From Bacillota bacterium (GTDB lineage: Bacteria > Bacillota > Sulfobacillia > Sulfobacillales > Sulfobacillaceae), in NCBI GenBank assembly GCA_021784595.1, contig JAJYHT010000017.1:1-64000 (forward strand): a stretch of DNA of 64,000 nucleotides. Direction: 5' to 3'. The notes beneath the pieces were generated by a model. It did no database searches. It saw nothing but the letters and a program-made list of their open reading frames with translations, and was not told the origin of the DNA. The position numbers and the translations under genes were made by a program. Positions 1 through 64,000 of this stretch are shown one piece after another. How positions within the stretch are numbered: the first letter of the stretch is position 1; each line of letters starts with the position of its first letter.

Positions 1-2
1 CG

Positions 3-623
3 ATCTGCGAGGAGGACGCAGCAGGGCGTTGGTATTGTTGCAATGAGTGCAGAGTCCAAGCTTTCAAACTACAGGAGATTAGCGAGGAAAATCAACGATT
101 ACGGAAGATCTTAGATTGCGATCCGGTTACCGGCATACCCTCGCGGGCGCTTATGGGAGAGTTGTGGGAGCGGGTGGCTTCTACAGGAACCCCGGCGGTA
201 TTGTTTGTAGACATCGATCACTTTAAAGCGATTAATGACCGCTGGGGTCACGCGATCGGAGACCAGGTGCTGGGTATCGTCGCGCAGCGCATGGCAGGCG
301 TTCTGCGACCTCACGATGCCTGCGTGCGCTATGGTGGAGAGGAGTTTGTGTGTTTTTTGGCCGCGCTTGACATGCCTCAGGCGATGGATATCGCAGAACG
401 AATACGAGAGGCCGTATCGCGGGATCCTATTACGGGCGATGCGTGGACGGTCTTGGTGAGCGTGAGCATTGGGGTGATGCTCGGAGAGCCTCAGGGAGCT
501 AGCCTAACCCAGTTATTGGAATGCGCGGACCGAGCCCTATTCCAAGCCAAGACCCGCGGTCGCAACCAGGTGGTGATTCATGCACGGTCACCTCAAGGTG
601 GCTTGGAAAAACGCTTGTCGTGA
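3..623 (+). CDS. GGDEF diguanylate cyclase, 5'-truncated by window edge
   Basis: The frame is open from the left edge, so the true start lies outside the window. The visible part begins with a cysteine-rich stretch (ICEE, then CCNEC) resembling half of a zinc ribbon, then a short helix and a complete GGDEF domain. The signature is GGEEF (bases 333-347), which keeps the residues needed to make cyclic di-GMP from two GTP. An RPHD motif (bases 306-317) sits exactly five residues upstream, matching the RxxD inhibitory I-site, so product feedback is likely. The enzyme should be cytoplasmic. The cysteine-rich N-terminus could sense metal or redox state; that is inference. The GGDEF assignment is secure, the sensor half unknown. 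Confidence 0.9.
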   Translation: MCEEDAAGRWYCCNECRVQAFKLQEISEENQRLRKILDCDPVTGIPSRALMGELWERVASTGTPAVLFVDIDHFKAINDRWGHAIGDQVLGIVAQRMAGVLRPHDACVRYGGEEFVCFLAALDMPQAMDIAERIREAVSRDPITGDAWTVLVSVSIGVMLGEPQGASLTQLLECADRALFQAKTRGRNQVVIHARSPQGGLEKRLS

Positions 624-798
624 CAAGAATATGGTGAGAGAAGCGGCGAAGGGGCCCAATGGTCAGTTGCATGGGCATTTGTTCTTGCTGCGTTAGGTCT
701 TCATTGATGCATACCCAAACACTACGCCGCAGGCTCAGAAGAAGTTCGCAGAAACAGCGGCAGGCCACATCATTGTCGAACGGCCTTTGGCGATTCCT

Positions 799-2076
799 TT
801 AGCGTCGCAATGCCTCGGTCGCGATCAAATCTGTCAAACGTCCAATGTCTGTGCCATACGTGTGATAGGGCGCCATATTGCTCTGGGGCGGATCAGGGAA
901 TGGTGATGGATTTTCAACAAGAGATTTTGAATCTGCTTCGACCTCGATTTGCAGTTGTTGATTGAAAAGCAATTTGGCGCGCAACATGTCAAATCCATAA
1001 TCTTGGCCAACACGATCTATCTGATGGGCTAGTGCGTTGAACGTTGTGAAGTAAGATAAAAAGCGGGATGAATAGTCGCACATCGCGAATAGCCACGGAC
1101 CCCAAGTGGTCACTTCAGCTACTAGGGGATCAAAGTAAGGAGACAAGGAGGCCGGCAACTTCGCCAGCCATTTCTTCCACAAGGCGTGTGCGGCATCACC
1201 ATTAGGGGTGGAGAATATGGATAAAAACTCTTCGGCCGCTTCATATGTTTGAAGTACCTCGGGCAGGCCAAATTTGAAGAACCGTTTCTCAGTTTCGGTA
1301 AGTGGGCGAAACGAGGTATGAAGATTCCAAGTGAATAAAGTGCTCGAGGCATGGGAGAGCAAGAGATGTGTGCGAAAAGAATTCAAACCGTTCCACAATA
1401 AGGGAAAAAGGTTTTCTATCGGTACCAAGATCTGGCTATGGGGCAAATATTTCTGGACATTAGCGAAAATTTCGGATGACGGGTCAATGATGACCGACGT
1501 GATGCGCGAGGAATTTGGAAGGGCCGCTAAATATTGGGCTAAACTATCCCCTGCGTTAGGAAGATATTCCATTACCGCATGATGTTCGACATTGCTGACC
1601 AAAATGCGAGGATACAATTGATGGACAATCCTAATGCCCATAATTGCAGGCGGCTCCACGATATGTTGGAGGTCCCATGCTATCAGCATTTCGCGAAAAA
1701 TATTGCTGACGGTTTTGCCGCTTATCCCTGTCTCACGGCCAATAGCCTCAAATGTTCTAAAAAAGCTGTCATGTTGAATGGATCTGAGCAAACGTTGCGT
1801 GACGCGTCGTCCGTTGGCTATACAGTCAGGCAGAAATTTGAAAAATGTACCACAGGACTGGCAAGAATAACTATCCCCCATTAAAATCGCTACACGTTTG
1901 CCCGCTAAAGGAAGATCGACATAACGATGCACGGTTGATCCCGGCGATGGGAAGGCTTGGGACCCACACTGAGGGCAGGAGGGCAAGATTTGTGGCTCTA
2001 GAGTATATATTCGCTGGTTCTCTGTTTCGCTGTAAGCCACGGCCGTCAAGCCAGGCAAATTCAGTGCTGGATGCAT
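799..2076 (-). CDS. ISL3-family transposase homologue lacking catalytic residues
   Basis: The N-terminus has the ISL3 zinc-finger pattern: CPQCGS, then an R-x-V-DLP-x-x-G strand, then CQSCGTFF, followed by a helix-turn-helix near residues 100-130. The body aligns by pattern with the ISL3 DDE region, but key acids are lost. The early strand reads ILVSNVE where the family has an aspartate, SVIIDPSS keeps one, ILVPIENLF replaces the usual D-R-F-H, and TTFNALAHQID lacks the glutamate of the N-G-x-x-E-G motif. The frame is intact over about 425 residues. I chose the ATG after AAAGGAG rather than the one 18 bases upstream. No clear terminal inverted repeats were found. It looks like a retained, non-transposing DNA-binding derivative. 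Confidence 0.7.
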   Translation of the reverse strand: MHPALNLPGLTAVAYSETENQRIYTLEPQILPSCPQCGSQAFPSPGSTVHRYVDLPLAGKRVAILMGDSYSCQSCGTFFKFLPDCIANGRRVTQRLLRSIQHDSFFRTFEAIGRETGISGKTVSNIFREMLIAWDLQHIVEPPAIMGIRIVHQLYPRILVSNVEHHAVMEYLPNAGDSLAQYLAALPNSSRITSVIIDPSSEIFANVQKYLPHSQILVPIENLFPLLWNGLNSFRTHLLLSHASSTLFTWNLHTSFRPLTETEKRFFKFGLPEVLQTYEAAEEFLSIFSTPNGDAAHALWKKWLAKLPASLSPYFDPLVAEVTTWGPWLFAMCDYSSRFLSYFTTFNALAHQIDRVGQDYGFDMLRAKLLFNQQLQIEVEADSKSLVENPSPFPDPPQSNMAPYHTYGTDIGRLTDLIATEALRR

Positions 2077-2604
2077 GCGCGGCTCCTTTAGCATTATGTT
2101 GGCTGTTAACCGTTAAAGTGATGGGGCATTCGGTCGAAAGCAATCAGTTGGCAATCCGTAGGTATCGTACAACAAATGTTTTCACTTGTGCAAGACATAG
2201 CCGATTTCGGTCAGCCCCGGAGCATTATTGGTGGAATTGCAGGATATCCTAAGTGCAGTGTGGCAGCACAAGGGGAGGTTATGGGACTGTGGAACATTAC
2301 CTGCACCGGGAGGTGCGTCATAATTTAGTTCGCCGACGTGGGAAGCCAGGGCGCAAGGATCGTCAGGCAATAGAAGATTTGCTGTTGATAGGCGATGCCA
2401 CTGGATTGTCGATTACCGATAGCTTGGTGGAATCAACTAAAGAAACACGTCGCGATGAGGAAGGAAATGCTCGTCAGCGGTAGGCCTTGACGAAACATTT
2501 TGTGCTTCCCATTTTCAAAGCTCCTCTAGATGCGATACCATGAAGGCGTTCAGCTTTTACGGGCCGCTTACCCGCCACTCGCATCCAAAGGAGCCTACCG
2601 CGTC
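2077..2604. other. Intergenic region, no convincing gene
   Basis: This stretch separates the divergent ISL3-like gene and the DMT exporter. A 76-codon open frame (2253-2483, GTG start) is rich in charged residues but has no clear ribosome binding site and no recognisable motif. I see no RNA gene or repeat. It should contain the promoters of both neighbours. Confidence 0.4.
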
Positions 2605-3552
2605 GTGATGACCCAACTATCCCCAGCAAAAGAATGGACTCATGAGACGCCGCCTGTACCCAAACGCGGGTGGTTCAGGCGACGAGACATTTGGGGCCTC
2701 CTCGCTTTGGGTTTGGTTACCGCGATTTGGGGATACTGCAATATTCTCATTCGCCAAACAGAAGCCGTCATGGCGCCAAGTGTTTTACTGGTTTTGCGAT
2801 ATGCCTTGGTACCGGTTTTCGGTTGGCCATGGCTTTTAAGGACAAAAATTCCTCTGCAGCTATGGCTAAAAGGGTTGGGTGTGGGAATGTTTTTAGGTAC
2901 CGCGACCTGGGCCCAAGCTATGGGAATGGAAACTGTCACTGTAGATCAGGTCGCTTTCATTACCGCCCTTTACGTCATCATGGTTCCGGTGGCGATTGCG
3001 GTCATGAAGCGGCGCCGACCTTCGTGGCTTGTTCTGGCAGTAGCGCTAACCAGTCTTTTGGGGGTTGCTATTCTAATCGGCAATTTTACTTTGCATTTAG
3101 CGATGGGCACATTGTGGTCCTTTGTCGCCGCGGTATTGGCTACCGGTCAAATCATTGCGACCGCTAAAGTCTCGCGACTTATGGGCACCCTCGAACTAAC
3201 GGTAGTGGAAACCATTGGCGCAACGCTCACGCTGGCTCTAGGGCTCGCACTGCAAGCAGCGTATCATCCAGATGTGTTGCGGGGTTTTGGAGATTGGTCA
3301 TGGGTTACTTGGGGGCGCCTCGGATTTTTGGGCCTCTTGGGAACACTAGTGGCCTGTTGGCTCCAGATCTGGGGACAGTCCAAGATCAGCGCTTCGGAAG
3401 CGGCCCTGGCTTTTAATGTGGAGCCGGTGTGGACCGCTGTATTTGCTTGGAGCATACTGCGTCAGACCCTGGGTTGGGTGCAAATGACAGGAGCTTTATT
3501 AATTCTGGGAAGCATTACGGTTTTGGCCCGCAAGCCTGATCAGGACGACTAA
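2605..3552 (+). CDS. DMT-superfamily (EamA) transporter
   Basis: The protein has about ten hydrophobic segments arranged as two EamA repeats. The first starts at the A-I-W-G-Y motif after a basic cytoplasmic N-terminus. The second holds the typical late motif in which E-P-V precedes a W-T-A-type helix. Such proteins export or import small metabolites (amino acids, nucleotide sugars, drugs); the substrate cannot be read from the sequence. AAAGGAG lies 11 bases before a GTG that is followed at once by ATG, so either codon may start translation; an upstream in-frame ATG at 2530 has no comparable site. The gene stands alone and ends at a bidirectional terminator. Confidence 0.85.
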   Translation: MMTQLSPAKEWTHETPPVPKRGWFRRRDIWGLLALGLVTAIWGYCNILIRQTEAVMAPSVLLVLRYALVPVFGWPWLLRTKIPLQLWLKGLGVGMFLGTATWAQAMGMETVTVDQVAFITALYVIMVPVAIAVMKRRRPSWLVLAVALTSLLGVAILIGNFTLHLAMGTLWSFVAAVLATGQIIATAKVSRLMGTLELTVVETIGATLTLALGLALQAAYHPDVLRGFGDWSWVTWGRLGFLGLLGTLVACWLQIWGQSKISASEAALAFNVEPVWTAVFAWSILRQTLGWVQMTGALLILGSITVLARKPDQDD

Positions 3553-3600
3553 CCGAACCAGGACAGGCAGGGTGACTCAGGGCGGGTTGCTATGCGCAAT

Positions 3601-3636
3601 AAAGGTGGCATCGACTTCTTCATCGATGCCACCTTT
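3601..3636. terminator. Bidirectional terminator
   Basis: A perfect 14-bp inverted repeat (AAAGGTGGCATCGA and its complement, 8-base loop) lies between two convergent genes. The A-rich start and T-rich end give it a terminator form on both strands. Confidence 0.85.
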
Positions 3637-3665
3637 GGCGTATTGGTTTGGTGCTCGTTCTCCAC

Positions 3666-5393
3666 TCAGTTGGAAATGGTCCAATAGTTAGGATACAAAA
3701 AGGTGGTAATCGGATTGTACGTCTGTACAGTTCCGTGCAAATTGGCCGAATGCTCGTTAAAGATTGGCGTATAAGGAAGCCATAGCACGGGCAGTTGATG
3801 TGCGGCATAGGACAAATACTGGTCCAGGGCTGAGGTTATCTGAGCCGGGGTGCCGGGAGCATAGGAATTTTTGATCAAGGTGTCCATGTTGGGATTATTG
3901 TAGCCGCCCTGGTTGGCCCCAGCATTGGTGAGATAGAAGCTCCCACCAGTGGGATAGTAGTCTGGTTCATAGGTCCAACTGGGCGTACCCCAAAATGCCA
4001 TGTTCCATTTTGTGGGATCCGACTGTTGGGCGGTACTTAACACTTGGTCGAAGGGCCCCGATTGCAGGTTGATGACAATACCTTCTTGGGCCCAGTCCTG
4101 CTTAATCAACTGGACAATGTTAGCGGAACTTTGGCTGCCGGAAATATAGAGCAAGGTAAACTCCAACTTCACGCCCTTTTTCGTCATGACTCCATTTTGC
4201 AGCTGCCATCCGTGGTCCTCTAAAATCTGTTTGCCTTGAGCCGGATTGAAAGGATAGATGACTTGCTTTAACGACGTGTCATAAAACACCGTTTTTGGTC
4301 GTGATGGAATCGGATCATTTTCCGAGACGCCATATCCATGGAAAAATGCCTGCACTATGGCGGGCTGGTCAATACCCATTTCCATGGCTTGGCGTACGTA
4401 CAGATTTTGAAAGACGGGGCCGAGTCCACCTGGCGCAGCACTATTATAGTCGGGCTGTAAAAACGTGAACCCAAATTCGTAGGGCGTTGTCATACGGTCA
4501 CCGGTCAGTTGAGTCCGCGCTTTCCATTCCGAGGTGGGCAGATACCCAACATTGATGGTGCCGTTGCGCAAGCCTAAAAACTCGGAAGAGGGTGAGGTTT
4601 CGTATTGAAAAATGACCTTTTTCAGTGTCGATTTGTGGCCATCGTAGTTGGGGTTGGGAACAAACGACCAATAATCATTAGGCACCATGTGGCTAAAACG
4701 ATAGGGCCCGTCGACCACATTGAAGGCCGCATTGCCCGGTGAATTGGCTACCGATTGAATAAAGCGCAATTCTTGCAGCATGTTGTGCGGGTAGCGATTC
4801 CATACAAATGAAGGAACTGGCACAATTTGCGCAAGACCGTTGTGGATAAACCAATTGGGGTTGGATGGCGTGTTGAGTGTCACCACCACAGTGTCCGATC
4901 CTTGGGCCACAACACTAGTCCAGCGAGTCGGGATGCCGCCTGAGCCTGCGCCGCCATATCCCCAAGGTAGATTAGCGGCTCCAGTACTCGTCGCTTGAAG
5001 AATATCCCAGGTAAACACAACATCCTGAGCGGTGACAGGTTGGCCATTTGACCAATGCCACTTTTTATTGAGGGTGATGACGTAACGGGTGCCGGTGCTG
5101 TTAGCGGTAACACTTTGGGCTAGTGACCGATGATAGTCGATGCCATCAGTTTTCGAAATGTGAATCAGGGGAACGTACATCATGACATTCATTTGGAAGT
5201 TGGAATCTCCATAATCGGCGCTCGAGATGACCGGGAACCACCAGTTGGGCGAGGTTTGCGCTGCAAGCGCGATGACCGCCTGTTGAGCGGGGGACGGGGC
5301 CGAGGGCGTTGCCGATGAGCCACACCCGGCCAGAATGCTACTACTCAAACCCAAGCTTGCCAAAGCAAGCAAAGACCGGGATATGCGATGCAT
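3666..5393 (-). CDS. ABC transporter peptide-binding lipoprotein (SBP family 5)
   Basis: The 575-residue protein starts with a lipoprotein signal peptide whose lipobox is I-L-A-G-C at about residues 20-24, so it should be anchored on the outside of the membrane. The rest is a family 5 solute-binding protein (oligopeptide, dipeptide or nickel type): the W-x-W-S-N-G-Q-P-V-T-A-x-D-V motif near residue 115 is the family signature. It would capture oligopeptides for an ABC permease. No permease or ATPase gene is adjacent, so it is an orphan receptor or shares a transporter encoded elsewhere. ATG is preceded by AGGAGGAAT. Confidence 0.9.
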   Translation of the reverse strand: MHRISRSLLALASLGLSSSILAGCGSSATPSAPSPAQQAVIALAAQTSPNWWFPVISSADYGDSNFQMNVMMYVPLIHISKTDGIDYHRSLAQSVTANSTGTRYVITLNKKWHWSNGQPVTAQDVVFTWDILQATSTGAANLPWGYGGAGSGGIPTRWTSVVAQGSDTVVVTLNTPSNPNWFIHNGLAQIVPVPSFVWNRYPHNMLQELRFIQSVANSPGNAAFNVVDGPYRFSHMVPNDYWSFVPNPNYDGHKSTLKKVIFQYETSPSSEFLGLRNGTINVGYLPTSEWKARTQLTGDRMTTPYEFGFTFLQPDYNSAAPGGLGPVFQNLYVRQAMEMGIDQPAIVQAFFHGYGVSENDPIPSRPKTVFYDTSLKQVIYPFNPAQGKQILEDHGWQLQNGVMTKKGVKLEFTLLYISGSQSSANIVQLIKQDWAQEGIVINLQSGPFDQVLSTAQQSDPTKWNMAFWGTPSWTYEPDYYPTGGSFYLTNAGANQGGYNNPNMDTLIKNSYAPGTPAQITSALDQYLSYAAHQLPVLWLPYTPIFNEHSANLHGTVQTYNPITTFLYPNYWTISN

Positions 5394-5625
5394 GGAAAGT
5401 ATTCCTCCTGTAAAATCTTTATTTGGACATCAAACTCCATAATTCGACAAAGTGACGGGATTATCCTTCTGATGCAAAACCGGATTTTTGGACATCGAGC
5501 CATGATGCCTTAGGGTGCCGTGATGTTCTAGTCGTTTGCCTTGGGCTGTGGAAATCCACTAAAGGACAACATGCAAGCAATTCAGCAAAGGTGAGGGTGC
5601 CAGGTAAATTGTCATAACATTAACG

Positions 5626-5655
5626 TTGACGTAAAATATATACAGTGCCTACAAT
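5626..5655 (+). promoter_or_regulatory. Promoter of the MerR/MFS operon, MerR-type long spacer
   Basis: TTGACG and TACAAT are separated by 18 bases. The spacer contains the partial dyad GTAAAATATATAC. MerR-family activators typically bind a dyad inside an overlong spacer and untwist it, so autoregulation of the downstream merR gene is plausible. The promoter is seen in the sequence; its regulation is inferred. Confidence 0.6.
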
Positions 5656-5705
5656 ATTGGCACGGCAGAGATTTTTGGCGTGTGAACATAACGTGGGAGG
5701 GTCCT

Positions 5706-6182
5706 ATGGCTGACGAGCAACTCTTGCATATTGGTGAATTGGCGGCAGAGTGCCAAACGACGACTCGGACACTGCGCTATTACGAGGCGCTAGGATTGAT
5801 CGGCCCCCCGTTGCGTGCACGCGGCCAAGGCAGTTTTCGGCTTTATCGGGCGGAGACCATCGGGAGAATTCGCCAAATTCAAGAGCTCAAAGACTTATTG
5901 GGATGGTCTTTGGATGATATTCGAATGCACTTTCAAGTGGAGGATGAGGCTAAAAGACTGCGCGAAGCCTTTCATCGCACCACGTCAATTATCGAGAAGA
6001 AACAAATTTTATCCGAGGCCCAGAAGTTCGCTGAACGGCAGCGTCAAATGATCGCCGAACGCCAAATACGGTTGGCGGCAATGGATGAAGAATTGCGTCT
6101 CAAACTGGACCGCTATAAGGAAATCGAAGCATCACTGAATCAAGCCGATGCAGGGTACGGGTTGAAGGAGAGGTCTAGATGA
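5706..6182 (+). CDS. MerR-family transcriptional regulator
   Basis: The N-terminus has the MerR winged-helix signature: H-I-G-E-L-A at residues 7-12, then T-R-T-L-R-Y-Y-E and G-L-I. A long helical coiled coil for dimerisation follows. The C-terminal part is short and has no cysteine cluster, so a drug or another organic ligand is more likely than a metal. I preferred the ATG after GGGAGGG; a start 24 bases upstream is less well placed. The stop codon overlaps the start of the MFS exporter (ATGA), so the two are co-transcribed, and the regulator probably controls that exporter. Confidence 0.9.
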   Translation: MADEQLLHIGELAAECQTTTRTLRYYEALGLIGPPLRARGQGSFRLYRAETIGRIRQIQELKDLLGWSLDDIRMHFQVEDEAKRLREAFHRTTSIIEKKQILSEAQKFAERQRQMIAERQIRLAAMDEELRLKLDRYKEIEASLNQADAGYGLKERSR

Positions 6183-7813
6183 GCGAATCACGCAAATGGT
6201 GGGTCTTATCGGTTACAAGTTTGGGAGCGTTGCTTTCGGCACTCAATTTTAGCACCTTGATTATTGCCCTACCCGATTTAATCCGCTCACTCCATGCGTC
6301 GTTGCTCCAAGCCATGTGGATCATGATGGCCTACATGGTGGCACAGACCGTCATGGTATTGATGGCGGGAAGCTTGGCGGATCGTTTTGGGCGACGCCGG
6401 CTCTATTTGTTTGGCATGGCCTTTTTTACTATTTTGTCATTGGCTGCGGGGTTTGCCAGTTCAGCGCCTGTCTTAATTGTTTTGCGTGTTTTCCAGGGCA
6501 TTGGGGGCGCGATGGTGATGGCCAACAGCACGGCGATTGTAGCCGATGCTTTCCCTCATCGAGAATTAGGAAGAGCTCTAGGCGTGAATGTGATGGTGGT
6601 CGCTGTAGGACAGATTTTGGGTCCGGTGTTAGGAGGATGGTTGACCACCGAATATGGATGGCAGTGGACTTTTTGGTTTAATGTCCCGTTTGGGATTGTT
6701 GCCGTGGGCTGGGGCTTGTGGATTCTGGGCTTGAAGACCACTGTGGCAGCCAGCGGAAAGCGCATCGATTATGGGGGCATTGTTTCATATTTGTTTTTCA
6801 TTACAGGTTTGTTGATGGCTTTGACGTGGGGGGCTGTAGAGTCATGGAACACTATGGTGGTGTACCTCGGCGCTGGCGTATTTGTCATCGCTTTGCCGCT
6901 ATTTGTGTGGGCGGAAAACACGAATGCGGAACCATTATTGCATTTGCGGCTGTTCCGTGACCGCGTCTTTGGGCTCGGAAATTTGTCGGCCACGCTCAAC
7001 GCGATTGCCAGGATGTCCATAATGTTTTTGTTGATATTTTACTTTCAGGGAGCCAAGGGCGATTCGGCCTTGACGGCTGGCATTTTATCCACTCCGTTGG
7101 CTATTGGCATGTTGATTTTCTCTCCGGTTGGTGGATGGATCTCTGATCGATTTGGGGCGACATTGCCGGCGACCCTGGGCATTGTCTTGTCCATGGTGGG
7201 ATTAATTGGGCTTGCCCTCGACACGCATTTGACGACCCCATATTGGAGACTGGCCATGTGGATGTCAGTGGCTGGCATCGGATCCGGTCTGTTTAATTCG
7301 CCTAATACCAGCAGCATTATGAATGCTGCGGGGTTGAAGCATCGTGGAGAGGCTTCGGGGATCCGTTCTTTAACCACAAACACCGGTATGCTGATTTCCA
7401 TCGCATTCTCGCTGGTTTTGGTGACGTCGAGCATTCCTCGCAACGCCATGCTGTCAATTTTCGCAGGCACCGTACAAGGCTTGCATGGAGCAGCGCAAAT
7501 GGCGTCCTTGCATGGATTTGTCCATGGGCTGCACATCGCATTTTGGACCATGGCAGGCATTTCCCTAGTGGCTGCGGTGTTGTCCGGTATGCGCGGCGGG
7601 CAACAATCCCAGCCTTCAGCATCAACGCAAGATCCAGTGGCCGACATGTCTGTGGAGGCGCAAGTGACAAAGCCGGTAAAGGAGATAGCGCGTGGGAATG
7701 AATGCCAGACCGATAGGGCGATGGAATCCAGTGCAAAGACGGAATCGCGTACCGCAGTCGAGGATGCTCAGTCGCGCCGTTCGGCTACCCGTGAAACGGG
7801 GACCGAAAGGTGA
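6179..7813 (+). CDS. MFS multidrug exporter, DHA2 (EmrB/QacA) type
   Basis: The protein is about 544 residues with roughly 14 membrane segments, the size and topology of the 14-spanner DHA2 drug:H+ antiporters. Motif A is visible after helix 2 as G-S-L-A-D-R-F-G-R-R, and motif C-like G-P-V-L-G-G-W lies in helix 5. The last ~70 residues are hydrophilic and rich in Q, T and E. It overlaps the MerR regulator by four bases. Its 3' end overlaps the convergent DUF2231 gene by 29 bases. The substrate is unknown. Confidence 0.9.
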   Translation: MSESRKWWVLSVTSLGALLSALNFSTLIIALPDLIRSLHASLLQAMWIMMAYMVAQTVMVLMAGSLADRFGRRRLYLFGMAFFTILSLAAGFASSAPVLIVLRVFQGIGGAMVMANSTAIVADAFPHRELGRALGVNVMVVAVGQILGPVLGGWLTTEYGWQWTFWFNVPFGIVAVGWGLWILGLKTTVAASGKRIDYGGIVSYLFFITGLLMALTWGAVESWNTMVVYLGAGVFVIALPLFVWAENTNAEPLLHLRLFRDRVFGLGNLSATLNAIARMSIMFLLIFYFQGAKGDSALTAGILSTPLAIGMLIFSPVGGWISDRFGATLPATLGIVLSMVGLIGLALDTHLTTPYWRLAMWMSVAGIGSGLFNSPNTSSIMNAAGLKHRGEASGIRSLTTNTGMLISIAFSLVLVTSSIPRNAMLSIFAGTVQGLHGAAQMASLHGFVHGLHIAFWTMAGISLVAAVLSGMRGGQQSQPSASTQDPVADMSVEAQVTKPVKEIARGNECQTDRAMESSAKTESRTAVEDAQSRRSATRETGTER

Positions 7814-8348
7814 CATGGTGAACGCCAACACCATACTGAAAGACCATGGTGCCTCCGACGGCTCCGGTCATGCTGACCATGATTACAGCAGCTATTAAAA
7901 GCAACAGTGAAAGGCCAGTAGATCGCCCATGGCCGGTGTGGGCAAAAGACCATCCTCGACTCCGGTATGAGTGAGGATAGCGGGCGATAAGGCGGGAAGC
8001 TAACGCTGCAATGGCCAAGATGGCACTAAATACCGCATATTCCTGATGCACACCCAGTAAGTGATTGGTTACCGGAGTCCAGCGAACATACTGTTCTGCA
8101 ATCACTCCCGCTGCCGCGGCCGCCACACCGGCAATGAAGCCTAGCACCAATAGCCAAAAACTGGCTTGATCATAGAAATGATCCGGCTGTTGCACGATAT
8201 GGCCTATAATATCGACCAACAGAGCTACGTAGAACAGTGCAATAACGAAATGAACCACCATAGGATGGACAGTGGAAGGCAAAATCCTCAAGCCAATCGC
8301 GATCCATGCATTTAACAAACTTGAGTATATTTGATGAATAAAGCCCAT
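7785..8348 (-). CDS. DUF2231 membrane protein
   Basis: An integral membrane protein of about 187 residues with four main hydrophobic segments. The H-P-M-V-V-H-F motif near residue 28, followed by a run of helices and a second conserved histidine region (H-L-L-G-V-H-Q-E-Y), is typical of DUF2231, a family often found with redox or haem proteins. The function is unknown. It is convergent with and slightly overlaps the MFS exporter gene. The ribosome binding site (AGGAGTG) is about 15 bases from the ATG, which is long. Confidence 0.75.
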   Translation of the reverse strand: MGFIHQIYSSLLNAWIAIGLRILPSTVHPMVVHFVIALFYVALLVDIIGHIVQQPDHFYDQASFWLLVLGFIAGVAAAAAGVIAEQYVRWTPVTNHLLGVHQEYAVFSAILAIAALASRLIARYPHSYRSRGWSFAHTGHGRSTGLSLLLLIAAVIMVSMTGAVGGTMVFQYGVGVHHVTFRSPFHG

Positions 8349-8566
8349 TGTAGTTGGTTGACACTCCTTTCAGGCGCAATTGCTGTGCTCGTCAGAACCT
8401 AGTTTGTTCATCATAGCACATCAGAAAAGAGGCCCGAGGCGTAGACTGCGGCAAATAATCAAATGCTGCGGGAGATGTACGCTTAAGCCTGGTGTCGATT
8501 TCGTTATAATGAATTGATTGCACAATAAGGTAAAATGATCGCAATAGATGTCGGGAGGGTGTTTGG

Positions 8567-9205
8567 ATGTTTATTCCCGTTCTGCCAAACATATGGCGAT
8601 GGACAACGCCCGATCCGGAAGATGATTGGGTCATGGTAGGCCATTTGCTACAGCAAGATCATCAAATCACATTAGTGGATCCTCCCGTGGTATCGGGTTT
8701 GCTGGATGCATTGAAAGCACTCGGGCCGGTGACCGCTATAGTACTCACCACACATGACCATACGCGCGGGGCTCGATATCTCCACGAGCGATTGGGATGT
8801 CCGGTGTATGTGCCGGAGCAAGCCAATCGCGACCACATACGGCATGCAGGATTGCGCGAGGTCACATGGTACAGCGAAGATTCGCCGCTGCCAGGGAACC
8901 TTAAAGCTCATCGTTGTCGTGTAACGCTGCCTATGTGGCAGGACCCAGAACTGCCTTATTTGGACGAAATGATGTTAGTGACGCAACAGCACGCGGTAAT
9001 CACGGGAGATATTGTTATGGGCAATCCTGGGGGCGGCATTTATGGATGTCCTGAAGGATTTAATGATCCGGCCGATCCAGCCAAAGTGACGGCTGCGCTT
9101 AAGACGTTTCGGGCCGTTTTGCCCATTCATAGCAACACGTTATTGGCTGGACATGGGCAAGACCTGGTTGGCAATTTGCGCCAATCCTTATCGCTGCGTG
9201 ATTAG
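8567..9205 (+). CDS. Metallo-beta-lactamase-fold protein, divergent metal site
   Basis: The fold is indicated by T-T-H-D-H-T-R-G at about residues 62-69, by the buried aspartate in V-I-T-G-D-I-V, and by a late G-H-G. The usual H-x-H-x-D-H is changed: the second pair D-H is replaced by T-R, so the second metal site is probably incomplete. At 212 residues it is a single-domain member like many uncharacterised hydrolases. ATG is well supported by GGGAGGG. No operon partner is obvious, although a membrane protein follows about 100 bases later. Confidence 0.75.
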   Translation: MFIPVLPNIWRWTTPDPEDDWVMVGHLLQQDHQITLVDPPVVSGLLDALKALGPVTAIVLTTHDHTRGARYLHERLGCPVYVPEQANRDHIRHAGLREVTWYSEDSPLPGNLKAHRCRVTLPMWQDPELPYLDEMMLVTQQHAVITGDIVMGNPGGGIYGCPEGFNDPADPAKVTAALKTFRAVLPIHSNTLLAGHGQDLVGNLRQSLSLRD

Positions 9206-9312
9206 ATGGGCTGATTTTGGTCCACGACCCTGCCCATTGAACTCGGCATCCTCAATGATGGTTTGTCTAAAATAGACAATTTGATGGCCATGGCCAGAAG
9301 TTTTGGGGTGAT

Positions 9313-9900
9313 GTGATGCAAGCGCCGTCTACGATGCCGGCACAATCGACGATACGGCTTGGCAAAGCTTTTCAAAGCATTGCTTGGGTTCTTTTGATAC
9401 CGTTGGGGTTTGCCATCGCGGTAATCACCAACAACTTTGCTTTATTAGACTGGGCTCATGTGATGGGAGCGATTTTGTGGACAGCGTTGGACATTTTCAT
9501 GGGTTTTGTGTTAGGACCAATATTGCAACGCTTAGAACCCTCTGCTCGTAAATTGGTGATCGGACAATTAATGCCGCGGATGCTGTTCTTGATGCCGATT
9601 GTGGCGATTACGGTGGGATGGAGCGGCTGGGTATTGGGCCACCGTTTGGGCAATTTTACGCCAAGCAGTCCCGCTTTTCCTTGGATAGTGGCCGCAGGCA
9701 TCATTACTATCGTTTTGACAGTTCAAGGCATAGGCGCGATTTTGCCCATTAATGTGAGCGTTTTCAAAGAAGTCAGCAAAACCCATCCTAATCTAGATAA
9801 AGTATCCCGGTTGATGCGCTTTTACCGCTATTTGGTGGCGGTACAAGGCCTACTGCAATTTGTTATCGTGGCTATTATGGTTCATTTAGCTGTGGGATAA
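9313..9900 (+). CDS. Integral membrane protein of unknown function
   Basis: A protein of about 195 residues with five or so hydrophobic segments and a conserved-looking W-A-H-V-M-G-A-I-L-W motif in the second. This resembles the CopD/DUF2269-type four- to five-helix membrane proteins in which the histidine may bind haem or metal, but I cannot assign a family firmly. Translation may begin at the GTG or at the ATG one codon later; the ribosome binding site is poor. It is followed by a gap and a convergent gene. Confidence 0.6.
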   Translation: MMQAPSTMPAQSTIRLGKAFQSIAWVLLIPLGFAIAVITNNFALLDWAHVMGAILWTALDIFMGFVLGPILQRLEPSARKLVIGQLMPRMLFLMPIVAITVGWSGWVLGHRLGNFTPSSPAFPWIVAAGIITIVLTVQGIGAILPINVSVFKEVSKTHPNLDKVSRLMRFYRYLVAVQGLLQFVIVAIMVHLAVG

Positions 9901-10035
9901 CAATGGCCTGAACGGTTGGTGCGGCGGGTCGATATACACGACATGCCACGCTCTCATGGCGCGCTTTGTTCCAAAACCACCTGATTGGCGGGCAATCCCT
10001 TAGGACGAGAGGTGGCTCTATAGTCGTGCCAAGGG

Positions 10036-10494
10036 TCATGCGCGCATGGTTGCCGTCAGCCGTTGGGGCAGCAGCAGTAAATCTAGAGCGTCAACGGGAG
10101 TATGCACGATGATGTCGGCCACGTTTAGGTTTGCGACGGCCGCACCTTCGCGTCCAATGACCAGGATGGCCAAATCCGCTGCATCCAGCATTCCGTGATC
10201 ATTGAAACCGTTGCCAAGCGCGACAATTCCTCCTTGAAGCGCTTGTATGTATTGGGTTTTCTCATTGGCGCTACTGATGATGACAGGGGCAATACCCGTA
10301 GACTTAGCGATGATATCGGTGCCGCCATGGGTTGCGGCCGTCAAAATATGGACCATCAAGGTCCCCAGGAGTGCATGCAGGCGGTGTGCTACGCCATCAA
10401 CAAGCCGTCCGTCGACGGCCAGGGTGCCATTCAAGTCCGAGACCAAATGATGAAATGTATGTTCAACACCAGACCACGCAATAGTTAACGGCAT
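10036..10494 (-). CDS. Soluble P-type-ATPase-like HAD protein (COG4087 type)
   Basis: This 152-residue protein matches the soluble HAD proteins related to the phosphorylation domain of P-type ATPases. The nucleophile motif is S-D-L-N-G-T-L, in which the usual second aspartate is asparagine as in that subgroup. The hinge motif G-N-G-F-N-D-H-x-M-L and the C-terminal D-A-L-D-L-L-L-L-P-Q-R-L follow. It has no membrane segments. Its biological substrate is not established. The ATG follows a GGGGGAA site. It is divergent from the selenium-binding protein gene and near a small metal-binding ORF, so a role in metal handling is possible but unproven. Confidence 0.8.
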   Translation of the reverse strand: MPLTIAWSGVEHTFHHLVSDLNGTLAVDGRLVDGVAHRLHALLGTLMVHILTAATHGGTDIIAKSTGIAPVIISSANEKTQYIQALQGGIVALGNGFNDHGMLDAADLAILVIGREGAAVANLNVADIIVHTPVDALDLLLLPQRLTATMRA

Positions 10495-10746
10495 GTTCGT
10501 TCCCCCCGAGATTTTGTGGATCGATTATAGCAATTAGTGCAGGCGCGATCCATGCCACAGATGGCATAGCAAGTTGGATCTCCGACCGTGAAAATAGAGG
10601 GGCATTAAATGGGATGGAAATATATGGCATTATATGGTAATATTTATAGACACAATCTTAGAAATAAACAGAAAAGTTTTGCCCGGAACAATTTAAACAT
10701 CAGTTTTCGCTAGATAAGCAAAGACAAATTTGAAGGAGGGTGTACC
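10495..10746. other. Divergent intergenic region
   Basis: This AT-rich stretch, with several TATAT-like tracts near 10620-10660, separates two divergent genes and must contain their promoters. No operator or RNA element was recognised. Confidence 0.4.
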
Positions 10747-12156
10747 ATGCCGCATTCAATGCATCATCATGACGACCAGGTGAGTGATTTGACGTTTTAT
10801 CGAACCGCTTATGATGCCATGCGCGCCGAACCGGAAAAACTGGCTTATGTGGCTCTGTTAAAGCCTGATGGGATGGCGGTGGTAGACGTCGATCCTCTCT
10901 CTGAAGAGTACGGCACCGTGGTCGGCGAGTGGCGTGCCGAACATGGAGAACAAGACGAATTTCACCACTTTGGATGGAACGTATGTAGTTCTATTCTGGG
11001 AGGGCAACATGCTCATCACCATGCGGCCGAAAGACGATATTTAGTGGTGCCGGGAATTCGGTCCTCGCGCATCTATATTCTCGATGTCGGCGGGGATCCC
11101 CGTAATCCGAAACTTCATAAGGTAATCGAACCATCCGAAGTCATGGCGCTCAGCGGGTATAGCCGCCCACATACCGTCCATTGCGGACCGGAGGGACTTT
11201 ATGTGAGTGCATTGGGTGCGGGCACTCCCGATGGTGATGGCGGACCCGCCGGGATATTTAATCTCGACCATGATTCCTTCGAAGTCCTAGGGCGATGGGA
11301 GGAGGACCATGGGTCACAATTCTATGCTTACGATTTTTGGTGGCACATAGACGCTAATGTGCTTATGGCCAGCGAATGGGCTCCGCCTCGACTGGTTGAA
11401 AACGGGCTGGATGTAGACGCACTGGTCAAGCGGCAATATGGACACAAATTACATTTTTTTGATTTGGCTACGCGGCGCCAGGTTCAAGAACTGGACTTGG
11501 GAGACCAGTATCAAATGGCACTCGAAGTCCGGCCGGCTCACGATCCTAGTGCGACATACGGATTCTTGGGGGTGGTGGTTGACGTAACGTCACTGGCGTC
11601 GTCAATTTGGATGTGGTACCAAGAGAATCACCGGTGGGAAATCCGTAAAGTGATTGAAATTCCTGCTGTTGCAGCAAACCTGGAGGATGTTCCGGAGATC
11701 GTAAAGCCCTTTGGGGGTCAGGTTCCGCCGTTGCTGTCCGATATCGTGTTGTCATTGGACGATCATTATTTATATGCGGCGTTGTGGGGAATTGGAGAGA
11801 TCCATCAGTATGATGTCTCAGACCCACTTCATCCGTTTTTAGCCAGTCGCATTGAACTAGGCGGCATGGCTCGACACACCCCATTCGTTGATGGCAGGCC
11901 ATTTGCCGGGGGACCGCAAATGTTGGAATTGAGCCGCGACGGGAAACGGTTATACGGAACCAATTCTTTATACTCCAGTTGGGATGACCAATTTTACCCC
12001 CAAGGAATTCCGGGATTCATGTTTAAGGCGGACATTACGGATCATGGCATGACGTTGGATCGGCGATTTGCAGTCGAATTCTCTGGGACCCGAGCCCATC
12101 AGATCAGACTACAAGGTGGGGATTGCTCAACCGATTCGTATTGTTTCCGTGAATGA
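10747..12156 (+). CDS. Selenium-binding protein 56 family / methanethiol oxidase
   Basis: The 469-residue protein has the length and signatures of the SBP56/SELENBP1 family: H-H-F-G-W-N-V-C-S-S near residue 78 and H-T-V-H-C-G-P-E-G near residue 139. Bacterial members (MtoX) are copper-dependent methanethiol oxidases that convert methanethiol to formaldehyde, H2S and H2O2. The many histidines at the start (HHH) and in the first third fit metal binding. AAGGAGG lies just before the ATG. There is no obvious export signal, whereas characterised MtoX is periplasmic. A sulfur-oxidising host makes the methanethiol role plausible. Confidence 0.88.
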   Translation: MPHSMHHHDDQVSDLTFYRTAYDAMRAEPEKLAYVALLKPDGMAVVDVDPLSEEYGTVVGEWRAEHGEQDEFHHFGWNVCSSILGGQHAHHHAAERRYLVVPGIRSSRIYILDVGGDPRNPKLHKVIEPSEVMALSGYSRPHTVHCGPEGLYVSALGAGTPDGDGGPAGIFNLDHDSFEVLGRWEEDHGSQFYAYDFWWHIDANVLMASEWAPPRLVENGLDVDALVKRQYGHKLHFFDLATRRQVQELDLGDQYQMALEVRPAHDPSATYGFLGVVVDVTSLASSIWMWYQENHRWEIRKVIEIPAVAANLEDVPEIVKPFGGQVPPLLSDIVLSLDDHYLYAALWGIGEIHQYDVSDPLHPFLASRIELGGMARHTPFVDGRPFAGGPQMLELSRDGKRLYGTNSLYSSWDDQFYPQGIPGFMFKADITDHGMTLDRRFAVEFSGTRAHQIRLQGGDCSTDSYCFRE

Positions 12157-12166
12157 AGCATACCCG

Positions 12167-12196
12167 GGGTATTTTTCGACTTTACGAAAAACACCC
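12167..12196 (+). terminator. Hairpin after the selenium-binding protein gene
   Basis: A 12-bp stem with one mismatch and a 6-base loop begins 11 bases after the stop codon. It has no T-run after it, so it may be a processing or pausing hairpin rather than a strong terminator. Confidence 0.4.
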
Positions 12197-12317
12197 TAAG
12201 ACCTTAATCGTTACGAGACTGTCGCAGTTCTCGGACAGCCCGACTCCATTGGTTTTGCTTTAGAGAGTGCTGACATAGGTTATAGAGGGAGGCAGCGCTG
12301 AACAACTTTATGAGAGG

Positions 12318-12482
12318 GTGAAGCCTATAAACAGTCCACGTTGTCATCTTTGTGAACAACCCATCATCAACGCTGTAACTTTGGAAATGCGCACATTTTG
12401 CTGCTATGCGTGCTGTGACTTGTGGCAACTGATGGGAGAAGAGGAAGTGTTGAGAGCTAAGGCCGGCATGCAGTCGCCTTAG
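12318..12482 (+). CDS. Small metal-binding protein like the N-terminus of copper P-type ATPases
   Basis: A 54-residue frame encodes R-C-H-L-C-E-Q-P-I, a short spacer, then F-C-C-Y-A-C-C-D-L. This resembles the C-x2-C ... F-C-C-x-G-C domain at the N-terminus of CcoI/FixI-type copper ATPases, here as a free-standing peptide. The GTG start is uncertain: an AGGGAGG lies about 25 bases upstream and a purine run directly precedes the GTG. It lies between the copper-dependent-type oxidase gene and a terminator, so co-transcription is possible. The cysteine pattern is seen; the metal and role are inferred. Confidence 0.4.
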   Translation: MKPINSPRCHLCEQPIINAVTLEMRTFCCYACCDLWQLMGEEEVLRAKAGMQSP

Positions 12483-12530
12483 TGACCGATGGTGCAGTGC
12501 CCCTAAAATTGAGGTCAGGGGATTGGCGAT

Positions 12531-12570
12531 CTAAACCCGCGTATTGCCTCTTGCGCGGGTTTAGCTTTTG
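12531..12570 (+). terminator. Rho-independent terminator
   Basis: CTAAACCCGCG and its exact complement form an 11-bp stem with a 12-base loop, followed by CTTTTG. It ends the transcription unit of the selenium-binding protein and the small cysteine-rich ORF. Confidence 0.8.
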
Positions 12571-12957
12571 TCGGAGGTGGCCAGGAATCAGAGCTTGAAT
12601 CGCTCAAAGGGGTAGCGGTCGGTTAAGAAAGGCCATAGACTTGGACGGTGAGCGACTCTTTATCCTACGACTGCCACCACTGAGGGCTCGCACTGTGGGG
12701 AAGAGATTGGATAGCCCATGGAGTGTCGTTTAGACTTCCCTTTGGCAATGTACTTGGGTGGGCAGCTGCCTGTGGTAAGGTGGTGGGGGGCCGATTTATG
12801 GCTTAATGTTGCAGACAAACCCTAATTTCGAGTGATTGACTTTTGATGGCAAAACGAGGATGATGGCGCCAAACCAGGGAAACCAATCCTTGACGGGGGT
12901 GGGCCCACATCCCGCACTTGCCAGGGTGAAAAAATCATATTTCAGAGGAGACGGAAA
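12571..12957. other. Intergenic region before the DUF420 gene
   Basis: About 390 bases without a convincing gene. A possible promoter for the downstream gene is TTGACT (12836-12841), 17 bases, then GATGAT (12859-12864), which leaves a leader of about 90 bases. No RNA gene was recognised. Confidence 0.4.
12836..12864 (+). promoter_or_regulatory. Candidate promoter for the DUF420/esterase genes
   Basis: TTGACT and GATGAT are spaced by 17 bases. The -35 match is good and the -10 match is four of six bases. Confidence 0.4.
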
Positions 12958-13434
12958 ATGCGGCCAGATGCTATATGGGGGGCAGTCAACGAAGGACTGA
13001 TGATTGTCAGTGCCGTAGCGGTGGGCTTCGGATGGTATTTCATCCGACGAAAAAATATTGCAGTACACCGTCGTTTTATGTTGACCGCGGCGACATTCGG
13101 AGCCTTGTTTTTTGTCAGTTACTTGGCAAACACCCTATGGTTGGGGGATACATTTTATGGTGGTCCCAAAACGTATGCGGCAGCGTATCAAATCTTTCTT
13201 TTGATCCATGTGTTACTTGCTACAGCGGCGGGTGTGATGGGCGTGATTACCCTTCGCTATGCGTTGCGCGAACGGTTCTCCAGCCATCGCAAGATTGCTC
13301 CTTGGACTGCCAGCATGTGGCTTATTGCGGCGATTACTGGGTTAGCGGTTTTTTTGTTACTGTTTGTCATTTTTCCGCCGGGACCAACTACCACAAGTCT
13401 TATCCAAATTCTGATGGGGCATGCCAATCGATAA
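12958..13434 (+). CDS. DUF420 membrane protein (CtaM-like)
   Basis: A 158-residue protein with four membrane segments. It contains V-H-R-R-F-M-L-T-A in the loop after helix 1, a G-x-x-x-x-Y-x-x-x-H-V-L-L-A helix, and S-H-R-K-I-A-P-W-T before the last helices. These are the conserved DUF420 positions, with histidines likely facing a metal or haem. Firmicute relatives (YozB/CtaM) are needed for assembly of active terminal oxidases, so a role in respiratory oxidase maturation is a reasonable inference. The esterase gene follows after 18 bases and is probably co-transcribed. Confidence 0.8.
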   Translation: MRPDAIWGAVNEGLMIVSAVAVGFGWYFIRRKNIAVHRRFMLTAATFGALFFVSYLANTLWLGDTFYGGPKTYAAAYQIFLLIHVLLATAAGVMGVITLRYALRERFSSHRKIAPWTASMWLIAAITGLAVFLLLFVIFPPGPTTTSLIQILMGHANR

Positions 13435-13452
13435 AATCGAAAGGAGTTGCGG

Positions 13453-14088
13453 ATGACAAACATGCTCGCACATCGTGTGATGGCGCCGTTGTCTAACAAG
13501 GGAGAATCGTGGCCGATTCTCGTCTTGTTGCATGGCATGGGCACTAACGAAGAAGATTTATTGCCATTGCAGCCATATCTTGCGCCGGACTGGGGCTTAG
13601 TCACGGTCCGGGCGCCCTATTCTGTCGGACCAAGCCAATATCAGTGGTATCGACTGATGGAACTGGGCAAGCCCGACTTGGAATCCCTAGCTGCAAGCTT
13701 GGACCACGTTGTGGAATTCCTCAGCAAGTTGCCTTTGGTAGTGCCTCAAGCCAATCTGAAGCAAGTGGTCGTAGGCGGGTTTAGCCAAGGTGGCTTAGTC
13801 AGTGCTGCCCTATTGCAACGAAAGTTGCCGCTCTCCTTAAAAGGCTCGGTGGTATTAAGCGGCTATCTTCCTCAAACCGTTATATTAGATCGGCCACTCC
13901 AGGGGCATCCGGTATTTTGGGGCCATGGTGAAAAGGACATGGTGCTGTCGGTGGATTGGGGTAAACATGGGGTTTCTCGATTGACAACATTGGGCGCTGC
14001 AGTGGAGTTTCATACGTATCCGAGCATGGGACACAGCGTCAATGACCAGGAATTGGCCGATTTGTCAGATTGGTTAAATCGCCGCTAA
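13453..14088 (+). CDS. Alpha/beta-hydrolase, phospholipase/carboxylesterase family
   Basis: The protein has the oxyanion strand L-L-H-G-M-G (residues 25-30), the nucleophile elbow G-G-F-S-Q-G-G with Ser111, an acid in G-H-G-E-K-D and the catalytic histidine in M-G-H-S-V. This set is typical of the YpfH/carboxylesterase family, cytoplasmic esterases of about 210 residues. The start is the ATG six bases after AAGGAG; an in-frame TTG lies directly on that site and is unlikely. The natural substrate is unknown. Confidence 0.88.
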   Translation: MTNMLAHRVMAPLSNKGESWPILVLLHGMGTNEEDLLPLQPYLAPDWGLVTVRAPYSVGPSQYQWYRLMELGKPDLESLAASLDHVVEFLSKLPLVVPQANLKQVVVGGFSQGGLVSAALLQRKLPLSLKGSVVLSGYLPQTVILDRPLQGHPVFWGHGEKDMVLSVDWGKHGVSRLTTLGAAVEFHTYPSMGHSVNDQELADLSDWLNRR

Positions 14089-14091
14089 GCA

Positions 14092-14130
14092 CTAAAGAAG
14101 GGACGTAGAGAGTGGTCGGTCCTTCTTTAG
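14092..14130. terminator. Bidirectional terminator
   Basis: CTAAAGAAGG pairs with CCTTCTTTAG across a 19-base loop. It lies between the convergent esterase and sat genes. Confidence 0.7.
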
Positions 14131-14142
14131 CGCTTTGTACGA

Positions 14143-15276
14143 CTAGTTTAGATAATACGCACGCAAGATCTGCATCACTTCTGGGCGGATGGCCTCGATC
14201 GGAAGGCTTTTGCCTTCGACTAAAGCGGATCGGGTGCGGGTGCCCGATAACACCTCATGATGAGGCGCGTCATGAGGACACGTTTTGTTGGTGGCCATTT
14301 GTTGACAGCGATAACAATAAAATGCGGGCTCGGCAGGAATAATGGTGATACCCAGCTCTGAGGCAGGGAATCGCTCAAATATTCGTTGACTGGCCATGGG
14401 ATGGTAGAAGTCTGCGACCCCGGCATGATCCCTCCCCACGATAAAGTGTGTCATACCGTAATTCTTGCGGCACAGCGCATGTAAAACCGCTTCCCTGGGT
14501 CCTGCATATCGCATAGGGGCGGGGAATCCGGTGAGGACAGCGCGGTCCTTGGGAAAATATTCACCCAGCAATGCTTGATAGGATTGCCAGCGGACGTCCA
14601 CCGGGACATCGTCGGATTTGGTATAGCCGATTAGGGGATGCACGATAAGCGCATCATGCGACTCGAGGGCCAGTTTTTGAATGTATTCGTGGGCGCGATG
14701 CAGAGGGTTTCGAGTTTGAAAACCGACAATCTTGTGCCACCCGCGCTCTTGGATTAAGGTTTGGAGTTCGCGCGGCGTCAGCACTGGTGTTACCGAGAAA
14801 GCAGGCCACTGAACCAAGGTTACTGAGCCAGCAACTCGCACTGGACTATCGTTTAGCATGCGGCGCACACCTGGGTGCAACGCACTTTTGGTGCCATATA
14901 GCTGCATAGCTTCATCTTCGGGATCCAGCCAATAGACTTCGTCCACATGCAGGACTGCTACTGTTTCGTTTTGCCATATTAAGCGCGCCAAGTCGGTTTT
15001 GCGCAGGGTGGCTGCAAGCTTTGGGTCAACTCCGAGAGTGATGGGGATAGGCCATATTTCACCGGTCGGCAAATGCCAGGTTTCTAAAATGCTTTTGCTG
15101 GCACGGTGGCCTTGGAATCCCCCCAAAGGAGCGTAGACGCCGGTGGCCAGGCAAAAAGCGTCAGCCCACTGAAATGCGTCAAGTGGAATGGCCGGATACT
15201 TTTGTATCCAACGGGTGATCGCTCCAGTCATGGGTTGAGGAATGACGCGAGTCTGGTCTATAGATGAAGGCCGCAT
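14143..15276 (-). CDS. sat: Sulfate adenylyltransferase (ATP sulfurylase)
   Basis: A 377-residue single-polypeptide ATP sulfurylase. It makes adenosine 5'-phosphosulfate (APS) from sulfate and ATP, or the reverse. The nucleotide motif Q-T-R-N-P-L-H-R-A-H is present, as is V-G-R-D-H-A-G. The C-terminus has the C-Y-R-C and C-P-H cysteines of bacterial homologues. The start is the ATG eight bases after AAAGGAG. It overlaps the last codons of cysH by 19 bases, so the ribosome binding site lies inside cysH and translation is probably coupled. Pairing with an APS reductase points to assimilatory use. Confidence 0.95.
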   Translation of the reverse strand: MRPSSIDQTRVIPQPMTGAITRWIQKYPAIPLDAFQWADAFCLATGVYAPLGGFQGHRASKSILETWHLPTGEIWPIPITLGVDPKLAATLRKTDLARLIWQNETVAVLHVDEVYWLDPEDEAMQLYGTKSALHPGVRRMLNDSPVRVAGSVTLVQWPAFSVTPVLTPRELQTLIQERGWHKIVGFQTRNPLHRAHEYIQKLALESHDALIVHPLIGYTKSDDVPVDVRWQSYQALLGEYFPKDRAVLTGFPAPMRYAGPREAVLHALCRKNYGMTHFIVGRDHAGVADFYHPMASQRIFERFPASELGITIIPAEPAFYCYRCQQMATNKTCPHDAPHHEVLSGTRTRSALVEGKSLPIEAIRPEVMQILRAYYLN

Positions 15277-15977
15277 TCGGTTTTCTCCTTTCCTTGCCAA
15301 CGGCCAGCGCGGGGATCTTGCCCTCCAGTCACCGGAAGTGTGCAAGGTTCGCATCCAATACTGGGGTATCCGACATCGTGCATGGGGTTGTAGGGGACAT
15401 TACGCGTCTTTAAATAACGGAAAACGTCGTCATAAGACCATTTGGCGAGTGGATTGATTTTCAACAGGCCATGTTTAGGGTCCCAGCCTAATAGGGGAGC
15501 GGTGCGCCGATTGGCGTTCTGATCCCGTCGAATTCCCGTTACCCAGGCTTGATATCGCGTCAAGTGGCTGGCTAGGGGATCCACCTTGCGAATCTGGCAA
15601 CACTGGTCTGGATTGTGAGACCAAAGACTAGGGCCGAATTCATTAGCCTGCTGCACAATGCTAATACGGGGCCGGATACGCTGTACCGTGATATGATACA
15701 TGGTTTCCGCTTGCGCAATGAGCGCATAGGTTTGACTAAAAAGCAGACCGGTATCCAAGCAGAATACATCGATAGGGGTGCTGTTGGATTGGGCCCACAT
15801 ATCAAGCAATACCATGTCCTCTGCCCCAAAACTGGATGCCAGCGTGATATGGGGAGCAAATGTTTCTAGGGCCCACTGCATGACCTCGCCAGTCGTCATT
15901 TGTTCTAATTCATGATTTGCCGCATCTAATGCGCCGTCACCATCCCATGGCGCTTGAGGTAATTTTAGGGCGTCCAT
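15258..15977 (-). CDS. cysH: APS/PAPS reductase, iron-sulfur type
   Basis: The enzyme reduces APS to sulfite and AMP using thioredoxin. S-S-F-G-A-E-D near residue 50 binds the nucleotide. The cysteine pattern is C-C (Q-C-C-Q-I-R-K), then C-E-P-C, and the catalytic E-C-G-L-H at the very end. The C-C plus C-x2-C set ligates a [4Fe-4S] cluster and marks APS-specific plant/bacterial-type reductases. The start is the ATG seven bases after AAGGAGG; an in-frame GTG two codons upstream is less likely. It is first in an operon with sat. Confidence 0.94.
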   Translation of the reverse strand: MDALKLPQAPWDGDGALDAANHELEQMTTGEVMQWALETFAPHITLASSFGAEDMVLLDMWAQSNSTPIDVFCLDTGLLFSQTYALIAQAETMYHITVQRIRPRISIVQQANEFGPSLWSHNPDQCCQIRKVDPLASHLTRYQAWVTGIRRDQNANRRTAPLLGWDPKHGLLKINPLAKWSYDDVFRYLKTRNVPYNPMHDVGYPSIGCEPCTLPVTGGQDPRAGRWQGKEKTECGLHL

Positions 15978-16092
15978 TAACACACCTCCTTAAGGCAACT
16001 TTCATGAGTACTCTATGGGTTTTGTGGGCTTTTTGTGTATGTGGGTTTTGATGGATTATCGGCTTAATAAAGCCTGGATGTTTGGTGTTGGT

Positions 16093-16164
16093 CGGAGCCA
16101 TTTTTCAGGGAACGGACAATCGATCAAAAAATCGGTTGACGGGAGGCACGCACTAATGGCTCCG
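16093..16164. repeat. 10-bp inverted repeat enclosing a second hairpin
   Basis: CGGAGCCATT is repeated as its exact complement AATGGCTCCG 52 bases later. Inside lies a small hairpin, CGAT-CAAAAA-ATCG. It is upstream of cysH on the opposite strand, so it could be a leader structure of the cysH mRNA, or the edge of a small mobile element. No known riboswitch consensus fits. Confidence 0.4.
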
Positions 16165-16186
16165 TAAGTGCATCACGCCGTTTTGT

Positions 16187-16332
16187 GTGCAAGCTCCGGC
16201 AAGAGGAGCTGGCGATGGCCGGTTGCGGTCCATGTGGCTTGCACCCACGGCTCAGGCTGGAGTGCGGGTGGCCGCCCCGACCGCGGGCTGAAGCGTCATG
16301 GGGCGGTTGGATCCTGTGTAGTGTGGGTCCAA
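16187..16332 (+). ncRNA. Candidate structured RNA, unknown class
   Basis: Consecutive perfect or near-perfect stems can be drawn. GTGCAAGC pairs with GCTTGCAC (16187-16194 with 16237-16244), enclosing smaller hairpins. CACCC pairs with GGGTG (16242-16246 with 16266-16270). CCGCCCC pairs with GGGGCGG (16272-16278 with 16300-16306), and directly next to it TTGGATCC pairs with GGGTCCAA (16307-16314 with 16325-16332). The T-G wobble in the last stem favours RNA from the + strand. No protein frame explains it and I recognise no known class. Confidence 0.3.
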
Positions 16333-16352
16333 CGGCCCGATGAATTAGGAAC

Positions 16353-16370
16353 TTGTGAACGTGTTCACAA
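16353..16370. promoter_or_regulatory. Rex operator (redox repressor binding site)
   Basis: TTGTGAACGTGTTCACAA is a perfect dyad of the form TTGTGAA-N4-TTCACAA, the consensus bound by Rex, the repressor that senses the NADH/NAD+ ratio in Gram-positive bacteria. It ends 65 bases before the start codon of the next gene. Rex itself is not encoded in the window. The match is seen; binding is inferred. An identical half-site pattern occurs at 53090-53107. Confidence 0.75.
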
Positions 16371-16435
16371 ACCTTTTGGTAGCGTACGATCAGCATGACA
16401 TCAAGACAGGGTGTCACGAAAGGAAGTGCATTTTG

Positions 16436-16909
16436 ATGGCGACATCAGAAACGTCCCAGAAAACCGCAGCAAATCTCCGAACCCTCGATCCGACCCGCGT
16501 ACGTTACCTCCACCTCGTCCGGCTCTCCATGGTCTTTTTTGCCTTATTGGATGTCGCGGCTCACCTCTTCGCCAGTCCCGGAGCGACATCATTGGTGTCG
16601 TACTGGATTGACATCGAAACCGCCACCTATGGTCTGATTGCGGTGATCTATCTGTTAGGTTTGCGACAATTCTATGGGCCGCCGATTCTGTTCACGGCGT
16701 ATAACATGGTGATGTTCTTTGTTTCGGGCGTCACCGCGCTGCCCTTTGGGATCAATAAAGCCCCCTTGGCGGGGCATCTCGCGATTGCGCAATATTCCTT
16801 CGGCCGCGGATTTTCTTTGGTCGCTTGGCTGTATCTCCTCGTTGTGGGGATCTGGCTGTGGAAGGGCGATCCGGGATCGAAGTTGAACGACCTGCTGAAA
16901 GAACGATAA
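16436..16909 (+). CDS. Membrane protein of unknown function, probably Rex-regulated
   Basis: A 157-residue protein with a charged cytoplasmic N-terminus of about 25 residues and four hydrophobic segments. No family was recognised. Polar or ionisable positions within the membrane part include D in F-F-A-L-L-D-V-A-A-H-L-F with a histidine, and N-M-V-M-F-F. The ATG is preceded by AAAGGAAG. A perfect Rex operator stands just upstream, so expression should rise when NADH is high, for example under oxygen limitation. Downstream is the broken DsrE gene. An older start at 16355 would overlap the operator and is rejected. Confidence 0.7.
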   Translation: MATSETSQKTAANLRTLDPTRVRYLHLVRLSMVFFALLDVAAHLFASPGATSLVSYWIDIETATYGLIAVIYLLGLRQFYGPPILFTAYNMVMFFVSGVTALPFGINKAPLAGHLAIAQYSFGRGFSLVAWLYLLVVGIWLWKGDPGSKLNDLLKER

Positions 16910-17103
16910 CAGGGCAGGTACGAGGGGATGAAACCCCGTACCATCGAGCGTATAGGGAGGCCGCACGATCAACCGCCTCGTCCCGGACAGGGGGGTGCGG
17001 GGATCCCGGGCCCGGGCGGTGGGTGTACAACAGCAGAGAGAGAATGGAGCCATGTCGCCCATCTCCTCTGCGGACCGATACGAGGTCCAGTGAAAGGGGT
17101 GTA

Positions 17104-17358
17104 ATGATGTCTAATCCAGAGGCAGTCAACATTATGGTGCTGGCGAACGACTACAGCGGAGATTCATGCCGCCACCTATGGCAAGCCGATCCGACTCTTT
17201 GTCAGTATGGAGGCGCTTTCTGCCTTTCACCAAGATCCGGCCATCGCGGGCGCCATTGCGCAAGGGCCGATAGCGCGTAAAATTGTGGAGGCGGGGGGGA
17301 TCCACGTTTATCGATTTATTCCGCCAAGCTAAGGAAAGCGGATTGCCCGTTTTTGTCC
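17104..17358 (+). pseudogene. Broken DsrE-family gene
   Basis: The start (two consecutive ATGs after AAAGGGG) reads N-I-M-V-L-A-N-D-Y-S-G. The homology then continues in another frame as H-A-A-T-Y-G-K-P-I-R-L-F-V-S-M-E-A-L, and after a run of seven G (17293-17299) shifts again to G-S-T-F-I-D-L-F-R-Q-A-K-E-S-G. These segments align with the intact DsrE-like protein at 62505-62903. About seven residues after H-A-A are missing, and the C-terminal third, with its cysteine, is gone. It is a decayed paralogue, or an allele with at least one frameshift in a homopolymer. Confidence 0.8.
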
Positions 17359-18087
17359 GAACACCCCGGGCCGACAGGCGCCCGTTGCGCCCTTCATCCC
17401 AGCGTTCTTTCCAGACTTTTTGCCGTTGAAACTCGGCTAACGGATCTGCTAAGGTATGAAAGCGTTCTAAGAACAGCTGGCGCGTGCCGAAAATGACAGG
17501 TGCTCTCGGTTTGAGGACGCATCCTGCCACCGGAATCGGGCCTCACCCTTTTCATTCGCGTTGGTGTAGGCCCAAACGCCAATGCCCGCCCATGGGGCTG
17601 AATTCAGTAGGGTGTTTCGTCGGTAAAGTCCCTTGGACCTGATGACAGCCGAGTGAGACGCAGTGATGCCAATTAGCATTAGCGCCAACACCTAGGTCGT
17701 GAGCAGAGTCGACGCCAAGTTGAGTTGGCGTACGTATCATCGTACAGGATCGATAGATGAAGAATGTGCTGAGGAACGAAGTGTTGGCCAGGACAGAGAC
17801 CCCTACCCACAACAGCCCTGACCAACCGTCTGGATGGATCGCAAGGCAGGCTCCAAAGACACCCCCGACTGTACTGAGCCAATGATGGGGACATGATGCA
17901 CGGTAGTCATCGAGGCGGATGCCCCCCACAACGGCAATTCGCTCCATGGGAGGGTTTGTGGCACCGGTAGAGTGAATGGTAATTCTGCAGTAGCGCTGGA
18001 TAATGCGGTGTCCCCGGGGATACGTGCAGATCGAGGCCCGATCTTCAGCACATCGGCCGCGTTTGGGGAAATCGGGGCATCGATTGA
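17359..18087. other. Degenerate region without an intact gene
   Basis: No frame here has a convincing start, ribosome binding site and family. The minus strand has an open frame (17552-17947) with a hydrophobic stretch, W-S-G-L-L-W-V-G-V-S-V-L, but its second half lies inside the repeat described separately. It is best read as remnants of earlier genes. Confidence 0.4.
17505..17657 (-). repeat. Repeat copy A, inverted relative to copy B
   Basis: Read on the minus strand this segment runs from CTCACTCGGCTGTCATCAG to AACCGAG and aligns along its whole length with 23787-23959 on the plus strand. It has many substitutions and a few small gaps. Both copies begin with CTCGG and end with CCGAG, a 5-base terminal inversion. 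Blocks such as CTCGGCTGTCATCAG and CCTACACCAA are unchanged in both. No protein is clearly conserved between the copies. Confidence 0.7.
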
Positions 18088-18290
18088 GATGTGGCCTGCG
18101 GCGACCGCATCACGACGGTTATCGGCGCGGCGCGTAGTGTTTATCTCACCTTGGACTGGACGGACCCAAAAACCCGGAGTTCCACACGTTAAGCACTAAC
18201 GTCCGCGTCCATGGGCGCGCGATGCCGGTTGCCTGGATGACGGTGGCCAAGGTCCGAGAAACCCCCCACCCGCCGTGGAGTGATCTACCG
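18088..18290 (+). pseudogene. DDE transposase remnant
   Basis: One frame reads V-Y-L-T-L-D-W-T-D-P-K-T, typical of the first catalytic aspartate strand of IS4-like DDE transposases. After a frameshift near 18185 a second frame reads V-H-G-R-A-M-P-V-A-W-M-T-V, the following conserved strand. An in-frame TGA lies just upstream at 18085. Neither the N-terminus nor the rest of the catalytic domain remains. It shows that an insertion sequence once entered this region. Confidence 0.5.
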
Positions 18291-18331
18291 AACGGTGCAT
18301 TCATGGGTTCTCTCGCGTGTGGTTTAGGAGG

Positions 18332-19768
18332 TCACTCCATCGGGAGCATCCCGGTAATATAGACCGACGGGGAAGATCGGGTTCGCTGGTTTGCGTTAGA
18401 CCGAGAGAACCGTATTCCAAAGCTGGTTTTGCCATCATGGCTCTCAATCTTCCATGCAGCTCCCATGGCGGAAACCATGGCGTCGGCAATGGATAGCCCG
18501 AGTCCTACATGTTCACTGGATGCGGGTTGGTGGCCTCGGTAGAAGCGTTCGAATAAGTGAGATTGGTCCTCTAGAGAGATTTCTGAACCGACATTTTCTA
18601 CCTGGATCGTGACATCTTGTGAGCTAATAATCAGACGTAGCGTAACGGGGGTGTCTGGCGTTGCATAATAGTCCGCATTTTCCAATAGGATGCGCAGAGT
18701 GGTCTCGATTAGGAGGGGATCGGCGTCAATGGTTACGTCTGGTGATGCGATTCCGATGTATTCCAGCACATGGTGCATGCACACGTCTCGAAGGTCCGGG
18801 AATGTTTGCTCAAGAAAAGCTCTCACGGCTAGGGGTTCGAGATTGGGACGAACGAACGCGGTCGTGCGTGACAACTCTAAAAGCCGATCGATTAAAGCCG
18901 CCATGGCGTGACTTTCGCGGACGATGGCCGCTATGGCAGCATGCCGATCCTCTGATGATTCCCAATGGCCCAGACTGTTGGCGTAACCCACCAATACCTG
19001 AATTGGGGTACGCAGGGCGTGCGCTGCGTTACTCAGAAATTCTCGTTCCCGTTCTTGAGCTGCAAAAATTTGTTTCAGCATGCAGTTAAACGAATCGACT
19101 AAAGATTGAATCTCGCCGAATTGAGTGCGAACCGTTAGCATGTCGCCCAATCCTTTTGAGGCAGCAGTAATACGTTGGGCTTCATTTTCCAAATCCTTCA
19201 GGGGATCGGTCAATTGCTTGACGATGATGATGACCGCGCACAGGCCGCTCATAATCAGCATGGCGTCCCCGGCAAGCAACGAGGATTTTAAGACTCCGAG
19301 TAAGGCGGCGGTACGATACAAGGGCGACACGACCACGAGCACGTCGACATGATGTGCGATGGGTACCGCAATTTTCGTGAACACGAAGGGGACAGAGTGG
19401 ACAGATTCCCCATTTAACCACCCGGTTCCGGTAATCTGGCTCCACCCTTGTCGGGGTGAGACCGGGGGCAAGGGACCACTGGATGCGATGGGTATCCCGG
19501 CCGGTGTGGTCAGCAACACATAGCGTTGGCCCGTGACCATATCTCCTAAGTCTTCAATTGGAGTCTGACCTGGATGGGCTTTTGCTTCGGCGGTCAACCG
19601 GGTTTGCATAGCAGCCGCAATCGTGACCACTTCATGTTGACCTTGCTGAATGAGTGTGCCACGCGCTAGTTGATACACAAACACTCCTGCCCCGATGCTC
19701 GCCATCACCAGAGCCGTACCGATTGCCCACATAAGAGCCGTGGAAATACGCCGTGGAGATGGGGTCAT
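18332..19768 (-). CDS. Sensor histidine kinase with atypical catalytic boxes
   Basis: A 478-residue membrane kinase. It has a signal-anchor helix at residues 12-35, an extracytoplasmic sensor of about 110 residues, a second helix near 165-185, a HAMP-like linker, the phosphoacceptor H250 in A-H-A-L-R-T-P and a C-terminal ATPase domain. The H-box has A instead of the usual E after the histidine. The N-box is L-L-E-N-A-D-Y-Y and the G1 box reads V-E-N-V-G-S-E rather than D-x-G-x-G. The F-box (F-E-R-F-Y-R-G) and G2 (G-L-G-L-S) are normal. It overlaps the response regulator gene by four bases. Confidence 0.88.
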   Translation of the reverse strand: MTPSPRRISTALMWAIGTALVMASIGAGVFVYQLARGTLIQQGQHEVVTIAAAMQTRLTAEAKAHPGQTPIEDLGDMVTGQRYVLLTTPAGIPIASSGPLPPVSPRQGWSQITGTGWLNGESVHSVPFVFTKIAVPIAHHVDVLVVVSPLYRTAALLGVLKSSLLAGDAMLIMSGLCAVIIIVKQLTDPLKDLENEAQRITAASKGLGDMLTVRTQFGEIQSLVDSFNCMLKQIFAAQEREREFLSNAAHALRTPIQVLVGYANSLGHWESSEDRHAAIAAIVRESHAMAALIDRLLELSRTTAFVRPNLEPLAVRAFLEQTFPDLRDVCMHHVLEYIGIASPDVTIDADPLLIETTLRILLENADYYATPDTPVTLRLIISSQDVTIQVENVGSEISLEDQSHLFERFYRGHQPASSEHVGLGLSIADAMVSAMGAAWKIESHDGKTSFGIRFSRSNANQRTRSSPSVYITGMLPME

Positions 19769-20436
19769 GATGAGGGGCCCCTGTGCATGATGTATCCGAG
19801 TCCTCTTACCGTGCCAATACTTACGGACCCCGTTAAGTGCTCTCGGAGACGTCGCACAGTCACATCCACCACATTGGATTCTCCATAAAAGTCATATCCC
19901 CAGGCGCGTTCTAACAATACCTCGCGGCTCATCACTTGCCCGGGATGCTCCATAAACACTTTAAGCAAATCAAATTCACGACGACTAAAGCGCAGTTCCT
20001 GCTCATGGTGCTGTACCACCCGTCGATTTACAAACATCCGCAGATCTCCCCATTCCAATACGTCGTCTTCTGCCGGCGGGAATCGGCGGCGGTGAACAGC
20101 TTGAATCCGGGCCACAAGTTCATCCATCGCAAAGGGTTTGACTAAATAATCATCGGCCCCGTCATTCAAGGCTTGCACCCGGTCACGAATATCACTTCTC
20201 GCCGTCACCATAATGATCGAAACCCGGGTAAATTGCCGGAGCGCCTTGCATACCGCGAGGCCATCTTGGTCGGGCAACATAATATCCAGCAAGATGGTAT
20301 CATAGCTGCCGTGTCGAGCCATCAGGATACCATGGTCGGCCGAACTGGCATGATGTGCCTGCCACCCGCGATGGCGGAATTCGGTAGCCATCCACTGCCA
20401 AACCTCCTGATGATCCTCTATCACTAATATTCGCAC
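19765..20436 (-). CDS. OmpR/PhoB-family response regulator
   Basis: The receiver domain carries the acidic pair E7/D8, the phosphoacceptor D51 in L-L-D-I-M-L-P and the lysine in L-V-K-P-F. The C-terminal winged helix has F-S-R-R-E-F-D-L-L and R-R-L-R-E-H-L, typical of OmpR DNA-binding domains. At 223 residues it is full length. It is the partner of the overlapping histidine kinase. Two PepSY-domain genes lie upstream in the same direction, so the operon probably senses an envelope signal. Confidence 0.93.
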   Translation of the reverse strand: MRILVIEDHQEVWQWMATEFRHRGWQAHHASSADHGILMARHGSYDTILLDIMLPDQDGLAVCKALRQFTRVSIIMVTARSDIRDRVQALNDGADDYLVKPFAMDELVARIQAVHRRRFPPAEDDVLEWGDLRMFVNRRVVQHHEQELRFSRREFDLLKVFMEHPGQVMSREVLLERAWGYDFYGESNVVDVTVRRLREHLTGSVSIGTVRGLGYIMHRGPSS

Positions 20437-20447
20437 GGGGCGCCTCC

Positions 20448-20943
20448 TTAGGAGTCATCGACGGACACGACGTACCCAGAGTGTTGATTCACGGTGACCA
20501 CAAAGACTTTTTCAGTTTCCACGAGAATATTGAGGATCCAATCTTGGCCTAGTGTTCGGTAGGATACTACATGTCCACCTCCGACGCTACTTAGTGCACG
20601 GTTTTGGGTGACACCCACCGAAATGGCCGCTGTTCTAGATGGTTGATACATCCGAGACAATCTGAGTTGAACCTGATTGAGCCCCATTACGGCAATCCAT
20701 ACCACGCCTTTTGGAGTGCGCAGGGTGATTGCATAGGCTGGCATCTGATGATAGACCGTGGGTTCCACTTTGTGGCAAGGCGTGAAGAATCTTAGCTTCC
20801 AAGGTGATTGGAGCGACAGTCGATACGGCAACCGGACCGGGAATGGTCTGCAGGGTAAAGACGCCGGGTAAAAGCACCAAGGCATCCCACGCGTACGAAG
20901 ACCATCCATCGCCGCATGCGAGCGGCATCCCCTCTCCTCGCAT
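20448..20943 (-). pseudogene. PepSY-type exported protein with a frameshift
   Basis: The start region (ATG after GAGGAG) encodes an N-terminal hydrophobic anchor, W-D-A-L-V-L-L-P-G-V-F-T-L-Q. Homology to PepSY proteins continues only in a second frame: K-V-E-P-T-V-Y-H-Q-M-P-A-Y-A-I-T-L and later S-V-G-G-G-H-V-V, ending V-T-V-N-Q-H-S-G-Y-V-V-S-V-D. The frames switch near 20770-20790. It could be a real pseudogene or a sequencing error. It sits between the longer PepSY gene and the response regulator in one operon. Confidence 0.6.
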
Positions 20944-20971
20944 TTTGAGCAAGACTCCTCAAGGCCCGAAG

Positions 20972-20996
20972 GCAGCCTCGCAATATGCGAGGCTGC
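20972..20996 (-). terminator. Intercistronic stem-loop in the PepSY operon
   Basis: GCAGCCTCGC and its exact complement form a 10-bp G+C-rich stem with a 5-base loop. There is no T-run on the minus strand, so it may limit read-through or stabilise the upstream PepSY mRNA rather than terminate fully. Confidence 0.5.
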
Positions 20997-21024
20997 GAGA
21001 CAAGAGGGTTCACCGTGGAACGCC

Positions 21025-22020
21025 CTACGAATTGAGTGACTGCGACAGCAGTTGCCCGCTTGGACTAAATACATCTTTAACCTTGATAGTGCCTTTGGCA
21101 GCCAGATGGATTTTAATGTTCATCTCGATGTCTCCACTGCTTTTAGTGATGAACTTTACCCATTTCAAGCTGCCACCTCCTACCTGTGCAATCGCGGAGG
21201 CTACATCACTTTGATAGGCGGCTGGGACTGTGCTAAGTTTTTGGTTAAAGACGATACCCCCGATTGGAGTTGTCGTAACCACCGGCGGTGCCGTTGTCGT
21301 ATCAGGCGCATCTTGTGATGTTCGGCTAGTCTCGCTAGTACTCGACGATGGACTGGGTTGAGACTCTGGCGAGATTTTCTTCTGCAATACCGTGCCAACA
21401 CTCTGGGAGACTTTGACGTCGTATACCACTCCGTTATATAGCACGTGAATGTCATACACCGCGGTGCCTCGATACGTGTCGTGAGATGTGTGTTGTATAG
21501 TCCCACCTCCAACCGCTTGCATCGCAATGGTGTCGGCCGCCGGGGAGGATATCGTGGGCGTAGCCGGCGGTATAGACGTCGTCAGCGTCGTAGTGGGTGG
21601 AGTCAAGGTAGTCGTGGTGTCCACCGACTTCGAGGAGGGTTCGGTACTAGTCTTAGAGTCTGACTTGAGAGTGGAGGAAGGTTTTAGTGTTTGTTGCTCT
21701 TGCGCCCAATTAGCCATAACCACGCGGCCAGTGCTCACCGAGACTTTCACATCCCAGATTTTGGTGTGGGATTGGAGATGGATATCGTAGACCTGGGTGC
21801 CGTGGTAGGTATCGAGCGAGGTTTTTGACACGGTTCCGGCACCGACCTTTGCTACCGCAATAGCATCCGCAGCTTGAGGCGTAATGTTTAGCGCTTGTGC
21901 GAACGCCAACGATGTGCCGGATGCCGCCAGTGACCGTATTGATGCATAATGGGCCGCCATTAAAGGGGCTCCGACCATCAATGCCGCGGACACGGCTGTG
22001 AGTTTCATAAAGTGCTTCAC
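21025..22020 (-). CDS. Secreted multi-PepSY-domain protein
   Basis: A 331-residue exported protein. After an N-terminal signal (residues 1-25) come two clear PepSY-like units, each with A-x-x-A-V-G-G-G-T-type starts, a D-T-Y-x-G-T-x-V-Y-D-I-H strand and a V-x-V-S-x-x-x-G-x-V end, and a third, weaker unit at the C-terminus. The units are joined by long S/T/P-rich linkers of the kind seen in extracellular proteins. PepSY domains are thought to modulate proteases or sense envelope conditions. It is the first gene of a unit with the frameshifted PepSY gene, the response regulator and the kinase. Confidence 0.8.
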   Translation of the reverse strand: MKHFMKLTAVSAALMVGAPLMAAHYASIRSLAASGTSLAFAQALNITPQAADAIAVAKVGAGTVSKTSLDTYHGTQVYDIHLQSHTKIWDVKVSVSTGRVVMANWAQEQQTLKPSSTLKSDSKTSTEPSSKSVDTTTTLTPPTTTLTTSIPPATPTISSPAADTIAMQAVGGGTIQHTSHDTYRGTAVYDIHVLYNGVVYDVKVSQSVGTVLQKKISPESQPSPSSSTSETSRTSQDAPDTTTAPPVVTTTPIGGIVFNQKLSTVPAAYQSDVASAIAQVGGGSLKWVKFITKSSGDIEMNIKIHLAAKGTIKVKDVFSPSGQLLSQSLNS

Positions 22021-22368
22021 TTAATTCCCCTCTCTTTCACGTGGCTTCATCCGACAGAATAAGTCCTGAAGATGACCGCTTCATGACAGAGTTTGGGTGA
22101 TATAACCGTCACCCCAACAGGAAGCTTGCCGACGTCAAACCAGTTGAACGGAGATTCTCGTAACGGATGACTCCTAGTATGGGAATGTAAACGTTTGCCA
22201 AAGTGGTTTTACTCACGGGGAGGCGAACGGCGTGTTCGGGATATGTAGGACCCGCAGTTGGCCTCCGATAGGCGGCAATTATCGAAACAGATTCCACAAA
22301 TAGACCACTATATTGATGAATGATGTCGAAACGATGACAATAGGGGAAACACAACTGGGAGGATTGCT
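22021..22368. other. Divergent intergenic region
   Basis: About 350 bases between the PepSY operon and the sugar transferase, which must hold both promoters. GGGAGGATTGCT before the ATG at 22369 is the only sure signal. No consensus promoter or repeat stands out. Confidence 0.4.
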
Positions 22369-23667
22369 ATGGGGACTCGAACACAATACCGGATGTTCAT
22401 TGCGATTGCTGTCGCGGTGGGTGATGTCGCGATTCTCAATATGACCTATTGGTTGGCTTTCTTGATTCGCTTTGGCGGAGAACTGCCAGCCTATAACTGG
22501 GCGGCATTTTATCGACTGTTTCCGTTTGAAGCTATTTCGTTACTGGGTGTTTTTTATGTGTATGGTCTATATCACTATAGTAATAAGACATCGGCCGAAA
22601 TGAAAAGTGCTGTTGTTACGGCGGTCTTAATTAATGGTTTTATCGCGATGGCCATTACCTTTTTACTCGTTAATATTGGACTGCCTCGATCCGTGTTTCT
22701 TATCGCCGGGTTCTTGCAGATTCTCTTGTACGGATTTTGGCATCTCTTGCATCGGTCATACATGTTACGATCTGCGCCCCCGGTGCACGTGTTGGTAGTT
22801 GGCCCAGAGGAGGAATGGGGTCAGTTGGTGGTTAGGGCGGGTCAATTTCTGCCGCGCATTATCGTGCACACGGTGACCCCGACTATGGCGCTCGATCCAG
22901 TCGTTTTTGCGAAGATTCAGGCTGTGATTGTGGGACATGTGGAAAAAGCTCAGCGCGAGCAATACTTTCTATCGGCGATCACCCGCAACATCCCTTGTCT
23001 TTGGGTGCCCGATACCTATGACGTGTTGGTGGCGGGGGCGGAATTGACTAGTTTGGATAATGCGCCCATGTTCTCCTTGGCTTCCGTTCGTACGCAGGGA
23101 GGCTCTGCAGTGCTAAAACGTGTCGCGGACATCGTCGTCTCGGCAGTGGGTCTCGTCGGATTCTCGTTCATGCTGCTCATTATTGCGGTGGTGACACGAC
23201 TAGACAGTGGGGGACCCATTCTCTATCGTCAAGAGCGACTTACAATGGGTGGACGCACCTTTCAATTACTGAAATTTCGCACTATGGTACCAGATGCGGA
23301 GATTCACAGCGGGCCAGTGCTCTCACATAGTCGAGATCCTCGCATTACGCGAGTTGGACGTTTCTTACGGGCAAGCCACCTCGATGAGGCACCGCAATTA
23401 TGGAATATCCTAAAAGGCGAAATGTCATTGGTGGGACCGCGGCCCGAACGACCGGTCTTCGTGGAAGACTTTCGTAAAAATGTTGCCCATTATGACTTGC
23501 GTCATTTCACGGTGCCCGGCTTAACTGGCTTAGCGCAAGTGTCAGGCACGTACGCGTCGTCTCCAGAGGATAAGGCGACCTATGATCTCTACTATGTGAG
23601 GCACCGGAGTGGGTTAAAGGATCTGTTCATCGTCATTCAAACCATAATTCAATTTTTTCGGCGGTAG
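22369..23667 (+). CDS. Polyprenyl-phosphate sugar-1-phosphate transferase (WbaP/WcaJ type)
   Basis: The enzyme has four N-terminal membrane segments, a middle soluble domain, one further helix and the C-terminal bacterial sugar transferase domain. Key motifs are L-K-F-R-T-M, then L-D-E-A-P-Q-L-W-N-I-L-K-G-E-M-S, L-V-G-P-R-P-E-R and V-P-G-L-T-G-L-A-Q-V-S-G. It would transfer a sugar phosphate from a nucleotide sugar to undecaprenyl phosphate, the first step of exopolysaccharide synthesis. No other polysaccharide gene is adjacent, which is unusual; repeat copy B follows about 120 bases downstream. Confidence 0.92.
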   Translation: MGTRTQYRMFIAIAVAVGDVAILNMTYWLAFLIRFGGELPAYNWAAFYRLFPFEAISLLGVFYVYGLYHYSNKTSAEMKSAVVTAVLINGFIAMAITFLLVNIGLPRSVFLIAGFLQILLYGFWHLLHRSYMLRSAPPVHVLVVGPEEEWGQLVVRAGQFLPRIIVHTVTPTMALDPVVFAKIQAVIVGHVEKAQREQYFLSAITRNIPCLWVPDTYDVLVAGAELTSLDNAPMFSLASVRTQGGSAVLKRVADIVVSAVGLVGFSFMLLIIAVVTRLDSGGPILYRQERLTMGGRTFQLLKFRTMVPDAEIHSGPVLSHSRDPRITRVGRFLRASHLDEAPQLWNILKGEMSLVGPRPERPVFVEDFRKNVAHYDLRHFTVPGLTGLAQVSGTYASSPEDKATYDLYYVRHRSGLKDLFIVIQTIIQFFRR

Positions 23668-24293
23668 CCGAGATCCCATGAAGTCGATTACTTCGCGGGT
23701 TACGGACCGTGCGCCAAGGTTGGGGTTGGATACCCCTTATGTCGAGTCCGCACGACTGGTTGATTTGTTGGCGTAATGCTATCCGACTCACTCGGCTGTC
23801 ATCAGATCCGAGGGACTCTACTGACGAAATATCCTACGGGATTCAGTCCTATGGACTGGGATTCGCCTTTGGCGTACGGCCCCAACACACGGCCTACACC
23901 AAACGCGAATGACAGGGGTGAAGCCGGATTCCGGTGCGAGGAGGCGTCCTCATACCGAGCGCAACGATCACAACATTATGAGTCAAACCGATGACAAAAA
24001 GATTTAGCTAACCCATCCGATCGTCTCGACAGATCACCACATCCGAATGCAATCGGTCGCAGTCAAAGAGTTTTGATTATAGCCCAAGGCCTCGGGTTCC
24101 GATATGCGTGTTCCGGTAGGGTCCGGAGGCATCTCCTCGGGCACTTTGAGTGGGATCGGGACACCGTGGTGCCTTAGGGATGTCTTTGGTCGGTTTATGA
24201 TCTTCAGGTAAGATTCAGGTAGGTAGGACGGACTTTACTCATTACACTGAGACCGGATCAATGACGAATGAGGAGTGAGGCGATTTTACGGGG
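23668..24293. other. Non-coding region holding repeat copy B
   Basis: Besides the repeat at 23787-23959 I see no supported gene. The remainder (23960-24293) has no hairpin with a T-run and no recognised RNA. Confidence 0.4.
23787..23959 (+). repeat. Repeat copy B, inverted relative to copy A
   Basis: This segment aligns with the reverse complement of 17505-17657. It starts CTCACTCGGCTGTCATCAG and ends ATACCGAG. It is about 20 bases longer than copy A, through an insertion around GGCGTACGGCCCCAACACA. The pair brackets the PepSY, two-component and sugar transferase genes. Confidence 0.7.
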
Positions 24294-25018
24294 ATGTTCG
24301 CGAGGCGGGATCAATTCATCGGAATCACAATGGTACTGGTGTTGATTCTCAGCGGATGTGGTATTGTCGCCACGGATCGGGCGACTGCACCTACCCCCAC
24401 AATCCATGCGGAGAAGGGAGCGGTCGCCGCCCCCGTGGGTCCGACGCCTGCCAACTGGTCAACGGACCATCGCACGGTATCGAATCTCGCGCAGTTCGTG
24501 AAATCGACCGCGGGAACCGGGCCTGCCTATGTCGCGTCGTTTCCGTACAAATTGGCCAGTGATACACTCGTAGTGCGGGGTCTCCTCTATGTAACTTCCG
24601 GCGATGTATACCGATTATCTATCACGGGCGGGTTTATGTGGGTGTCGGCAACATTACTTTTCCCCGCACGCCCGGGAGCCCAGACGAGACGCGAGGCACA
24701 GGCATTAGTGGAGTCTAGGTGTTTTCCGCACGATCGGGGCATCCCTTGTAGCATTTCACGACCAGTGGATCCGACCAACAGCTTGTGACCGTGGCTCAAG
24801 GTGTCGCCTATCTGGCCAGCGGCAACCGCACCCTCTATGCATTGAATGCCCCAACTGGTTCACTCCAGTGGTCCCTGGCGTTGCATTGTTATGTCAGCCG
24901 CTCCGGGCCTCGAGTTGTCGGGCATATGTTATATGTAGGCGGTGCCATCCCGTCGACGGTGGTGGCGCCCAATCTCCAGACCCATCTTGTGAAGCAGGGG
25001 TTGACGATACCCCCGTGA
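24294..25018 (+). pseudogene. Broken PQQ-propeller lipoprotein
   Basis: The first frame encodes a lipoprotein signal with lipobox L-I-L-S-G-C, then one blade-like segment, L-V-V-R-G-L-L-Y-V-T-S-G-D-V-Y-R-L. It ends at 24788. A second frame from about 24750 carries another blade, Q-G-V-A-Y-L-A-S-G-N-R-T-L-Y-A-L-N-A-P-T-G-S-L-Q-W by pattern, and stops at 25018. Intact relatives have seven or eight blades. The remnant lost most of them and at least one frame. Compare the intact propeller gene at 36133. Confidence 0.65.
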
Positions 25019-25195
25019 CTTATGCACATTGTATTTTACCGCTTCTTTTCCGGCGATAGTAAAACTCTCCAATGACAGTGATAATGGCTCGACTGATCCA
25101 GCACAAAATCTGGATACCAAAAAATTTTTCATTGGGAGTGATTTCATGGTGATATCGGATACAATGTTTCGATGTATGAGACAGGAGGTGGTGGG

Positions 25196-26392
25196 TTGCG
25201 CCGAGCCAACCCCCAAAAAATATTGCGGACTGTTGTGCTGTTGGTCGTTATTCTGGCGTCCTTGGTTTATGTTCCGCAAATAGCCGCGTGGCATGTTGGC
25301 GCGCGTCGTCCTACCATCGTTTCGAGCTTTGAACTGGCCCATTCCCCTCTTCAATTCCACACTATGGCAGGCAGTGCGCAAGTGGAAATTGCTGATGGGC
25401 CGGTACTGTTTGCCCATAATGTGAATGAGGAACGCCCTATAGCCTCCACCACCAAAATTATGACGGCATATTTAGTGCTTTCGCAGCCCGGCTTGTCATT
25501 AAATCGAGTGGTCACGATAACCGCGACAGAGGTGGATAACGATCGACGAGGCCTTCTTAAAGCCGATAGCGAAGTTCCCTTGGCGGTGGGGCAGCGTGCC
25601 ACAGTTCAAGACTTGCTGTGGGCGCTGATGCTGCCATCCGCAGATGATTCGGCGTGGGTGCTGGCCCGCACCATCTCGGGCAATCCCTATAAATTCGTTG
25701 CCATGATGAATCAGACTGCCGCGCGATTAGGCATGCACCGCACCCACTATGTCGACCCGGACGGGGTGAATCATAAAGGCTATTCGACTGCTAAGGATTT
25801 ACTTAAATTGACGACAGTCGCCATGACCGATCCGGCGTTCGCACAGTTGGTCAGTACGGCTGTGCATCACACCAGTAGTTTTGGCACGTTAACCAACTTA
25901 AATCAACTATTAGGTCAATACCCAGGAGCGATAGGCGTCAAAACAGGCTGGACTCCCTGGGCGGGCAGCTGCTTGGTTTTTGCCGCCAAGCGCCAGTTGG
26001 ACAATACTCCGTTGACCTTATATGGGGTAGTCTTGGGAGAGCCAGGCTTCAATCGCATGTTTGAGGATGTCAAAGGACTTTTAAACACAGGGTTTTCTCT
26101 ACCGTACCGTCGGTTGGTCAAGGCCCACACCGTCATTGCTGAACAGTGGGCAACTGGATTAGGCGCGCCTAAAAAACTCACGTTTTCTCTGGGTAATAGG
26201 GCAATGGGAACTTTTGAAACGGGCGGCACCGCGCGGATTCAATGGCAGTGGCAAAAGGGATTGAACGGATGGCAGGCTGGACAGGTGGTCGGGCGTTGCC
26301 GCGTGACCCAAACAGGATGGTCCCACCCAGGACCGTGGGTGCCTATCATCGCCAATCAGGGTTTAAAGGTCCCTTGGTGGGGAAAATTTTGA
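25196..26392 (+). CDS. D-alanyl-D-alanine carboxypeptidase, S11 family, variant SxN motif
   Basis: A penicillin-binding-protein-5/DacF-like enzyme that trims the terminal D-Ala of peptidoglycan stem peptides outside the cell. It has an N-terminal hydrophobic signal (residues 10-30), S-T-T-K with Ser84 and Lys87, and K-T-G at 249-251. The second motif reads S-A-D (148-150) where the family has S-x-N. The TTG start lies five bases after AGGAGGTG; the ATG 24 bases upstream has no such site. A C-terminal domain of about 100 residues follows. Its 3' end overlaps the convergent paralogue by 37 bases. Confidence 0.88.
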   Translation: MRRANPQKILRTVVLLVVILASLVYVPQIAAWHVGARRPTIVSSFELAHSPLQFHTMAGSAQVEIADGPVLFAHNVNEERPIASTTKIMTAYLVLSQPGLSLNRVVTITATEVDNDRRGLLKADSEVPLAVGQRATVQDLLWALMLPSADDSAWVLARTISGNPYKFVAMMNQTAARLGMHRTHYVDPDGVNHKGYSTAKDLLKLTTVAMTDPAFAQLVSTAVHHTSSFGTLTNLNQLLGQYPGAIGVKTGWTPWAGSCLVFAAKRQLDNTPLTLYGVVLGEPGFNRMFEDVKGLLNTGFSLPYRRLVKAHTVIAEQWATGLGAPKKLTFSLGNRAMGTFETGGTARIQWQWQKGLNGWQAGQVVGRCRVTQTGWSHPGPWVPIIANQGLKVPWWGKF

Positions 26393-27342
26393 TTTAGCTG
26401 GGCTACCCGAGAAAATCCCCAATTTAGGATATTTTCAGCATCCGTGTATTCGGGAGGGAAACCCATTTGTCCATGAAGAATAATGCCCAGCAAAGTCACA
26501 GAGTGTCCATCCACCTGGCGAGTGGCAGCAAAGACTAGATTAAATCCGGCTTGTGTTGTCCAACCGGTTTTGACTCCTATGACGGTGGGATCTATGAATA
26601 AGAGGCCGTTTAGATTTCTCAACACCGGATTGTGAGGAATGCTGGTCAGGCGAGTGTCAACGATCTTTTGAAACAAAGGATTTTCCAAATCCTGCTCTGC
26701 AATGATCGACAAATCCCATGCAGTGCCTACGGAGTTTTGCGACAGGCCATCCGGATCTGCGTAATGAGTGCCGTTCATCCCTAATTGGGCGGCTTCATGA
26801 TTCATTTCGCTCACGAAATTGGCGGTGTGCCCTCCCATGGTTTCAGCCAGTTCCACCGACGAATCATTGGCAGAGGCCAACATTAAACCATAGAGAAGCT
26901 GTTTTACCGTGAAGCGGTCACCCGGGGCCATCTGCATATCTGAACCTGTGGTGGCTGCCGCATTGGGAGAAATCTTCAATACGCGATGCAATGGCAGTTG
27001 ATGAAGAGCCAAATAAATCGTCATCAACTTGGTGGTCGAAGCCAGTGGACCGGGTTGATGGGGATTCAATTGCCATAGTAATTGATGCGTATTGAGATTC
27101 CAAAGAATACCCGAAGTTTCTCCTATGGCAAAAGGCAGAGAAGGCAAGGGAGTGGAGATAGGTGTGGGACTCATCATGAGAACGGGATAGGGATCCTTTT
27201 TCAATGCCAATTTAGGCACCTGGGTTTGCGGGTGTGTAAAACTATGGTTAATCCAGGCAGAAGCCAGGAGAAGAAGGATCAGGATCACCACCCCAAAGGG
27301 TGCGGGTCGTTCTCGTTTCTGAGGCATGGGTTTGGAGAGCAC
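26356..27342 (-). CDS. D-alanyl-D-alanine carboxypeptidase, S11 family
   Basis: A second S11 enzyme, with a signal anchor at residues 16-30, a proline-rich linker, S-T-T-K (102-105), a normal S-A-N in L-A-S-A-N-D-S-S and G-V-K-T-G-W-T. It lacks the longer C-terminal domain of its neighbour and ends soon after the catalytic domain. It faces and overlaps the other carboxypeptidase gene tail to tail, which suggests an old inverted duplication or independent recruitment. It acts on peptidoglycan outside the membrane. Confidence 0.9.
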   Translation of the reverse strand: MLSKPMPQKRERPAPFGVVILILLLLASAWINHSFTHPQTQVPKLALKKDPYPVLMMSPTPISTPLPSLPFAIGETSGILWNLNTHQLLWQLNPHQPGPLASTTKLMTIYLALHQLPLHRVLKISPNAAATTGSDMQMAPGDRFTVKQLLYGLMLASANDSSVELAETMGGHTANFVSEMNHEAAQLGMNGTHYADPDGLSQNSVGTAWDLSIIAEQDLENPLFQKIVDTRLTSIPHNPVLRNLNGLLFIDPTVIGVKTGWTTQAGFNLVFAATRQVDGHSVTLLGIILHGQMGFPPEYTDAENILNWGFSRVAQLNQNFPHQGTFKP

Positions 27343-27404
27343 TGCTTGTCCTACCTTTCAAGACAGTAATGACAGTATCTTACCAGAAGTGGACTGCCCT
27401 GGGC

Positions 27405-27824
27405 TCATCTGTCCTCCGGAAGGTTTTGGATGAAATGTTGCCACCATTCAGGATTGTCATCAATATATTGCACCAATGCTGTCAATTGTTCCAATGTATA
27501 GGCACTAAAGTAATGTTCGATGCCTTCCACATCATGATAGACAACCTCAGGGTCGGAAACCCCCAAATGTTGCAAGAAACATTCTAGGGTGCGGTGACGC
27601 GCCAAGAGCCGCTGGCCTTGGCGCGCTCCCACGGTCGTAAGCGACAACCCGCGGTAACGCTCAACCTCAAGGAGACCGTCGGCATGCAGACGCCGCAACA
27701 TCTTGCTAACGGATGCTTGGCTAATTTGCAGGCGTTCCGCAATATCTGTCACCCTGGCATAGCCCTTCTCCTGAGTCAGCCGCCAGATGGCCTCAAGATA
27801 GTCTTCCTGGTTTGGCGTGGACAT
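27405..27824 (-). CDS. mntR: Manganese-dependent DtxR-family repressor
   Basis: The 139-residue protein matches Bacillus MntR in length and in almost every signature. D8 and E11 in E-D-Y-L-E-A, the R-H-x-x-L-E region, and V-E-G-I-E-H carry the manganese ligands. The winged helix contains K-G-Y-A-R-V-T-D-I-A-E and Q-A-S-V-S-K-M. It lacks the SH3-like domain of iron-type DtxR. It should repress manganese uptake genes when Mn(II) is sufficient; no such transporter lies in the window. Confidence 0.93.
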   Translation of the reverse strand: MSTPNQEDYLEAIWRLTQEKGYARVTDIAERLQISQASVSKMLRRLHADGLLEVERYRGLSLTTVGARQGQRLLARHRTLECFLQHLGVSDPEVVYHDVEGIEHYFSAYTLEQLTALVQYIDDNPEWWQHFIQNLPEDR

Positions 27825-28353
27825 TGCGATGACTCCCTTTATAGAAAATGCATATTGATGGCCCCAGGGCGTATGCTCTCTGGCAAGACCCGTGGTGGTT
27901 TATTGACTATTGTATGCGCGGGAATGGAAAATAGGTTCTTGAGTTTGATAATCCGGCGACCTGTACTTGCACAGGCTTTGCCAAAAGCTCTCTGGTCACG
28001 CGCTCGCAATCGAGTCCGGGGTTAGTGCTGCGGACAATGTTCGTTGATTACCCGGCGCTGTGCTGAGTGAATACGTGGGGCAGTTTTTGCCGGGCTCAGA
28101 GGGAAATATTGTGCCATGCGCGAGTTGTCCGGATGGGCAAGGGAATTTAGGGCCTTTTGGGTCAAGGGGAAATGACGGCCCAGGTGTCCTCTTGATGCAC
28201 ATGGCGAGGGGATCCCGACTTAGTGACGGAATTGAGATGAGCAACAACAGCTTAGAATAAGCTGTGCCAGATTTTTCACTAGATCAGAGGAGTTGGCAGG
28301 ATTTTTTGCTCACAAATGCGAATATTGTCGAGGAGTTAAGAAAGGACGGCGAC
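27825..28353. other. Intergenic region before the HAD phosphatase
   Basis: About 530 bases without a convincing gene. An open frame at 28060-28260 is glycine-rich but has no ribosome binding site or family. Short G+C-rich stems, such as GGGCC with GGCCC around 28150-28180, occur; none fits a known riboswitch. Confidence 0.35.
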
Positions 28354-29022
28354 ATGCAGCGTTTACTGCTATTTGATTTTGACGGTACTCTGTATCGGGG
28401 CGACGACCCTTTTCGGTATTATGCTAAGACGATTGCCAAGCACATGGCGCCAGAGGACCGGGCCCGTTATGAGAAGCTGGTGACAGCCCACTTGCAAGGG
28501 CATGCCGGTGTGGTGGCAGGAGACAATTGGGAAGCAGTGGTAAAATTGGCTGAACCTTATGTTCCTGATCATGAGGTATGGCAACAATCGTTTTTAGAGA
28601 CACGGGAATATATGATGAGTCCCGATTGCCGGTTGGAAGTTCCCGCAGCCTTAATTGATTTTTTGCCCCAAGTGCGGGCCAAAGTGCATGTGGTGGTGGC
28701 ATCCAACAGTCCAGAAAATGCAGCGCGTCCCTTAATGGAAAAACTAGGTTTGATTACTTATTTTGATCGCATTTATTCCCAAGCCAATAAGCCCGAGGGA
28801 CTGATCGCGCTGGTTGAAGAAATCATGGGAACACGTGACTTTGATCCGCTCTTGGTATATTCAGTAGGGGATAATTACCTTAACGACATTGCGCCAGCAG
28901 TGCAACGCGGTTGGCTTACGGCCCATATTAGCCCGCATGAGTATTTTCCAGGGCCTAGCACCATACATGGAAGAAATCTTGAAGATGTTCTGCCGCATGT
29001 CACAAAATGGGCATTGGGATAA
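28354..29022 (+). CDS. HAD-superfamily phosphatase
   Basis: Motif I is L-L-F-D-F-D-G-T-L (residues 3-11), motif II is the serine/asparagine of V-V-A-S-N-S, and motif IV is S-V-G-D-N-Y-L-N-D-I. A helical cap lies between motifs I and II, as in C1-cap members. It probably dephosphorylates a small metabolite; the substrate is unknown. The start is the ATG after AAAGGAC, immediately before motif I; an open extension of 30 codons upstream is not needed. The metallo-hydrolase gene follows after 22 bases, so they are likely co-transcribed. Confidence 0.85.
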   Translation: MQRLLLFDFDGTLYRGDDPFRYYAKTIAKHMAPEDRARYEKLVTAHLQGHAGVVAGDNWEAVVKLAEPYVPDHEVWQQSFLETREYMMSPDCRLEVPAALIDFLPQVRAKVHVVVASNSPENAARPLMEKLGLITYFDRIYSQANKPEGLIALVEEIMGTRDFDPLLVYSVGDNYLNDIAPAVQRGWLTAHISPHEYFPGPSTIHGRNLEDVLPHVTKWALG

Positions 29023-29044
29023 TTGGGAGAAGGAGTGCTGATAG

Positions 29045-30307
29045 GTGGCAGATATTAGCTTTTGGGGTGGAGTCGGGGTGATTGGTTCCAGCAAAATTTT
29101 GATTGAACAAGAAGGCTGGAGAGTTCTATTGGACTTTGGACTCGATTTCAGTCCCGGGGCTGGCCTGTTTCGACAGGGTGTGAAGTTGCGTTCTGCATAT
29201 GCCTTGTATGATCGGTTAAAAACTGGGCAAGTTCCCTTGCTCCCCCATATCTATCGCGCTGATGCTATGCACGGATTTCCGCTGGCGGCTGGCACAGATC
29301 ACCGCACTGCACTGTTCATTACCCATGGTCATATCGACCATATTGGATTGACCGGATGGGTAGATCCCGCGATACCCATTTATTGTTCACCTCAGACTTA
29401 CCAATTGATGGATGCTTTAGCCGCTGCTGGGGATGTGCCGGAGGGGCACATGCCATCATTGGTTCCGATGGAGCAAAATGTGGGGTTGACGTGGGGGCCC
29501 TTTGTCATAACAAGATATCCTGTGGACCACGATGTGGTGGGCGCGTCGGCATATGCGGTGGAGACCGAAGATGGTGTAGTGGCGTTTACCGGCGACATCC
29601 GGCTTCATGGACGCTATCCAGAACGAAGCCGAAATTTTGCACAAGCCGTCCACGGGGCTCGAGCATTGGTGATTGAAGGCACGACCTTGTCGTTTGGATT
29701 TGGTGAAGCGCCCCGCACCGAAGGTGAAGTTGATCAACTCTTTGTCAAGGCTATTCACGAGACCCCAGGATTGGTTTTGTTGACCCTTTATCCGAGAAAT
29801 TTGGAACGGGTCCAAGCATTTTTGGAACTGGCAAGAAAGGAAGGCCGGACCATGGTTTGGCCTTGCTCAATGGCGACGTTTTTTCGAAGCTGGGGCTTTG
29901 ACGGAATTGTGAGCTTCCCTGATGACGTGGATTCCGATAGCATTAATCGGGACCCATCGAAGTTCATTTTGCAGGTTAACCCTGAATTTCTCCCTTGGTT
30001 ATTGGAACTTCCGGTTGGGCCGGGCTCAGTCTTTCTGCATGCCAATGGGGAACCGCTAGGCACCTTCGACCCGCAATGGGATGTTTTACAAGATTGGCTG
30101 AAGTTCTTGCATGTGCCGTTTTGGCCGATTGGGACCGGCGGTCACGCCGTCCCTGATGATTTAAATCGACTGGTTGAATGGATTGAGCCAGATATATTGT
30201 TCCCCTTGCACAGCCAGGAGCCGGACCGATTAATTCCTCCGCCTGGCACTGTGCGCTGGCTGCCGCAACGCGGGGGTCGGCGGTATCCTTTGGGTGGTAG
30301 AACCTGA
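29045..30307 (+). CDS. Metallo-beta-lactamase protein of the RNase J/beta-CASP-like group
   Basis: A 420-residue hydrolase with the complete metal motif T-H-G-H-I-D-H-I-G at about residues 94-102, a following histidine in P-V-D-H-D-V-V-G, the aspartate in F-T-G-D-I-R and a late L-H-S-Q-E. Length and the region between G-D and the last motif resemble RNase J/beta-CASP proteins acting on nucleic acids, but the C-terminal RNase J domain is absent. The GTG start follows AGAAGGAG. It probably shares a transcript with the upstream HAD phosphatase. Confidence 0.8.
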   Translation: MADISFWGGVGVIGSSKILIEQEGWRVLLDFGLDFSPGAGLFRQGVKLRSAYALYDRLKTGQVPLLPHIYRADAMHGFPLAAGTDHRTALFITHGHIDHIGLTGWVDPAIPIYCSPQTYQLMDALAAAGDVPEGHMPSLVPMEQNVGLTWGPFVITRYPVDHDVVGASAYAVETEDGVVAFTGDIRLHGRYPERSRNFAQAVHGARALVIEGTTLSFGFGEAPRTEGEVDQLFVKAIHETPGLVLLTLYPRNLERVQAFLELARKEGRTMVWPCSMATFFRSWGFDGIVSFPDDVDSDSINRDPSKFILQVNPEFLPWLLELPVGPGSVFLHANGEPLGTFDPQWDVLQDWLKFLHVPFWPIGTGGHAVPDDLNRLVEWIEPDILFPLHSQEPDRLIPPPGTVRWLPQRGGRRYPLGGRT

Positions 30308-30333
30308 AGACCGATTGAAGTTCGTCCCCAGAT

Positions 30334-30362
30334 TTGGGAGACTTGATCCGACGTATTATAAT
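30334..30362 (+). promoter_or_regulatory. Promoter of sqdB
   Basis: TTGGGA and a perfect TATAAT are separated by 17 bases. The -10 element lies 43 bases before the sqdB start codon. Confidence 0.65.
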
Positions 30363-30383
30363 TATTTGGGCTTTATTTCGTGA

Positions 30384-31568
<1,185 letters not shown>

Positions 31569-31572
31569 AGAA

Positions 31573-31600
31573 ACGGCGGGGGAATCCCCGCCGTCTTATT
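31573..31600. terminator. Terminator of sqdB, shared with the convergent peroxiredoxin gene
   Basis: ACGGCGGGG-GAAT-CCCCGCCGT is a 9-bp G+C-rich stem with a 4-base loop followed by CTTATTT. It overlaps the stop codon of the minus-strand gene. Confidence 0.9.
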
Positions 31601-32075
31601 TCGCCCAGGGTTTGATGGCTTCGATAACGGGACCAGGCTCAGGCACTTCTGCAATGTTATGCACATCGATGTAGCGCACGATACCGGTCTTATCAATGCC
31701 AATCACGGCCCGTTCGGTGAATCCTTCGGCACGTAGCACGCCATACTGGTCGGCAACTTTGCCGTGGGGCCAAAAGTCGGAAAGCAGGGGATAGTTTAAG
31801 TTGCCTAAAGATTGTTCCCACGCAGTATTACAGGGAACTGAATCTACACTAATACCCAGGACCTGGGTATTAAGCCGGTCAAACTCGGGCAGGGCCCGGT
31901 TGAACGCCGGCATTTCATTAGTTCAGACGGGTGTCCAGGCCAACGGATAGAACAGAAGTAGGACATTTTTCTGCCCTAAATAGTCGGATAGTTGAATGGC
32001 GCGTTGGTTTTTTGTAGCCAATTCAAAATCCGGCGCTTTGTCGCCTACGTTGAGAGTTTTTGTTGTGTTTGCCAA
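31596..32075 (-). CDS. Peroxiredoxin with in-frame UGA at the catalytic cysteine (probable selenoprotein)
   Basis: Read through, this is a complete 159-residue AhpC/BCP-like peroxiredoxin that reduces peroxides. The TTG start lies seven bases after AAGGAGGA and gives A-N-T-T-K-T-L-N-V-G-D-K-A-P-D-F. The active-site motif P-x-x-x-T-x-x-C reads P-L-A-W-T-P-V followed by TGA (complement of 31923-31925, codon 51) and then T-N-E-M-P-A-F. So the codon of the peroxidatic cysteine is UGA while the frame is open on both sides, which fits selenocysteine insertion. C82 could be the resolving thiol. Downstream motifs L-L-S-D-F-W-P-H-G and V-I-G-I-D are normal. A nonsense mutation is the alternative. Confidence 0.85.
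31896..31910 (-). promoter_or_regulatory. Candidate bacterial SECIS hairpin
   Basis: Twelve bases after the UGA the mRNA has CCGG-CGUUCAA-CCGG, a 4-bp stem with a 7-base loop whose second base is G about 18 bases from the UGA. Bacterial SECIS elements place the loop at this distance with an early unpaired G. The stem is short, and an overlapping CGGGC-CCU-GCCCG hairpin competes, so this is only a candidate. Confidence 0.35.
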
Positions 32076-32161
32076 GGATGGCTCCTCCTTATGGTCATTG
32101 ACGACCAGTCTTACTATAGCCTAATTAACCCAAAATTATCTAGTGAATGGAGGCAGATCTC

Positions 32162-32815
32162 ATGGCCGTGGTGATTGAAATTGCGGTTATCGGCGTGGTG
32201 GCCATGTTTTTTGCCATGCGCCTTGCGGGCAAGTTGGCCCCGCGTCCGATGGCAATGGCTCTTGAGCAATTTTTCTTGACCAATCCGATCCGCATGCGCT
32301 TTTTTGGACCACGACAAGCCTTAGCTCTATTGGGAGATGCGGGTGGGAAACGTATTCTTGAAATCGGTACTGGAGTTGGGGTAATTCTTGAAGCTCTTTT
32401 TCACCGCGTCGGTCCTGATGGTTTGGTGGCAGGGCTTGATATTCAACCCCAAGCTATCGCTTATACCGCCAGCCGTTTGAAAGCCGCTGGAGCAGAACAC
32501 GCGGATGTGCGCTTGGGGTCGGCAGTTGCATTGCCCTGGAGCAATCAAACGTTTGATCGGGTGCTCATGGTATCCATGCTGGGGGAACTGCCAGACACAC
32601 AACGAGTACAAGCGTTGAGGGAAATGGCGCGAGTGCTGAGATCCGACGGACAGGGAATCCTCACGGAGTTTTGGCCTGACCCGCACTATATTGGAGAAGC
32701 CAGGCTAAAGCGATATTGCTTGGATGCGGGGTTTGAGGTGGTGGCAACCTACCATGCTCCGCTGCTTTATAGCCTTCGGGTATTGCCGCAACATCCTGTC
32801 GGGAACGTGATATAA
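32162..32815 (+). CDS. SAM-dependent class I methyltransferase, membrane-anchored
   Basis: Motif I is I-L-E-I-G-T-G-V-G near residue 65, followed by an acidic D-I-Q-P-Q-A-I and the later V-L-R-S-D-G motif, all typical of UbiE-like class I methyltransferases. A hydrophobic N-terminal segment of about 20 residues probably attaches it to the membrane, so a lipid or quinone is a likely acceptor. The ATG eight bases after GGAGG is preferred over one 15 bases upstream. It is divergent from the peroxiredoxin gene. Confidence 0.82.
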   Translation: MAVVIEIAVIGVVAMFFAMRLAGKLAPRPMAMALEQFFLTNPIRMRFFGPRQALALLGDAGGKRILEIGTGVGVILEALFHRVGPDGLVAGLDIQPQAIAYTASRLKAAGAEHADVRLGSAVALPWSNQTFDRVLMVSMLGELPDTQRVQALREMARVLRSDGQGILTEFWPDPHYIGEARLKRYCLDAGFEVVATYHAPLLYSLRVLPQHPVGNVI

Positions 32816-32816
32816 T
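32808..32816 (+). promoter_or_regulatory. Extended -10 promoter of the cupin gene
   Basis: TGATATAAT combines an upstream TG with a perfect TATAAT and overlaps the stop codon region of the methyltransferase gene. No good -35 was seen, as is common for extended -10 promoters. Confidence 0.5.
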
Positions 32817-32849
32817 CGAAAACCGAGATTGGATCAAAGGGGAGACTAC

Positions 32850-33191
32850 ATGAAACGGGTAGACAAGCCGTGGGGATACGAAATTTGGTGGGCGGTAACC
32901 GAAAAGTATGTAGGGAAGATGATTCACGTTAACGCAGGGCACTCGTTAAGTTTGCAATATCATAATGTGAAACACGAGAGTATGTATGTTATATCGGGGC
33001 AAGCCATATTATTTCTGAACGGTGTGGAACAAAAATTTAGCCCGGGCGAGGCGGTAGAGATTCCACCACTCACGCAACACCGTCTGACGGCGGTTACGGA
33101 TTTTGATATTGTCGAGGTGTCCACGCCAGAATTGGACGATGTGGTCCGCCTAAGCGACCGATACGGACGGCAGGGCACTTCGGCCCCCTAA
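32850..33191 (+). CDS. Cupin protein, mannose-6-phosphate-isomerase-like
   Basis: A 113-residue single-cupin protein. Conserved positions W-G-Y-E-x-W-W near the start, L-S-L-Q-Y-H-x-x-x-x-E (metal-binding histidine and glutamate) and the late P-P-L-T-Q-H-R are those of the type II phosphomannose isomerase C-terminal cupin. Free-standing members may isomerise or bind sugar phosphates; the substrate is unproven. GGGGAG precedes the ATG. It has its own extended -10 promoter and a shared terminator. Confidence 0.82.
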   Translation: MKRVDKPWGYEIWWAVTEKYVGKMIHVNAGHSLSLQYHNVKHESMYVISGQAILFLNGVEQKFSPGEAVEIPPLTQHRLTAVTDFDIVEVSTPELDDVVRLSDRYGRQGTSAP

Positions 33192-33204
33192 ATCAAAGCA
33201 AATC

Positions 33205-33233
33205 AGGCGGCAGGGTCTATTGACCCACCGCCT
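33205..33233. terminator. Bidirectional terminator
   Basis: AGGCGG-CA-GGGTC pairs with GACCC-A-CCGCCT around a 4-base loop, followed by CTTTTAT. It lies between the convergent cupin and mrp genes and overlaps the last codons of mrp. Confidence 0.75.
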
Positions 33234-34386
33234 CTTTTATCTTTCGAGCAATTTGGTAGAAGGCATCTGATGATGAAGAGTGAGGGTTGGTGACGGTAAT
33301 CGGCAATCCGCGATCGCCGCCTTCGCGCACTTCGGATTCCAGGGGAATCTGTCCTAATAACGGCACGTCGAATTCGTCGGCCAGCTTTTGCCCCCCACCC
33401 GATCCGAATACGGCCAGTTTGTCACCGTGCGGGCACAGCACATAAGACATGTTTTCGATAACCCCGATAATTTCCTGGCGAGCGCGGGTTGCTACGTCAC
33501 CTGCTCGATGAGCCACTTGGGAAGCCACTTCCTGGGGAGTGGTCACTAATACCAGTTTGGCTTTACGCACCTTTTGTGCGACGTCCAAGGCTACATCGCC
33601 GGTGCCCGGAGGCAAGTCAATCAGCAGATAGTCCAATTCTGGCCAAGCCACATCGCTGAAAAATTGCTGCAACATCTTGCCTAGCATTGGTCCACGCCAC
33701 ACGATGGCTTGATTCTCTTCGACAAACATGCCCATGGACACCAAAGAGATGCCGTGGAGATGCCAGGGAATAATTTTTTCCTGCTCATTAACTTGGGCTT
33801 GGCCTTTGGCGCCAAACATGCGGCCTTGGCTAAATCCATAAATATCCATATCCATAACCCCAACTCGCGCTCCCGAACGGCTCAGTGCTATCGCAAGGTT
33901 GGCCGTTACGGTCGACTTGCCTACACCACCCTTGCCGCTGGCTACACCAATCACCACGGTTGAACTAGCATCAGCCATCATTCCGGTGGCGGCGCCTTGA
34001 CCGGGCAATGGACCAATGGTCGGTGCTTTGGTGGGAGGGGGAGAAGCTTTAGTTGGCGATTGTGGAGGAGAGTTTTGCTGACCCGATTTTTTTGCCTGGG
34101 CGGCTTGAAATGCGCGCGAAAACGCCTCGCGACGCTCAGCTTCGTTCATCACGCTTAACGTGACCGTCACCTCGCTTATTTCTGGGATCTTTTTCAGTTC
34201 GCGATTGACATCTGCCGTAATCTGTTGGTGCAGCGGACAGCCTTCTACTGTGAGGGCGATGTCCACTGTGACATGGTTTTGGTCGATGTTGACGTCACGT
34301 ACCATGTTTAACGCTACAATACTTTGGTGCAACTCAGGATCATGCACTGCTTCCAAGGCACCTAAAATCGATCGCTGATCTATCAT
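33217..34386 (-). CDS. Mrp/ApbC-type P-loop ATPase for iron-sulfur cluster carriage
   Basis: Residues 1-90 form a DUF59/MIP18 domain with D-P-E-L and G-C-P-L-H. A Q/P-rich linker follows, then a deviant Walker A G-K-G-G-V-G-K-S-T near residue 150 and a Walker B-like L-L-I-D-L-P-P-G-T-G-D. In the cluster-binding region the protein reads E-N-M-S-Y-V-L-C-P-H-G-D, so the second cysteine of the usual C-P-x-C is missing and cluster binding may differ. It would deliver Fe-S clusters to apo-proteins in the cytoplasm. A free-standing DUF59 gene lies just upstream in the same direction. Confidence 0.9.
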   Translation of the reverse strand: MIDQRSILGALEAVHDPELHQSIVALNMVRDVNIDQNHVTVDIALTVEGCPLHQQITADVNRELKKIPEISEVTVTLSVMNEAERREAFSRAFQAAQAKKSGQQNSPPQSPTKASPPPTKAPTIGPLPGQGAATGMMADASSTVVIGVASGKGGVGKSTVTANLAIALSRSGARVGVMDMDIYGFSQGRMFGAKGQAQVNEQEKIIPWHLHGISLVSMGMFVEENQAIVWRGPMLGKMLQQFFSDVAWPELDYLLIDLPPGTGDVALDVAQKVRKAKLVLVTTPQEVASQVAHRAGDVATRARQEIIGVIENMSYVLCPHGDKLAVFGSGGGQKLADEFDVPLLGQIPLESEVREGGDRGLPITVTNPHSSSSDAFYQIARKIKEAVGQ

Positions 34387-34406
34387 TGCCCCACCTCAAC
34401 TCCGGA

Positions 34407-34706
34407 TTAAAATCCCAACAGACGCCGACCTTCATCAGTCAACATATCCGGAGTCCACGGCGGGCTCCAAACAATATCGACTCGAGCTTCTTTAACTCCG
34501 TCGAGCGTTTCAATAGCCATTTCCGCTGTACGTGTAATTGTATCGTGCATTGGACAACCCGGCGCTGTGAGCGTCATTTGCACTCGAACTTCTCCTTCGG
34601 TGCTGATATCTACATCGTAGACTAGGCCGAGGTCGACGACGTTGACACCTATTTCGGGGTCGGTAACTTCTTTGAGTATTTCCAGCACGTCATCTTTGGT
34701 GGCCAT
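34407..34706 (-). CDS. DUF59/MIP18-family Fe-S assembly protein (SufT-like)
   Basis: The 99-residue protein consists of one DUF59 domain: D-P-E-I-G-V-N-V-V-D-L-G-L-V-Y at residues 16-30, T-A-P-G-C-P-M-H with the conserved cysteine, and W-S-P-P-W-T-P-D-M-L near the end. Relatives (SufT, PaaD-like) help mature Fe-S proteins. It is 20 bases upstream of the mrp-like ATPase gene, whose own N-terminus repeats the domain, so the two probably form one assembly operon. Confidence 0.9.
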   Translation of the reverse strand: MATKDDVLEILKEVTDPEIGVNVVDLGLVYDVDISTEGEVRVQMTLTAPGCPMHDTITRTAEMAIETLDGVKEARVDIVWSPPWTPDMLTDEGRRLLGF

Positions 34707-35022
34707 AGAGTAGACCCTCCTGTTTTAAATTGTGTTTCGAAATCTGAGCCATTCACTCAGTATTATACCGCTTTTTAGAAAAACCCGTAGGACGGCGTCT
34801 AGATCCGAACAAATTTATCGGAAGGGCAATATTCCCTGAAAAAATAGAGATCATACTCTCGATCGTGTATGCCTAAAATTGTCTATTAAGGGAACACTAT
34901 CAACCGTGAGCCAGCATAAGATGATGCTCGCTACAAGCTCGCCGCGATGCATATTAGTAGGCTTCGCTTTCTGCCACGACTAGGCCATCTTTGATTTCCA
35001 CTTTAAGGCAGGAGGGGTCAGG
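34707..35022. other. Divergent intergenic region
   Basis: About 315 bases separating the Fe-S assembly operon from the next rightward genes. No gene, RNA or clear operator was seen. TTGACAC-like motifs are absent, and the promoters could not be fixed. Confidence 0.35.
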
Positions 35023-35418
35023 TTGAATAACACACAGCATCGCGCGCGGTTATGGCAGTTGATGTGGTGGAGTCTGCGCTTGAATTGGTCCCGTAATAAA
35101 ATACAGCGCCGGCGCGCACGCCACGAAATTCGGGTGATGTTGGAAGCGCGTTGGTGCTACTTGTTGCCGGATACGGTTCCGGGCTCGGCGTCAGGAGTGA
35201 TTCATGCGGTGTGGTTGGGCGCTGCTTTGGCGGCGCGTTCAATGGCCCGCTCTCCTAGACTGTCCACACATTTAACGATCCCCGTCGTGTTCGCCATGCG
35301 GCTTTTAGGACGAAAAAATATGAAAGCGTTGCTAGCCGCTTATTTAGCGTGGGTGTGGCTGTGGGACGTTGCCCGCGGAGTGAAAGCCGGTACCAGAACG
35401 TTGCAAAATCAAGGGTAG
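35023..35418 (+). CDS. Hypothetical basic protein with hydrophobic patches
   Basis: A 131-residue protein rich in arginine and tryptophan. The first 50 residues are very basic (R-R-R-A-R-H-E-I-R), and two moderately hydrophobic segments lie near 60-75 and 110-125. I recognise no family. The TTG start after AGGAGGGG is the only supported one. The next gene follows after about 65 bases, so the two may be expressed together with the quinoprotein genes. Confidence 0.55.
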   Translation: MNNTQHRARLWQLMWWSLRLNWSRNKIQRRRARHEIRVMLEARWCYLLPDTVPGSASGVIHAVWLGAALAARSMARSPRLSTHLTIPVVFAMRLLGRKNMKALLAAYLAWVWLWDVARGVKAGTRTLQNQG

Positions 35419-35482
35419 CCCCATTACTTGGCAACGCAAATTTACCCCTGTTTTGATTCGACGTCTCGCTATTGATGGTACA

Positions 35483-35989
35483 ATGACTCAGGATAGCGGG
35501 AAAGGGCGACGCATAGTGGCGGTTTGGCACCGTAGACATATAGGAATGTGGATAATTTTCTTGTCTTCGATAGGATTTTGGGTGTGGTCCCCCGTTACCG
35601 TGGCCGCATCCTTACCTTCGCACGTTGTGTTCAAGACCAGTCCGAGTCCCATTGTAGCGCCTTCCGACGTGACATTTATTGTGGTAACCCCTAAAGGCAA
35701 CACTGAGCGTCCAACCCAGATCACATTAACAGAGAATGAAACTTCGCACGAGTCGATAAAGTTTTCGGAAGTGGCACCCCATGAATTCGCGGCCACTGCC
35801 TCGGTGACATCGGTGGGGACTCTTGAATTGCAGGTTTTGGATGCAAGTGGAAAGGTTCTCTTTACACAACACGAGGTAGTGAAAAAAGCTCCCCCTCATT
35901 GGGGAAGTAAAATTATTATTGGGGGACTCTTTTTATTGGGCTCCTTGTACTATTGGCGACGCATGCAAAAATTTTCTCCACGCTCCTAA
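35483..35989 (+). CDS. Exported single-pass protein with an Ig-like domain
   Basis: The protein has a basic N-terminus, a signal-type helix (I-G-M-W-I-I-F-L-S-S-I-G-F), an outside domain of about 100 residues with a beta-sandwich pattern, and a C-terminal membrane helix followed by R-R-M-Q-K. This layout resembles FixH- or CopC/YtkA-like proteins but no signature settles it. The start is uncertain: the ATG chosen lacks a good ribosome binding site, and one 63 bases later is possible. It lies upstream of the quinoprotein and cytochrome c genes. Confidence 0.55.
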   Translation: MTQDSGKGRRIVAVWHRRHIGMWIIFLSSIGFWVWSPVTVAASLPSHVVFKTSPSPIVAPSDVTFIVVTPKGNTERPTQITLTENETSHESIKFSEVAPHEFAATASVTSVGTLELQVLDASGKVLFTQHEVVKKAPPHWGSKIIIGGLFLLGSLYYWRRMQKFSPRS

Positions 35990-36132
35990 TATGAATTCGA
36001 CGAGTCAATACTTAAGCAATTATTCAGCCTGTGATGCTTCCACGGGGTTAAAGGGTTGTGGTACATTGAGCGTTAGCACAGGTTGGCCAGGCTACGGCCA
36101 CCCTCAGTACTTGTGAACAAGGAGAGCCAGCG

Positions 36133-37857
36133 ATGAACCGCCTTCGACGCTATTGGATTTGGATTTTGCCGGTTTTGGTGGGAGTGGCCATGGGGTTGAC
36201 TCTGTCCCAAACCTCGACTTCTAATCCCACGGCCCTTGCGACAACTCATGTAGGCCCGGTCAGCTTCACCAAATACGGAATGAATGACAGCAACAACGCG
36301 GTATTTGAAGGTCCGCAGGTGGCGGGTTGGAGCCAAAGCTGGACCTATACCGCGACAGAACCGCTACAACAGGCTTCAGTGGCCAATGGTGTGGTCTATG
36401 CATCGGGCGACGGCGGGAACCTGGCATCGCAGAGCAACGACCTGATTTACGCGTTGGATGCGCAATCCGGCAGTTTGTTGTGGTCGCGTCATTTGGACAA
36501 TATGTCTATGACCACACCCGTGGTGGCCGATGGCATGGTGTTCGTCGGCTCCGGGACGCAAGGATTTCAAGGATCCAATCTGCGCAATGTGGACAATCTA
36601 AACGCGCAGCATATTGTCCGCGGCACCGGCCCTAATGCGATATATGCCTTGGACGCTGCAAACGGTCAAGTTGTCTGGGAATATCGAACGTTGGGAGAAA
36701 ACATGCCGACGTTTATCTATAGTCAAGGCACTTTGTATGTGGCCAATGGCAATGGTGCGGTGTATGCCTTCAACGCGCGCACGGGAGTGCGTCAATGGAA
36801 AGTCTCGATTGGGTCGTACGTCAGTATGTCGTCTCCGACGCTGGCCAATGGGGTTCTCTATGTTTCGGGAGCTCATCCCTATGACTTGTACGCGATTAAT
36901 GTGGCAACCCATCAACTTATGTGGGCGGCGCCGGTGCCAGGAGTTTTCGCGGGAACGGACGATAGTTCGCTGGCATTTGCCAACAACATGGTGTATTTGA
37001 TGGGAACCATTGGCAGCTGGACTAAACCGTCCTCCGTGGTCTTCGCATTTAATCCCGATGGCCAGCTGGCCTGGCAAACCGTGCTTGGATCGGGCGCCTT
37101 ACCAACCGATATCGAGGTTTCAGCCCCGGTAGCCGTAGGAACCACGCTTTATGTGGGAAGTCCCATAACTAATGCAGAATATGCATTAAATGCGTTGTCG
37201 GGCAAGGTTCTATGGACCTTTGACGCGGCGGGCCCAGTGTCAGAGTCGCCAGCTGTGGTCAATAACATTTTGTACTTTGGCGATGGTACCGGAATGTTTT
37301 ATGCCATCGATGCTTCAAACGGGAAGGAGATTGCTTCCAAAGCGCTCACGGGGTCATTTGCTGCGGACTATCCGGTAGTGGTGGGACAAACTATTTACCA
37401 GCCGGATGAAAACGGCCAATTGTTTGCAATCCCGTTTAGCGACTTAACCCCTGCCGCTCTTCACGCCGCACCGAATATCCCGATTCCTACGGGAGTGTTG
37501 GGCGTAGACATCAAGAAAGGCGAAGCCCTATTTATGGGAACAAGTCTGTCCCCGATTGGATTGTCGTGCGACACCTGCCATGTGGGTGGAGGAACCTTGA
37601 CATCTTTTCACGATGGTATTGTAGTGCCCAGCCTTTTGGGTGCCGCGTCAGGATTTCCTAAAATCGTCAATGGGAAAATCAAGACGTTGGACGGTCAGAT
37701 CAACCATTGCATCAAGGGCATGGGAGGAAAACCCTTAACCGTCAGCAGTCCAGACATGTTGGAACTGAACCTATATCTTCATTGGTTGTCGAGTGGCTGG
37801 ACGGAGCATTTGGTTAGCGGAACCAGTTCGGGATCATCTAGTGGGGGCTGCAAGTAG
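36133..37857 (+). CDS. PQQ-like beta-propeller with C-terminal haem c domain
   Basis: A 574-residue exported protein. A membrane signal (residues 8-25) precedes about seven propeller blades with repeated L-Y-x-x-x-x-x-G-x-x-Y-A-L-D-A-x-x-G-x-x-x-W patterns. Near residue 478 stands C-D-T-C-H, a covalent haem c site. It is followed by I-N-H-C-I-K-G-M-G-G-K-P-L and M-L-E-L-N-L-Y-L-H-W-L-S-S-G, which recall the haem domains of thiosulfate dehydrogenase TsdA and SoxA. It may oxidise a small substrate, possibly a sulfur compound, and pass electrons to the small cytochrome c encoded directly downstream. The substrate is unknown. Confidence 0.82.
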   Translation: MNRLRRYWIWILPVLVGVAMGLTLSQTSTSNPTALATTHVGPVSFTKYGMNDSNNAVFEGPQVAGWSQSWTYTATEPLQQASVANGVVYASGDGGNLASQSNDLIYALDAQSGSLLWSRHLDNMSMTTPVVADGMVFVGSGTQGFQGSNLRNVDNLNAQHIVRGTGPNAIYALDAANGQVVWEYRTLGENMPTFIYSQGTLYVANGNGAVYAFNARTGVRQWKVSIGSYVSMSSPTLANGVLYVSGAHPYDLYAINVATHQLMWAAPVPGVFAGTDDSSLAFANNMVYLMGTIGSWTKPSSVVFAFNPDGQLAWQTVLGSGALPTDIEVSAPVAVGTTLYVGSPITNAEYALNALSGKVLWTFDAAGPVSESPAVVNNILYFGDGTGMFYAIDASNGKEIASKALTGSFAADYPVVVGQTIYQPDENGQLFAIPFSDLTPAALHAAPNIPIPTGVLGVDIKKGEALFMGTSLSPIGLSCDTCHVGGGTLTSFHDGIVVPSLLGAASGFPKIVNGKIKTLDGQINHCIKGMGGKPLTVSSPDMLELNLYLHWLSSGWTEHLVSGTSSGSSSGGCK

Positions 37858-38232
37858 ATGAAGGGTCGGCAATTATGGGGCTTTGTGGCAGTTATGATTG
37901 TTGTTTTGACGATTGGAGGAGTATTGTGGTACCAACACCAACAAGCAGTAGCCACAATCCAGTTGCAAACCAGGGAAGCCACCGCGGGCCAGGCGCTCTT
38001 TGCGGCGATGTGTGAAACTTGTCATGGGCCGGGCGGCAACGGAGCCGGCGGGGCGCCTGTACTGAACGACGGGGCCGTCCTGCAAAAATATTCGACGCCA
38101 GCTAGCCTAAGTGCATTCATTAGTTCCAACATGCCGGCCAGCGATCCAGGGATATTAACCACTCAGGAGGCTACCGATTTAACACTCTATATCTTCCAAT
38201 TGAGTCACCAGTTTCCTCCCACTCACGGCTAG
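37858..38232 (+). CDS. Membrane-anchored monohaem cytochrome c
   Basis: The 124-residue protein has an uncleaved N-terminal helix (residues 8-26) and one haem site, C-E-T-C-H, near residue 52. The likely methionine ligand is in S-N-M-P-A-S, giving a class I cytochrome c on the outer face of the membrane. Its ATG follows the stop codon of the quinoprotein gene directly. The pair is therefore likely to be a dedicated dehydrogenase and electron acceptor. Confidence 0.9.
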   Translation: MKGRQLWGFVAVMIVVLTIGGVLWYQHQQAVATIQLQTREATAGQALFAAMCETCHGPGGNGAGGAPVLNDGAVLQKYSTPASLSAFISSNMPASDPGILTTQEATDLTLYIFQLSHQFPPTHG

Positions 38233-38294
38233 CAGTTGAAGTCCCCCTGAGGGGAATGTACAATGGAGGCATGGTTTGAAAGGGAGGGCCACTG

Positions 38295-39164
38295 TTGTTG
38301 AGGTATGTCCGTGCCTCTGTCGAGGATCAGGAGAAGGTTCGTGAGTTTTTAAGGCAGTTTGTTGATGATTATCTGGCAGGTCAGATTGAAGAACTTGTGG
38401 CCCAGCGACAGGGCGGTTTATACCTCGCGTTGGATGAAGAACAAATTATTGGCACGGCGGTTGTATTGTTACCTAAGCGGCACGAGGCTTACTTGGGCGG
38501 CGTGCGCATTGCGCCATCCCGGCAAGCGACAGGGCTTGCGGAGGAATTTGCGCAGTTTCAAGTGGATGAGGCCAAACGCCTTGGGGCTGGGGTAGCCCGG
38601 GCGTTAATTCACCAAGACAATCAAGCCTCATTGCATATTTTAAAGGATGTTATGGGGTTTCATGTCGTTGATGGTTGGATGGTTGGGACCTTAAGCGGAT
38701 TTGATGCACCTGAAATCCCTCCGATGGAAGCCGGACCCGCGTGGGCGGTGGACAAGGAACGGATTGTGGCGTTTTGGTCACAGGTTCCAGAGGATTTATG
38801 GGCAAGCAAAAATCTATGGGCACCGCATAGTCTGACCATGGAGGACATTTGGCAAAGATTTGAGGCGAGTGGGGTGGCTGTGTCGCCCCAGACCTTGAAT
38901 CAAGAGATCGACACATTGGCAATGTATCGCTTGGGTCTAGACAAAGTCCTTTATCTGAATTATTTTCGCACCAGCGGAGGGCACTTGACCCGGGAACTTT
39001 TGGATTACTTATGGATTGAAGCGCGCGCATGGGGAGTAGATCGGCTGCAGTATGGGCTGCCTCGGAAGCAAGCGGAAAATCTTTTAAGCGTAACGGGCCT
39101 TATTCCGACCGACACATGGTCCGGACTCGTTCTGGAAACAGACCTGTCTTTGACACGCGAGTAG
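38295..39164 (+). CDS. GNAT-family acetyltransferase, two-domain
   Basis: The first ~140 residues form a GNAT domain with V-R-I-A-P-S-R-Q-A-T-G-L for acetyl-CoA and I-H-Q-D-N-Q-A-S-L-H-I-L-K-D. The second half looks like a degenerate second GNAT or a GNAT-like C-terminal domain. The substrate is unknown. The TTG start (a second TTG follows directly) is preceded by AAAGGGAGGG. It lies three bases before the PIG-V-like gene and heads a cluster of membrane glycosylation genes. Confidence 0.75.
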   Translation: MLRYVRASVEDQEKVREFLRQFVDDYLAGQIEELVAQRQGGLYLALDEEQIIGTAVVLLPKRHEAYLGGVRIAPSRQATGLAEEFAQFQVDEAKRLGAGVARALIHQDNQASLHILKDVMGFHVVDGWMVGTLSGFDAPEIPPMEAGPAWAVDKERIVAFWSQVPEDLWASKNLWAPHSLTMEDIWQRFEASGVAVSPQTLNQEIDTLAMYRLGLDKVLYLNYFRTSGGHLTRELLDYLWIEARAWGVDRLQYGLPRKQAENLLSVTGLIPTDTWSGLVLETDLSLTRE

Positions 39165-39167
39165 CTG

Positions 39168-40343
39168 ATGGGGGTACGTTATAGAAAGTGGCTCAGCCAG
39201 TGGAAGACGGACTGGTGGCCACAGCCCGAGGCTATGCGCGAAATTTGGCAGTTGCTGCTGTTTAGTCGGATAGCTCTGGTGTTGGTCGGGTGGATAGGCT
39301 TAGCGCGATTTTCCTGGCGTTACTATTCACCGCAGTTCAATGTTACCGGCAATCCCTTGGTGCTGATGTGGATTCGTTGGGATGCCATGTGGTATACTCG
39401 CATCGCTTTGCACGGGTATTGGACTCAAGCACTGGCGTTCTTCCCGTTGTATCCTTTGCTGATTGCCGCTGTGCATTGGGCTACGTTTACTGGTCTGACA
39501 GTTTATAGCGCGGCCTTGGTGGTGTCTAACCTGGGATTGATGGCGTTTTCCGTGACTTTTTACGGTTTGGTCAACGAGTATTTTGACGACGCCACGGCTC
39601 GCCGAGCCGTGTGGATGATCATTATGTTTCCTACAGCGTTTTTTTTATCTGCAGCCTATACCGAGCCAATTTTTCTATTCTTCAGCACCGCCGTGTTTTG
39701 GTTGGCTAAGCGAAGACGCTATTGGCTGGCGGGACTTTTTGGAATGTTGGCTGCACTGACCCGTAATGAAGGAGTATTTACGGTCATTCCTATTTTATGG
39801 GCTTATTATCGAGACTATGGCTTCCGTTTTCGAAAACGTCTGTTGTCTGTTTTGGGCATTCCGATTGGAATCGTGGCCTATATGATTTATCAATGGGTGG
39901 ATTTTGGGACGCCCTTAGCTTTTATACAGGCGGAATCCTATTGGGGGCGCCATATTACTTGGCCGTGGGTGGGCATTGGATTAGCAATTCAGGAGATATT
40001 CAGGGGCAGTCCATTGCAGGCTAACACAGTGCTGAGTATGATAGACTTAGTTTCTGCGATCGGTTTTATTGCTTTATGGATCTATGGCTGGCGCAAGCGG
40101 TTTCCTTGGGACTGGTTGGCTTATTGGGGGATTTTGCTGTTGATTGATATTTCTGCTCCAGATATTAACGGCAGGAGCCCATTATTGAGCATGTCTCGAT
40201 TGGTGCTGATTTTGTTTCCGGGATTTGTCGCGTTGGGTATACTATCAGAGAACGATACCTGGCGTAGATTTTTGCAATGGACATTACCAGCGTTGCAAAT
40301 GGTCTTTTTCTTGTTGTTTGCAACATGGCGGTGGATTGCGTAA
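39168..40343 (+). CDS. PIG-V-like membrane mannosyltransferase
   Basis: A 391-residue protein with about nine to ten membrane segments. The outer loop after helix 1 reads W-I-R-W-D-A-M-W-Y-T-R-I-A, and after it F-F-P-L-Y-P-L-L. These are the catalytic-loop signatures of PIG-V-type GT-C glycosyltransferases, which use polyprenyl-phosphate mannose. The Dpm1-like gene 20 bases downstream would make exactly that donor. The acceptor, perhaps a glycolipid or surface protein, is unknown. Confidence 0.85.
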   Translation: MGVRYRKWLSQWKTDWWPQPEAMREIWQLLLFSRIALVLVGWIGLARFSWRYYSPQFNVTGNPLVLMWIRWDAMWYTRIALHGYWTQALAFFPLYPLLIAAVHWATFTGLTVYSAALVVSNLGLMAFSVTFYGLVNEYFDDATARRAVWMIIMFPTAFFLSAAYTEPIFLFFSTAVFWLAKRRRYWLAGLFGMLAALTRNEGVFTVIPILWAYYRDYGFRFRKRLLSVLGIPIGIVAYMIYQWVDFGTPLAFIQAESYWGRHITWPWVGIGLAIQEIFRGSPLQANTVLSMIDLVSAIGFIALWIYGWRKRFPWDWLAYWGILLLIDISAPDINGRSPLLSMSRLVLILFPGFVALGILSENDTWRRFLQWTLPALQMVFFLLFATWRWIA

Positions 40344-40362
40344 AAAGTTGGGGGGCAAGTGC

Positions 40363-41115
40363 ATGCGGGCCTTGGTAGTCATTCCGACTTACAATGAGTT
40401 GGGAAATCTCTCGCCGTTAGTGGAGAGCATTTTGAGCCAGGGAAACATGTTTGATGTGATGGTGATTGACGATGGATCACCGGACGGAACCGGGATTTTA
40501 GCGGATCACTTAAAAGAATCCTATCCCGGACGTGTAGAGGTTATTCATCGACAAGGGAAACTGGGATTGGCTACTGCGTATTTAGCAGGTTTTCGCTATG
40601 GGTTAGTTAAGGGATATGACTTGTTGTTTGAAATGGATGCGGATTTCTCCCACAATCCTCAATATTTGCCGCAATTTGTGGCAACCATGGCATCTGAGGG
40701 CGCAGACGTGGTCCTGGGCTCCCGTTACATGCCGGGCGGTGGTGTGACGCGCTGGCCTTGGTATCGTCAAGTCATTTCGCGCGGCGGGTCCCTTTATGCG
40801 GGAGTGATGCTAGGCATCTCGGTGCGGGATGTTACCGGAGGATTTAAGTGCTTCAGCCGTAAAGTGTTGGAAACCATTGATCTGGAATCAATTCAGTCAT
40901 CGGGTTATGGTTTTCAAATCGAAATGACCTATCGGGCAATTAAGGCAGGGTTCCGGGTAGTGGAAATGCCTATCGTCTTTGAAGAGCGTCGAGAGGGTTC
41001 GAGTAAAATGTCCCCATCGATTTTTATAGAAGCTTTGTGGATGGTTGCCAAAATGCGCGCTCAATCAGTTTTAAAACCGGAGAATCAAACTGCTGGCGAT
41101 CGTGCTCGTTCGTAA
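40363..41115 (+). CDS. Polyprenol-phosphate mannose synthase (Dpm1-like, GT2)
   Basis: The enzyme moves mannose from GDP-mannose to a polyprenyl phosphate. It has the GT2 start V-I-P-T-Y-N-E, then V-I-D-D-G-S-P-D-G-T, the catalytic D-A-D-F-S-H and the Dpm1-type D-V-T-G-G-F-K-C-F. At about 250 residues it has no membrane helices of its own; the GtrA-like gene just downstream may supply them. The ATG is chosen because everything upstream in this frame lies inside the PIG-V gene. Confidence 0.9.
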   Translation: MRALVVIPTYNELGNLSPLVESILSQGNMFDVMVIDDGSPDGTGILADHLKESYPGRVEVIHRQGKLGLATAYLAGFRYGLVKGYDLLFEMDADFSHNPQYLPQFVATMASEGADVVLGSRYMPGGGVTRWPWYRQVISRGGSLYAGVMLGISVRDVTGGFKCFSRKVLETIDLESIQSSGYGFQIEMTYRAIKAGFRVVEMPIVFEERREGSSKMSPSIFIEALWMVAKMRAQSVLKPENQTAGDRARS

Positions 41116-41121
41116 CCGTTG

Positions 41122-41640
41122 ATGCTGGGCAGACTGATTCGATATGGCATTATTGGTGTAACCGGAGTGATAGTGAACGTCGCGGTGCTGACTTTAGCAC
41201 GGCGACTTTTCCCTGGATTGCCGACCATCACTTACGTTTTTGCGGTGGAAGCATCAATTGTAAGCAACTATGTGTTGAATGCGTGGTTTACCTTTCGCCA
41301 ATCACCAACCTGGCCTAAAATGGGTCAATATAACATCGTATCGGTTGGTGGGCTGCTGATTCAGACCGGGGTCTATCGGGTGGTGCTGGCCCATCCCTGG
41401 AATGACGCGCTACAGCAATATCTTACGAAATATCATGGGGCCTTAGTCCATGTTTGGTGGGCGTCCCTCTTGACGAATCCTCACTGGAATTATCTCATAG
41501 CCGACTTATGCGCCATTCCTTTTGGGACTGTTGTTGGATTCGTGCTGTCGGCTTTTTGGGTATTTCGTCCATCGGAGGTGGATGACGATGGAACGCCAGA
41601 TGCCACCCTGGAACGCGAGCGTGCTAGGGGCGATCACTGA
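41122..41640 (+). CDS. GtrA-family membrane protein
   Basis: A protein of about 172 residues with four membrane segments and the GtrA signature at its start: L-I-R-Y-G-I-I-G-V-T-G-V. This is followed by V-S-N-Y-V-L-N-A-W-F-T-F. GtrA proteins are proposed to flip polyprenyl-linked sugars. An insertion between helices 3 and 4 (W-N-D-A-L-Q-Q-Y...) makes it longer than usual. Its end overlaps the next gene by about 50 bases. Confidence 0.87.
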   Translation: MLGRLIRYGIIGVTGVIVNVAVLTLARRLFPGLPTITYVFAVEASIVSNYVLNAWFTFRQSPTWPKMGQYNIVSVGGLLIQTGVYRVVLAHPWNDALQQYLTKYHGALVHVWWASLLTNPHWNYLIADLCAIPFGTVVGFVLSAFWVFRPSEVDDDGTPDATLERERARGDH

Positions 41641-42358
41641 TGCCGGGCTGGCTATGATGGCCAGCGGGGCTGAGGTGTCGCGGGTCGAAGATACCGTGGA
41701 ACGTTTAGCCCGGGCATACGGGATCGAGACCATAGACGTGGTGGCGCTGCCTACGGCCCTTTTTGTTTCTACGCCTGAGGGTACTTTATTGCGGCGCATA
41801 CGGCGGCGTTCGGTCAATTTGGCCGCTATGGCGGCCATTAATCAACTTTCTCGCGATGTGGCGGCCGAACCTATCGGAGTAGAGGAATTCCATGAAAAAT
41901 TGGCCCAAGCCAGCACTCTTGCGCCCTACGGACCAGGCAAATCCTTGATCTTCGCAGCAGGGGCTGCGGGACTAATCAGTCAGTTGATGGGTGGTCATTT
42001 GGTCGATATCCTGCCAGCCGCGGTGTCTGGTGTATTCACCCAATTGGTTCGCCAAAGGTTGCGCACGACCACCATCCCCGGTAGCCTAGGCGACCTGTTG
42101 GCCGCTATCGTGGCGGTATTCCCCGCTTTGGCAGCAGCACAGGATCCCATATTTCAGCCAGGTTCCATTTTGGTGGGCGGGATCATGATATTGGCGCCAG
42201 GCCTCTTGTTGACTACTGCTGTGCGAGACGGCATCGCGGGCGATCTTTTGTCGGCGGCGGGCCGGCTCTTGGAGGCCATATTGGTCGGGGCCGCAGTCGC
42301 GGCGGGAGCGAGTCTGCCTCTTTATGCATACCTGGCGTTGGGAGGGCGTTGGCCGTGA
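41588..42358 (+). CDS. ThrE-type threonine/serine exporter, large (N-terminal) subunit
   Basis: This is a DUF1212/YjjP-like protein. It has a cytoplasmic first ~110 residues with M-A-S-G-A-E-V-S-R-V-E-D-T (the family's G-A-E-x-x-R-x-E) followed by five hydrophobic segments. Together with the next gene it forms the split version of the ThrE exporter. The ATG seven bases after CGGAGGTGG is the start. It overlaps gtrA and, by four bases, the second subunit gene. Confidence 0.88.
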   Translation: MERQMPPWNASVLGAITDAGLAMMASGAEVSRVEDTVERLARAYGIETIDVVALPTALFVSTPEGTLLRRIRRRSVNLAAMAAINQLSRDVAAEPIGVEEFHEKLAQASTLAPYGPGKSLIFAAGAAGLISQLMGGHLVDILPAAVSGVFTQLVRQRLRTTTIPGSLGDLLAAIVAVFPALAAAQDPIFQPGSILVGGIMILAPGLLLTTAVRDGIAGDLLSAAGRLLEAILVGAAVAAGASLPLYAYLALGGRWP

Positions 42359-42804
42359 TCCGCTCCTCTCTGTTTGCTGGTCTCACCACGGTCGCATTTG
42401 GGTATCTATATCAATTAGCCGGAGTCAATCTTTGGATCGCGGGAGCCATCGGGGCTTTGGCTTGGGCGGGGGCGTCTGTTATCGGAACGCTGACCGGCGC
42501 TGGTCTGCTGTCCAATTTTTTAGGGGCGCTGATTGTGGGAGTATTGGCAGAAATGGCGGCGGTGAGAAAACGGCAGCCAGTAACTCTTTTCATGGTGCCA
42601 GCAATTATATCCTTTGTGCCCGGCTATCTGGTGTACCAGTCAATGGTGGCTTTCTTAAAGGGACAATCCGCTGATGGAATTCGGATCGGCTTTACGGCGT
42701 TATTTGCGGCGGGTGCTCTGAGTTTGGGATTGGCCTTGGCGACTGCCGTCTTTCGGCCGATGCTCCGTCGTTGGTTGGCTCCACGAAAGCCGCCTGCAAC
42801 GTAA
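42355..42804 (+). CDS. ThrE-type exporter, small (C-terminal) subunit
   Basis: A YjjB/DUF3815-like protein of about 149 residues with five membrane segments and the motifs G-x-L-S-N-F-L-G-A and F-V-P-G-Y-L-V-Y, the latter conserved in the C-terminal half of ThrE. The GTG start overlaps the stop of the upstream subunit (GTGA), which couples translation. Substrates are likely threonine or serine, by family. Confidence 0.87.
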   Translation: MIRSSLFAGLTTVAFGYLYQLAGVNLWIAGAIGALAWAGASVIGTLTGAGLLSNFLGALIVGVLAEMAAVRKRQPVTLFMVPAIISFVPGYLVYQSMVAFLKGQSADGIRIGFTALFAAGALSLGLALATAVFRPMLRRWLAPRKPPAT

Positions 42805-42889
42805 ATCTTCCCTAAAGGGGTGAAAATGGCCCGTCTCGCGTGTATTAAAAGAGCGCATGAAGTGAAAGCTGAAAGAAAACGGCGGCAGG

Positions 42890-43183
42890 CTAATCGCGGC
42901 GGGGTATAAGGCCTTTTTGGTAGAGCGATTCGAGTACGCCTCCAGGGTTATGGCTTATCACGAAGATTTCTTGAGCTGCTCCGCTAGAGCGGCCAATCAG
43001 TTTAAGACCGCTGGGAGTAAAGTATTGAAACGAAAAGCCCATGGCTCCGCCCGACTTTCGGCTAATGATGCCAGGAATGACACCATCCACCAAGTCGAGA
43101 TCCGACAGTAGTTGGAGTCCCGGCTCCAAATCTTTGATGACATGATGTTGGCGTTTTACTTTGGAGTGCCGGTACTTGGCCAT
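42890..43183 (-). CDS. DUF2103-like small protein
   Basis: A 97-residue basic protein. K-H/R-H-S-K-V at the start, V-I-K-D-L-E, G-V-I-P-G-I-I and a late G-A-A-Q-E-I-F-V-I resemble DUF2103, a small family called predicted metal-binding. No cysteine cluster is present, so metal binding would depend on histidines. AAGGAGGGG precedes the ATG. It stands alone on the minus strand, and its function is unknown. Confidence 0.6.
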   Translation of the reverse strand: MAKYRHSKVKRQHHVIKDLEPGLQLLSDLDLVDGVIPGIISRKSGGAMGFSFQYFTPSGLKLIGRSSGAAQEIFVISHNPGGVLESLYQKGLIPRRD

Positions 43184-43233
43184 GGCGCCCCTCCTTCTTT
43201 AGACGATGGAGTCATTCTATTCTACCAAGGAAT

Positions 43234-43851
43234 ATGGGGGCATCCAAGTTGGTGGACTTAAAATTCTGTCCATATTGTCGCGGGCGGCTCGTGGCACGCT
43301 TGCTATTCGACAAACATCGGCTGGTCTGCACTCAATGCGGACGTATTGTGCACCAAAATCATCGAGTGGCGGTGTCCACGATTGCGTTCACCACCACCGG
43401 CCACATGGTTTTAGTGCGTCGAGCCATTGAGCCCGGTTATGGGAGGTGGGTCATCCCGGGCGGATATAGCGAAGTCGGAGAAAAGCTTGACAAGGCTGCG
43501 ATGCGCGAAACGCTAGAAGAGGTGGAAATAAAACCTATATCAGACCGTTTGGTGCTGTCTGGTCTCTACTCGTATCCGTCTACCGATCTGATATTAGTAG
43601 TCTATGCGATACAAGTTGAGCGGAGCGTACTCACCTGGGGTCCTGAGTGTTTAGAGGCCCGATGGTTTTCTTTTCGTGACATCCCGTGGTCGAGCCTGGT
43701 ATTTGACTCGACCAAAGATGCCTTGCATGATTGGCTGGCAGCTAATGGGAGCTGTTGGCAAAGTGGCCTAGAAGGTCGGGCCGTCGATACCGAGCGTCAG
43801 TGGCCACGGCGTCAGGCAGGTGAACATCCGTCCACAGTTCAACCACAATGA
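43234..43851 (+). CDS. Nudix hydrolase with N-terminal zinc ribbon
   Basis: Residues 12-35 carry C-P-Y-C ... C-T-Q-C, a zinc ribbon as in NudC-like pyrophosphohydrolases. The Nudix box reads G-G-Y-S-E-V-G-E-K ... R-E-T-L-E-E-V-E-I: the metal-binding R-E-x-x-E-E is intact, but the usual glycine after E-E-x is glutamate. It probably hydrolyses a nucleotide diphosphate derivative. The last ~35 codons overlap the convergent minC gene by 110 bases, an unusually long overlap, and the tail is low in conservation. Confidence 0.85.
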   Translation: MGASKLVDLKFCPYCRGRLVARLLFDKHRLVCTQCGRIVHQNHRVAVSTIAFTTTGHMVLVRRAIEPGYGRWVIPGGYSEVGEKLDKAAMRETLEEVEIKPISDRLVLSGLYSYPSTDLILVVYAIQVERSVLTWGPECLEARWFSFRDIPWSSLVFDSTKDALHDWLAANGSCWQSGLEGRAVDTERQWPRRQAGEHPSTVQPQ

Positions 43852-44425
43852 GGTCTTTATCGACATGTGCGTACTCAGGCTGTTGTCCATTACCGTCACC
43901 CAGCGCTAGCACATCTCCAATTTTAATCTGCGAAGGTTGAAATCGAATAGCATAGATATTATGGTGCCTATCGTCTGGTTGACCAGCATACACCGTGCCG
44001 CGAAGCCAGCCAAAGACAAAAATGTCTCCGGCGGCCGCTAATGTGGCACCCGGATTGACATCGCCTACGATAATGAGGTCTCCCTGATGCGTAATCTGCT
44101 GGCCTGAACGGACGGTATGGCGCACAACCATGGGGGTTGACAACATATGCGAACGAGTTTGCTCTAAGGTTAAAAGACCGTTATGCGGGTCTGGCGATTG
44201 GATGCCTCGTAAAATAAGTGTAGGAAATTGGCCGAATATATCGGAAATCTGTTGAAACAAGGTCGCGGTCAGAGGCAATCCATCTACCTCAACCAATAAT
44301 GTCGCCGAGCCTAGAAATTCTACCCTCGACCTTAAGGTGACCTGCAGATCCTCGACGAGATCCGATTCTCGCGCAAAGCCGTGCGCTAGAACCCGCAGAC
44401 CTCTTTTATCGCCCTTGATTTCCAC
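43742..44425 (-). CDS. minC: Septum site-determining protein MinC
   Basis: The C-terminal domain is clear: V-R-S-G-Q-Q-I-T-H-Q-G-D-L, V-G-D-V-N-P-G-A, A-A-G-D-I-F-V-F-G-x-L-R-G. This is the beta-helix that dimerises and binds MinD. The N-terminal ~100 residues fit the FtsZ-inhibiting domain. At 227 residues it is full length. MinC blocks FtsZ ring formation away from mid-cell. minD and minE/divIVA are not adjacent, which is uncommon. Its 3' end overlaps the Nudix gene. Confidence 0.9.
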   Translation of the reverse strand: MEIKGDKRGLRVLAHGFARESDLVEDLQVTLRSRVEFLGSATLLVEVDGLPLTATLFQQISDIFGQFPTLILRGIQSPDPHNGLLTLEQTRSHMLSTPMVVRHTVRSGQQITHQGDLIIVGDVNPGATLAAAGDIFVFGWLRGTVYAGQPDDRHHNIYAIRFQPSQIKIGDVLALGDGNGQQPEYAHVDKDLIVVELWTDVHLPDAVATDARYRRPDLLGHFANSSH

Positions 44426-44788
44426 TAGACATCCCCCTCAATCAGCTCAAAATCGATAAGTGCTCAGATATTCCACATGAATTCGCTAAAATCCTGCTAA
44501 ATGTGACAGCATTTTGATGATAACACGAGACGAATCATTGTCGCACAGTGACGCGGGCCTTTGCTCTAAGAGCCAAAGGGTGATTTAACCTGATGGGACA
44601 GTCTAAATGACCAACTGCTAGGCCAAAATCACCGTGAAATGCAGGGGTTGCCGTGCTCTGGGAATAATCGTTGGCCCGCGATGGCCGCCGGTTAATCGGT
44701 CCGACAGTTGATTTCGCGGTCCCCAGGACAGATATTTAGGGCTTGTTATGCCGCGGCGGATGTTTGGCTGTACAACCGACCAGATTTT
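44426..44788. other. Intergenic region
   Basis: About 360 bases between minC and the end of the TraG/relaxation pair. A hairpin CCTTTG-CTCT with AGAGC-CAAAGG (near 44550-44573) is present without a T-run. No gene was supported. Confidence 0.35.
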
Positions 44789-45553
44789 TTACGGGCGCAT
44801 ATAGTGCAACAAGTGTCGGAGAGTTTTCTTAGAAGATTTGTTGGGAGGTTCCACATGGCGGATGACCATTCCCGCGAGGATTTCGGTTGCTCCCCACACG
44901 TAGCCCTGTGCCAGCAACCTTTGTGCCTCGTCCAGTGAAATGTCGCCAGTGTCCCGCAGACAATAGCGCATCTGTACCGCTGCCATGGGCGGCAGGAGAG
45001 CGGGCGTGGGGGGAATGTTTGGGGGTTGGGACAATAATGGAAGTGCCCGGGCCAACTCATTCGCGTTGATTACGTAACATCCCACAGGTAAACGAGCTTG
45101 TCCCAGCCAAGACGCCAACCTTTGAAGACGGGTGGACTGGCCGACAGCGATGACCACCAGAGCCTGGCTGGCCCCTGAGAAACTAAAGCTGTTGCGATAA
45201 CGGGAAAGCTTGGTCAGCCACTGGCTCTTGGTTTCCTTTCCGCTATCGGCCTCCAGCCAATACCGGATGTCACGGTTTTTGAGGGTAAAATACGCATCAG
45301 CCAGGACTTCTCCGTGGTAGGCTTCTTGATGCCAGTCATTCAATTCGGGAGATAGCGCCAAGTAGATGGAAGAAACGAGGGCTCGATGAATACGGTGCGC
45401 TCCCCGGTGAAATTGTCCATGATCCCAAATCGCGTCACGGTACCAAATCCAGGTGCCGTCGGCCAAAGACTCGCTTTCGGCCTTGGGGTCAATGGCCCAT
45501 AGCTGCTCCTTGGTCAACATGCCCACCTGGCGTAGAATGTCGCGCCAATTCAT
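44789..45553 (-). CDS. Replication-relaxation-like protein, partner of a TraG/VirD4 ATPase
   Basis: The N-terminus (L-R-Q-V-G-M-L-T-K-E-Q-L-W) looks like the winged helix of plasmid replication-relaxation proteins. The middle has the family pattern A-D-A-Y-F-T-L-K, then Y-W-L-E-A-D-S-G-K-E and L-T-K-L-S-R-Y, and A-L-V-V-I-A-V-G. Relatives act in replication or mobilisation of plasmids and integrative elements. The start ATG overlaps the stop of the coupling ATPase gene (ATGA). No relaxase lies near, so its present role is uncertain. Confidence 0.6.
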   Translation of the reverse strand: MNWRDILRQVGMLTKEQLWAIDPKAESESLADGTWIWYRDAIWDHGQFHRGAHRIHRALVSSIYLALSPELNDWHQEAYHGEVLADAYFTLKNRDIRYWLEADSGKETKSQWLTKLSRYRNSFSFSGASQALVVIAVGQSTRLQRLASWLGQARLPVGCYVINANELARALPLLSQPPNIPPTPALLPPMAAVQMRYCLRDTGDISLDEAQRLLAQGYVWGATEILAGMVIRHVEPPNKSSKKTLRHLLHYMRP

Positions 45554-47019
45554 TGGGAGACACCAAGAGGTTGATGACGAAGGGTCACAGGATGAGGAGG
45601 CCTTGGCTTGCCGTCTTTGACCAATTGTACCCACGCGTGGCCCGGCCCAAAGAATCGTAGCTGCGGATCAATAGGGTAGGGAAGGGCGGCGTCTTTAAAA
45701 ATTTCGAAATCAGCCGGTGCGGCACCGCCTAACACCACTTTTTGGCGCCCGTTGGCCATAATGGCTTCGCGCAGTTCGTGGCTAAGTTGGCCTAGGTCTT
45801 GATGGGCTAGGACCAGACCTACATGATATCCGCGCGCTAATGCTAAAAATTCCGAGAGATCGGGGGTAACATATTCGTGAAACTCGTCTAGGTATAAGAA
45901 ATATGGTGTGAGGTCGGAAGATAGCGGCCGACGGTAGGTCGCCATGGCCAGCCCATGCCATAAAAGGGTGCCCAGTATGCGCGCCGAATCCCCTAATCGG
46001 GCGAGGGACAAAGGACAGAAGACACTCATTCGTTGTGCCAGCGCCTGGTCCCAATCAAAGTCATAGGGCGGACTCAGCACCCGGCGGATATCGGGATGGA
46101 GCAAGAGCAGCTCCAAACGGTTAAGCAATCCTTGCCGCTGTTCCAATGCCTGCCTTGGGTTGAGTTTTTTAACTTGATCACTAAAATATTGGGTAACGCG
46201 AGGATCGCTGACGGCAGCCAAAATGGCATCCCGTTCGCCATCGCGTCGCAAAAAGCGCAATACGGCATCAAGATCCGCGCGATCAGCCAAGGCTTCTTTG
46301 ACCGCGATCACGGCATACATCAAGAGCACTCGGGAAGATACCGCATAAAAGGGATGCCCGGAGGCGGCAATTTGATTCAAAGCCCAGGAAATGCCTTCGG
46401 CCGCTGTGGCTGGTGCTCCCGCTAATGGATTATAGTGGGGGCAGCGCGGATCTTCTGGATCGAAATATACCACGCGGTGGGCGTGCTTTAAGGCGTGCTG
46501 GTGCGCCGCTTGGCTTAAGTCACCTTTGGGTTCAATGAGGGCCACGGGATGGCCTGACGCCAGGTCCTGAACCATCATCGGCAACAGCATGCTGGATGAC
46601 TTGCCTGAGCCTGTGGGCCCTAGCACATGCAGGTGCAGAAAGCGATCGCGAATAGAGAGCGTGATGGGCCAAATGCCCCAGCGCCGACCGATTTCAACCG
46701 ACCCGGGAGCATACGCTCTACGTTTTATGACGGTGTACGCTCCACACAGCATGGCTATAAGGGGCAACGCGCGCCAGTTGAGCCAGGCAATGAGTACTAG
46801 GCCGTCAAACCCAAGCCATGCTTTAAACCTGGGCCCACTATGAACCCACAATAGGCCTAAACCCAAAAGAATTATCCAGGTCAATCCGACCGATAGGGTA
46901 ACGAATGAAGGTTCGCGCGATGGGACCATCTGGATGACCAACGATGCTAAAATTATCAATGACCAAAAAGCTAGGGCTGACCACCAGGCCAACCCCAACC
47001 ATCGGTGCCAGGACCGCAT
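45550..47019 (-). CDS. TraG/VirD4-type coupling ATPase
   Basis: A 489-residue membrane ATPase with three to four N-terminal helices (residues 8-90), Walker A G-P-T-G-S-G-K-S near residue 133, I-E-P-K-G-D-L-S and Walker B Y-F-L-Y-L-D-E-F-H-E-Y. These are features of type IV secretion coupling proteins, which pump DNA or protein through a conjugation channel. AAGGAGGGT precedes the ATG. It is co-transcribed with the replication-relaxation-like gene. No other conjugation gene is present, so it is an isolated module or the remnant of an integrated element. Confidence 0.82.
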   Translation of the reverse strand: MRSWHRWLGLAWWSALAFWSLIILASLVIQMVPSREPSFVTLSVGLTWIILLGLGLLWVHSGPRFKAWLGFDGLVLIAWLNWRALPLIAMLCGAYTVIKRRAYAPGSVEIGRRWGIWPITLSIRDRFLHLHVLGPTGSGKSSSMLLPMMVQDLASGHPVALIEPKGDLSQAAHQHALKHAHRVVYFDPEDPRCPHYNPLAGAPATAAEGISWALNQIAASGHPFYAVSSRVLLMYAVIAVKEALADRADLDAVLRFLRRDGERDAILAAVSDPRVTQYFSDQVKKLNPRQALEQRQGLLNRLELLLLHPDIRRVLSPPYDFDWDQALAQRMSVFCPLSLARLGDSARILGTLLWHGLAMATYRRPLSSDLTPYFLYLDEFHEYVTPDLSEFLALARGYHVGLVLAHQDLGQLSHELREAIMANGRQKVVLGGAAPADFEIFKDAALPYPIDPQLRFFGPGHAWVQLVKDGKPRPPHPVTLRHQPLGVSQ

Positions 47020-47096
47020 TTCAGACCCTCCTTAGGTTAGGATGCTTTTACCAGGGAGTTCGTTGCGATCCATCAAAAAGCCTTTTTTCGACGCGA

Positions 47097-48488
47097 TTAT
47101 TCTCCATTCCAGTCAACGGGTCCGATAAAGGCGAACTGCTTTAGGCGGGCACCCAAATCGTTGCAAATTTCTTCCAAGTGTTCTATGGTGTCGGCTTCAG
47201 CACGGGCTACCAATGCAGGTTGCGTATTAGACGCCCGTATCAGTCCCCATCCATGAGGAAAAATCACTCGCAGACCATCCACCGTAATGACAGAGACATC
47301 AGGATTCGATTCATACTCGCCTAACAAGGTCTGCACTACGTGAACCTTCTCCTCGTCGGGACAATCGACTCGAACCTCTGGGGTGGAAGGAGGAACGGGG
47401 ACATCGGCCAACAAGGCGGACAACGGTTCGGATGTGTGCGAAAGGATTCGCAGCAATCGTCCCGCCGCATAGAATGCGTCGTCATAGCCGAAATACTCAT
47501 CGGCAAAGAACATGTGGCCGCTCATTTCGCCCGTAAACACCGCGTTGAGTTCGCGCATGCGGGCTTTGATCAGCGAATGCCCGGTCTTGAAGAACTCTGG
47601 ACGTCCACCTAAACGTTGGACTTCATCATACAAGGTTTGCGAACACTTGACTTCGATAATTGCCGGCGAACCGGGATGTTTGGCTAATATTTCCCGCCAG
47701 TAAAGAACCATCAGACGATCGCCCCAAAGAATTTGTCCCTGTTCATCCACTACTCCAATTCGATCGCCATCGCCATCAAACGCGATACCAAGATCAGCAT
47801 GCTCCGTTTTCACCGTAGCAATGAGGTCGACTAAGTTTTTGGCTACTACGGGGTCTGGATGATGATTGGGGAATGTCGGATCTGGCGTGCAGTATAAACA
47901 CGTGACATCTGCTATGCCAAATGTGTCCATAACATCCTGGGCAAATAATCCGGGCGTGCCGTTGCCACAGTCGACGACTACTTTTAAGGGCCGGGGACCC
48001 AACTGAATTTTCTCGTGGAGCATTGACAGATAGGCCCCTACAGGATCTCGGTGGGTGACGTCGCCGGTGCCCTGGCGATAATGGCCCGCCTCAACCATAC
48101 GCCGGACCTTTTGAATTTCTTCGCCGTATATGGTCGCTTGACCGCGTGCCAATTTGAATCCGTTATATTCGGCCGGATTGTGGCTGGCGGTAATCATGAC
48201 ACCGCCTTCGATTTGGTATTGGATTCGCGCAAAATAAAAAATCGGGGTGGTGACCTGGCCAATGTCGATGACATGCATTCCTGTTCCGACAAGACCAGTC
48301 GTCAAGGCATCGCGATAGGCCGGGGACGAAGCCCGGCTGTCCCAGCCGACTAAACATTGGGTAAGACCAAACTCTAGCAGATATGTACCGAAGGCGCGAC
48401 CTAACTCTTCTACTCCTTCGGGAGTGATGTCCTTATCTACCAAACCGCGCAAATCATATTCGCGAAAGATACTGGAATCCAACAACAC
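47097..48488 (-). CDS. Phosphomannomutase/phosphoglucomutase
   Basis: The protein has the four active-site loops of the alpha-phosphohexomutases: phosphoserine S102 in T-A-S-H-N-P, the Mg-binding D-G-D-G-D-R, the sugar loop G-E-M-S-G-H and the phosphate loop R-A-S-N-T-Q-P. It interconverts hexose 6- and 1-phosphates. Product mannose-1-phosphate would feed GDP-mannose for the Dpm1/PIG-V genes; glucose-1-phosphate would feed UDP-glucose for SqdB. The GTG start has only a weak ribosome binding site; following TTG codons are alternatives. Confidence 0.92.
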   Translation of the reverse strand: MLLDSSIFREYDLRGLVDKDITPEGVEELGRAFGTYLLEFGLTQCLVGWDSRASSPAYRDALTTGLVGTGMHVIDIGQVTTPIFYFARIQYQIEGGVMITASHNPAEYNGFKLARGQATIYGEEIQKVRRMVEAGHYRQGTGDVTHRDPVGAYLSMLHEKIQLGPRPLKVVVDCGNGTPGLFAQDVMDTFGIADVTCLYCTPDPTFPNHHPDPVVAKNLVDLIATVKTEHADLGIAFDGDGDRIGVVDEQGQILWGDRLMVLYWREILAKHPGSPAIIEVKCSQTLYDEVQRLGGRPEFFKTGHSLIKARMRELNAVFTGEMSGHMFFADEYFGYDDAFYAAGRLLRILSHTSEPLSALLADVPVPPSTPEVRVDCPDEEKVHVVQTLLGEYESNPDVSVITVDGLRVIFPHGWGLIRASNTQPALVARAEADTIEHLEEICNDLGARLKQFAFIGPVDWNGE

Positions 48489-48601
48489 AGCTACTCGCCT
48501 CGCTTTTTCATCCTTTCTCCTTAATGATACCTGTTCTCATAGAGCATGCGCTATGTTTGGTGCAAACAATTCACGTAATCGGGAAAAATAGGCCGAGATA
48601 A

Positions 48602-48631
48602 TTGACTAAAAATCGAACAATAAATTATAAT
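48602..48631 (+). promoter_or_regulatory. Strong promoter of the NCS1 permease gene
   Basis: TTGACT and a perfect TATAAT are 18 bases apart in an AT-rich context, about 45 bases before the start codon. Confidence 0.8.
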
Positions 48632-48677
48632 TTACTTGTAATTGTTCGGATTTTTTTGCCACCTGGAGGTGCTGGTA

Positions 48678-50048
48678 TTGGCAACGGAAGAGCAGGACGC
48701 CCTACAGTATAAAGATGAGGTCGTTCGCATTGAACCAAAAGGAATAGAGCACATCGTTGATGCCGAGCGTCACGGCAAAGTGTCTTCGGTGTTCACTTTG
48801 TGGTTTGGCGCCAACGTGGAACTGGCGACATTGACCACTGGAGTGGCGGCGGTAGCATTCTTTGGATTGAACTTTAAAGAGGCTGCGATAGGGCTGTTGA
48901 TTGGCAATGTCATCGGAGTCACCCTATTGGGATTGCTATCGACTTTTGGGCCCCGCCTTGGGGTGCCGCAAATGGTGCATTCGCGTGCGTCATTCGGATT
49001 TTTCGGTAACTTCATCCCCGGGTTTCTTAATATGATCGCAGGCGTCATGTGGTTTGCGGTCAATACCATTTTGGGCACCTTTGCCTTTGAAACCGTGTTT
49101 GGCACCAACTTCATCGTGGCTTTGCTTATCATGGTTGTGATTCAAGTCATCGTGGCAGTTTATGGCTACAATATGATCCATGCGGTGGAACGCTTTATGG
49201 CCATCATTTTGACCGTGGTATTTCTCTTGGTTTCCGTATTTGCATTTGGCCATGCGAATTATCACTTGGCATTCAATCCTAAAATCTATCCCAGCATGTC
49301 AGGAGCGATAGTCGAAGCAGCTGGTCTGGCTTTCTCGTATCTGTTGGGGTGGACCGTATTTGCCTCGGACTACACCCGATATTTGAGTTCTAATACGGCA
49401 CCTAAGAAAATATTCTGGAATGCGGCGAGCTCGAATTTCATTGCTTGTCTGTGGCTGGAACTGGTAGGCGCTGCGCTGGCCATTATATTTCCCAATGCGG
49501 CAGGATCCCCCAACCCGATGGCATTGTTGTCAGGCATCACGCCCCACTGGCTGGTTAGCGTCACGCTGGTGGCGGTTATTATCGGAACTGTTACCGCAAA
49601 CGTCTTGAACATCTATTCTGGGTCTTTGTCGGCATTGGTGGTGAACATTCCGGTAAAACGCTGGTTGGCGGCCGTTCTCGTAGGATTGGCAGGCGGCGTT
49701 TTGTCTTTTGTCGCGCACAAGGCATATTATGTAGATTTTGAAAACTTCCTGTTTTTGTTGGGATACTGGCTGTCGCCATGGGTGGCTGTGGTTCTAATGG
49801 ACTTTTTGGTTGTTCATCGCGGCCGTTACACGACGGGAATGTTTTACGATCCGCGACGTGTCGTGCGTCCAGGTCTTTGGGCATGGCTAGTGGCCATCGT
49901 GGTTTCGATCCCATTTTTTGACCAGACCCTGTACACAGGATTTATTGCTCATCAATACCCGCAATTAGGAGACCTGTCCTATTACGTAAGTTTTGTTGTA
50001 GCAGGGCTGTTATATTGGATTTTGGGTTCGCGCCGCGTCTCGGCGTAA
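48678..50048 (+). CDS. NCS1 nucleobase/cation symporter
   Basis: A permease of about 456 residues with twelve hydrophobic segments. W-F-G-A-N-V-E-L near residue 40 is the NCS1 helix 1 signature, and F-A-S-D-Y-T-R-Y-L in the middle is typical of cytosine/purine/allantoin permeases (CodB, PucI). It would import a nucleobase or related compound with a cation. The TTG start lies seven bases after GGAGGT; in-frame codons upstream lack a site. It has its own promoter and terminator and no enzyme partner nearby. Confidence 0.9.
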   Translation: MATEEQDALQYKDEVVRIEPKGIEHIVDAERHGKVSSVFTLWFGANVELATLTTGVAAVAFFGLNFKEAAIGLLIGNVIGVTLLGLLSTFGPRLGVPQMVHSRASFGFFGNFIPGFLNMIAGVMWFAVNTILGTFAFETVFGTNFIVALLIMVVIQVIVAVYGYNMIHAVERFMAIILTVVFLLVSVFAFGHANYHLAFNPKIYPSMSGAIVEAAGLAFSYLLGWTVFASDYTRYLSSNTAPKKIFWNAASSNFIACLWLELVGAALAIIFPNAAGSPNPMALLSGITPHWLVSVTLVAVIIGTVTANVLNIYSGSLSALVVNIPVKRWLAAVLVGLAGGVLSFVAHKAYYVDFENFLFLLGYWLSPWVAVVLMDFLVVHRGRYTTGMFYDPRRVVRPGLWAWLVAIVVSIPFFDQTLYTGFIAHQYPQLGDLSYYVSFVVAGLLYWILGSRRVSA

Positions 50049-50061
50049 TCACATCTTCATG

Positions 50062-50097
50062 AAGGAGACCGTGCCATGAAGTCGGTACGGTCTCCTT
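50062..50097 (+). terminator. Rho-independent terminator
   Basis: AAGGAGACCGTGCC pairs with GGTACGGTCTCCTT (14 pairs with one wobble) around an 8-base loop, followed by TTTA. It ends the permease transcript. Confidence 0.88.
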
Positions 50098-50164
50098 TTA
50101 TATTGACGGAATGGGTTGCCAAAGGCAGACTAGTGGGTAAGTGTTAGGTGAAGGGGTCAGGGCA

Positions 50165-50617
50165 ATGGAAGTGCGTCCTTATCGCCCGCAGCACGATTAT
50201 CGTTTAGTGTTGGGCGCTCAATGCGACTTATATCAAATTAATTTTCCTCGTTTTGTTTGTACTCCGGCGTTTTTGGCGGATCAAGCGCAACGGCTCCGTG
50301 CAGCCGGGCGCAGGCCGTTTGAAAACGGCATCTTCATCTTGCAAGATGACGAGGACTTTGTGGGATTTGTGTGGGTCGCCATTCGCATGGATCTGCAGGG
50401 AAGTTTTGGCTCGATTGACCAGGTCTATGTGCGTGAACCGTACCGTCGGCAGGGACTAGGAAAACTGTTAATGGCCGCCGCTCACAAGTTTGTGCGTCAG
50501 CAGGGATTATCCATTGCGCGGTTGTATGTGACAGCTGACAATCAGGACGCCGTGCGTCTATATGAACGTGAGGGATATCGCGTCACCCGTTATGAAATGG
50601 AAAAACCGATTCAATAG
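50165..50617 (+). CDS. GNAT-family N-acetyltransferase
   Basis: A 150-residue single GNAT domain with the acetyl-CoA motif V-R-E-P-Y-R-R-Q-G-L-G-K-L-L near residue 90 and the late V-T-A-D-N-Q-D-A-V-R-L-Y-E-R-E-G-Y. It should be a cytoplasmic acetyltransferase acting on an amine, perhaps a protein N-terminus or small molecule. The ATG follows GAAGGGG; an upstream in-frame start overlaps that site. Confidence 0.9.
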   Translation: MEVRPYRPQHDYRLVLGAQCDLYQINFPRFVCTPAFLADQAQRLRAAGRRPFENGIFILQDDEDFVGFVWVAIRMDLQGSFGSIDQVYVREPYRRQGLGKLLMAAAHKFVRQQGLSIARLYVTADNQDAVRLYEREGYRVTRYEMEKPIQ

Positions 50618-50619
50618 GG

Positions 50620-50654
50620 TAGACTCCAAGGACTCATACCGTCCCTGGAGTCTA
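50620..50654. terminator. Bidirectional terminator
   Basis: TAGACTCCA-A-GGAC pairs with GTCC-C-TGGAGTCTA with one internal mismatch. It separates the convergent acetyltransferase and HtrA genes. Confidence 0.75.
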
Positions 50655-50661
50655 TTTGCGT

Positions 50662-51864
50662 CTAGTTGCCCAATCCTGCGTTCGAGGGCACGGTAATAGG
50701 GCCGTTAGGCTCCTGACCTAAGGTCACTTGCTTGGTGAGCACCTTGCCCTGATCATTTACTGTAATGTTGACTTTGACACCCACCGTTTGCTTGTCAATG
50801 ATGTCTTTGAGCGCACTGGCGGAGGACACGGGAGTGCCATTGACGGCAGTGATCACCTCGCCCGTGGTCAGGCCCCCATTGGCGGCTGGGCTATTGGGCT
50901 CGACATAAGCAATAATGACCCCGGTGCCTGTGGCCAGACCATATTGTTTGGCAATGGCTTGGGAATCTGTGCCAATAAAAACACCGAGCCAAGGCCGGAT
51001 GACATGTCCGTCTTTCATCAATTGGGGCAAAATTTTCATCACCGTCGACGTCGGAATCGCAAACCCGATACCTTGCCCTTGAGTAGATACCGCAGTATTG
51101 ATGCCAATCACCTGTCCAGCTAAGTTCAACAAAGGACCTCCGCTATTGCCGGGATTAATAGCTGCAGAGGTCTGCAACAAATTGCGGTAATCGCGGTTGC
51201 CGATAGTTAAGGGGCGTCCTTTGGCGCTGATCACACCCACCGTGACGGTGTGGCTGAGATCATACGGGTTTCCAATCGCAATATCCCAGGCCCCGACCGG
51301 GGTGCTGTTGGAGTTGCCCAGAACTAAAGTGGGGACCGGGTTCGGTGCATTAATTTTCAAGACCGCCAGATCGGTCGCGTAATCGGTTCCCACACGCGTC
51401 GCCGTAAAAGGTTTGTTGTATCCGGGCACATAGACTTGGATGTTGGTTGCTCCATGAATAACGTGGTCGTTAGTGAGCAGATATCCTTGGCTATTGAAGA
51501 AAAATCCCGAGCCAATGTCGGTTGCGATACTGGTTTGTTGCGGCAAATTGTTCCCAAAAATAGAGCCGAAAAACGGGTTGAAGTAGGGAGACGACGACAC
51601 CGAAGTCTGTTGCGGGACGGTGGCCACGATTTTTACGACCGCATTGCCTACACGCTTGACAACGTTGGAAATGGTATCGGGCCCAAGCGGCAACGTCGGC
51701 GGCGTATAGGTGGCGACCTTGGCATAGGGAGTGGTGATATTGCTCCCTTGGTTTTGCGCCGTGGGAATAAAATCATGATAGGCGTAGATACCGCCACTGA
51801 CGGCCCCGGCTCCCACCGCGAATCCTACGATGGCGCTCGTTAGCGTCTTGGTTAACGGATGCAT
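50662..51864 (-). CDS. HtrA/DegP-like serine protease
   Basis: A 400-residue S1C protease. It has an N-terminal membrane anchor (residues 8-28), the triad H134 (T-N-D-H-V-I), D165 (A-T-D-L-A-V-L) and S241 (N-P-G-N-S-G-G-P), and one PDZ domain after about residue 290. It degrades or refolds damaged proteins outside the membrane, as HtrA, HtrB and YycK do in Firmicutes. AAGGAGGG precedes the ATG. The gene is divergent from a single-domain receiver. Confidence 0.93.
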   Translation of the reverse strand: MHPLTKTLTSAIVGFAVGAGAVSGGIYAYHDFIPTAQNQGSNITTPYAKVATYTPPTLPLGPDTISNVVKRVGNAVVKIVATVPQQTSVSSSPYFNPFFGSIFGNNLPQQTSIATDIGSGFFFNSQGYLLTNDHVIHGATNIQVYVPGYNKPFTATRVGTDYATDLAVLKINAPNPVPTLVLGNSNSTPVGAWDIAIGNPYDLSHTVTVGVISAKGRPLTIGNRDYRNLLQTSAAINPGNSGGPLLNLAGQVIGINTAVSTQGQGIGFAIPTSTVMKILPQLMKDGHVIRPWLGVFIGTDSQAIAKQYGLATGTGVIIAYVEPNSPAANGGLTTGEVITAVNGTPVSSASALKDIIDKQTVGVKVNITVNDQGKVLTKQVTLGQEPNGPITVPSNAGLGN

Positions 51865-52002
51865 CCAAATGCCCTCCTTGATTCGTGTTTGCCCTGTTAG
51901 AAGCTTTCTGGACGTAGTTTAACCGTAATTTGTTACGAAATCGTAACCAATCGGAAGGATTTCTGGAAGTTATGGGGAATAAACCATACGGGAGGGCGTT
52001 AA

Positions 52003-52377
52003 GTGAAAATTTGGATTGTGGATGACAATAAAAACTTGTTGGAGATAATTTACGAGGCTTTGTGCATGGACCACGATGTAACACTGTTGGATTCCGGTGA
52101 GGCTGTGCTTTCGCAGATTGATACCACTCACGGAGAAGACCCGGAGGTGCTGCTGGTGGACTGGAACTTGCCCGGTACAGCCACGGATCTCCTGCTGGAC
52201 AAGATGGTGACGAAATTTCCTCGGTGTCATACGATTATCATGTCTGGAGATCTTACGTCATCGCATTTGTGGCCGTCTTCTGCCTACCGGCTGGAAAAAC
52301 CGTTCAAACTGGCTGAACTTAAAACATTCTTGCGTAGTTTAACCCGGGCTCCGCAATATGTTAATAATGAACAATAA
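52003..52377 (+). CDS. Stand-alone response regulator receiver
   Basis: A 124-residue receiver domain without output domain: acidic pair D7/D8, phosphoacceptor D53 in L-V-D-W-N-L-P-G, and the lysine in L-E-K-P-F. The switch threonine/serine is in I-M-S-G-D. Single-domain regulators act through protein contacts or in phosphorelays. The GTG start follows GGGAGGG. No kinase is adjacent; it diverges from htrA. Confidence 0.9.
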   Translation: MKIWIVDDNKNLLEIIYEALCMDHDVTLLDSGEAVLSQIDTTHGEDPEVLLVDWNLPGTATDLLLDKMVTKFPRCHTIIMSGDLTSSHLWPSSAYRLEKPFKLAELKTFLRSLTRAPQYVNNEQ

Positions 52378-52382
52378 ATACG

Positions 52383-52416
52383 AAAGCTCCTCTCTTTTTA
52401 AAATGGGAGGAGCTTT
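52383..52416. terminator. Bidirectional terminator
   Basis: AAAGCTCCTC and its exact complement form a 10-bp stem with a 14-base T/A-rich loop between convergent genes. The stem ends in AAA/TTT on both sides. Confidence 0.8.
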
Positions 52417-52429
52417 AGATGTGGCTGAG

Positions 52430-53017
52430 TTATTTAGGCGCTCGCATCAACATCGTGTTGGGCAGCCATTTGGCGAAGTCTGCGATATGACCCCACACGG
52501 CGTCATATCCCATGTACAGCCAGATGAGCGCGGCGACAGCTAGAATCAACGCGGTGAGAATGCTTAATGCCCGATTCTTGTGCCAGTAAATAGCAGGAAG
52601 AGTGAATAGCCCGCCCACTCCGGTTAGTATATAGGCCAAACCCGCTACCGTAGGATTTGAAGTGAGGTGTAGATCCATCAACCGAAAGCCTATGACCACC
52701 GAATAAATGGCGCCAAAAAATCCGTAAATCGCCGGAATCAAGGGCTCCCATTCGAGAGCCAAGGTGATTGAAGCGGCCAAAAACACCACTGAGAGGAATA
52801 AAGCGGGCTCACCAAACGCTACGTTATATCCGCCGGGCAGGGGCCACATTAAAATCATTGGCAGCGCGGTGACAAAACCTAGCAGTCCAACCGCGAAAAA
52901 CCCAGCTGACCAGCTGCGGCGGTATGCTCTGTCGGGCTTGACATAGAGGTAGTACGCCAATAAGGCTAGACCGGCACCTAAGTTCAGCAGCATGACTCCA
53001 AGATAGTCTGTGAACAT
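52430..53017 (-). CDS. DUF981 membrane protein, probably Rex-regulated
   Basis: A membrane protein of about 195 residues with six hydrophobic segments. N-L-G-A-G-L-A-L-L-A in the first helix and G-F-V-T-A-L-P-M in the third recall DUF981, an uncharacterised integral membrane family. The start is the ATG after GAGGGGTGAG. A perfect Rex operator lies about 73 bases upstream, close to a TACAAT box, so expression should respond to NADH/NAD+. It shares this operator with the otherwise unrelated membrane protein at 16436-16909. Confidence 0.72.
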   Translation of the reverse strand: MFTDYLGVMLLNLGAGLALLAYYLYVKPDRAYRRSWSAGFFAVGLLGFVTALPMILMWPLPGGYNVAFGEPALFLSVVFLAASITLALEWEPLIPAIYGFFGAIYSVVIGFRLMDLHLTSNPTVAGLAYILTGVGGLFTLPAIYWHKNRALSILTALILAVAALIWLYMGYDAVWGHIADFAKWLPNTMLMRAPK

Positions 53018-53089
53018 TTTTCTCACCCCTCTGGGTCTAACTTTTCCGGTAGTTGACGCTCTTTGGGGAGACGTCATCGAACCGAAACT

Positions 53090-53107
53090 TTGTGAACAGT
53101 TTCACAA
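53090..53107. promoter_or_regulatory. Rex operator (redox repressor binding site)
   Basis: TTGTGAACAGTTTCACAA has perfect TTGTGAA and TTCACAA arms with a 4-base centre, as in the Rex consensus. It lies just upstream of the DUF981 gene and next to a TACAAT-like -10 on the minus strand, a position where bound repressor would block RNA polymerase. Confidence 0.75.
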
Positions 53108-53326
53108 TAATTGTATGTCCTCTGGTAAAACTACCCTAGGTCTATACGGGCCCACAAACTGAGTCCAAACGATCCTAATTTGAGAGGCAATGGGTCCCGC
53201 TCTCATCCGCCCCTTGTATTGCCGCCAAAGGTTGCTATTATGAGGAAGGCTTTAATAGTTAGCGTCTGAGAGTTTGTCCGTCATCGCCTTGACAAGCTTT
53301 TGAGACTAAAAGGAGACGACTCGGGA
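53108..53326. other. Divergent intergenic region
   Basis: This stretch holds the promoters for the DUF981 gene (left) and the CoA-transferase gene (right). Apart from the Rex operator at its left edge no operator or RNA was recognised. Confidence 0.35.
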
Positions 53327-54598
53327 GTGCAGTGGGTATCGGCTGACGAGGCTATGGCAGAAGTGCAGTCCAACGATCTGATTTATTGTCAAGGGATGGC
53401 GTCAACGCCGACCGTGTTGTTAGAAGCATTGGCTCGGCGATGTCAAGACCTGACCAACGTGAAATTGTATCATTTGCACCTAGAGGGCCCGACACCCCAG
53501 ATATCACCGCTGCTAAAGGGTCGCCTATTGGACATTTCACTTTTTATCGGCGCCAATCTTCGCCAAGCAGTGAATCAAGGACAGGCTTATTATCTGCCGT
53601 TGTTTCTGTCGGATGTACCCTGGTTTTTAAAAAGGCCGGAATTTGCGCTAAGAGCCTGTTTAATCCAGGTGAGTCCTCCTGACCGCCACGGATTTGTGAG
53701 TTTAGGCCCCACGGTGGAAGGCGTGCTGGCTGCCATTGAAGAAGCCCAGGTGGTGATTGCAGAGGTCAATCCGCAAGTTCCGCGCACGTTGGGGTTGGCC
53801 CATGTGCCGATTAGCGCCATCGATTATGCGGTGCAGGTGGACCGTCCGTTGGCTGGTCATGAACCAACAATCAGCGGCCCAGTGTATGATCGTATTGCCG
53901 AGAATGTGGCATCGTTAATACCCAATCGGGCCACGCTGCAAGTAGGAATTGGGAAGATTCCTGATGCTGTGCTAAAATTGCTACGAAACCATCAGGACCT
54001 GGGCATTCATAGTGAAATGATTTCCGATGGGGTCATGGACCTGGCCGAAGCGGGTGTGGTGACGGGACGGTATAAAGGTCTTGATCGGGACCAAATCGTT
54101 ACCACGTTTGCGCTTGGTAGTCAGAGGCTGTATCGATTTATGGATGATAATCCGTCCATTGCCATGTGTTCAGTGGATTACACCAACAGCACAGCTATGA
54201 TTCGTCAGAATCCCCGCATGACCTCGATCAATGCAGCCCTGGAGGTCGATATCACTGGCCAAGTGGGGGCCGAGTCCATAGGCTCTCGGTTGATTTCAGG
54301 AGTTGGAGGTCAAATGGATTTTGTCCGCGGCGCTTCGCTAGCTGCTGAAGGACGTTCCATCATTGCGTTGCCATCGAGGACCAACACGGGAATTCGGCGC
54401 ATTGTCGCTACGTTAAGCAAAGGGGCGGCGGTAACCACAACGCGAAACCATGTCCAGTATGTGGTGACCGAACATGGCATCGCTTCACTGCATGGACAAA
54501 CCTTGGATGAACGGGCTCGACGTTTGATCGCGGTGGCGGATCCTGAAGATCGTGATGAGCTCTTGCATCAGGCACGGCAAGTAATCCCGGGATTTTAG
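53327..54598 (+). CDS. Acetyl-CoA hydrolase / acyl-CoA:acetate CoA-transferase
   Basis: A CoA-transferase of about 423 residues of the Cat1/4-hydroxybutyrate type. The catalytic glutamate is in G-I-H-S-E-M-I-S-D-G, G-G-Q-M-D-F-V-R-G binds CoA, and Y-V-V-T-E-H-G-I-A-S-L-H-G is near the C-terminus. It moves CoA between short-chain acids or hydrolyses acetyl-CoA. The start could be the GTG chosen (11 bases after AAAAGGAG) or the TTG 27 bases upstream. The precise acid substrates are unknown. Confidence 0.88.
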   Translation: MQWVSADEAMAEVQSNDLIYCQGMASTPTVLLEALARRCQDLTNVKLYHLHLEGPTPQISPLLKGRLLDISLFIGANLRQAVNQGQAYYLPLFLSDVPWFLKRPEFALRACLIQVSPPDRHGFVSLGPTVEGVLAAIEEAQVVIAEVNPQVPRTLGLAHVPISAIDYAVQVDRPLAGHEPTISGPVYDRIAENVASLIPNRATLQVGIGKIPDAVLKLLRNHQDLGIHSEMISDGVMDLAEAGVVTGRYKGLDRDQIVTTFALGSQRLYRFMDDNPSIAMCSVDYTNSTAMIRQNPRMTSINAALEVDITGQVGAESIGSRLISGVGGQMDFVRGASLAAEGRSIIALPSRTNTGIRRIVATLSKGAAVTTTRNHVQYVVTEHGIASLHGQTLDERARRLIAVADPEDRDELLHQARQVIPGF

Positions 54599-54615
54599 CC
54601 CTATTAATCGGAAGG

Positions 54616-54644
54616 TTGCCATTTTTTTGAGGATGTGCTATTAT
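54616..54644 (+). promoter_or_regulatory. Promoter of the glpX-rho operon
   Basis: TTGCCA and TATTAT are 17 bases apart. The leader to the glpX start is about 180 bases and begins with a GAGGATG/CATCCTC hairpin (54629-54635 with 54652-54658). No known riboswitch was recognised in it. Confidence 0.55.
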
Positions 54645-54829
54645 CCATCCGCATCCTCGATGTACGCGTTGTCGATTACTTTTGTTCGACGTGGATACAA
54701 TAAAATTGTTCGGGGGCCACCCTGAGTTAGCATTAGATCCGAGCGCGATAAAGCACATTCCATGGTTGAATACCCCTGAGATTTTCCCACTTTTGTTTTA
54801 CTTATTCGGTCACTACGGGAGGATATTTT

Positions 54830-55798
54830 ATGGAGCGCGAATTGGCGCTGGAGTTTGTACGGGTGACGGAGGCAGCTGCCCTGGCTGCGGGTCGTTTAAT
54901 GGGCCGTGGCGATAAGAATGGTGCGGATCAGCTAGCTGTCGATGCCATGCGCTCCATGCTGGATACCGTCAACATCCAAGGCACAGTGGTTATTGGTGAA
55001 GGTGAAATGGACGAAGCGCCCATGCTCTATATTGGTGAACAAATTGGAGCAGGAGTGGGAGATCCGGTAGATATCGCGGTAGATCCGTTGGAAGGAACTA
55101 ATTTAATTGCCAAGGGCTCTCCCGGTGCGATTGCGGTAATGGCCGTGGCACCCCGGCACCATTTATTGCACGCGCCAGATATGTACATGGAAAAAATTGT
55201 GACGGGATCAGCGGGAGTGGGAGTCATTGACTTAGATCGCCCCATTGCGGAAAATCTTGAAGCATTGGCAAAGGCTTCGGGCAAAGCGATTACGGATTTG
55301 ACCGTCGTAGTGCTTGATCGCGAACGTCACCACAGGTTAATCGATGCAATTCGGGCTGCCGGCGCGCGGATCAAGCTCATCACCGACGGCGACGTTTCGC
55401 CTGCCGTGGCGACCTGTGTCGAGGGCACGGGCGTCGATATGCTGGTGGGAATGGGCGGCGCGCCGGAAGGAGTGATTGCCGCTGCAGCGATTAAATGCTT
55501 GGGCGGGGAAATGAAAGCGCGTTTGAAGCCTGAAGGTCCAGAGCAAATGGAGCGAATGTTGGCTATGGGAATTACCGAGCCCAACCGTGTTTTGGAATTG
55601 GACGATTTGGTCAAAGGGGATGACGTATTGTATGTCGCCACGGGGATTACCGATGGCGATTTATTGCAAGGTGTGCGCTACGGATCGCGGTATTCCACCA
55701 CTCATTCGGTGGTCATGCGATCTTTGACCGGCACTGTCCGGTACGTCACTGCGCATCATCGAAACGATGCCAAAAAGACCAGCGGTAAGCGGGTCTAG
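54830..55798 (+). CDS. glpX: Fructose-1,6-bisphosphatase class II
   Basis: A 322-residue class II FBPase of gluconeogenesis and the Calvin cycle. Metal-binding motifs are I-G-E-G-E-M-D-E-A-P-M-L and D-P-L-E-G-T-N, and later T-D-G-D-V-S and G-x-G-G-A-P-E-G-V follow the GlpX pattern. GGGAGGATATTTT precedes the ATG. rho follows after 26 bases, so the genes probably form one operon. In an autotroph the enzyme could also serve CO2 fixation. Confidence 0.95.
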   Translation: MERELALEFVRVTEAAALAAGRLMGRGDKNGADQLAVDAMRSMLDTVNIQGTVVIGEGEMDEAPMLYIGEQIGAGVGDPVDIAVDPLEGTNLIAKGSPGAIAVMAVAPRHHLLHAPDMYMEKIVTGSAGVGVIDLDRPIAENLEALAKASGKAITDLTVVVLDRERHHRLIDAIRAAGARIKLITDGDVSPAVATCVEGTGVDMLVGMGGAPEGVIAAAAIKCLGGEMKARLKPEGPEQMERMLAMGITEPNRVLELDDLVKGDDVLYVATGITDGDLLQGVRYGSRYSTTHSVVMRSLTGTVRYVTAHHRNDAKKTSGKRV

Positions 55799-55824
55799 AA
55801 AGACAGGAGGCAGTACGGAGTTAT

Positions 55825-57819
55825 ATGGCTGGTGAAGAGACTCAGGACACCGTTACAAGTGTAGAACCTAAGAAGAGAAGCAGGCGGCCGCGGGCAGTGC
55901 CAGCAGTAGAGATTGAAACAGGTGGCATGGCGGCGACTCCCTCGGAAGAACAGGAAATTCCGGCAACAAAGCCTAAGGGTCGTCGAACGAAGAAAGTTGC
56001 CGTCATTGAAAGCGAAGCCGCTGTTGTGGCTACTTCCAATGAAAGCCCCGAACCTGCAACAAAGCCTAAACCACGAACTCAGCGAACCAAAACAAAGCCC
56101 GTGACCACCGAAGCTATCTCAGACACAATAGGTGCAGGCGAGGCACCACCGACCGCGGCCAAACAATCGAACACTAAGTCATTAACTGGTGAGGTGGAAC
56201 TGCCAGTGGCCGAAGTGGCGCCAAAACCAGAAGAACTGGTGAATGAACCAGAGTCCAGCACGGGAGCAGCGGTGGTGGCGACGAATGAACCAACCACTGT
56301 CGATGTGGCGTCACCCATGCCTTATCCGGTGTCACCGGCAGGACCGCCAGCTGGTTCTACCGTTCCCGCCCGCATTGTCGACACACGACCCATGGCACCG
56401 CCCGCAACTCGAGAAAAACCGAGTCAACGACCAAACGGCGCTCCGCGGCGTCCTGTTGCGGGTACCAGTGTTAGCCGCAACGGCGGTAAGCCCAATAACA
56501 ATGCGCCTGCCAATGTTTCCGCCAATCGGCGAGATTTGCCTCCCCGATCGCGAGAACCGCAGCTGACCATGGCTCAACTAGATGCCATGACCTTGTTGGA
56601 TTTGTATAAATTGGCCCGTTCTCTTAATATCGAAGACTTTCGGTCATACCGCAAGGGCGAACTGATTTGGGAAATATTACGCGCCCGCACCCACCAAGAC
56701 GGATTTATCTTTGCTCAAGGGCTATTGGATATAGTCGGAGACTATGGATTTTTGCGTCCTACCGATTTTCAGCGTTCGCGAGAAGACGTTTATGTTTCCG
56801 CATCCCAAATTCGTCGGTTTGACCTGCGTTCTGGTGATCAAGTGTCAGGCCAGGCCCGCCCACCTAAGGAGGGCGAACGGTATTTTGCTCTCCTGCGGGT
56901 AGAGGCGGTTAATGGCATAAGTCCGGAAAAATCGGCGGAACGTCCTGACTTTGATGGTTTAACCCCTATTTTTCCTAATTCTCGATTTCACCTAGAGACT
57001 TCACGGGAAGAATTGGCGACACGCCTAGTGGACATCATCGCACCTATCGGCCGTGGCCAACGCGGATTAATCGTGGCGCCCCCTAAAGCAGGTAAGACGG
57101 TACTTTTGAAAAAGTTGGCCAACGCTATTTCGCAAAATGACCCAGAAGCGCATTTGATGGTGTTATTAATTGACGAGCGGCCCGAAGAAGTCACCGACAT
57201 GCAGCGCTCAGTGCGTGGAGAGGTAGCCAGCTCGACCTTTGATGAACCGCCTGAAGATCACATCCGGGTGGCAGAAATGGTTTTGGAACGCGCCAAACGA
57301 TTAGTGGAAATGGGAAAAGACGTTGTCATTTTGCTGGACTCCATTACACGTTTGGCGAGGGCTTATAATTTGACCATACCGGCATCCGGGCGCACCTTGT
57401 CGGGGGGTATGGATCCCGCCGCGCTGCACAAACCCAAGCGATTTTTTGGGGCCGCCCGAAAAGTGGAAGAAGGGGGCAGCCTGACCATCTTAGCCACCGC
57501 CTTAATAGATACCGGTTCCCGGATGGATGATGTGATTTATGAAGAATTCAAAGGTACAGGCAATATGGAACTTCATCTCGACCGCAAATTGGCCGAACGG
57601 CGTACGTTTCCTGCCGTGGACATTAAACGCTCGGGAACTCGTCGAGAAGATCTCTTGATGTCGCCTGAAGAACTGGAGGTGGTTTGGCTGGTTCGCAAGG
57701 CGGTGCACAATTTGAATACCCCGGAAGCCACCGAACTCCTATTGCACAACTTAAAGCGCACGCGGAGCAACACCGAATTCTTCAAACTATTTTTGGCCAG
57801 TCAGGGAGGTTCCAACTAG
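55825..57819 (+). CDS. rho: Transcription termination factor Rho with long N-terminal extension
   Basis: From about residue 250 on this is a normal Rho: the N-terminal Rho domain ([10 protein letters not shown]), the RNA-binding domain with D-G-F-I-F and [10 protein letters not shown], Walker A A-P-P-K-A-G-K-T at about 418-425, and Walker [12 protein letters not shown]. Residues 1-245 are an extra low-complexity region rich in P, A, E, T and K/R, as in high-G+C bacteria but not in most Firmicutes. Rho ends transcription of untranslated RNA. It is co-transcribed with glpX and the following two-component genes. Confidence 0.95.
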
Positions 57820-57821
57820 CC

Positions 57822-58535
57822 GTGGCCACCCTACCCAACGTGCTGGTGGTCGACGACGAGGCCCATATACGAGAACTGTGCCGATTGTATTTGGAACGGG
57901 CCGGATATGTTGTGACCGAAGCAGAAACTGGTGGCCAAGCACTAGAATTGCTGCAACACCAAACGATTGATCTGGTGGTGCTCGATATTATGTTGCCCGA
58001 AGTAGATGGGTGGAATGTGTTAAAGAGCATTCGCCATCGGGATGTTTGGTTGCCGGTGGTGATGCTCACCGCGGTGGGCGAAGAAGAGGACCGCATTAGC
58101 GGTCTGGAAGCGGGAGCTGACGATTATCTCATTAAACCGTTCAGCCCCAGAGAGCTGGTGGCCCGGGTGCGTGCGGTGTTGCGCCGAGCCACCACCACAG
58201 TGCCCCAAGAAGACGTGGAAGCCATCCGGTTTCCGGGCCTATTGCTGGACTACGGAAGACATTTAGTGACCTGCGGGCAAGATGTGTTGACCCTTACGCC
58301 GCGAGAATTTGATTTGCTGTGGTTTTTAGCCAAGCATCCGCATCAGGTGTTTAGTCGCGAGCAACTGTTGGATAGGGTCTGGGGATTCGACTTTGATGGC
58401 GATGCACGAACCGTTGATGTGCATGTGACGCGACTGCGCCACAAACTGTTGGAGTCGTCATCACCCTATTCCTATTTAGAAACCGTGTGGGGGCAGGGCT
58501 ATCGTTTCAAGCCGGAAATTCGGGTGGATTCTTAA
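57822..58535 (+). CDS. OmpR/PhoB-family response regulator
   Basis: The receiver has D11/D12, phosphoacceptor D55 in V-V-L-D-I-M-L-P and the lysine in L-I-K-P-F. The OmpR-type winged helix shows L-T-P-R-E-F-D-L-L-W and V-H-V-T-R-L-R-H-K-L. The GTG start lies two bases after the rho stop codon, 12 bases from an AGGGAGG inside the rho end. It is full length and pairs with the kinase whose start codon overlaps its stop. Confidence 0.93.
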   Translation: MATLPNVLVVDDEAHIRELCRLYLERAGYVVTEAETGGQALELLQHQTIDLVVLDIMLPEVDGWNVLKSIRHRDVWLPVVMLTAVGEEEDRISGLEAGADDYLIKPFSPRELVARVRAVLRRATTTVPQEDVEAIRFPGLLLDYGRHLVTCGQDVLTLTPREFDLLWFLAKHPHQVFSREQLLDRVWGFDFDGDARTVDVHVTRLRHKLLESSSPYSYLETVWGQGYRFKPEIRVDS

Positions 58536-59971
58536 TGCGGCAGCGGTTTCGCGATTGGCTCGACCGTTTGTCGACGCAGTTGGTTTTGAGCCATGTGTTC
58601 GTTGCGAGCGTTGTATTAGGATTGGCCTTGGGCATTTCCGGCGTGACATTTCGCCAATATCTGATTCGGAGCCAAGTACATAATTTGGTTGAGCGCGGTG
58701 TTGAGATATCGCGAGTGATGCAGGGTTACTTTTCAGGAGGCCTGTATACAGCAGAAGCGGCATACCTGATTCAAGTTCTCCAAGGCACTCTTAATGATCG
58801 GGTCTACGTGGTGGACGATATGGGGCAAATTTTATTGGAGACTGGGAACCAGCGAGTGCCGGTGGCGCCTTGGACACGGGCGGACTTGAATATCGTACTG
58901 GTGGCTGGGCATGTCATGCAGGGAGTGGTCAACTCGCCTAGTGGCGGACCCGAAGCCGTCGCCGGGGTGCCGGTTAGCGTGGGAAATCATGTGGCCGGCG
59001 GCGTATTCCTCGAATCTCCCTTAAGTACTTCCAATCGCACGGCGGATTCCTTGACCGTGCTTTTGCTGTTGGGCGAATTGGTGGCGATTGGGTTGGTAGG
59101 GGTCCTGGCCTATGGAATAAGTCGCCGCATGTCCAAACCCTTGGAGTCACTGCGTAAGACAGTAGCTCAAATGGAGGGCGGGAGTACTCCGGTGCGAGTT
59201 GTGCCTGAAGGGCCGCAGGAAGTACAGGAATTGGCCCATGAATTTAATCAATTGGCTGACCGGATCGGTTTGCAGGTGCAGCAGTTGACCCGCGAGGCCG
59301 AAATCCGTGACGCACTCTTGGCGCATGTGGCTCACGATCTCAGAACTCCTTTGACGTCAATTAGAGGATTTTTGGAGGCTATCCGGGATCATGTGGTTGC
59401 GGGCCCCGAATTGGATCGCGCTGTAGAAATTGCTTTTGAAGAGACATTGCGGGTCAAGCGCTTGGTCGACCGGTTGTTGACGGCTGCTCGCATTCAAAGT
59501 GGGATTGGCGCTAGAACACCCATTGCGATATCGCGTTTAATTCGTACTACGTTAGATCGCATGGAGCCATTACTTCTAAAAACTGGGCATAGGGTGGTGT
59601 GGGATCCCCAAGACGACGCCGAAATTTTAGGGGTAATGGACTATTTGGTGGAAGCGCTGATGAATATTTTAGACAACGCTATCAAGTGGTCCCCTGCGAA
59701 AGAAGCTATTATGCTGCAAAGCATCCGGGGCAACTCGACAATCCAGCTAGTAGTCATTGATCGGGGACCTGGCATTGCTGACGAGTTGTTGCCGCACGTG
59801 TTTGACCGATTTGTGACCGGAGACCGTGCGCGAGGCGACTCAAATGGACTGGGATTGGCGATTGTCCATGAAGTAGTGATGCAACATGGAGGTAGAGTAT
59901 GGATTGAAAACGTAGACGGCGGAACCTCGGTTTCGGTGGAGTTTACGATAATGCATTCCGTCCCCGACTAA
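58535..59971 (+). CDS. Sensor histidine kinase with HAMP domain
   Basis: Two membrane helices (residues 16-38 and 172-196) flank an outside sensor of about 130 residues. A HAMP domain (R-R-M-S-K-P-L-E-S-L) follows, then the H-box A-H-V-A-H-D-L-R-T-P-L with H267, the N-box I-L-D-N-A-I-K-W and the G boxes D-R-G-P-G-I and G-L-G-L-A-I. It is a normal, complete kinase. Its ATG overlaps the regulator stop codon (TAATG). Linkage to rho and glpX is unusual and may only reflect shared transcription. Confidence 0.93.
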   Translation: MRQRFRDWLDRLSTQLVLSHVFVASVVLGLALGISGVTFRQYLIRSQVHNLVERGVEISRVMQGYFSGGLYTAEAAYLIQVLQGTLNDRVYVVDDMGQILLETGNQRVPVAPWTRADLNIVLVAGHVMQGVVNSPSGGPEAVAGVPVSVGNHVAGGVFLESPLSTSNRTADSLTVLLLLGELVAIGLVGVLAYGISRRMSKPLESLRKTVAQMEGGSTPVRVVPEGPQEVQELAHEFNQLADRIGLQVQQLTREAEIRDALLAHVAHDLRTPLTSIRGFLEAIRDHVVAGPELDRAVEIAFEETLRVKRLVDRLLTAARIQSGIGARTPIAISRLIRTTLDRMEPLLLKTGHRVVWDPQDDAEILGVMDYLVEALMNILDNAIKWSPAKEAIMLQSIRGNSTIQLVVIDRGPGIADELLPHVFDRFVTGDRARGDSNGLGLAIVHEVVMQHGGRVWIENVDGGTSVSVEFTIMHSVPD

Positions 59972-59993
59972 TTATCTTAATCGGGGACGGAAT
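59955..59993. terminator. Bidirectional terminator at the operon end
   Basis: ATTCCGTCCCCGA and its exact complement form a 13-bp stem with a 13-base loop and TTTGTTA after it. It starts inside the last codons of the kinase gene and also serves the convergent DUF1641 operon. Confidence 0.85.
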
Positions 59994-59996
59994 TTG

Positions 59997-61001
59997 TTAT
60001 TGGTTTTCTAAGATGCCTGGCAACCTCTTCAACAGGTTGATCGTAGTTTTTAGCCCGACTTGAACTTCTGGGTCCTTGATGGCGCGCAACATGCCAGTAG
60101 CTGTGATTCGCTGCTTATCGTGCTTGGCTTCCTCAACCGATTTTGTCGCTGCATCAAGCAGCTTTAGTCCTAAATCCAGCAAGCCTGCACGAATGGCCGA
60201 GTCCAGTACTCGGGACGCTTCTACCACTATACTGGTTACCCGCTCTATCATTTGCGAGGTGGTAGAGTCTCGAAATGCGCCGATTAAAGAACTGAAGTCG
60301 ACGATGGCCGCCCAGGTGCCATCATCTTGCCAAATAAGCATTTGATCGAGAAGGCGCATCATGCCATCCTGGTTGTCCAGTAAATAGTTAATGCCGGTCA
60401 AAACATCCGATTCCGTGGCCCGAGCCGCCAAAGTACCTAGAGACGACACGAGTGAGGCTACCCGTTCTGCCATCTGCGGGGTGGCTGAACTTTTAAAGGC
60501 CCCGAGCAAGGAAGTGAACTCCGTAAGCGCGTCCCAGGTGCCGTCTTGTTGCCAATGGTCCAACTGACTGACTGCGGTAGTTAAAGCAGGACCATGCTCC
60601 AGCATGTCTTCCAGCAGCACCTTGGTTTCATGGGTGGTAGCTAGGGCAGCCAATTCGCCGGTATTAGACAGCATGGTGCCAATGCGCTCGGCCATTTGCG
60701 GTGTGGCGGATTCTTTGAAAGCCGTAGCTAATGAGGCCATTTCGGTTAACGCGTCCCAGGTGCCGTTTTGATGCCAATCACCAAGCTGCACTATAGTTTG
60801 TCGAATCGCCTCTTCATTTTCGAGCACCGTATCTAAAGTACGGCCTGCCGCTGGGTCTTGAGCTTTGGCGGCCAACTCTCCGAGCGTGCTCATCATGGAG
60901 CCGATGCGTTCCGCCATCTGTGGAGTGGCGCTGTCGCGAAACGCAGTCAGCAAGGCTTTCCATTCTCCCAAAGTTTCTTCCGAAACCTCGATGGTGGCCA
61001 T
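59997..61001 (-). CDS. DUF1641 protein with 74-residue tandem repeats
   Basis: A 334-residue, soluble, mostly helical acidic protein. It contains three full 74-residue repeats plus a partial fourth, each with L[15 protein letters not shown] and ending near D-G-T-W-D-A-L-T-E. The C-terminal part ([10 protein letters not shown] and the end L-L-K-R-L-P-G-I) matches DUF1641, a family often encoded next to sulfide:quinone oxidoreductase-like genes. It probably is a structural or regulatory partner of the SQR-like enzyme encoded directly upstream. AAAGGAGG precedes the ATG; an upstream in-frame start overlaps sqr. Confidence 0.8.
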
Positions 61002-61033
61002 GGCCAACCTCCTTTCGTTTGTTGATGCAGCGA

Positions 61034-62173
61034 TTAGAGAACGCCGGCCGGGGTCAACCAATACATCCGGTTATACGCTAATTTGAACATGTGGATCATC
61101 TCGGTAGGCTCTTGCGGCTTGGGAGGATGGGTATAGTCGAATTGAATGTAGGTGGCGTTTTTAAGTCCAGTCTCAATAAAGCAGAAGACTTTGCCGTCGT
61201 AACGGATCGAGCCCAGTCCTCCGCGCAGTAGATTGACTAAATTGGAGGCCACCACATCCGCCTCGAAGTGGGCAGTGGAACCGGCTTTGCTTATCGGAAG
61301 ATTAGTGGCGTCGCCTAGGACAAAAATGTCTTCGGTACCTTGCATCCGAAGAGAATGGCGATCGGTGGCAATCCAGTTGCCGGCATCACCCAAACCCGAG
61401 CGTCCAATCACTGCTTGCCCGGTGTGGGGCGGAATGGCAACCAACAAATCATAGTTTAAGGTTTCTCCCTCTAGACTGGTGATGGTTTTATTGGATGCGT
61501 CAACGGTTTCTGGATTAAAGAAAATGTGCGATTCTATGCCGCGTTCTTCAAATACGGGAGTAGCCCAGTTAGCGACAGGCTCCAAAGAGTGCAGACGTCC
61601 AATCGGGTAGGTGTAGACCACTTCCGTCTTGTCGCCTAATCCACGAGCTTTGGCCCACTCCTGAACCATAAAGGTGAACTCCAAGGGAGCTACTGGACAC
61701 TTGTGCGGAACGCCTACCGTGACCACAATCCGACCGCCTTGGAAATTGTGCAATGCCTCGCGAAGTTTTAAAGCCCCTTCTTCGGTATAAAAAATATATC
61801 CGCCCTGTTCTAGTCCATCAATTGCTTCAGGAGCCGGACGACTGCCTGTAGCGATGACCAAATAGTCATACGTGATTTTAGTGCCGTCCTCCATTATGAC
61901 CGCTTTAGCATCCCGGTCCACGCGATCCGCTGAGCCTATGTGCAATTTGACATGGCGATCCAAGATTTCGCGTTCGGGTTTTTGCGCTTCCTCGGGAACC
62001 ACTTGATCAAATGCCACATATAGAAACATCGGCTGATATACGTGATTGACCGAGTCCGAGATCACGGTAATTTCCAACTCATGGTTTCGTAGTTCCTTAC
62101 CCATTTGGCGAGCTACCTGGTTGGCTACAATGGTGCCACCTACGCCACCGCCTAAAATGACAATCTTCTTCAT
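61034..62173 (-). CDS. Sulfide:quinone oxidoreductase-like flavoprotein
   Basis: A 379-residue FAD enzyme with the N-terminal dinucleotide motif G-G-G-V-G-G, A-T-G-S-R-P at 108-113 and V-L-G-D-A-T near 285-290 for FAD. Two cysteines, C159 in V-P-H-K-C-P-V-A-P and C331 in K-V-F-C-F-I-E-T-G, are placed like the redox pair of SQR. It would oxidise sulfide or a protein persulfide and reduce quinone at the inner membrane face; its C-terminus has amphipathic segments. It sits in an operon with a DsrE-like protein, TusA and DUF1641, so sulfane sulfur carried by these could be its substrate. Confidence 0.87.
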
Positions 62174-62234
62174 AAGGTTTTCTCCTCTCTAATCTGAAAA
62201 TGATGAGGAACAGGGACTGCAAAACGGTTGCTGT

Positions 62235-62465
62235 TTATCGCAGCTTTTTGACTTGCACCTTGAAAATTCCGTCATCTTCGGAGTTGGCGACTATTTCATG
62301 GCCAGCCCGCGCTACCCATTCGGGGATGTCCTTAGCTGACCCGGCGTCCGATGACCATACCTCAAACGTTGTACCGACGGGTTCTTGGCGAATTCCTTTA
62401 ATGAGTTCCATCAGAGGCCCCGGACAAAATGAACCTCGCGCATCAATGACTTTCACGTCTTCCAC
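62235..62465 (-). CDS. tusA: TusA-family sulfur carrier
   Basis: A 76-residue protein with the TusA/SirA signature D-A-R-G-S-F-C-P-G-P-L, whose cysteine carries persulfide sulfur. The fold is a small ferredoxin-like alpha/beta domain. The GTG eight bases after AAAGGAGG is the likely start; an ATG further upstream overlaps that site. It lies between the DsrE-like and SQR-like genes and would pass sulfane sulfur among them, as in sulfur oxidisers. Confidence 0.92.
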   Translation of the reverse strand: MEDVKVIDARGSFCPGPLMELIKGIRQEPVGTTFEVWSSDAGSAKDIPEWVARAGHEIVANSEDDGIFKVQVKKLR

Positions 62466-62504
62466 TGTGTTAGCCTCCTTTATGTCCAACCCTACTGCTT
62501 TATG

Positions 62505-62903
62505 CTAAAAGGTGAAGGTGGGTTGTCCTTCGGATTTGGTCAGAAATCCAGCGACACCCATTACATCATCAAATATTGCGCTTAGGTCAGCTAATGTCCA
62601 GTGGTAAACATCCATCACAAGACCGCAGGCGTAAATTTTTACCTCTCCAAAGTCTTTAGCCTGTTGGAATAGCTCAATGAAACTTTGGCCACCGGTTTCT
62701 TCAATTCGTTTTGCTACGGGGCCTTTGATAATCGAGGCCTCGGCTACCTGGGGATCTTTATGAAATGCCGGCAAAGCTTCCATAGACACAAAGATGTTTA
62801 CGGTTTTACCGTAACTGCTGGCCACGGCCGAGAGCATCGCTGCAGCATGCAGGCGACTATATTCTCCGGAGATCAGCATTAAGTTCATCGTTTCTTCGGC
62901 CAT
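62505..62903 (-). CDS. DsrE-family sulfurtransferase-like protein
   Basis: A 132-residue DsrE/DsrF-like protein with an alpha/beta fold. The region V-S-M-E-A-L-P-A-F-H-K-D and I-Y-A-C-G-L-V-M-D is conserved; the cysteine in the latter is the likely persulfide carrier. TAGGAGGTG precedes the ATG. It is the first gene of the sulfur operon with tusA, sqr and DUF1641. A broken paralogue lies at 17104-17358. Confidence 0.9.
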   Translation of the reverse strand: MAEETMNLMLISGEYSRLHAAAMLSAVASSYGKTVNIFVSMEALPAFHKDPQVAEASIIKGPVAKRIEETGGQSFIELFQQAKDFGEVKIYACGLVMDVYHWTLADLSAIFDDVMGVAGFLTKSEGQPTFTF

Positions 62904-63270
62904 TGAGACACCTCCTAAAAATTTTCCCGCCAATCGCAATTTATTCTACCACCCGGGGTACGATATATAAATACCGGTACAGCGGGATAATTAGAGGCGT
63001 AATTAGTTAATTTTTTCACGTACCCAGGTAGGGTATATGGATCATTGCCCATAATTATTGTAATTATTAGTAGGGATTCGGTGTTTGCAGCGAGTCTCTT
63101 AGGGCCCTATTATCGTTGCCTTTGGCAAGGGAGATTATGCGGCCTATAGACTGGCTGCGGTTCTCCCTTCGGATCCATGCAAGGCCTCGTCATAGTCGCG
63201 GAAACACTGGTGCTTGCTTAACGTGCACCGAGTAGTGGACTTTTTTGGTGTCCGCTGATAAAATAAAGCC
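62904..63270. other. Intergenic region between divergent genes
   Basis: This AT-rich region precedes the sulfur operon on the minus strand and the DruA-like gene on the plus strand. A TAGAAT-like -10 lies near 62943-62948 on the minus strand. TAGTGGAC and GTGTCC near 63232-63252 could be part of an insertion sequence end, but no full inverted repeat is visible because the other end is outside the window. Confidence 0.4.
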
Positions 63271-64000
63271 ATGCATACAGAAGCAGCGATAATCCGAGGT
63301 CAGGTGTTCTCCGCATGGACAAGGTCTCTGCATGTGCGGCCGATTCAGCCGGACGAGCGCGAAGCGTGGCGGACGTTAATGGCGAGGCATCACTATCTGG
63401 GATTTCGCGGACTGGTCGGGGAATCGCTGTATTATGTCGCGTGTGTCGAGAACGAATGGGTGGCCTTGCTGGGATGGGCCGCCGCAGCCTGGATGTGCCG
63501 GCCTCGGGATCAGTGGATTGGGTGGACCCGCGCCCAGCAATGGGCGCGCCTGCGCTTTGTCGTAAACAATGCGCGATTCCTGATTTTACCGGATGTGCGG
63601 GTACCGAATTTAGCGTCGAAAGTGCTCGCGCTCAATACCCGGCGCCTGAGCGCCGATTGGCAGGCCGTCTACGGTCATCCGGTCGTGCTGGCCGAAACCT
63701 TCGTGGATCCTGCCCGCTTCGCGGGCACGAGTTATCGAGCCGCGGGGTGGCAGTACTTAGGAGACACGCAGGGATTCGCCCGTCATCACCATCGATACGT
63801 GCGGCACGGCCATCCGAAAGGCCTGTGGATTAAGGCGTTGGACCCGGATGGTCCGGCGGTCCTGCAGGCGCCCTTTCTCTCGGCCGCGTTGACGCAGGGG
63901 GCGCTCACCATGTTGGATTTTAATGCCTTGAATTGGAGTGGTCCGGGCGGGTTGCGAGAGCGCCTGACCCATTTGACCGACCCTCGCCACCGACGGGGGA
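63271..64000 (+). CDS. DUF4338 (DruA-like) protein running into an ISAs1-type transposase, 3'-truncated by window edge
   Basis: The frame is open from the ATG to the window end (243 codons seen). The first ~190 residues show the DUF4338/DruA pattern: R-H-H-Y-L-G-F, V-G-E-S-L-Y-Y-V, W-I-G-W-T, N-N-A-R-F-L-I-L-P-D-V, N-L-A-S-K-V-L-A-L and E-T-F-V-D followed by G-T-S-Y-R-A-A-G-W. The last residues, L-R-E-R-L-T-H-L-T-D-P-R-H-R-R-G, match the start of ISAs1/H-repeat transposases. Such fusions are seen in mobile elements. The DNA here is clearly richer in G+C than its left neighbours, which suggests transfer. Confidence 0.8.
   Translation, partial: MHTEAAIIRGQVFSAWTRSLHVRPIQPDEREAWRTLMARHHYLGFRGLVGESLYYVACVENEWVALLGWAAAAWMCRPRDQWIGWTRAQQWARLRFVVNNARFLILPDVRVPNLASKVLALNTRRLSADWQAVYGHPVVLAETFVDPARFAGTSYRAAGWQYLGDTQGFARHHHRYVRHGHPKGLWIKALDPDGPAVLQAPFLSAALTQGALTMLDFNALNWSGPGGLRERLTHLTDPRHRRG

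Follow-up and report, generated by a model that had tools for sequence, protein, structure and literature searches.

A probable selenocysteine-containing peroxiredoxin of the AhpE type in Sulfobacillia

Results

How is a peroxiredoxin gene to be read when a single stop codon interrupts its frame exactly at the catalytic residue? We addressed this question for a locus in a 64,000-nucleotide stretch of DNA (hereafter, the window; contig JAJYHT010000017.1 of assembly GCA_021784595.1) from a member of the Sulfobacillaceae. The gene occupies positions 31596..32075 of the minus strand. As read directly from the sequence, it starts with TTG (32075-32073), a position at which several relatives have ATG, is preceded at a spacing of 8 nt by the Shine-Dalgarno sequence AGGAGG (32084..32089, minus strand), and ends in TAA (31598-31596). 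The single in-frame stop between 32075 and 31596 is a UGA (31923..31925, minus strand) at codon 51, which is the peroxidatic cysteine position of the PxxxTxxC motif and aligns with the peroxidatic cysteine of Mycobacterium tuberculosis AhpE. With UGA read as selenocysteine (Sec), the product has 159 amino acids and matches the AhpC/TSA family (PF00578, 1.3e-37) over the full domain, unbroken on either side of the UGA. A gene caller that treats UGA as a stop returns only a 105-aa open reading frame, starting from an internal ATG at 31913. A sequence-only reading of this stretch had described a peroxiredoxin frame with a TTG start and a well-placed ribosome binding site, interrupted solely by one UGA at the catalytic cysteine codon; the ribosome binding site, the frame, and the AhpE alignment all bear this description out.

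A strong, GC-rich hairpin (31573..31594; nine pairs, eight of them GC, scored on the plus strand only) lies between the gene and its convergent neighbor and is probably a terminator shared by both; on the minus strand, the stem is followed by GTTTCTTT. A promoter scan gave no more hits than expected by chance (two found vs. 1.2 expected), and a plasmid search returned distant matches only, all below 60% identity.

What type of peroxiredoxin does the gene encode? The nearest solved fold is that of M. tuberculosis AhpE (E 4e-19, TM 0.90-0.94, for a model with pLDDT 95.1), which was also matched by sequence (1e-32). The two proteins (Rv2238c; PDB 1XVW and 4X0X for AhpE) are alike in fold, in length, in the PxxxTxx(C/U) motif, in a conserved Arg, in an LLSDFWPHG stretch, and in having no conserved resolving cysteine; they are about 38% identical and differ in that AhpE has a peroxidatic Cys at the position encoded here by UGA. 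Pro44, Thr48, Sec51, and Arg122 are invariant in all 27 aligned rows that carry the UGA. A conserved resolving cysteine was not found among these rows: Cys82 is present in 17 of them, and any other recurrent Cys is common to at most three. The Eubacterium acidaminophilum type of Sec peroxiredoxin, PrxU, shares membership of the AhpC/TSA family and Sec at the peroxidatic position (TxxU), but its model (NF040737) is 233 positions long, and the protein encoded here scores 67.7 bits against it, far below the cut-off of 270. We regard the product as almost certainly a Sec-containing peroxiredoxin of the AhpE (one-cysteine) type. The earlier identification as a Sec peroxiredoxin is supported and narrowed to AhpE rather than PrxU.

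How widespread is the UGA among homologues? We searched 154 genomes of the class Sulfobacillia and separately scanned a set of named genomes. The best matches in the class came from the genome itself and 21 others, at 50-85% identity, and all contained one internal TGA; one of them (G096) had an additional TAG in the matched range. The scan of named genomes, in which three loci were contigs already found in the class search, added Sulfobacillus harzensis, Bacillus suaedaesalsae, Acidobacteria, Eremiobacterota, Thermoanaerobaculia, and unclassified metagenome-assembled genomes (MAGs). In total, 28 distinct sequences, including that of the window, have TGA at codon 51 (27 other genomes, 21 from the class and six from elsewhere). 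UGA occupies this codon in all homologues found that are at least 50% identical. Two MAG sequences with 48-49% identity (L071 and L073) and the more distant AhpE of Streptomyces and others have TGC or TGT. Thus, UGA is found in close relatives and Cys in distant ones, a comparison that the sequence-only reading had proposed.

In a maximum-likelihood tree, the window's peroxiredoxin falls in a 20-row clade composed entirely of UGA genes (support 96/94), and the UGA/Cys label requires four changes vs. 15.9 when labels are shuffled. Downstream of the UGA, pN is 0.07 against a pS of 0.67 (compared with L035), values that indicate strong purifying selection on this part of the frame. Because the same codon is conserved as UGA in every homologue found at 50% identity or above, a chance UGA is excluded, as the sequence-only reading had anticipated in judging a random nonsense mutation unlikely, and the comparison identifies the UGA at the catalytic codon as a conserved sense codon of the family.

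Is the UGA accompanied by a signal for Sec insertion? A SECIS-type hairpin lies directly downstream (31874..31911, minus strand), with a lower stem GCCGG/CCGGC, an internal loop, an upper stem CGGGC/GCCCG, and an apical loop about 30 nt after the UGA. The 60 nt beginning at the UGA have a folding energy of -20.2 kcal/mol (z -2.90), and one of 200 shuffled sequences folds equally well. Among 16 close orthologues, the two-stem structure is paired in 87.5% of cells and four pairs have changed on both sides; the covariation score was reached by none of 500 shuffles, and all measures drop when the pairing partners are slid. Covariation also exceeded all shuffles for the 28 sequences across phyla, with the named structure counted. 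The mean folding z after codon 51 is -2.29 in 27 UGA genes vs. +0.52 in 16 Cys homologues (P = 8e-8), and other positions within the UGA genes, used as a control, gave mean values near -0.5, ranging from -0.80 to +0.22. Among identical residues, the fraction encoded by identical codons reaches its maximum around codons 63-71.

Consensus folding returned a structure for the 16 closest rows and none for the wide 28-sequence alignment, as the details of the hairpin vary from phylum to phylum. The Rfam model SECIS_1 had no match in the genome and none in the control genomes either; its null result is therefore uninformative. On structure and covariation, the hairpin is conserved and of the bacterial SECIS kind. 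The SECIS-like hairpin noticed in the sequence-only reading is therefore present, but "weak," as it was called there, does not fit its folding z, its covariation, or the contrast between UGA and Cys genes.

Does the genome have the machinery to insert Sec? The assembly (3.79 Mb in 101 contigs, 97.5% complete) encodes selC, a tRNA-Sec(UCA) called as tRNA-SeC (72.9 bits), selA (541 bits), selB (347 bits), and selD (352 bits, with an in-frame TGA of its own), which is the gene set that the sequence-only reading had proposed searching for; the selA carries an in-frame TAA. Of the 20 genomes of the order that have the AhpE-type gene, 19 also carry selA, the exception being G093. A tRNA-Sec above 60 bits is found in 16 of the 20, and the four without a match (G121, G122, G119, and G113) are draft assemblies searched under stricter filters. 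A published comparison of Sulfobacillus genomes had already described formate dehydrogenases of this genus that putatively contain Sec (PMC4378227).

The TAA lies in the middle of selA (G000:C33:64640-65902) at residue 230 (L014:2074-2076), where the nearest relatives have Gln and others have Thr or Ala; no interruption is seen in the remaining selA genes listed from this order. It opens the alternative that the peroxiredoxin is a selenoprotein gene by ancestry in a strain that has just lost Sec synthesis, so that its UGA now acts as a stop and yields a truncated product. We consider this unlikely, albeit a possibility to be taken seriously: the portion of selA 3' of the TAA is no more diverged than in relatives, and four genes with in-frame TGA are otherwise intact. 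Because Gln is found in the nearest relatives and there is no decay downstream, the TAA is either a very recent change or an assembly error. If real, it makes Sec synthesis by the sampled strain impossible at present. Recent loss is compatible with the Sec-containing AhpE reading for the family as a whole, and the TAA leaves the identity of the peroxiredoxin gene untouched.

The genome contains other genes with in-frame TGA. A second peroxiredoxin (G000:C45:94548-95000; L012/L217) has one at its peroxidatic position, in the motif PLAFTPG-U; it is 29% identical to the AhpE-type protein and occurs in 22 genomes of the order, with one TGA in all, and no NCBIfam model matched it above cut-off. The formate dehydrogenase alpha gene, fdhA (G000:C54:14681-16543), also has one in-frame TGA. 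Downstream of fdhA, a separate segment (G000:C54:18974-19129) matches the first 52 positions of the formate dehydrogenase model.

Could an unusual tRNA decode the UGA as Cys or some other residue instead of Sec? The genome encodes a tRNA-Cys(GCA) (G000:C1:18026-18117; L002) whose D and variable arms resemble those of tRNA-Sec and whose discriminator base is T. It is conserved in the order (L202-L207, L209-L212, and L215) and resembles the published selC* class of tRNA-Cys, and an opal-reading tRNA-Cys with tRNA-Sec-like arms has been described in other organisms (PMC7609411). However, all copies read in the order have the anticodon GCA and therefore should not read UGA, so that this candidate was rejected; moreover, a true tRNA-Sec(UCA), SelB, and a SECIS hairpin are all in place. 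Decoding as anything other than Sec is very improbable.

We give equally little credence to the idea that UGA is a stop and the 105-aa frame a separate gene. A gene caller would report that frame, but the encoded protein would have neither the catalytic residue nor the N-terminal portion of the peroxiredoxin domain, purifying selection acts on the frame on both sides of the UGA, and the conserved hairpin begins shortly after the ATG at 31913; we rejected this option on these grounds. Finally, the gene could be an ordinary Cys peroxiredoxin altered by a nonsense mutation or by an error in sequencing. In favor of this are the one stop within an otherwise intact frame and the extra TAG in G096, a sign that assembly errors may occur. 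This explanation, or that of a pseudogene, is refuted by the recurrence of UGA at the same codon in 27 other genomes, by the purifying selection that acts on either side of it, and by the conservation of the hairpin, and its probability is vanishingly small.

Discussion

How would a Sec-containing AhpE work? Drawing on established knowledge of Sec insertion, SelB bound to the hairpin would deliver Sec-tRNA to the UGA at codon 51. By analogy with AhpE, the Sec51 selenolate, positioned by Pro44, Thr48, and Arg122, would attack a peroxide (ROOH) and be oxidized to a selenenic acid, which an outside thiol system would then reduce. Because a conserved resolving cysteine is missing, an outside thiol probably regenerates the enzyme. 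AhpE itself is reduced via mycothiol and mycoredoxin-1.

The gene neighborhood is conserved in several genera, although not in all: an epimerase, the Sec peroxiredoxin, then a methyltransferase and/or cupin, and then an FeS-assembly ATPase. In B. suaedaesalsae, a fusion of glutaredoxin and pyridine-nucleotide-disulphide reductase lies directly upstream of the peroxiredoxin (L067:2583-3920), which hints that the fusion is a candidate electron source. Because this glutaredoxin-flavoprotein reductase fusion adjoins the Bacillus orthologue, our guess is that the reductant could be a glutaredoxin- or thioredoxin-like protein. In an unclassified MAG, a gene upstream of the peroxiredoxin (L068:3146-3670) matches glycine reductase selenoprotein B (PF07355) over the C-terminal portion of that protein.

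Sec peroxiredoxins with a T/SxxU motif are an established selenoprotein family, according to two surveys (PMC1794560 and PMC13188914). The survey family "Prx" resembles the gene described here in its PxxxTxxU motif and in having UGA with Cys homologues; the survey portions available set no AhpE-type subgroup apart and make no mention of Sulfobacillia. The sequence-only reading named a few anaerobic Firmicutes as known carriers of such proteins, but they extend beyond these: published lists include several Deltaproteobacteria and Symbiobacterium (PMC1794560). A "PrxU" has been described as upregulated in Sulfobacillus thermotolerans, with a 178-aa peroxiredoxin given in a table (PMC7409299, in the portion available). 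By its description, it belongs to the same bacterial group and enzyme superfamily; its name seems to have been taken from annotation, and that portion shows no Sec. A search for literature on AhpE and selenocysteine, covering titles in an incomplete library, returned no title about a Sec-containing AhpE from bacteria.

The gene may represent an AhpE-type subgroup that is so far without a name. Whether it does so in the broadest sense we regard as an even bet: an unnamed AhpE-type Sec subfamily, with UGA conserved across Sulfobacillia and with members in genomes of Acidobacteria, Eremiobacterota, Thermoanaerobaculia, and Bacillus, that in many of these genomes is accompanied by another family of UGA peroxiredoxins and would give presumably aerobic acidophiles two Sec peroxidases.

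Sec peroxiredoxins themselves were already known, and they have mostly been discussed from anaerobes; what is added here is a well-supported AhpE-type Sec subgroup conserved across Sulfobacillia. Its gene is easily misannotated, as pipelines would give a 105-aa fragment without the active site. The Sulfobacillus group, which faces high peroxide and metal stress, provides cultivable hosts in which to ask why Sec has been kept for peroxide removal.
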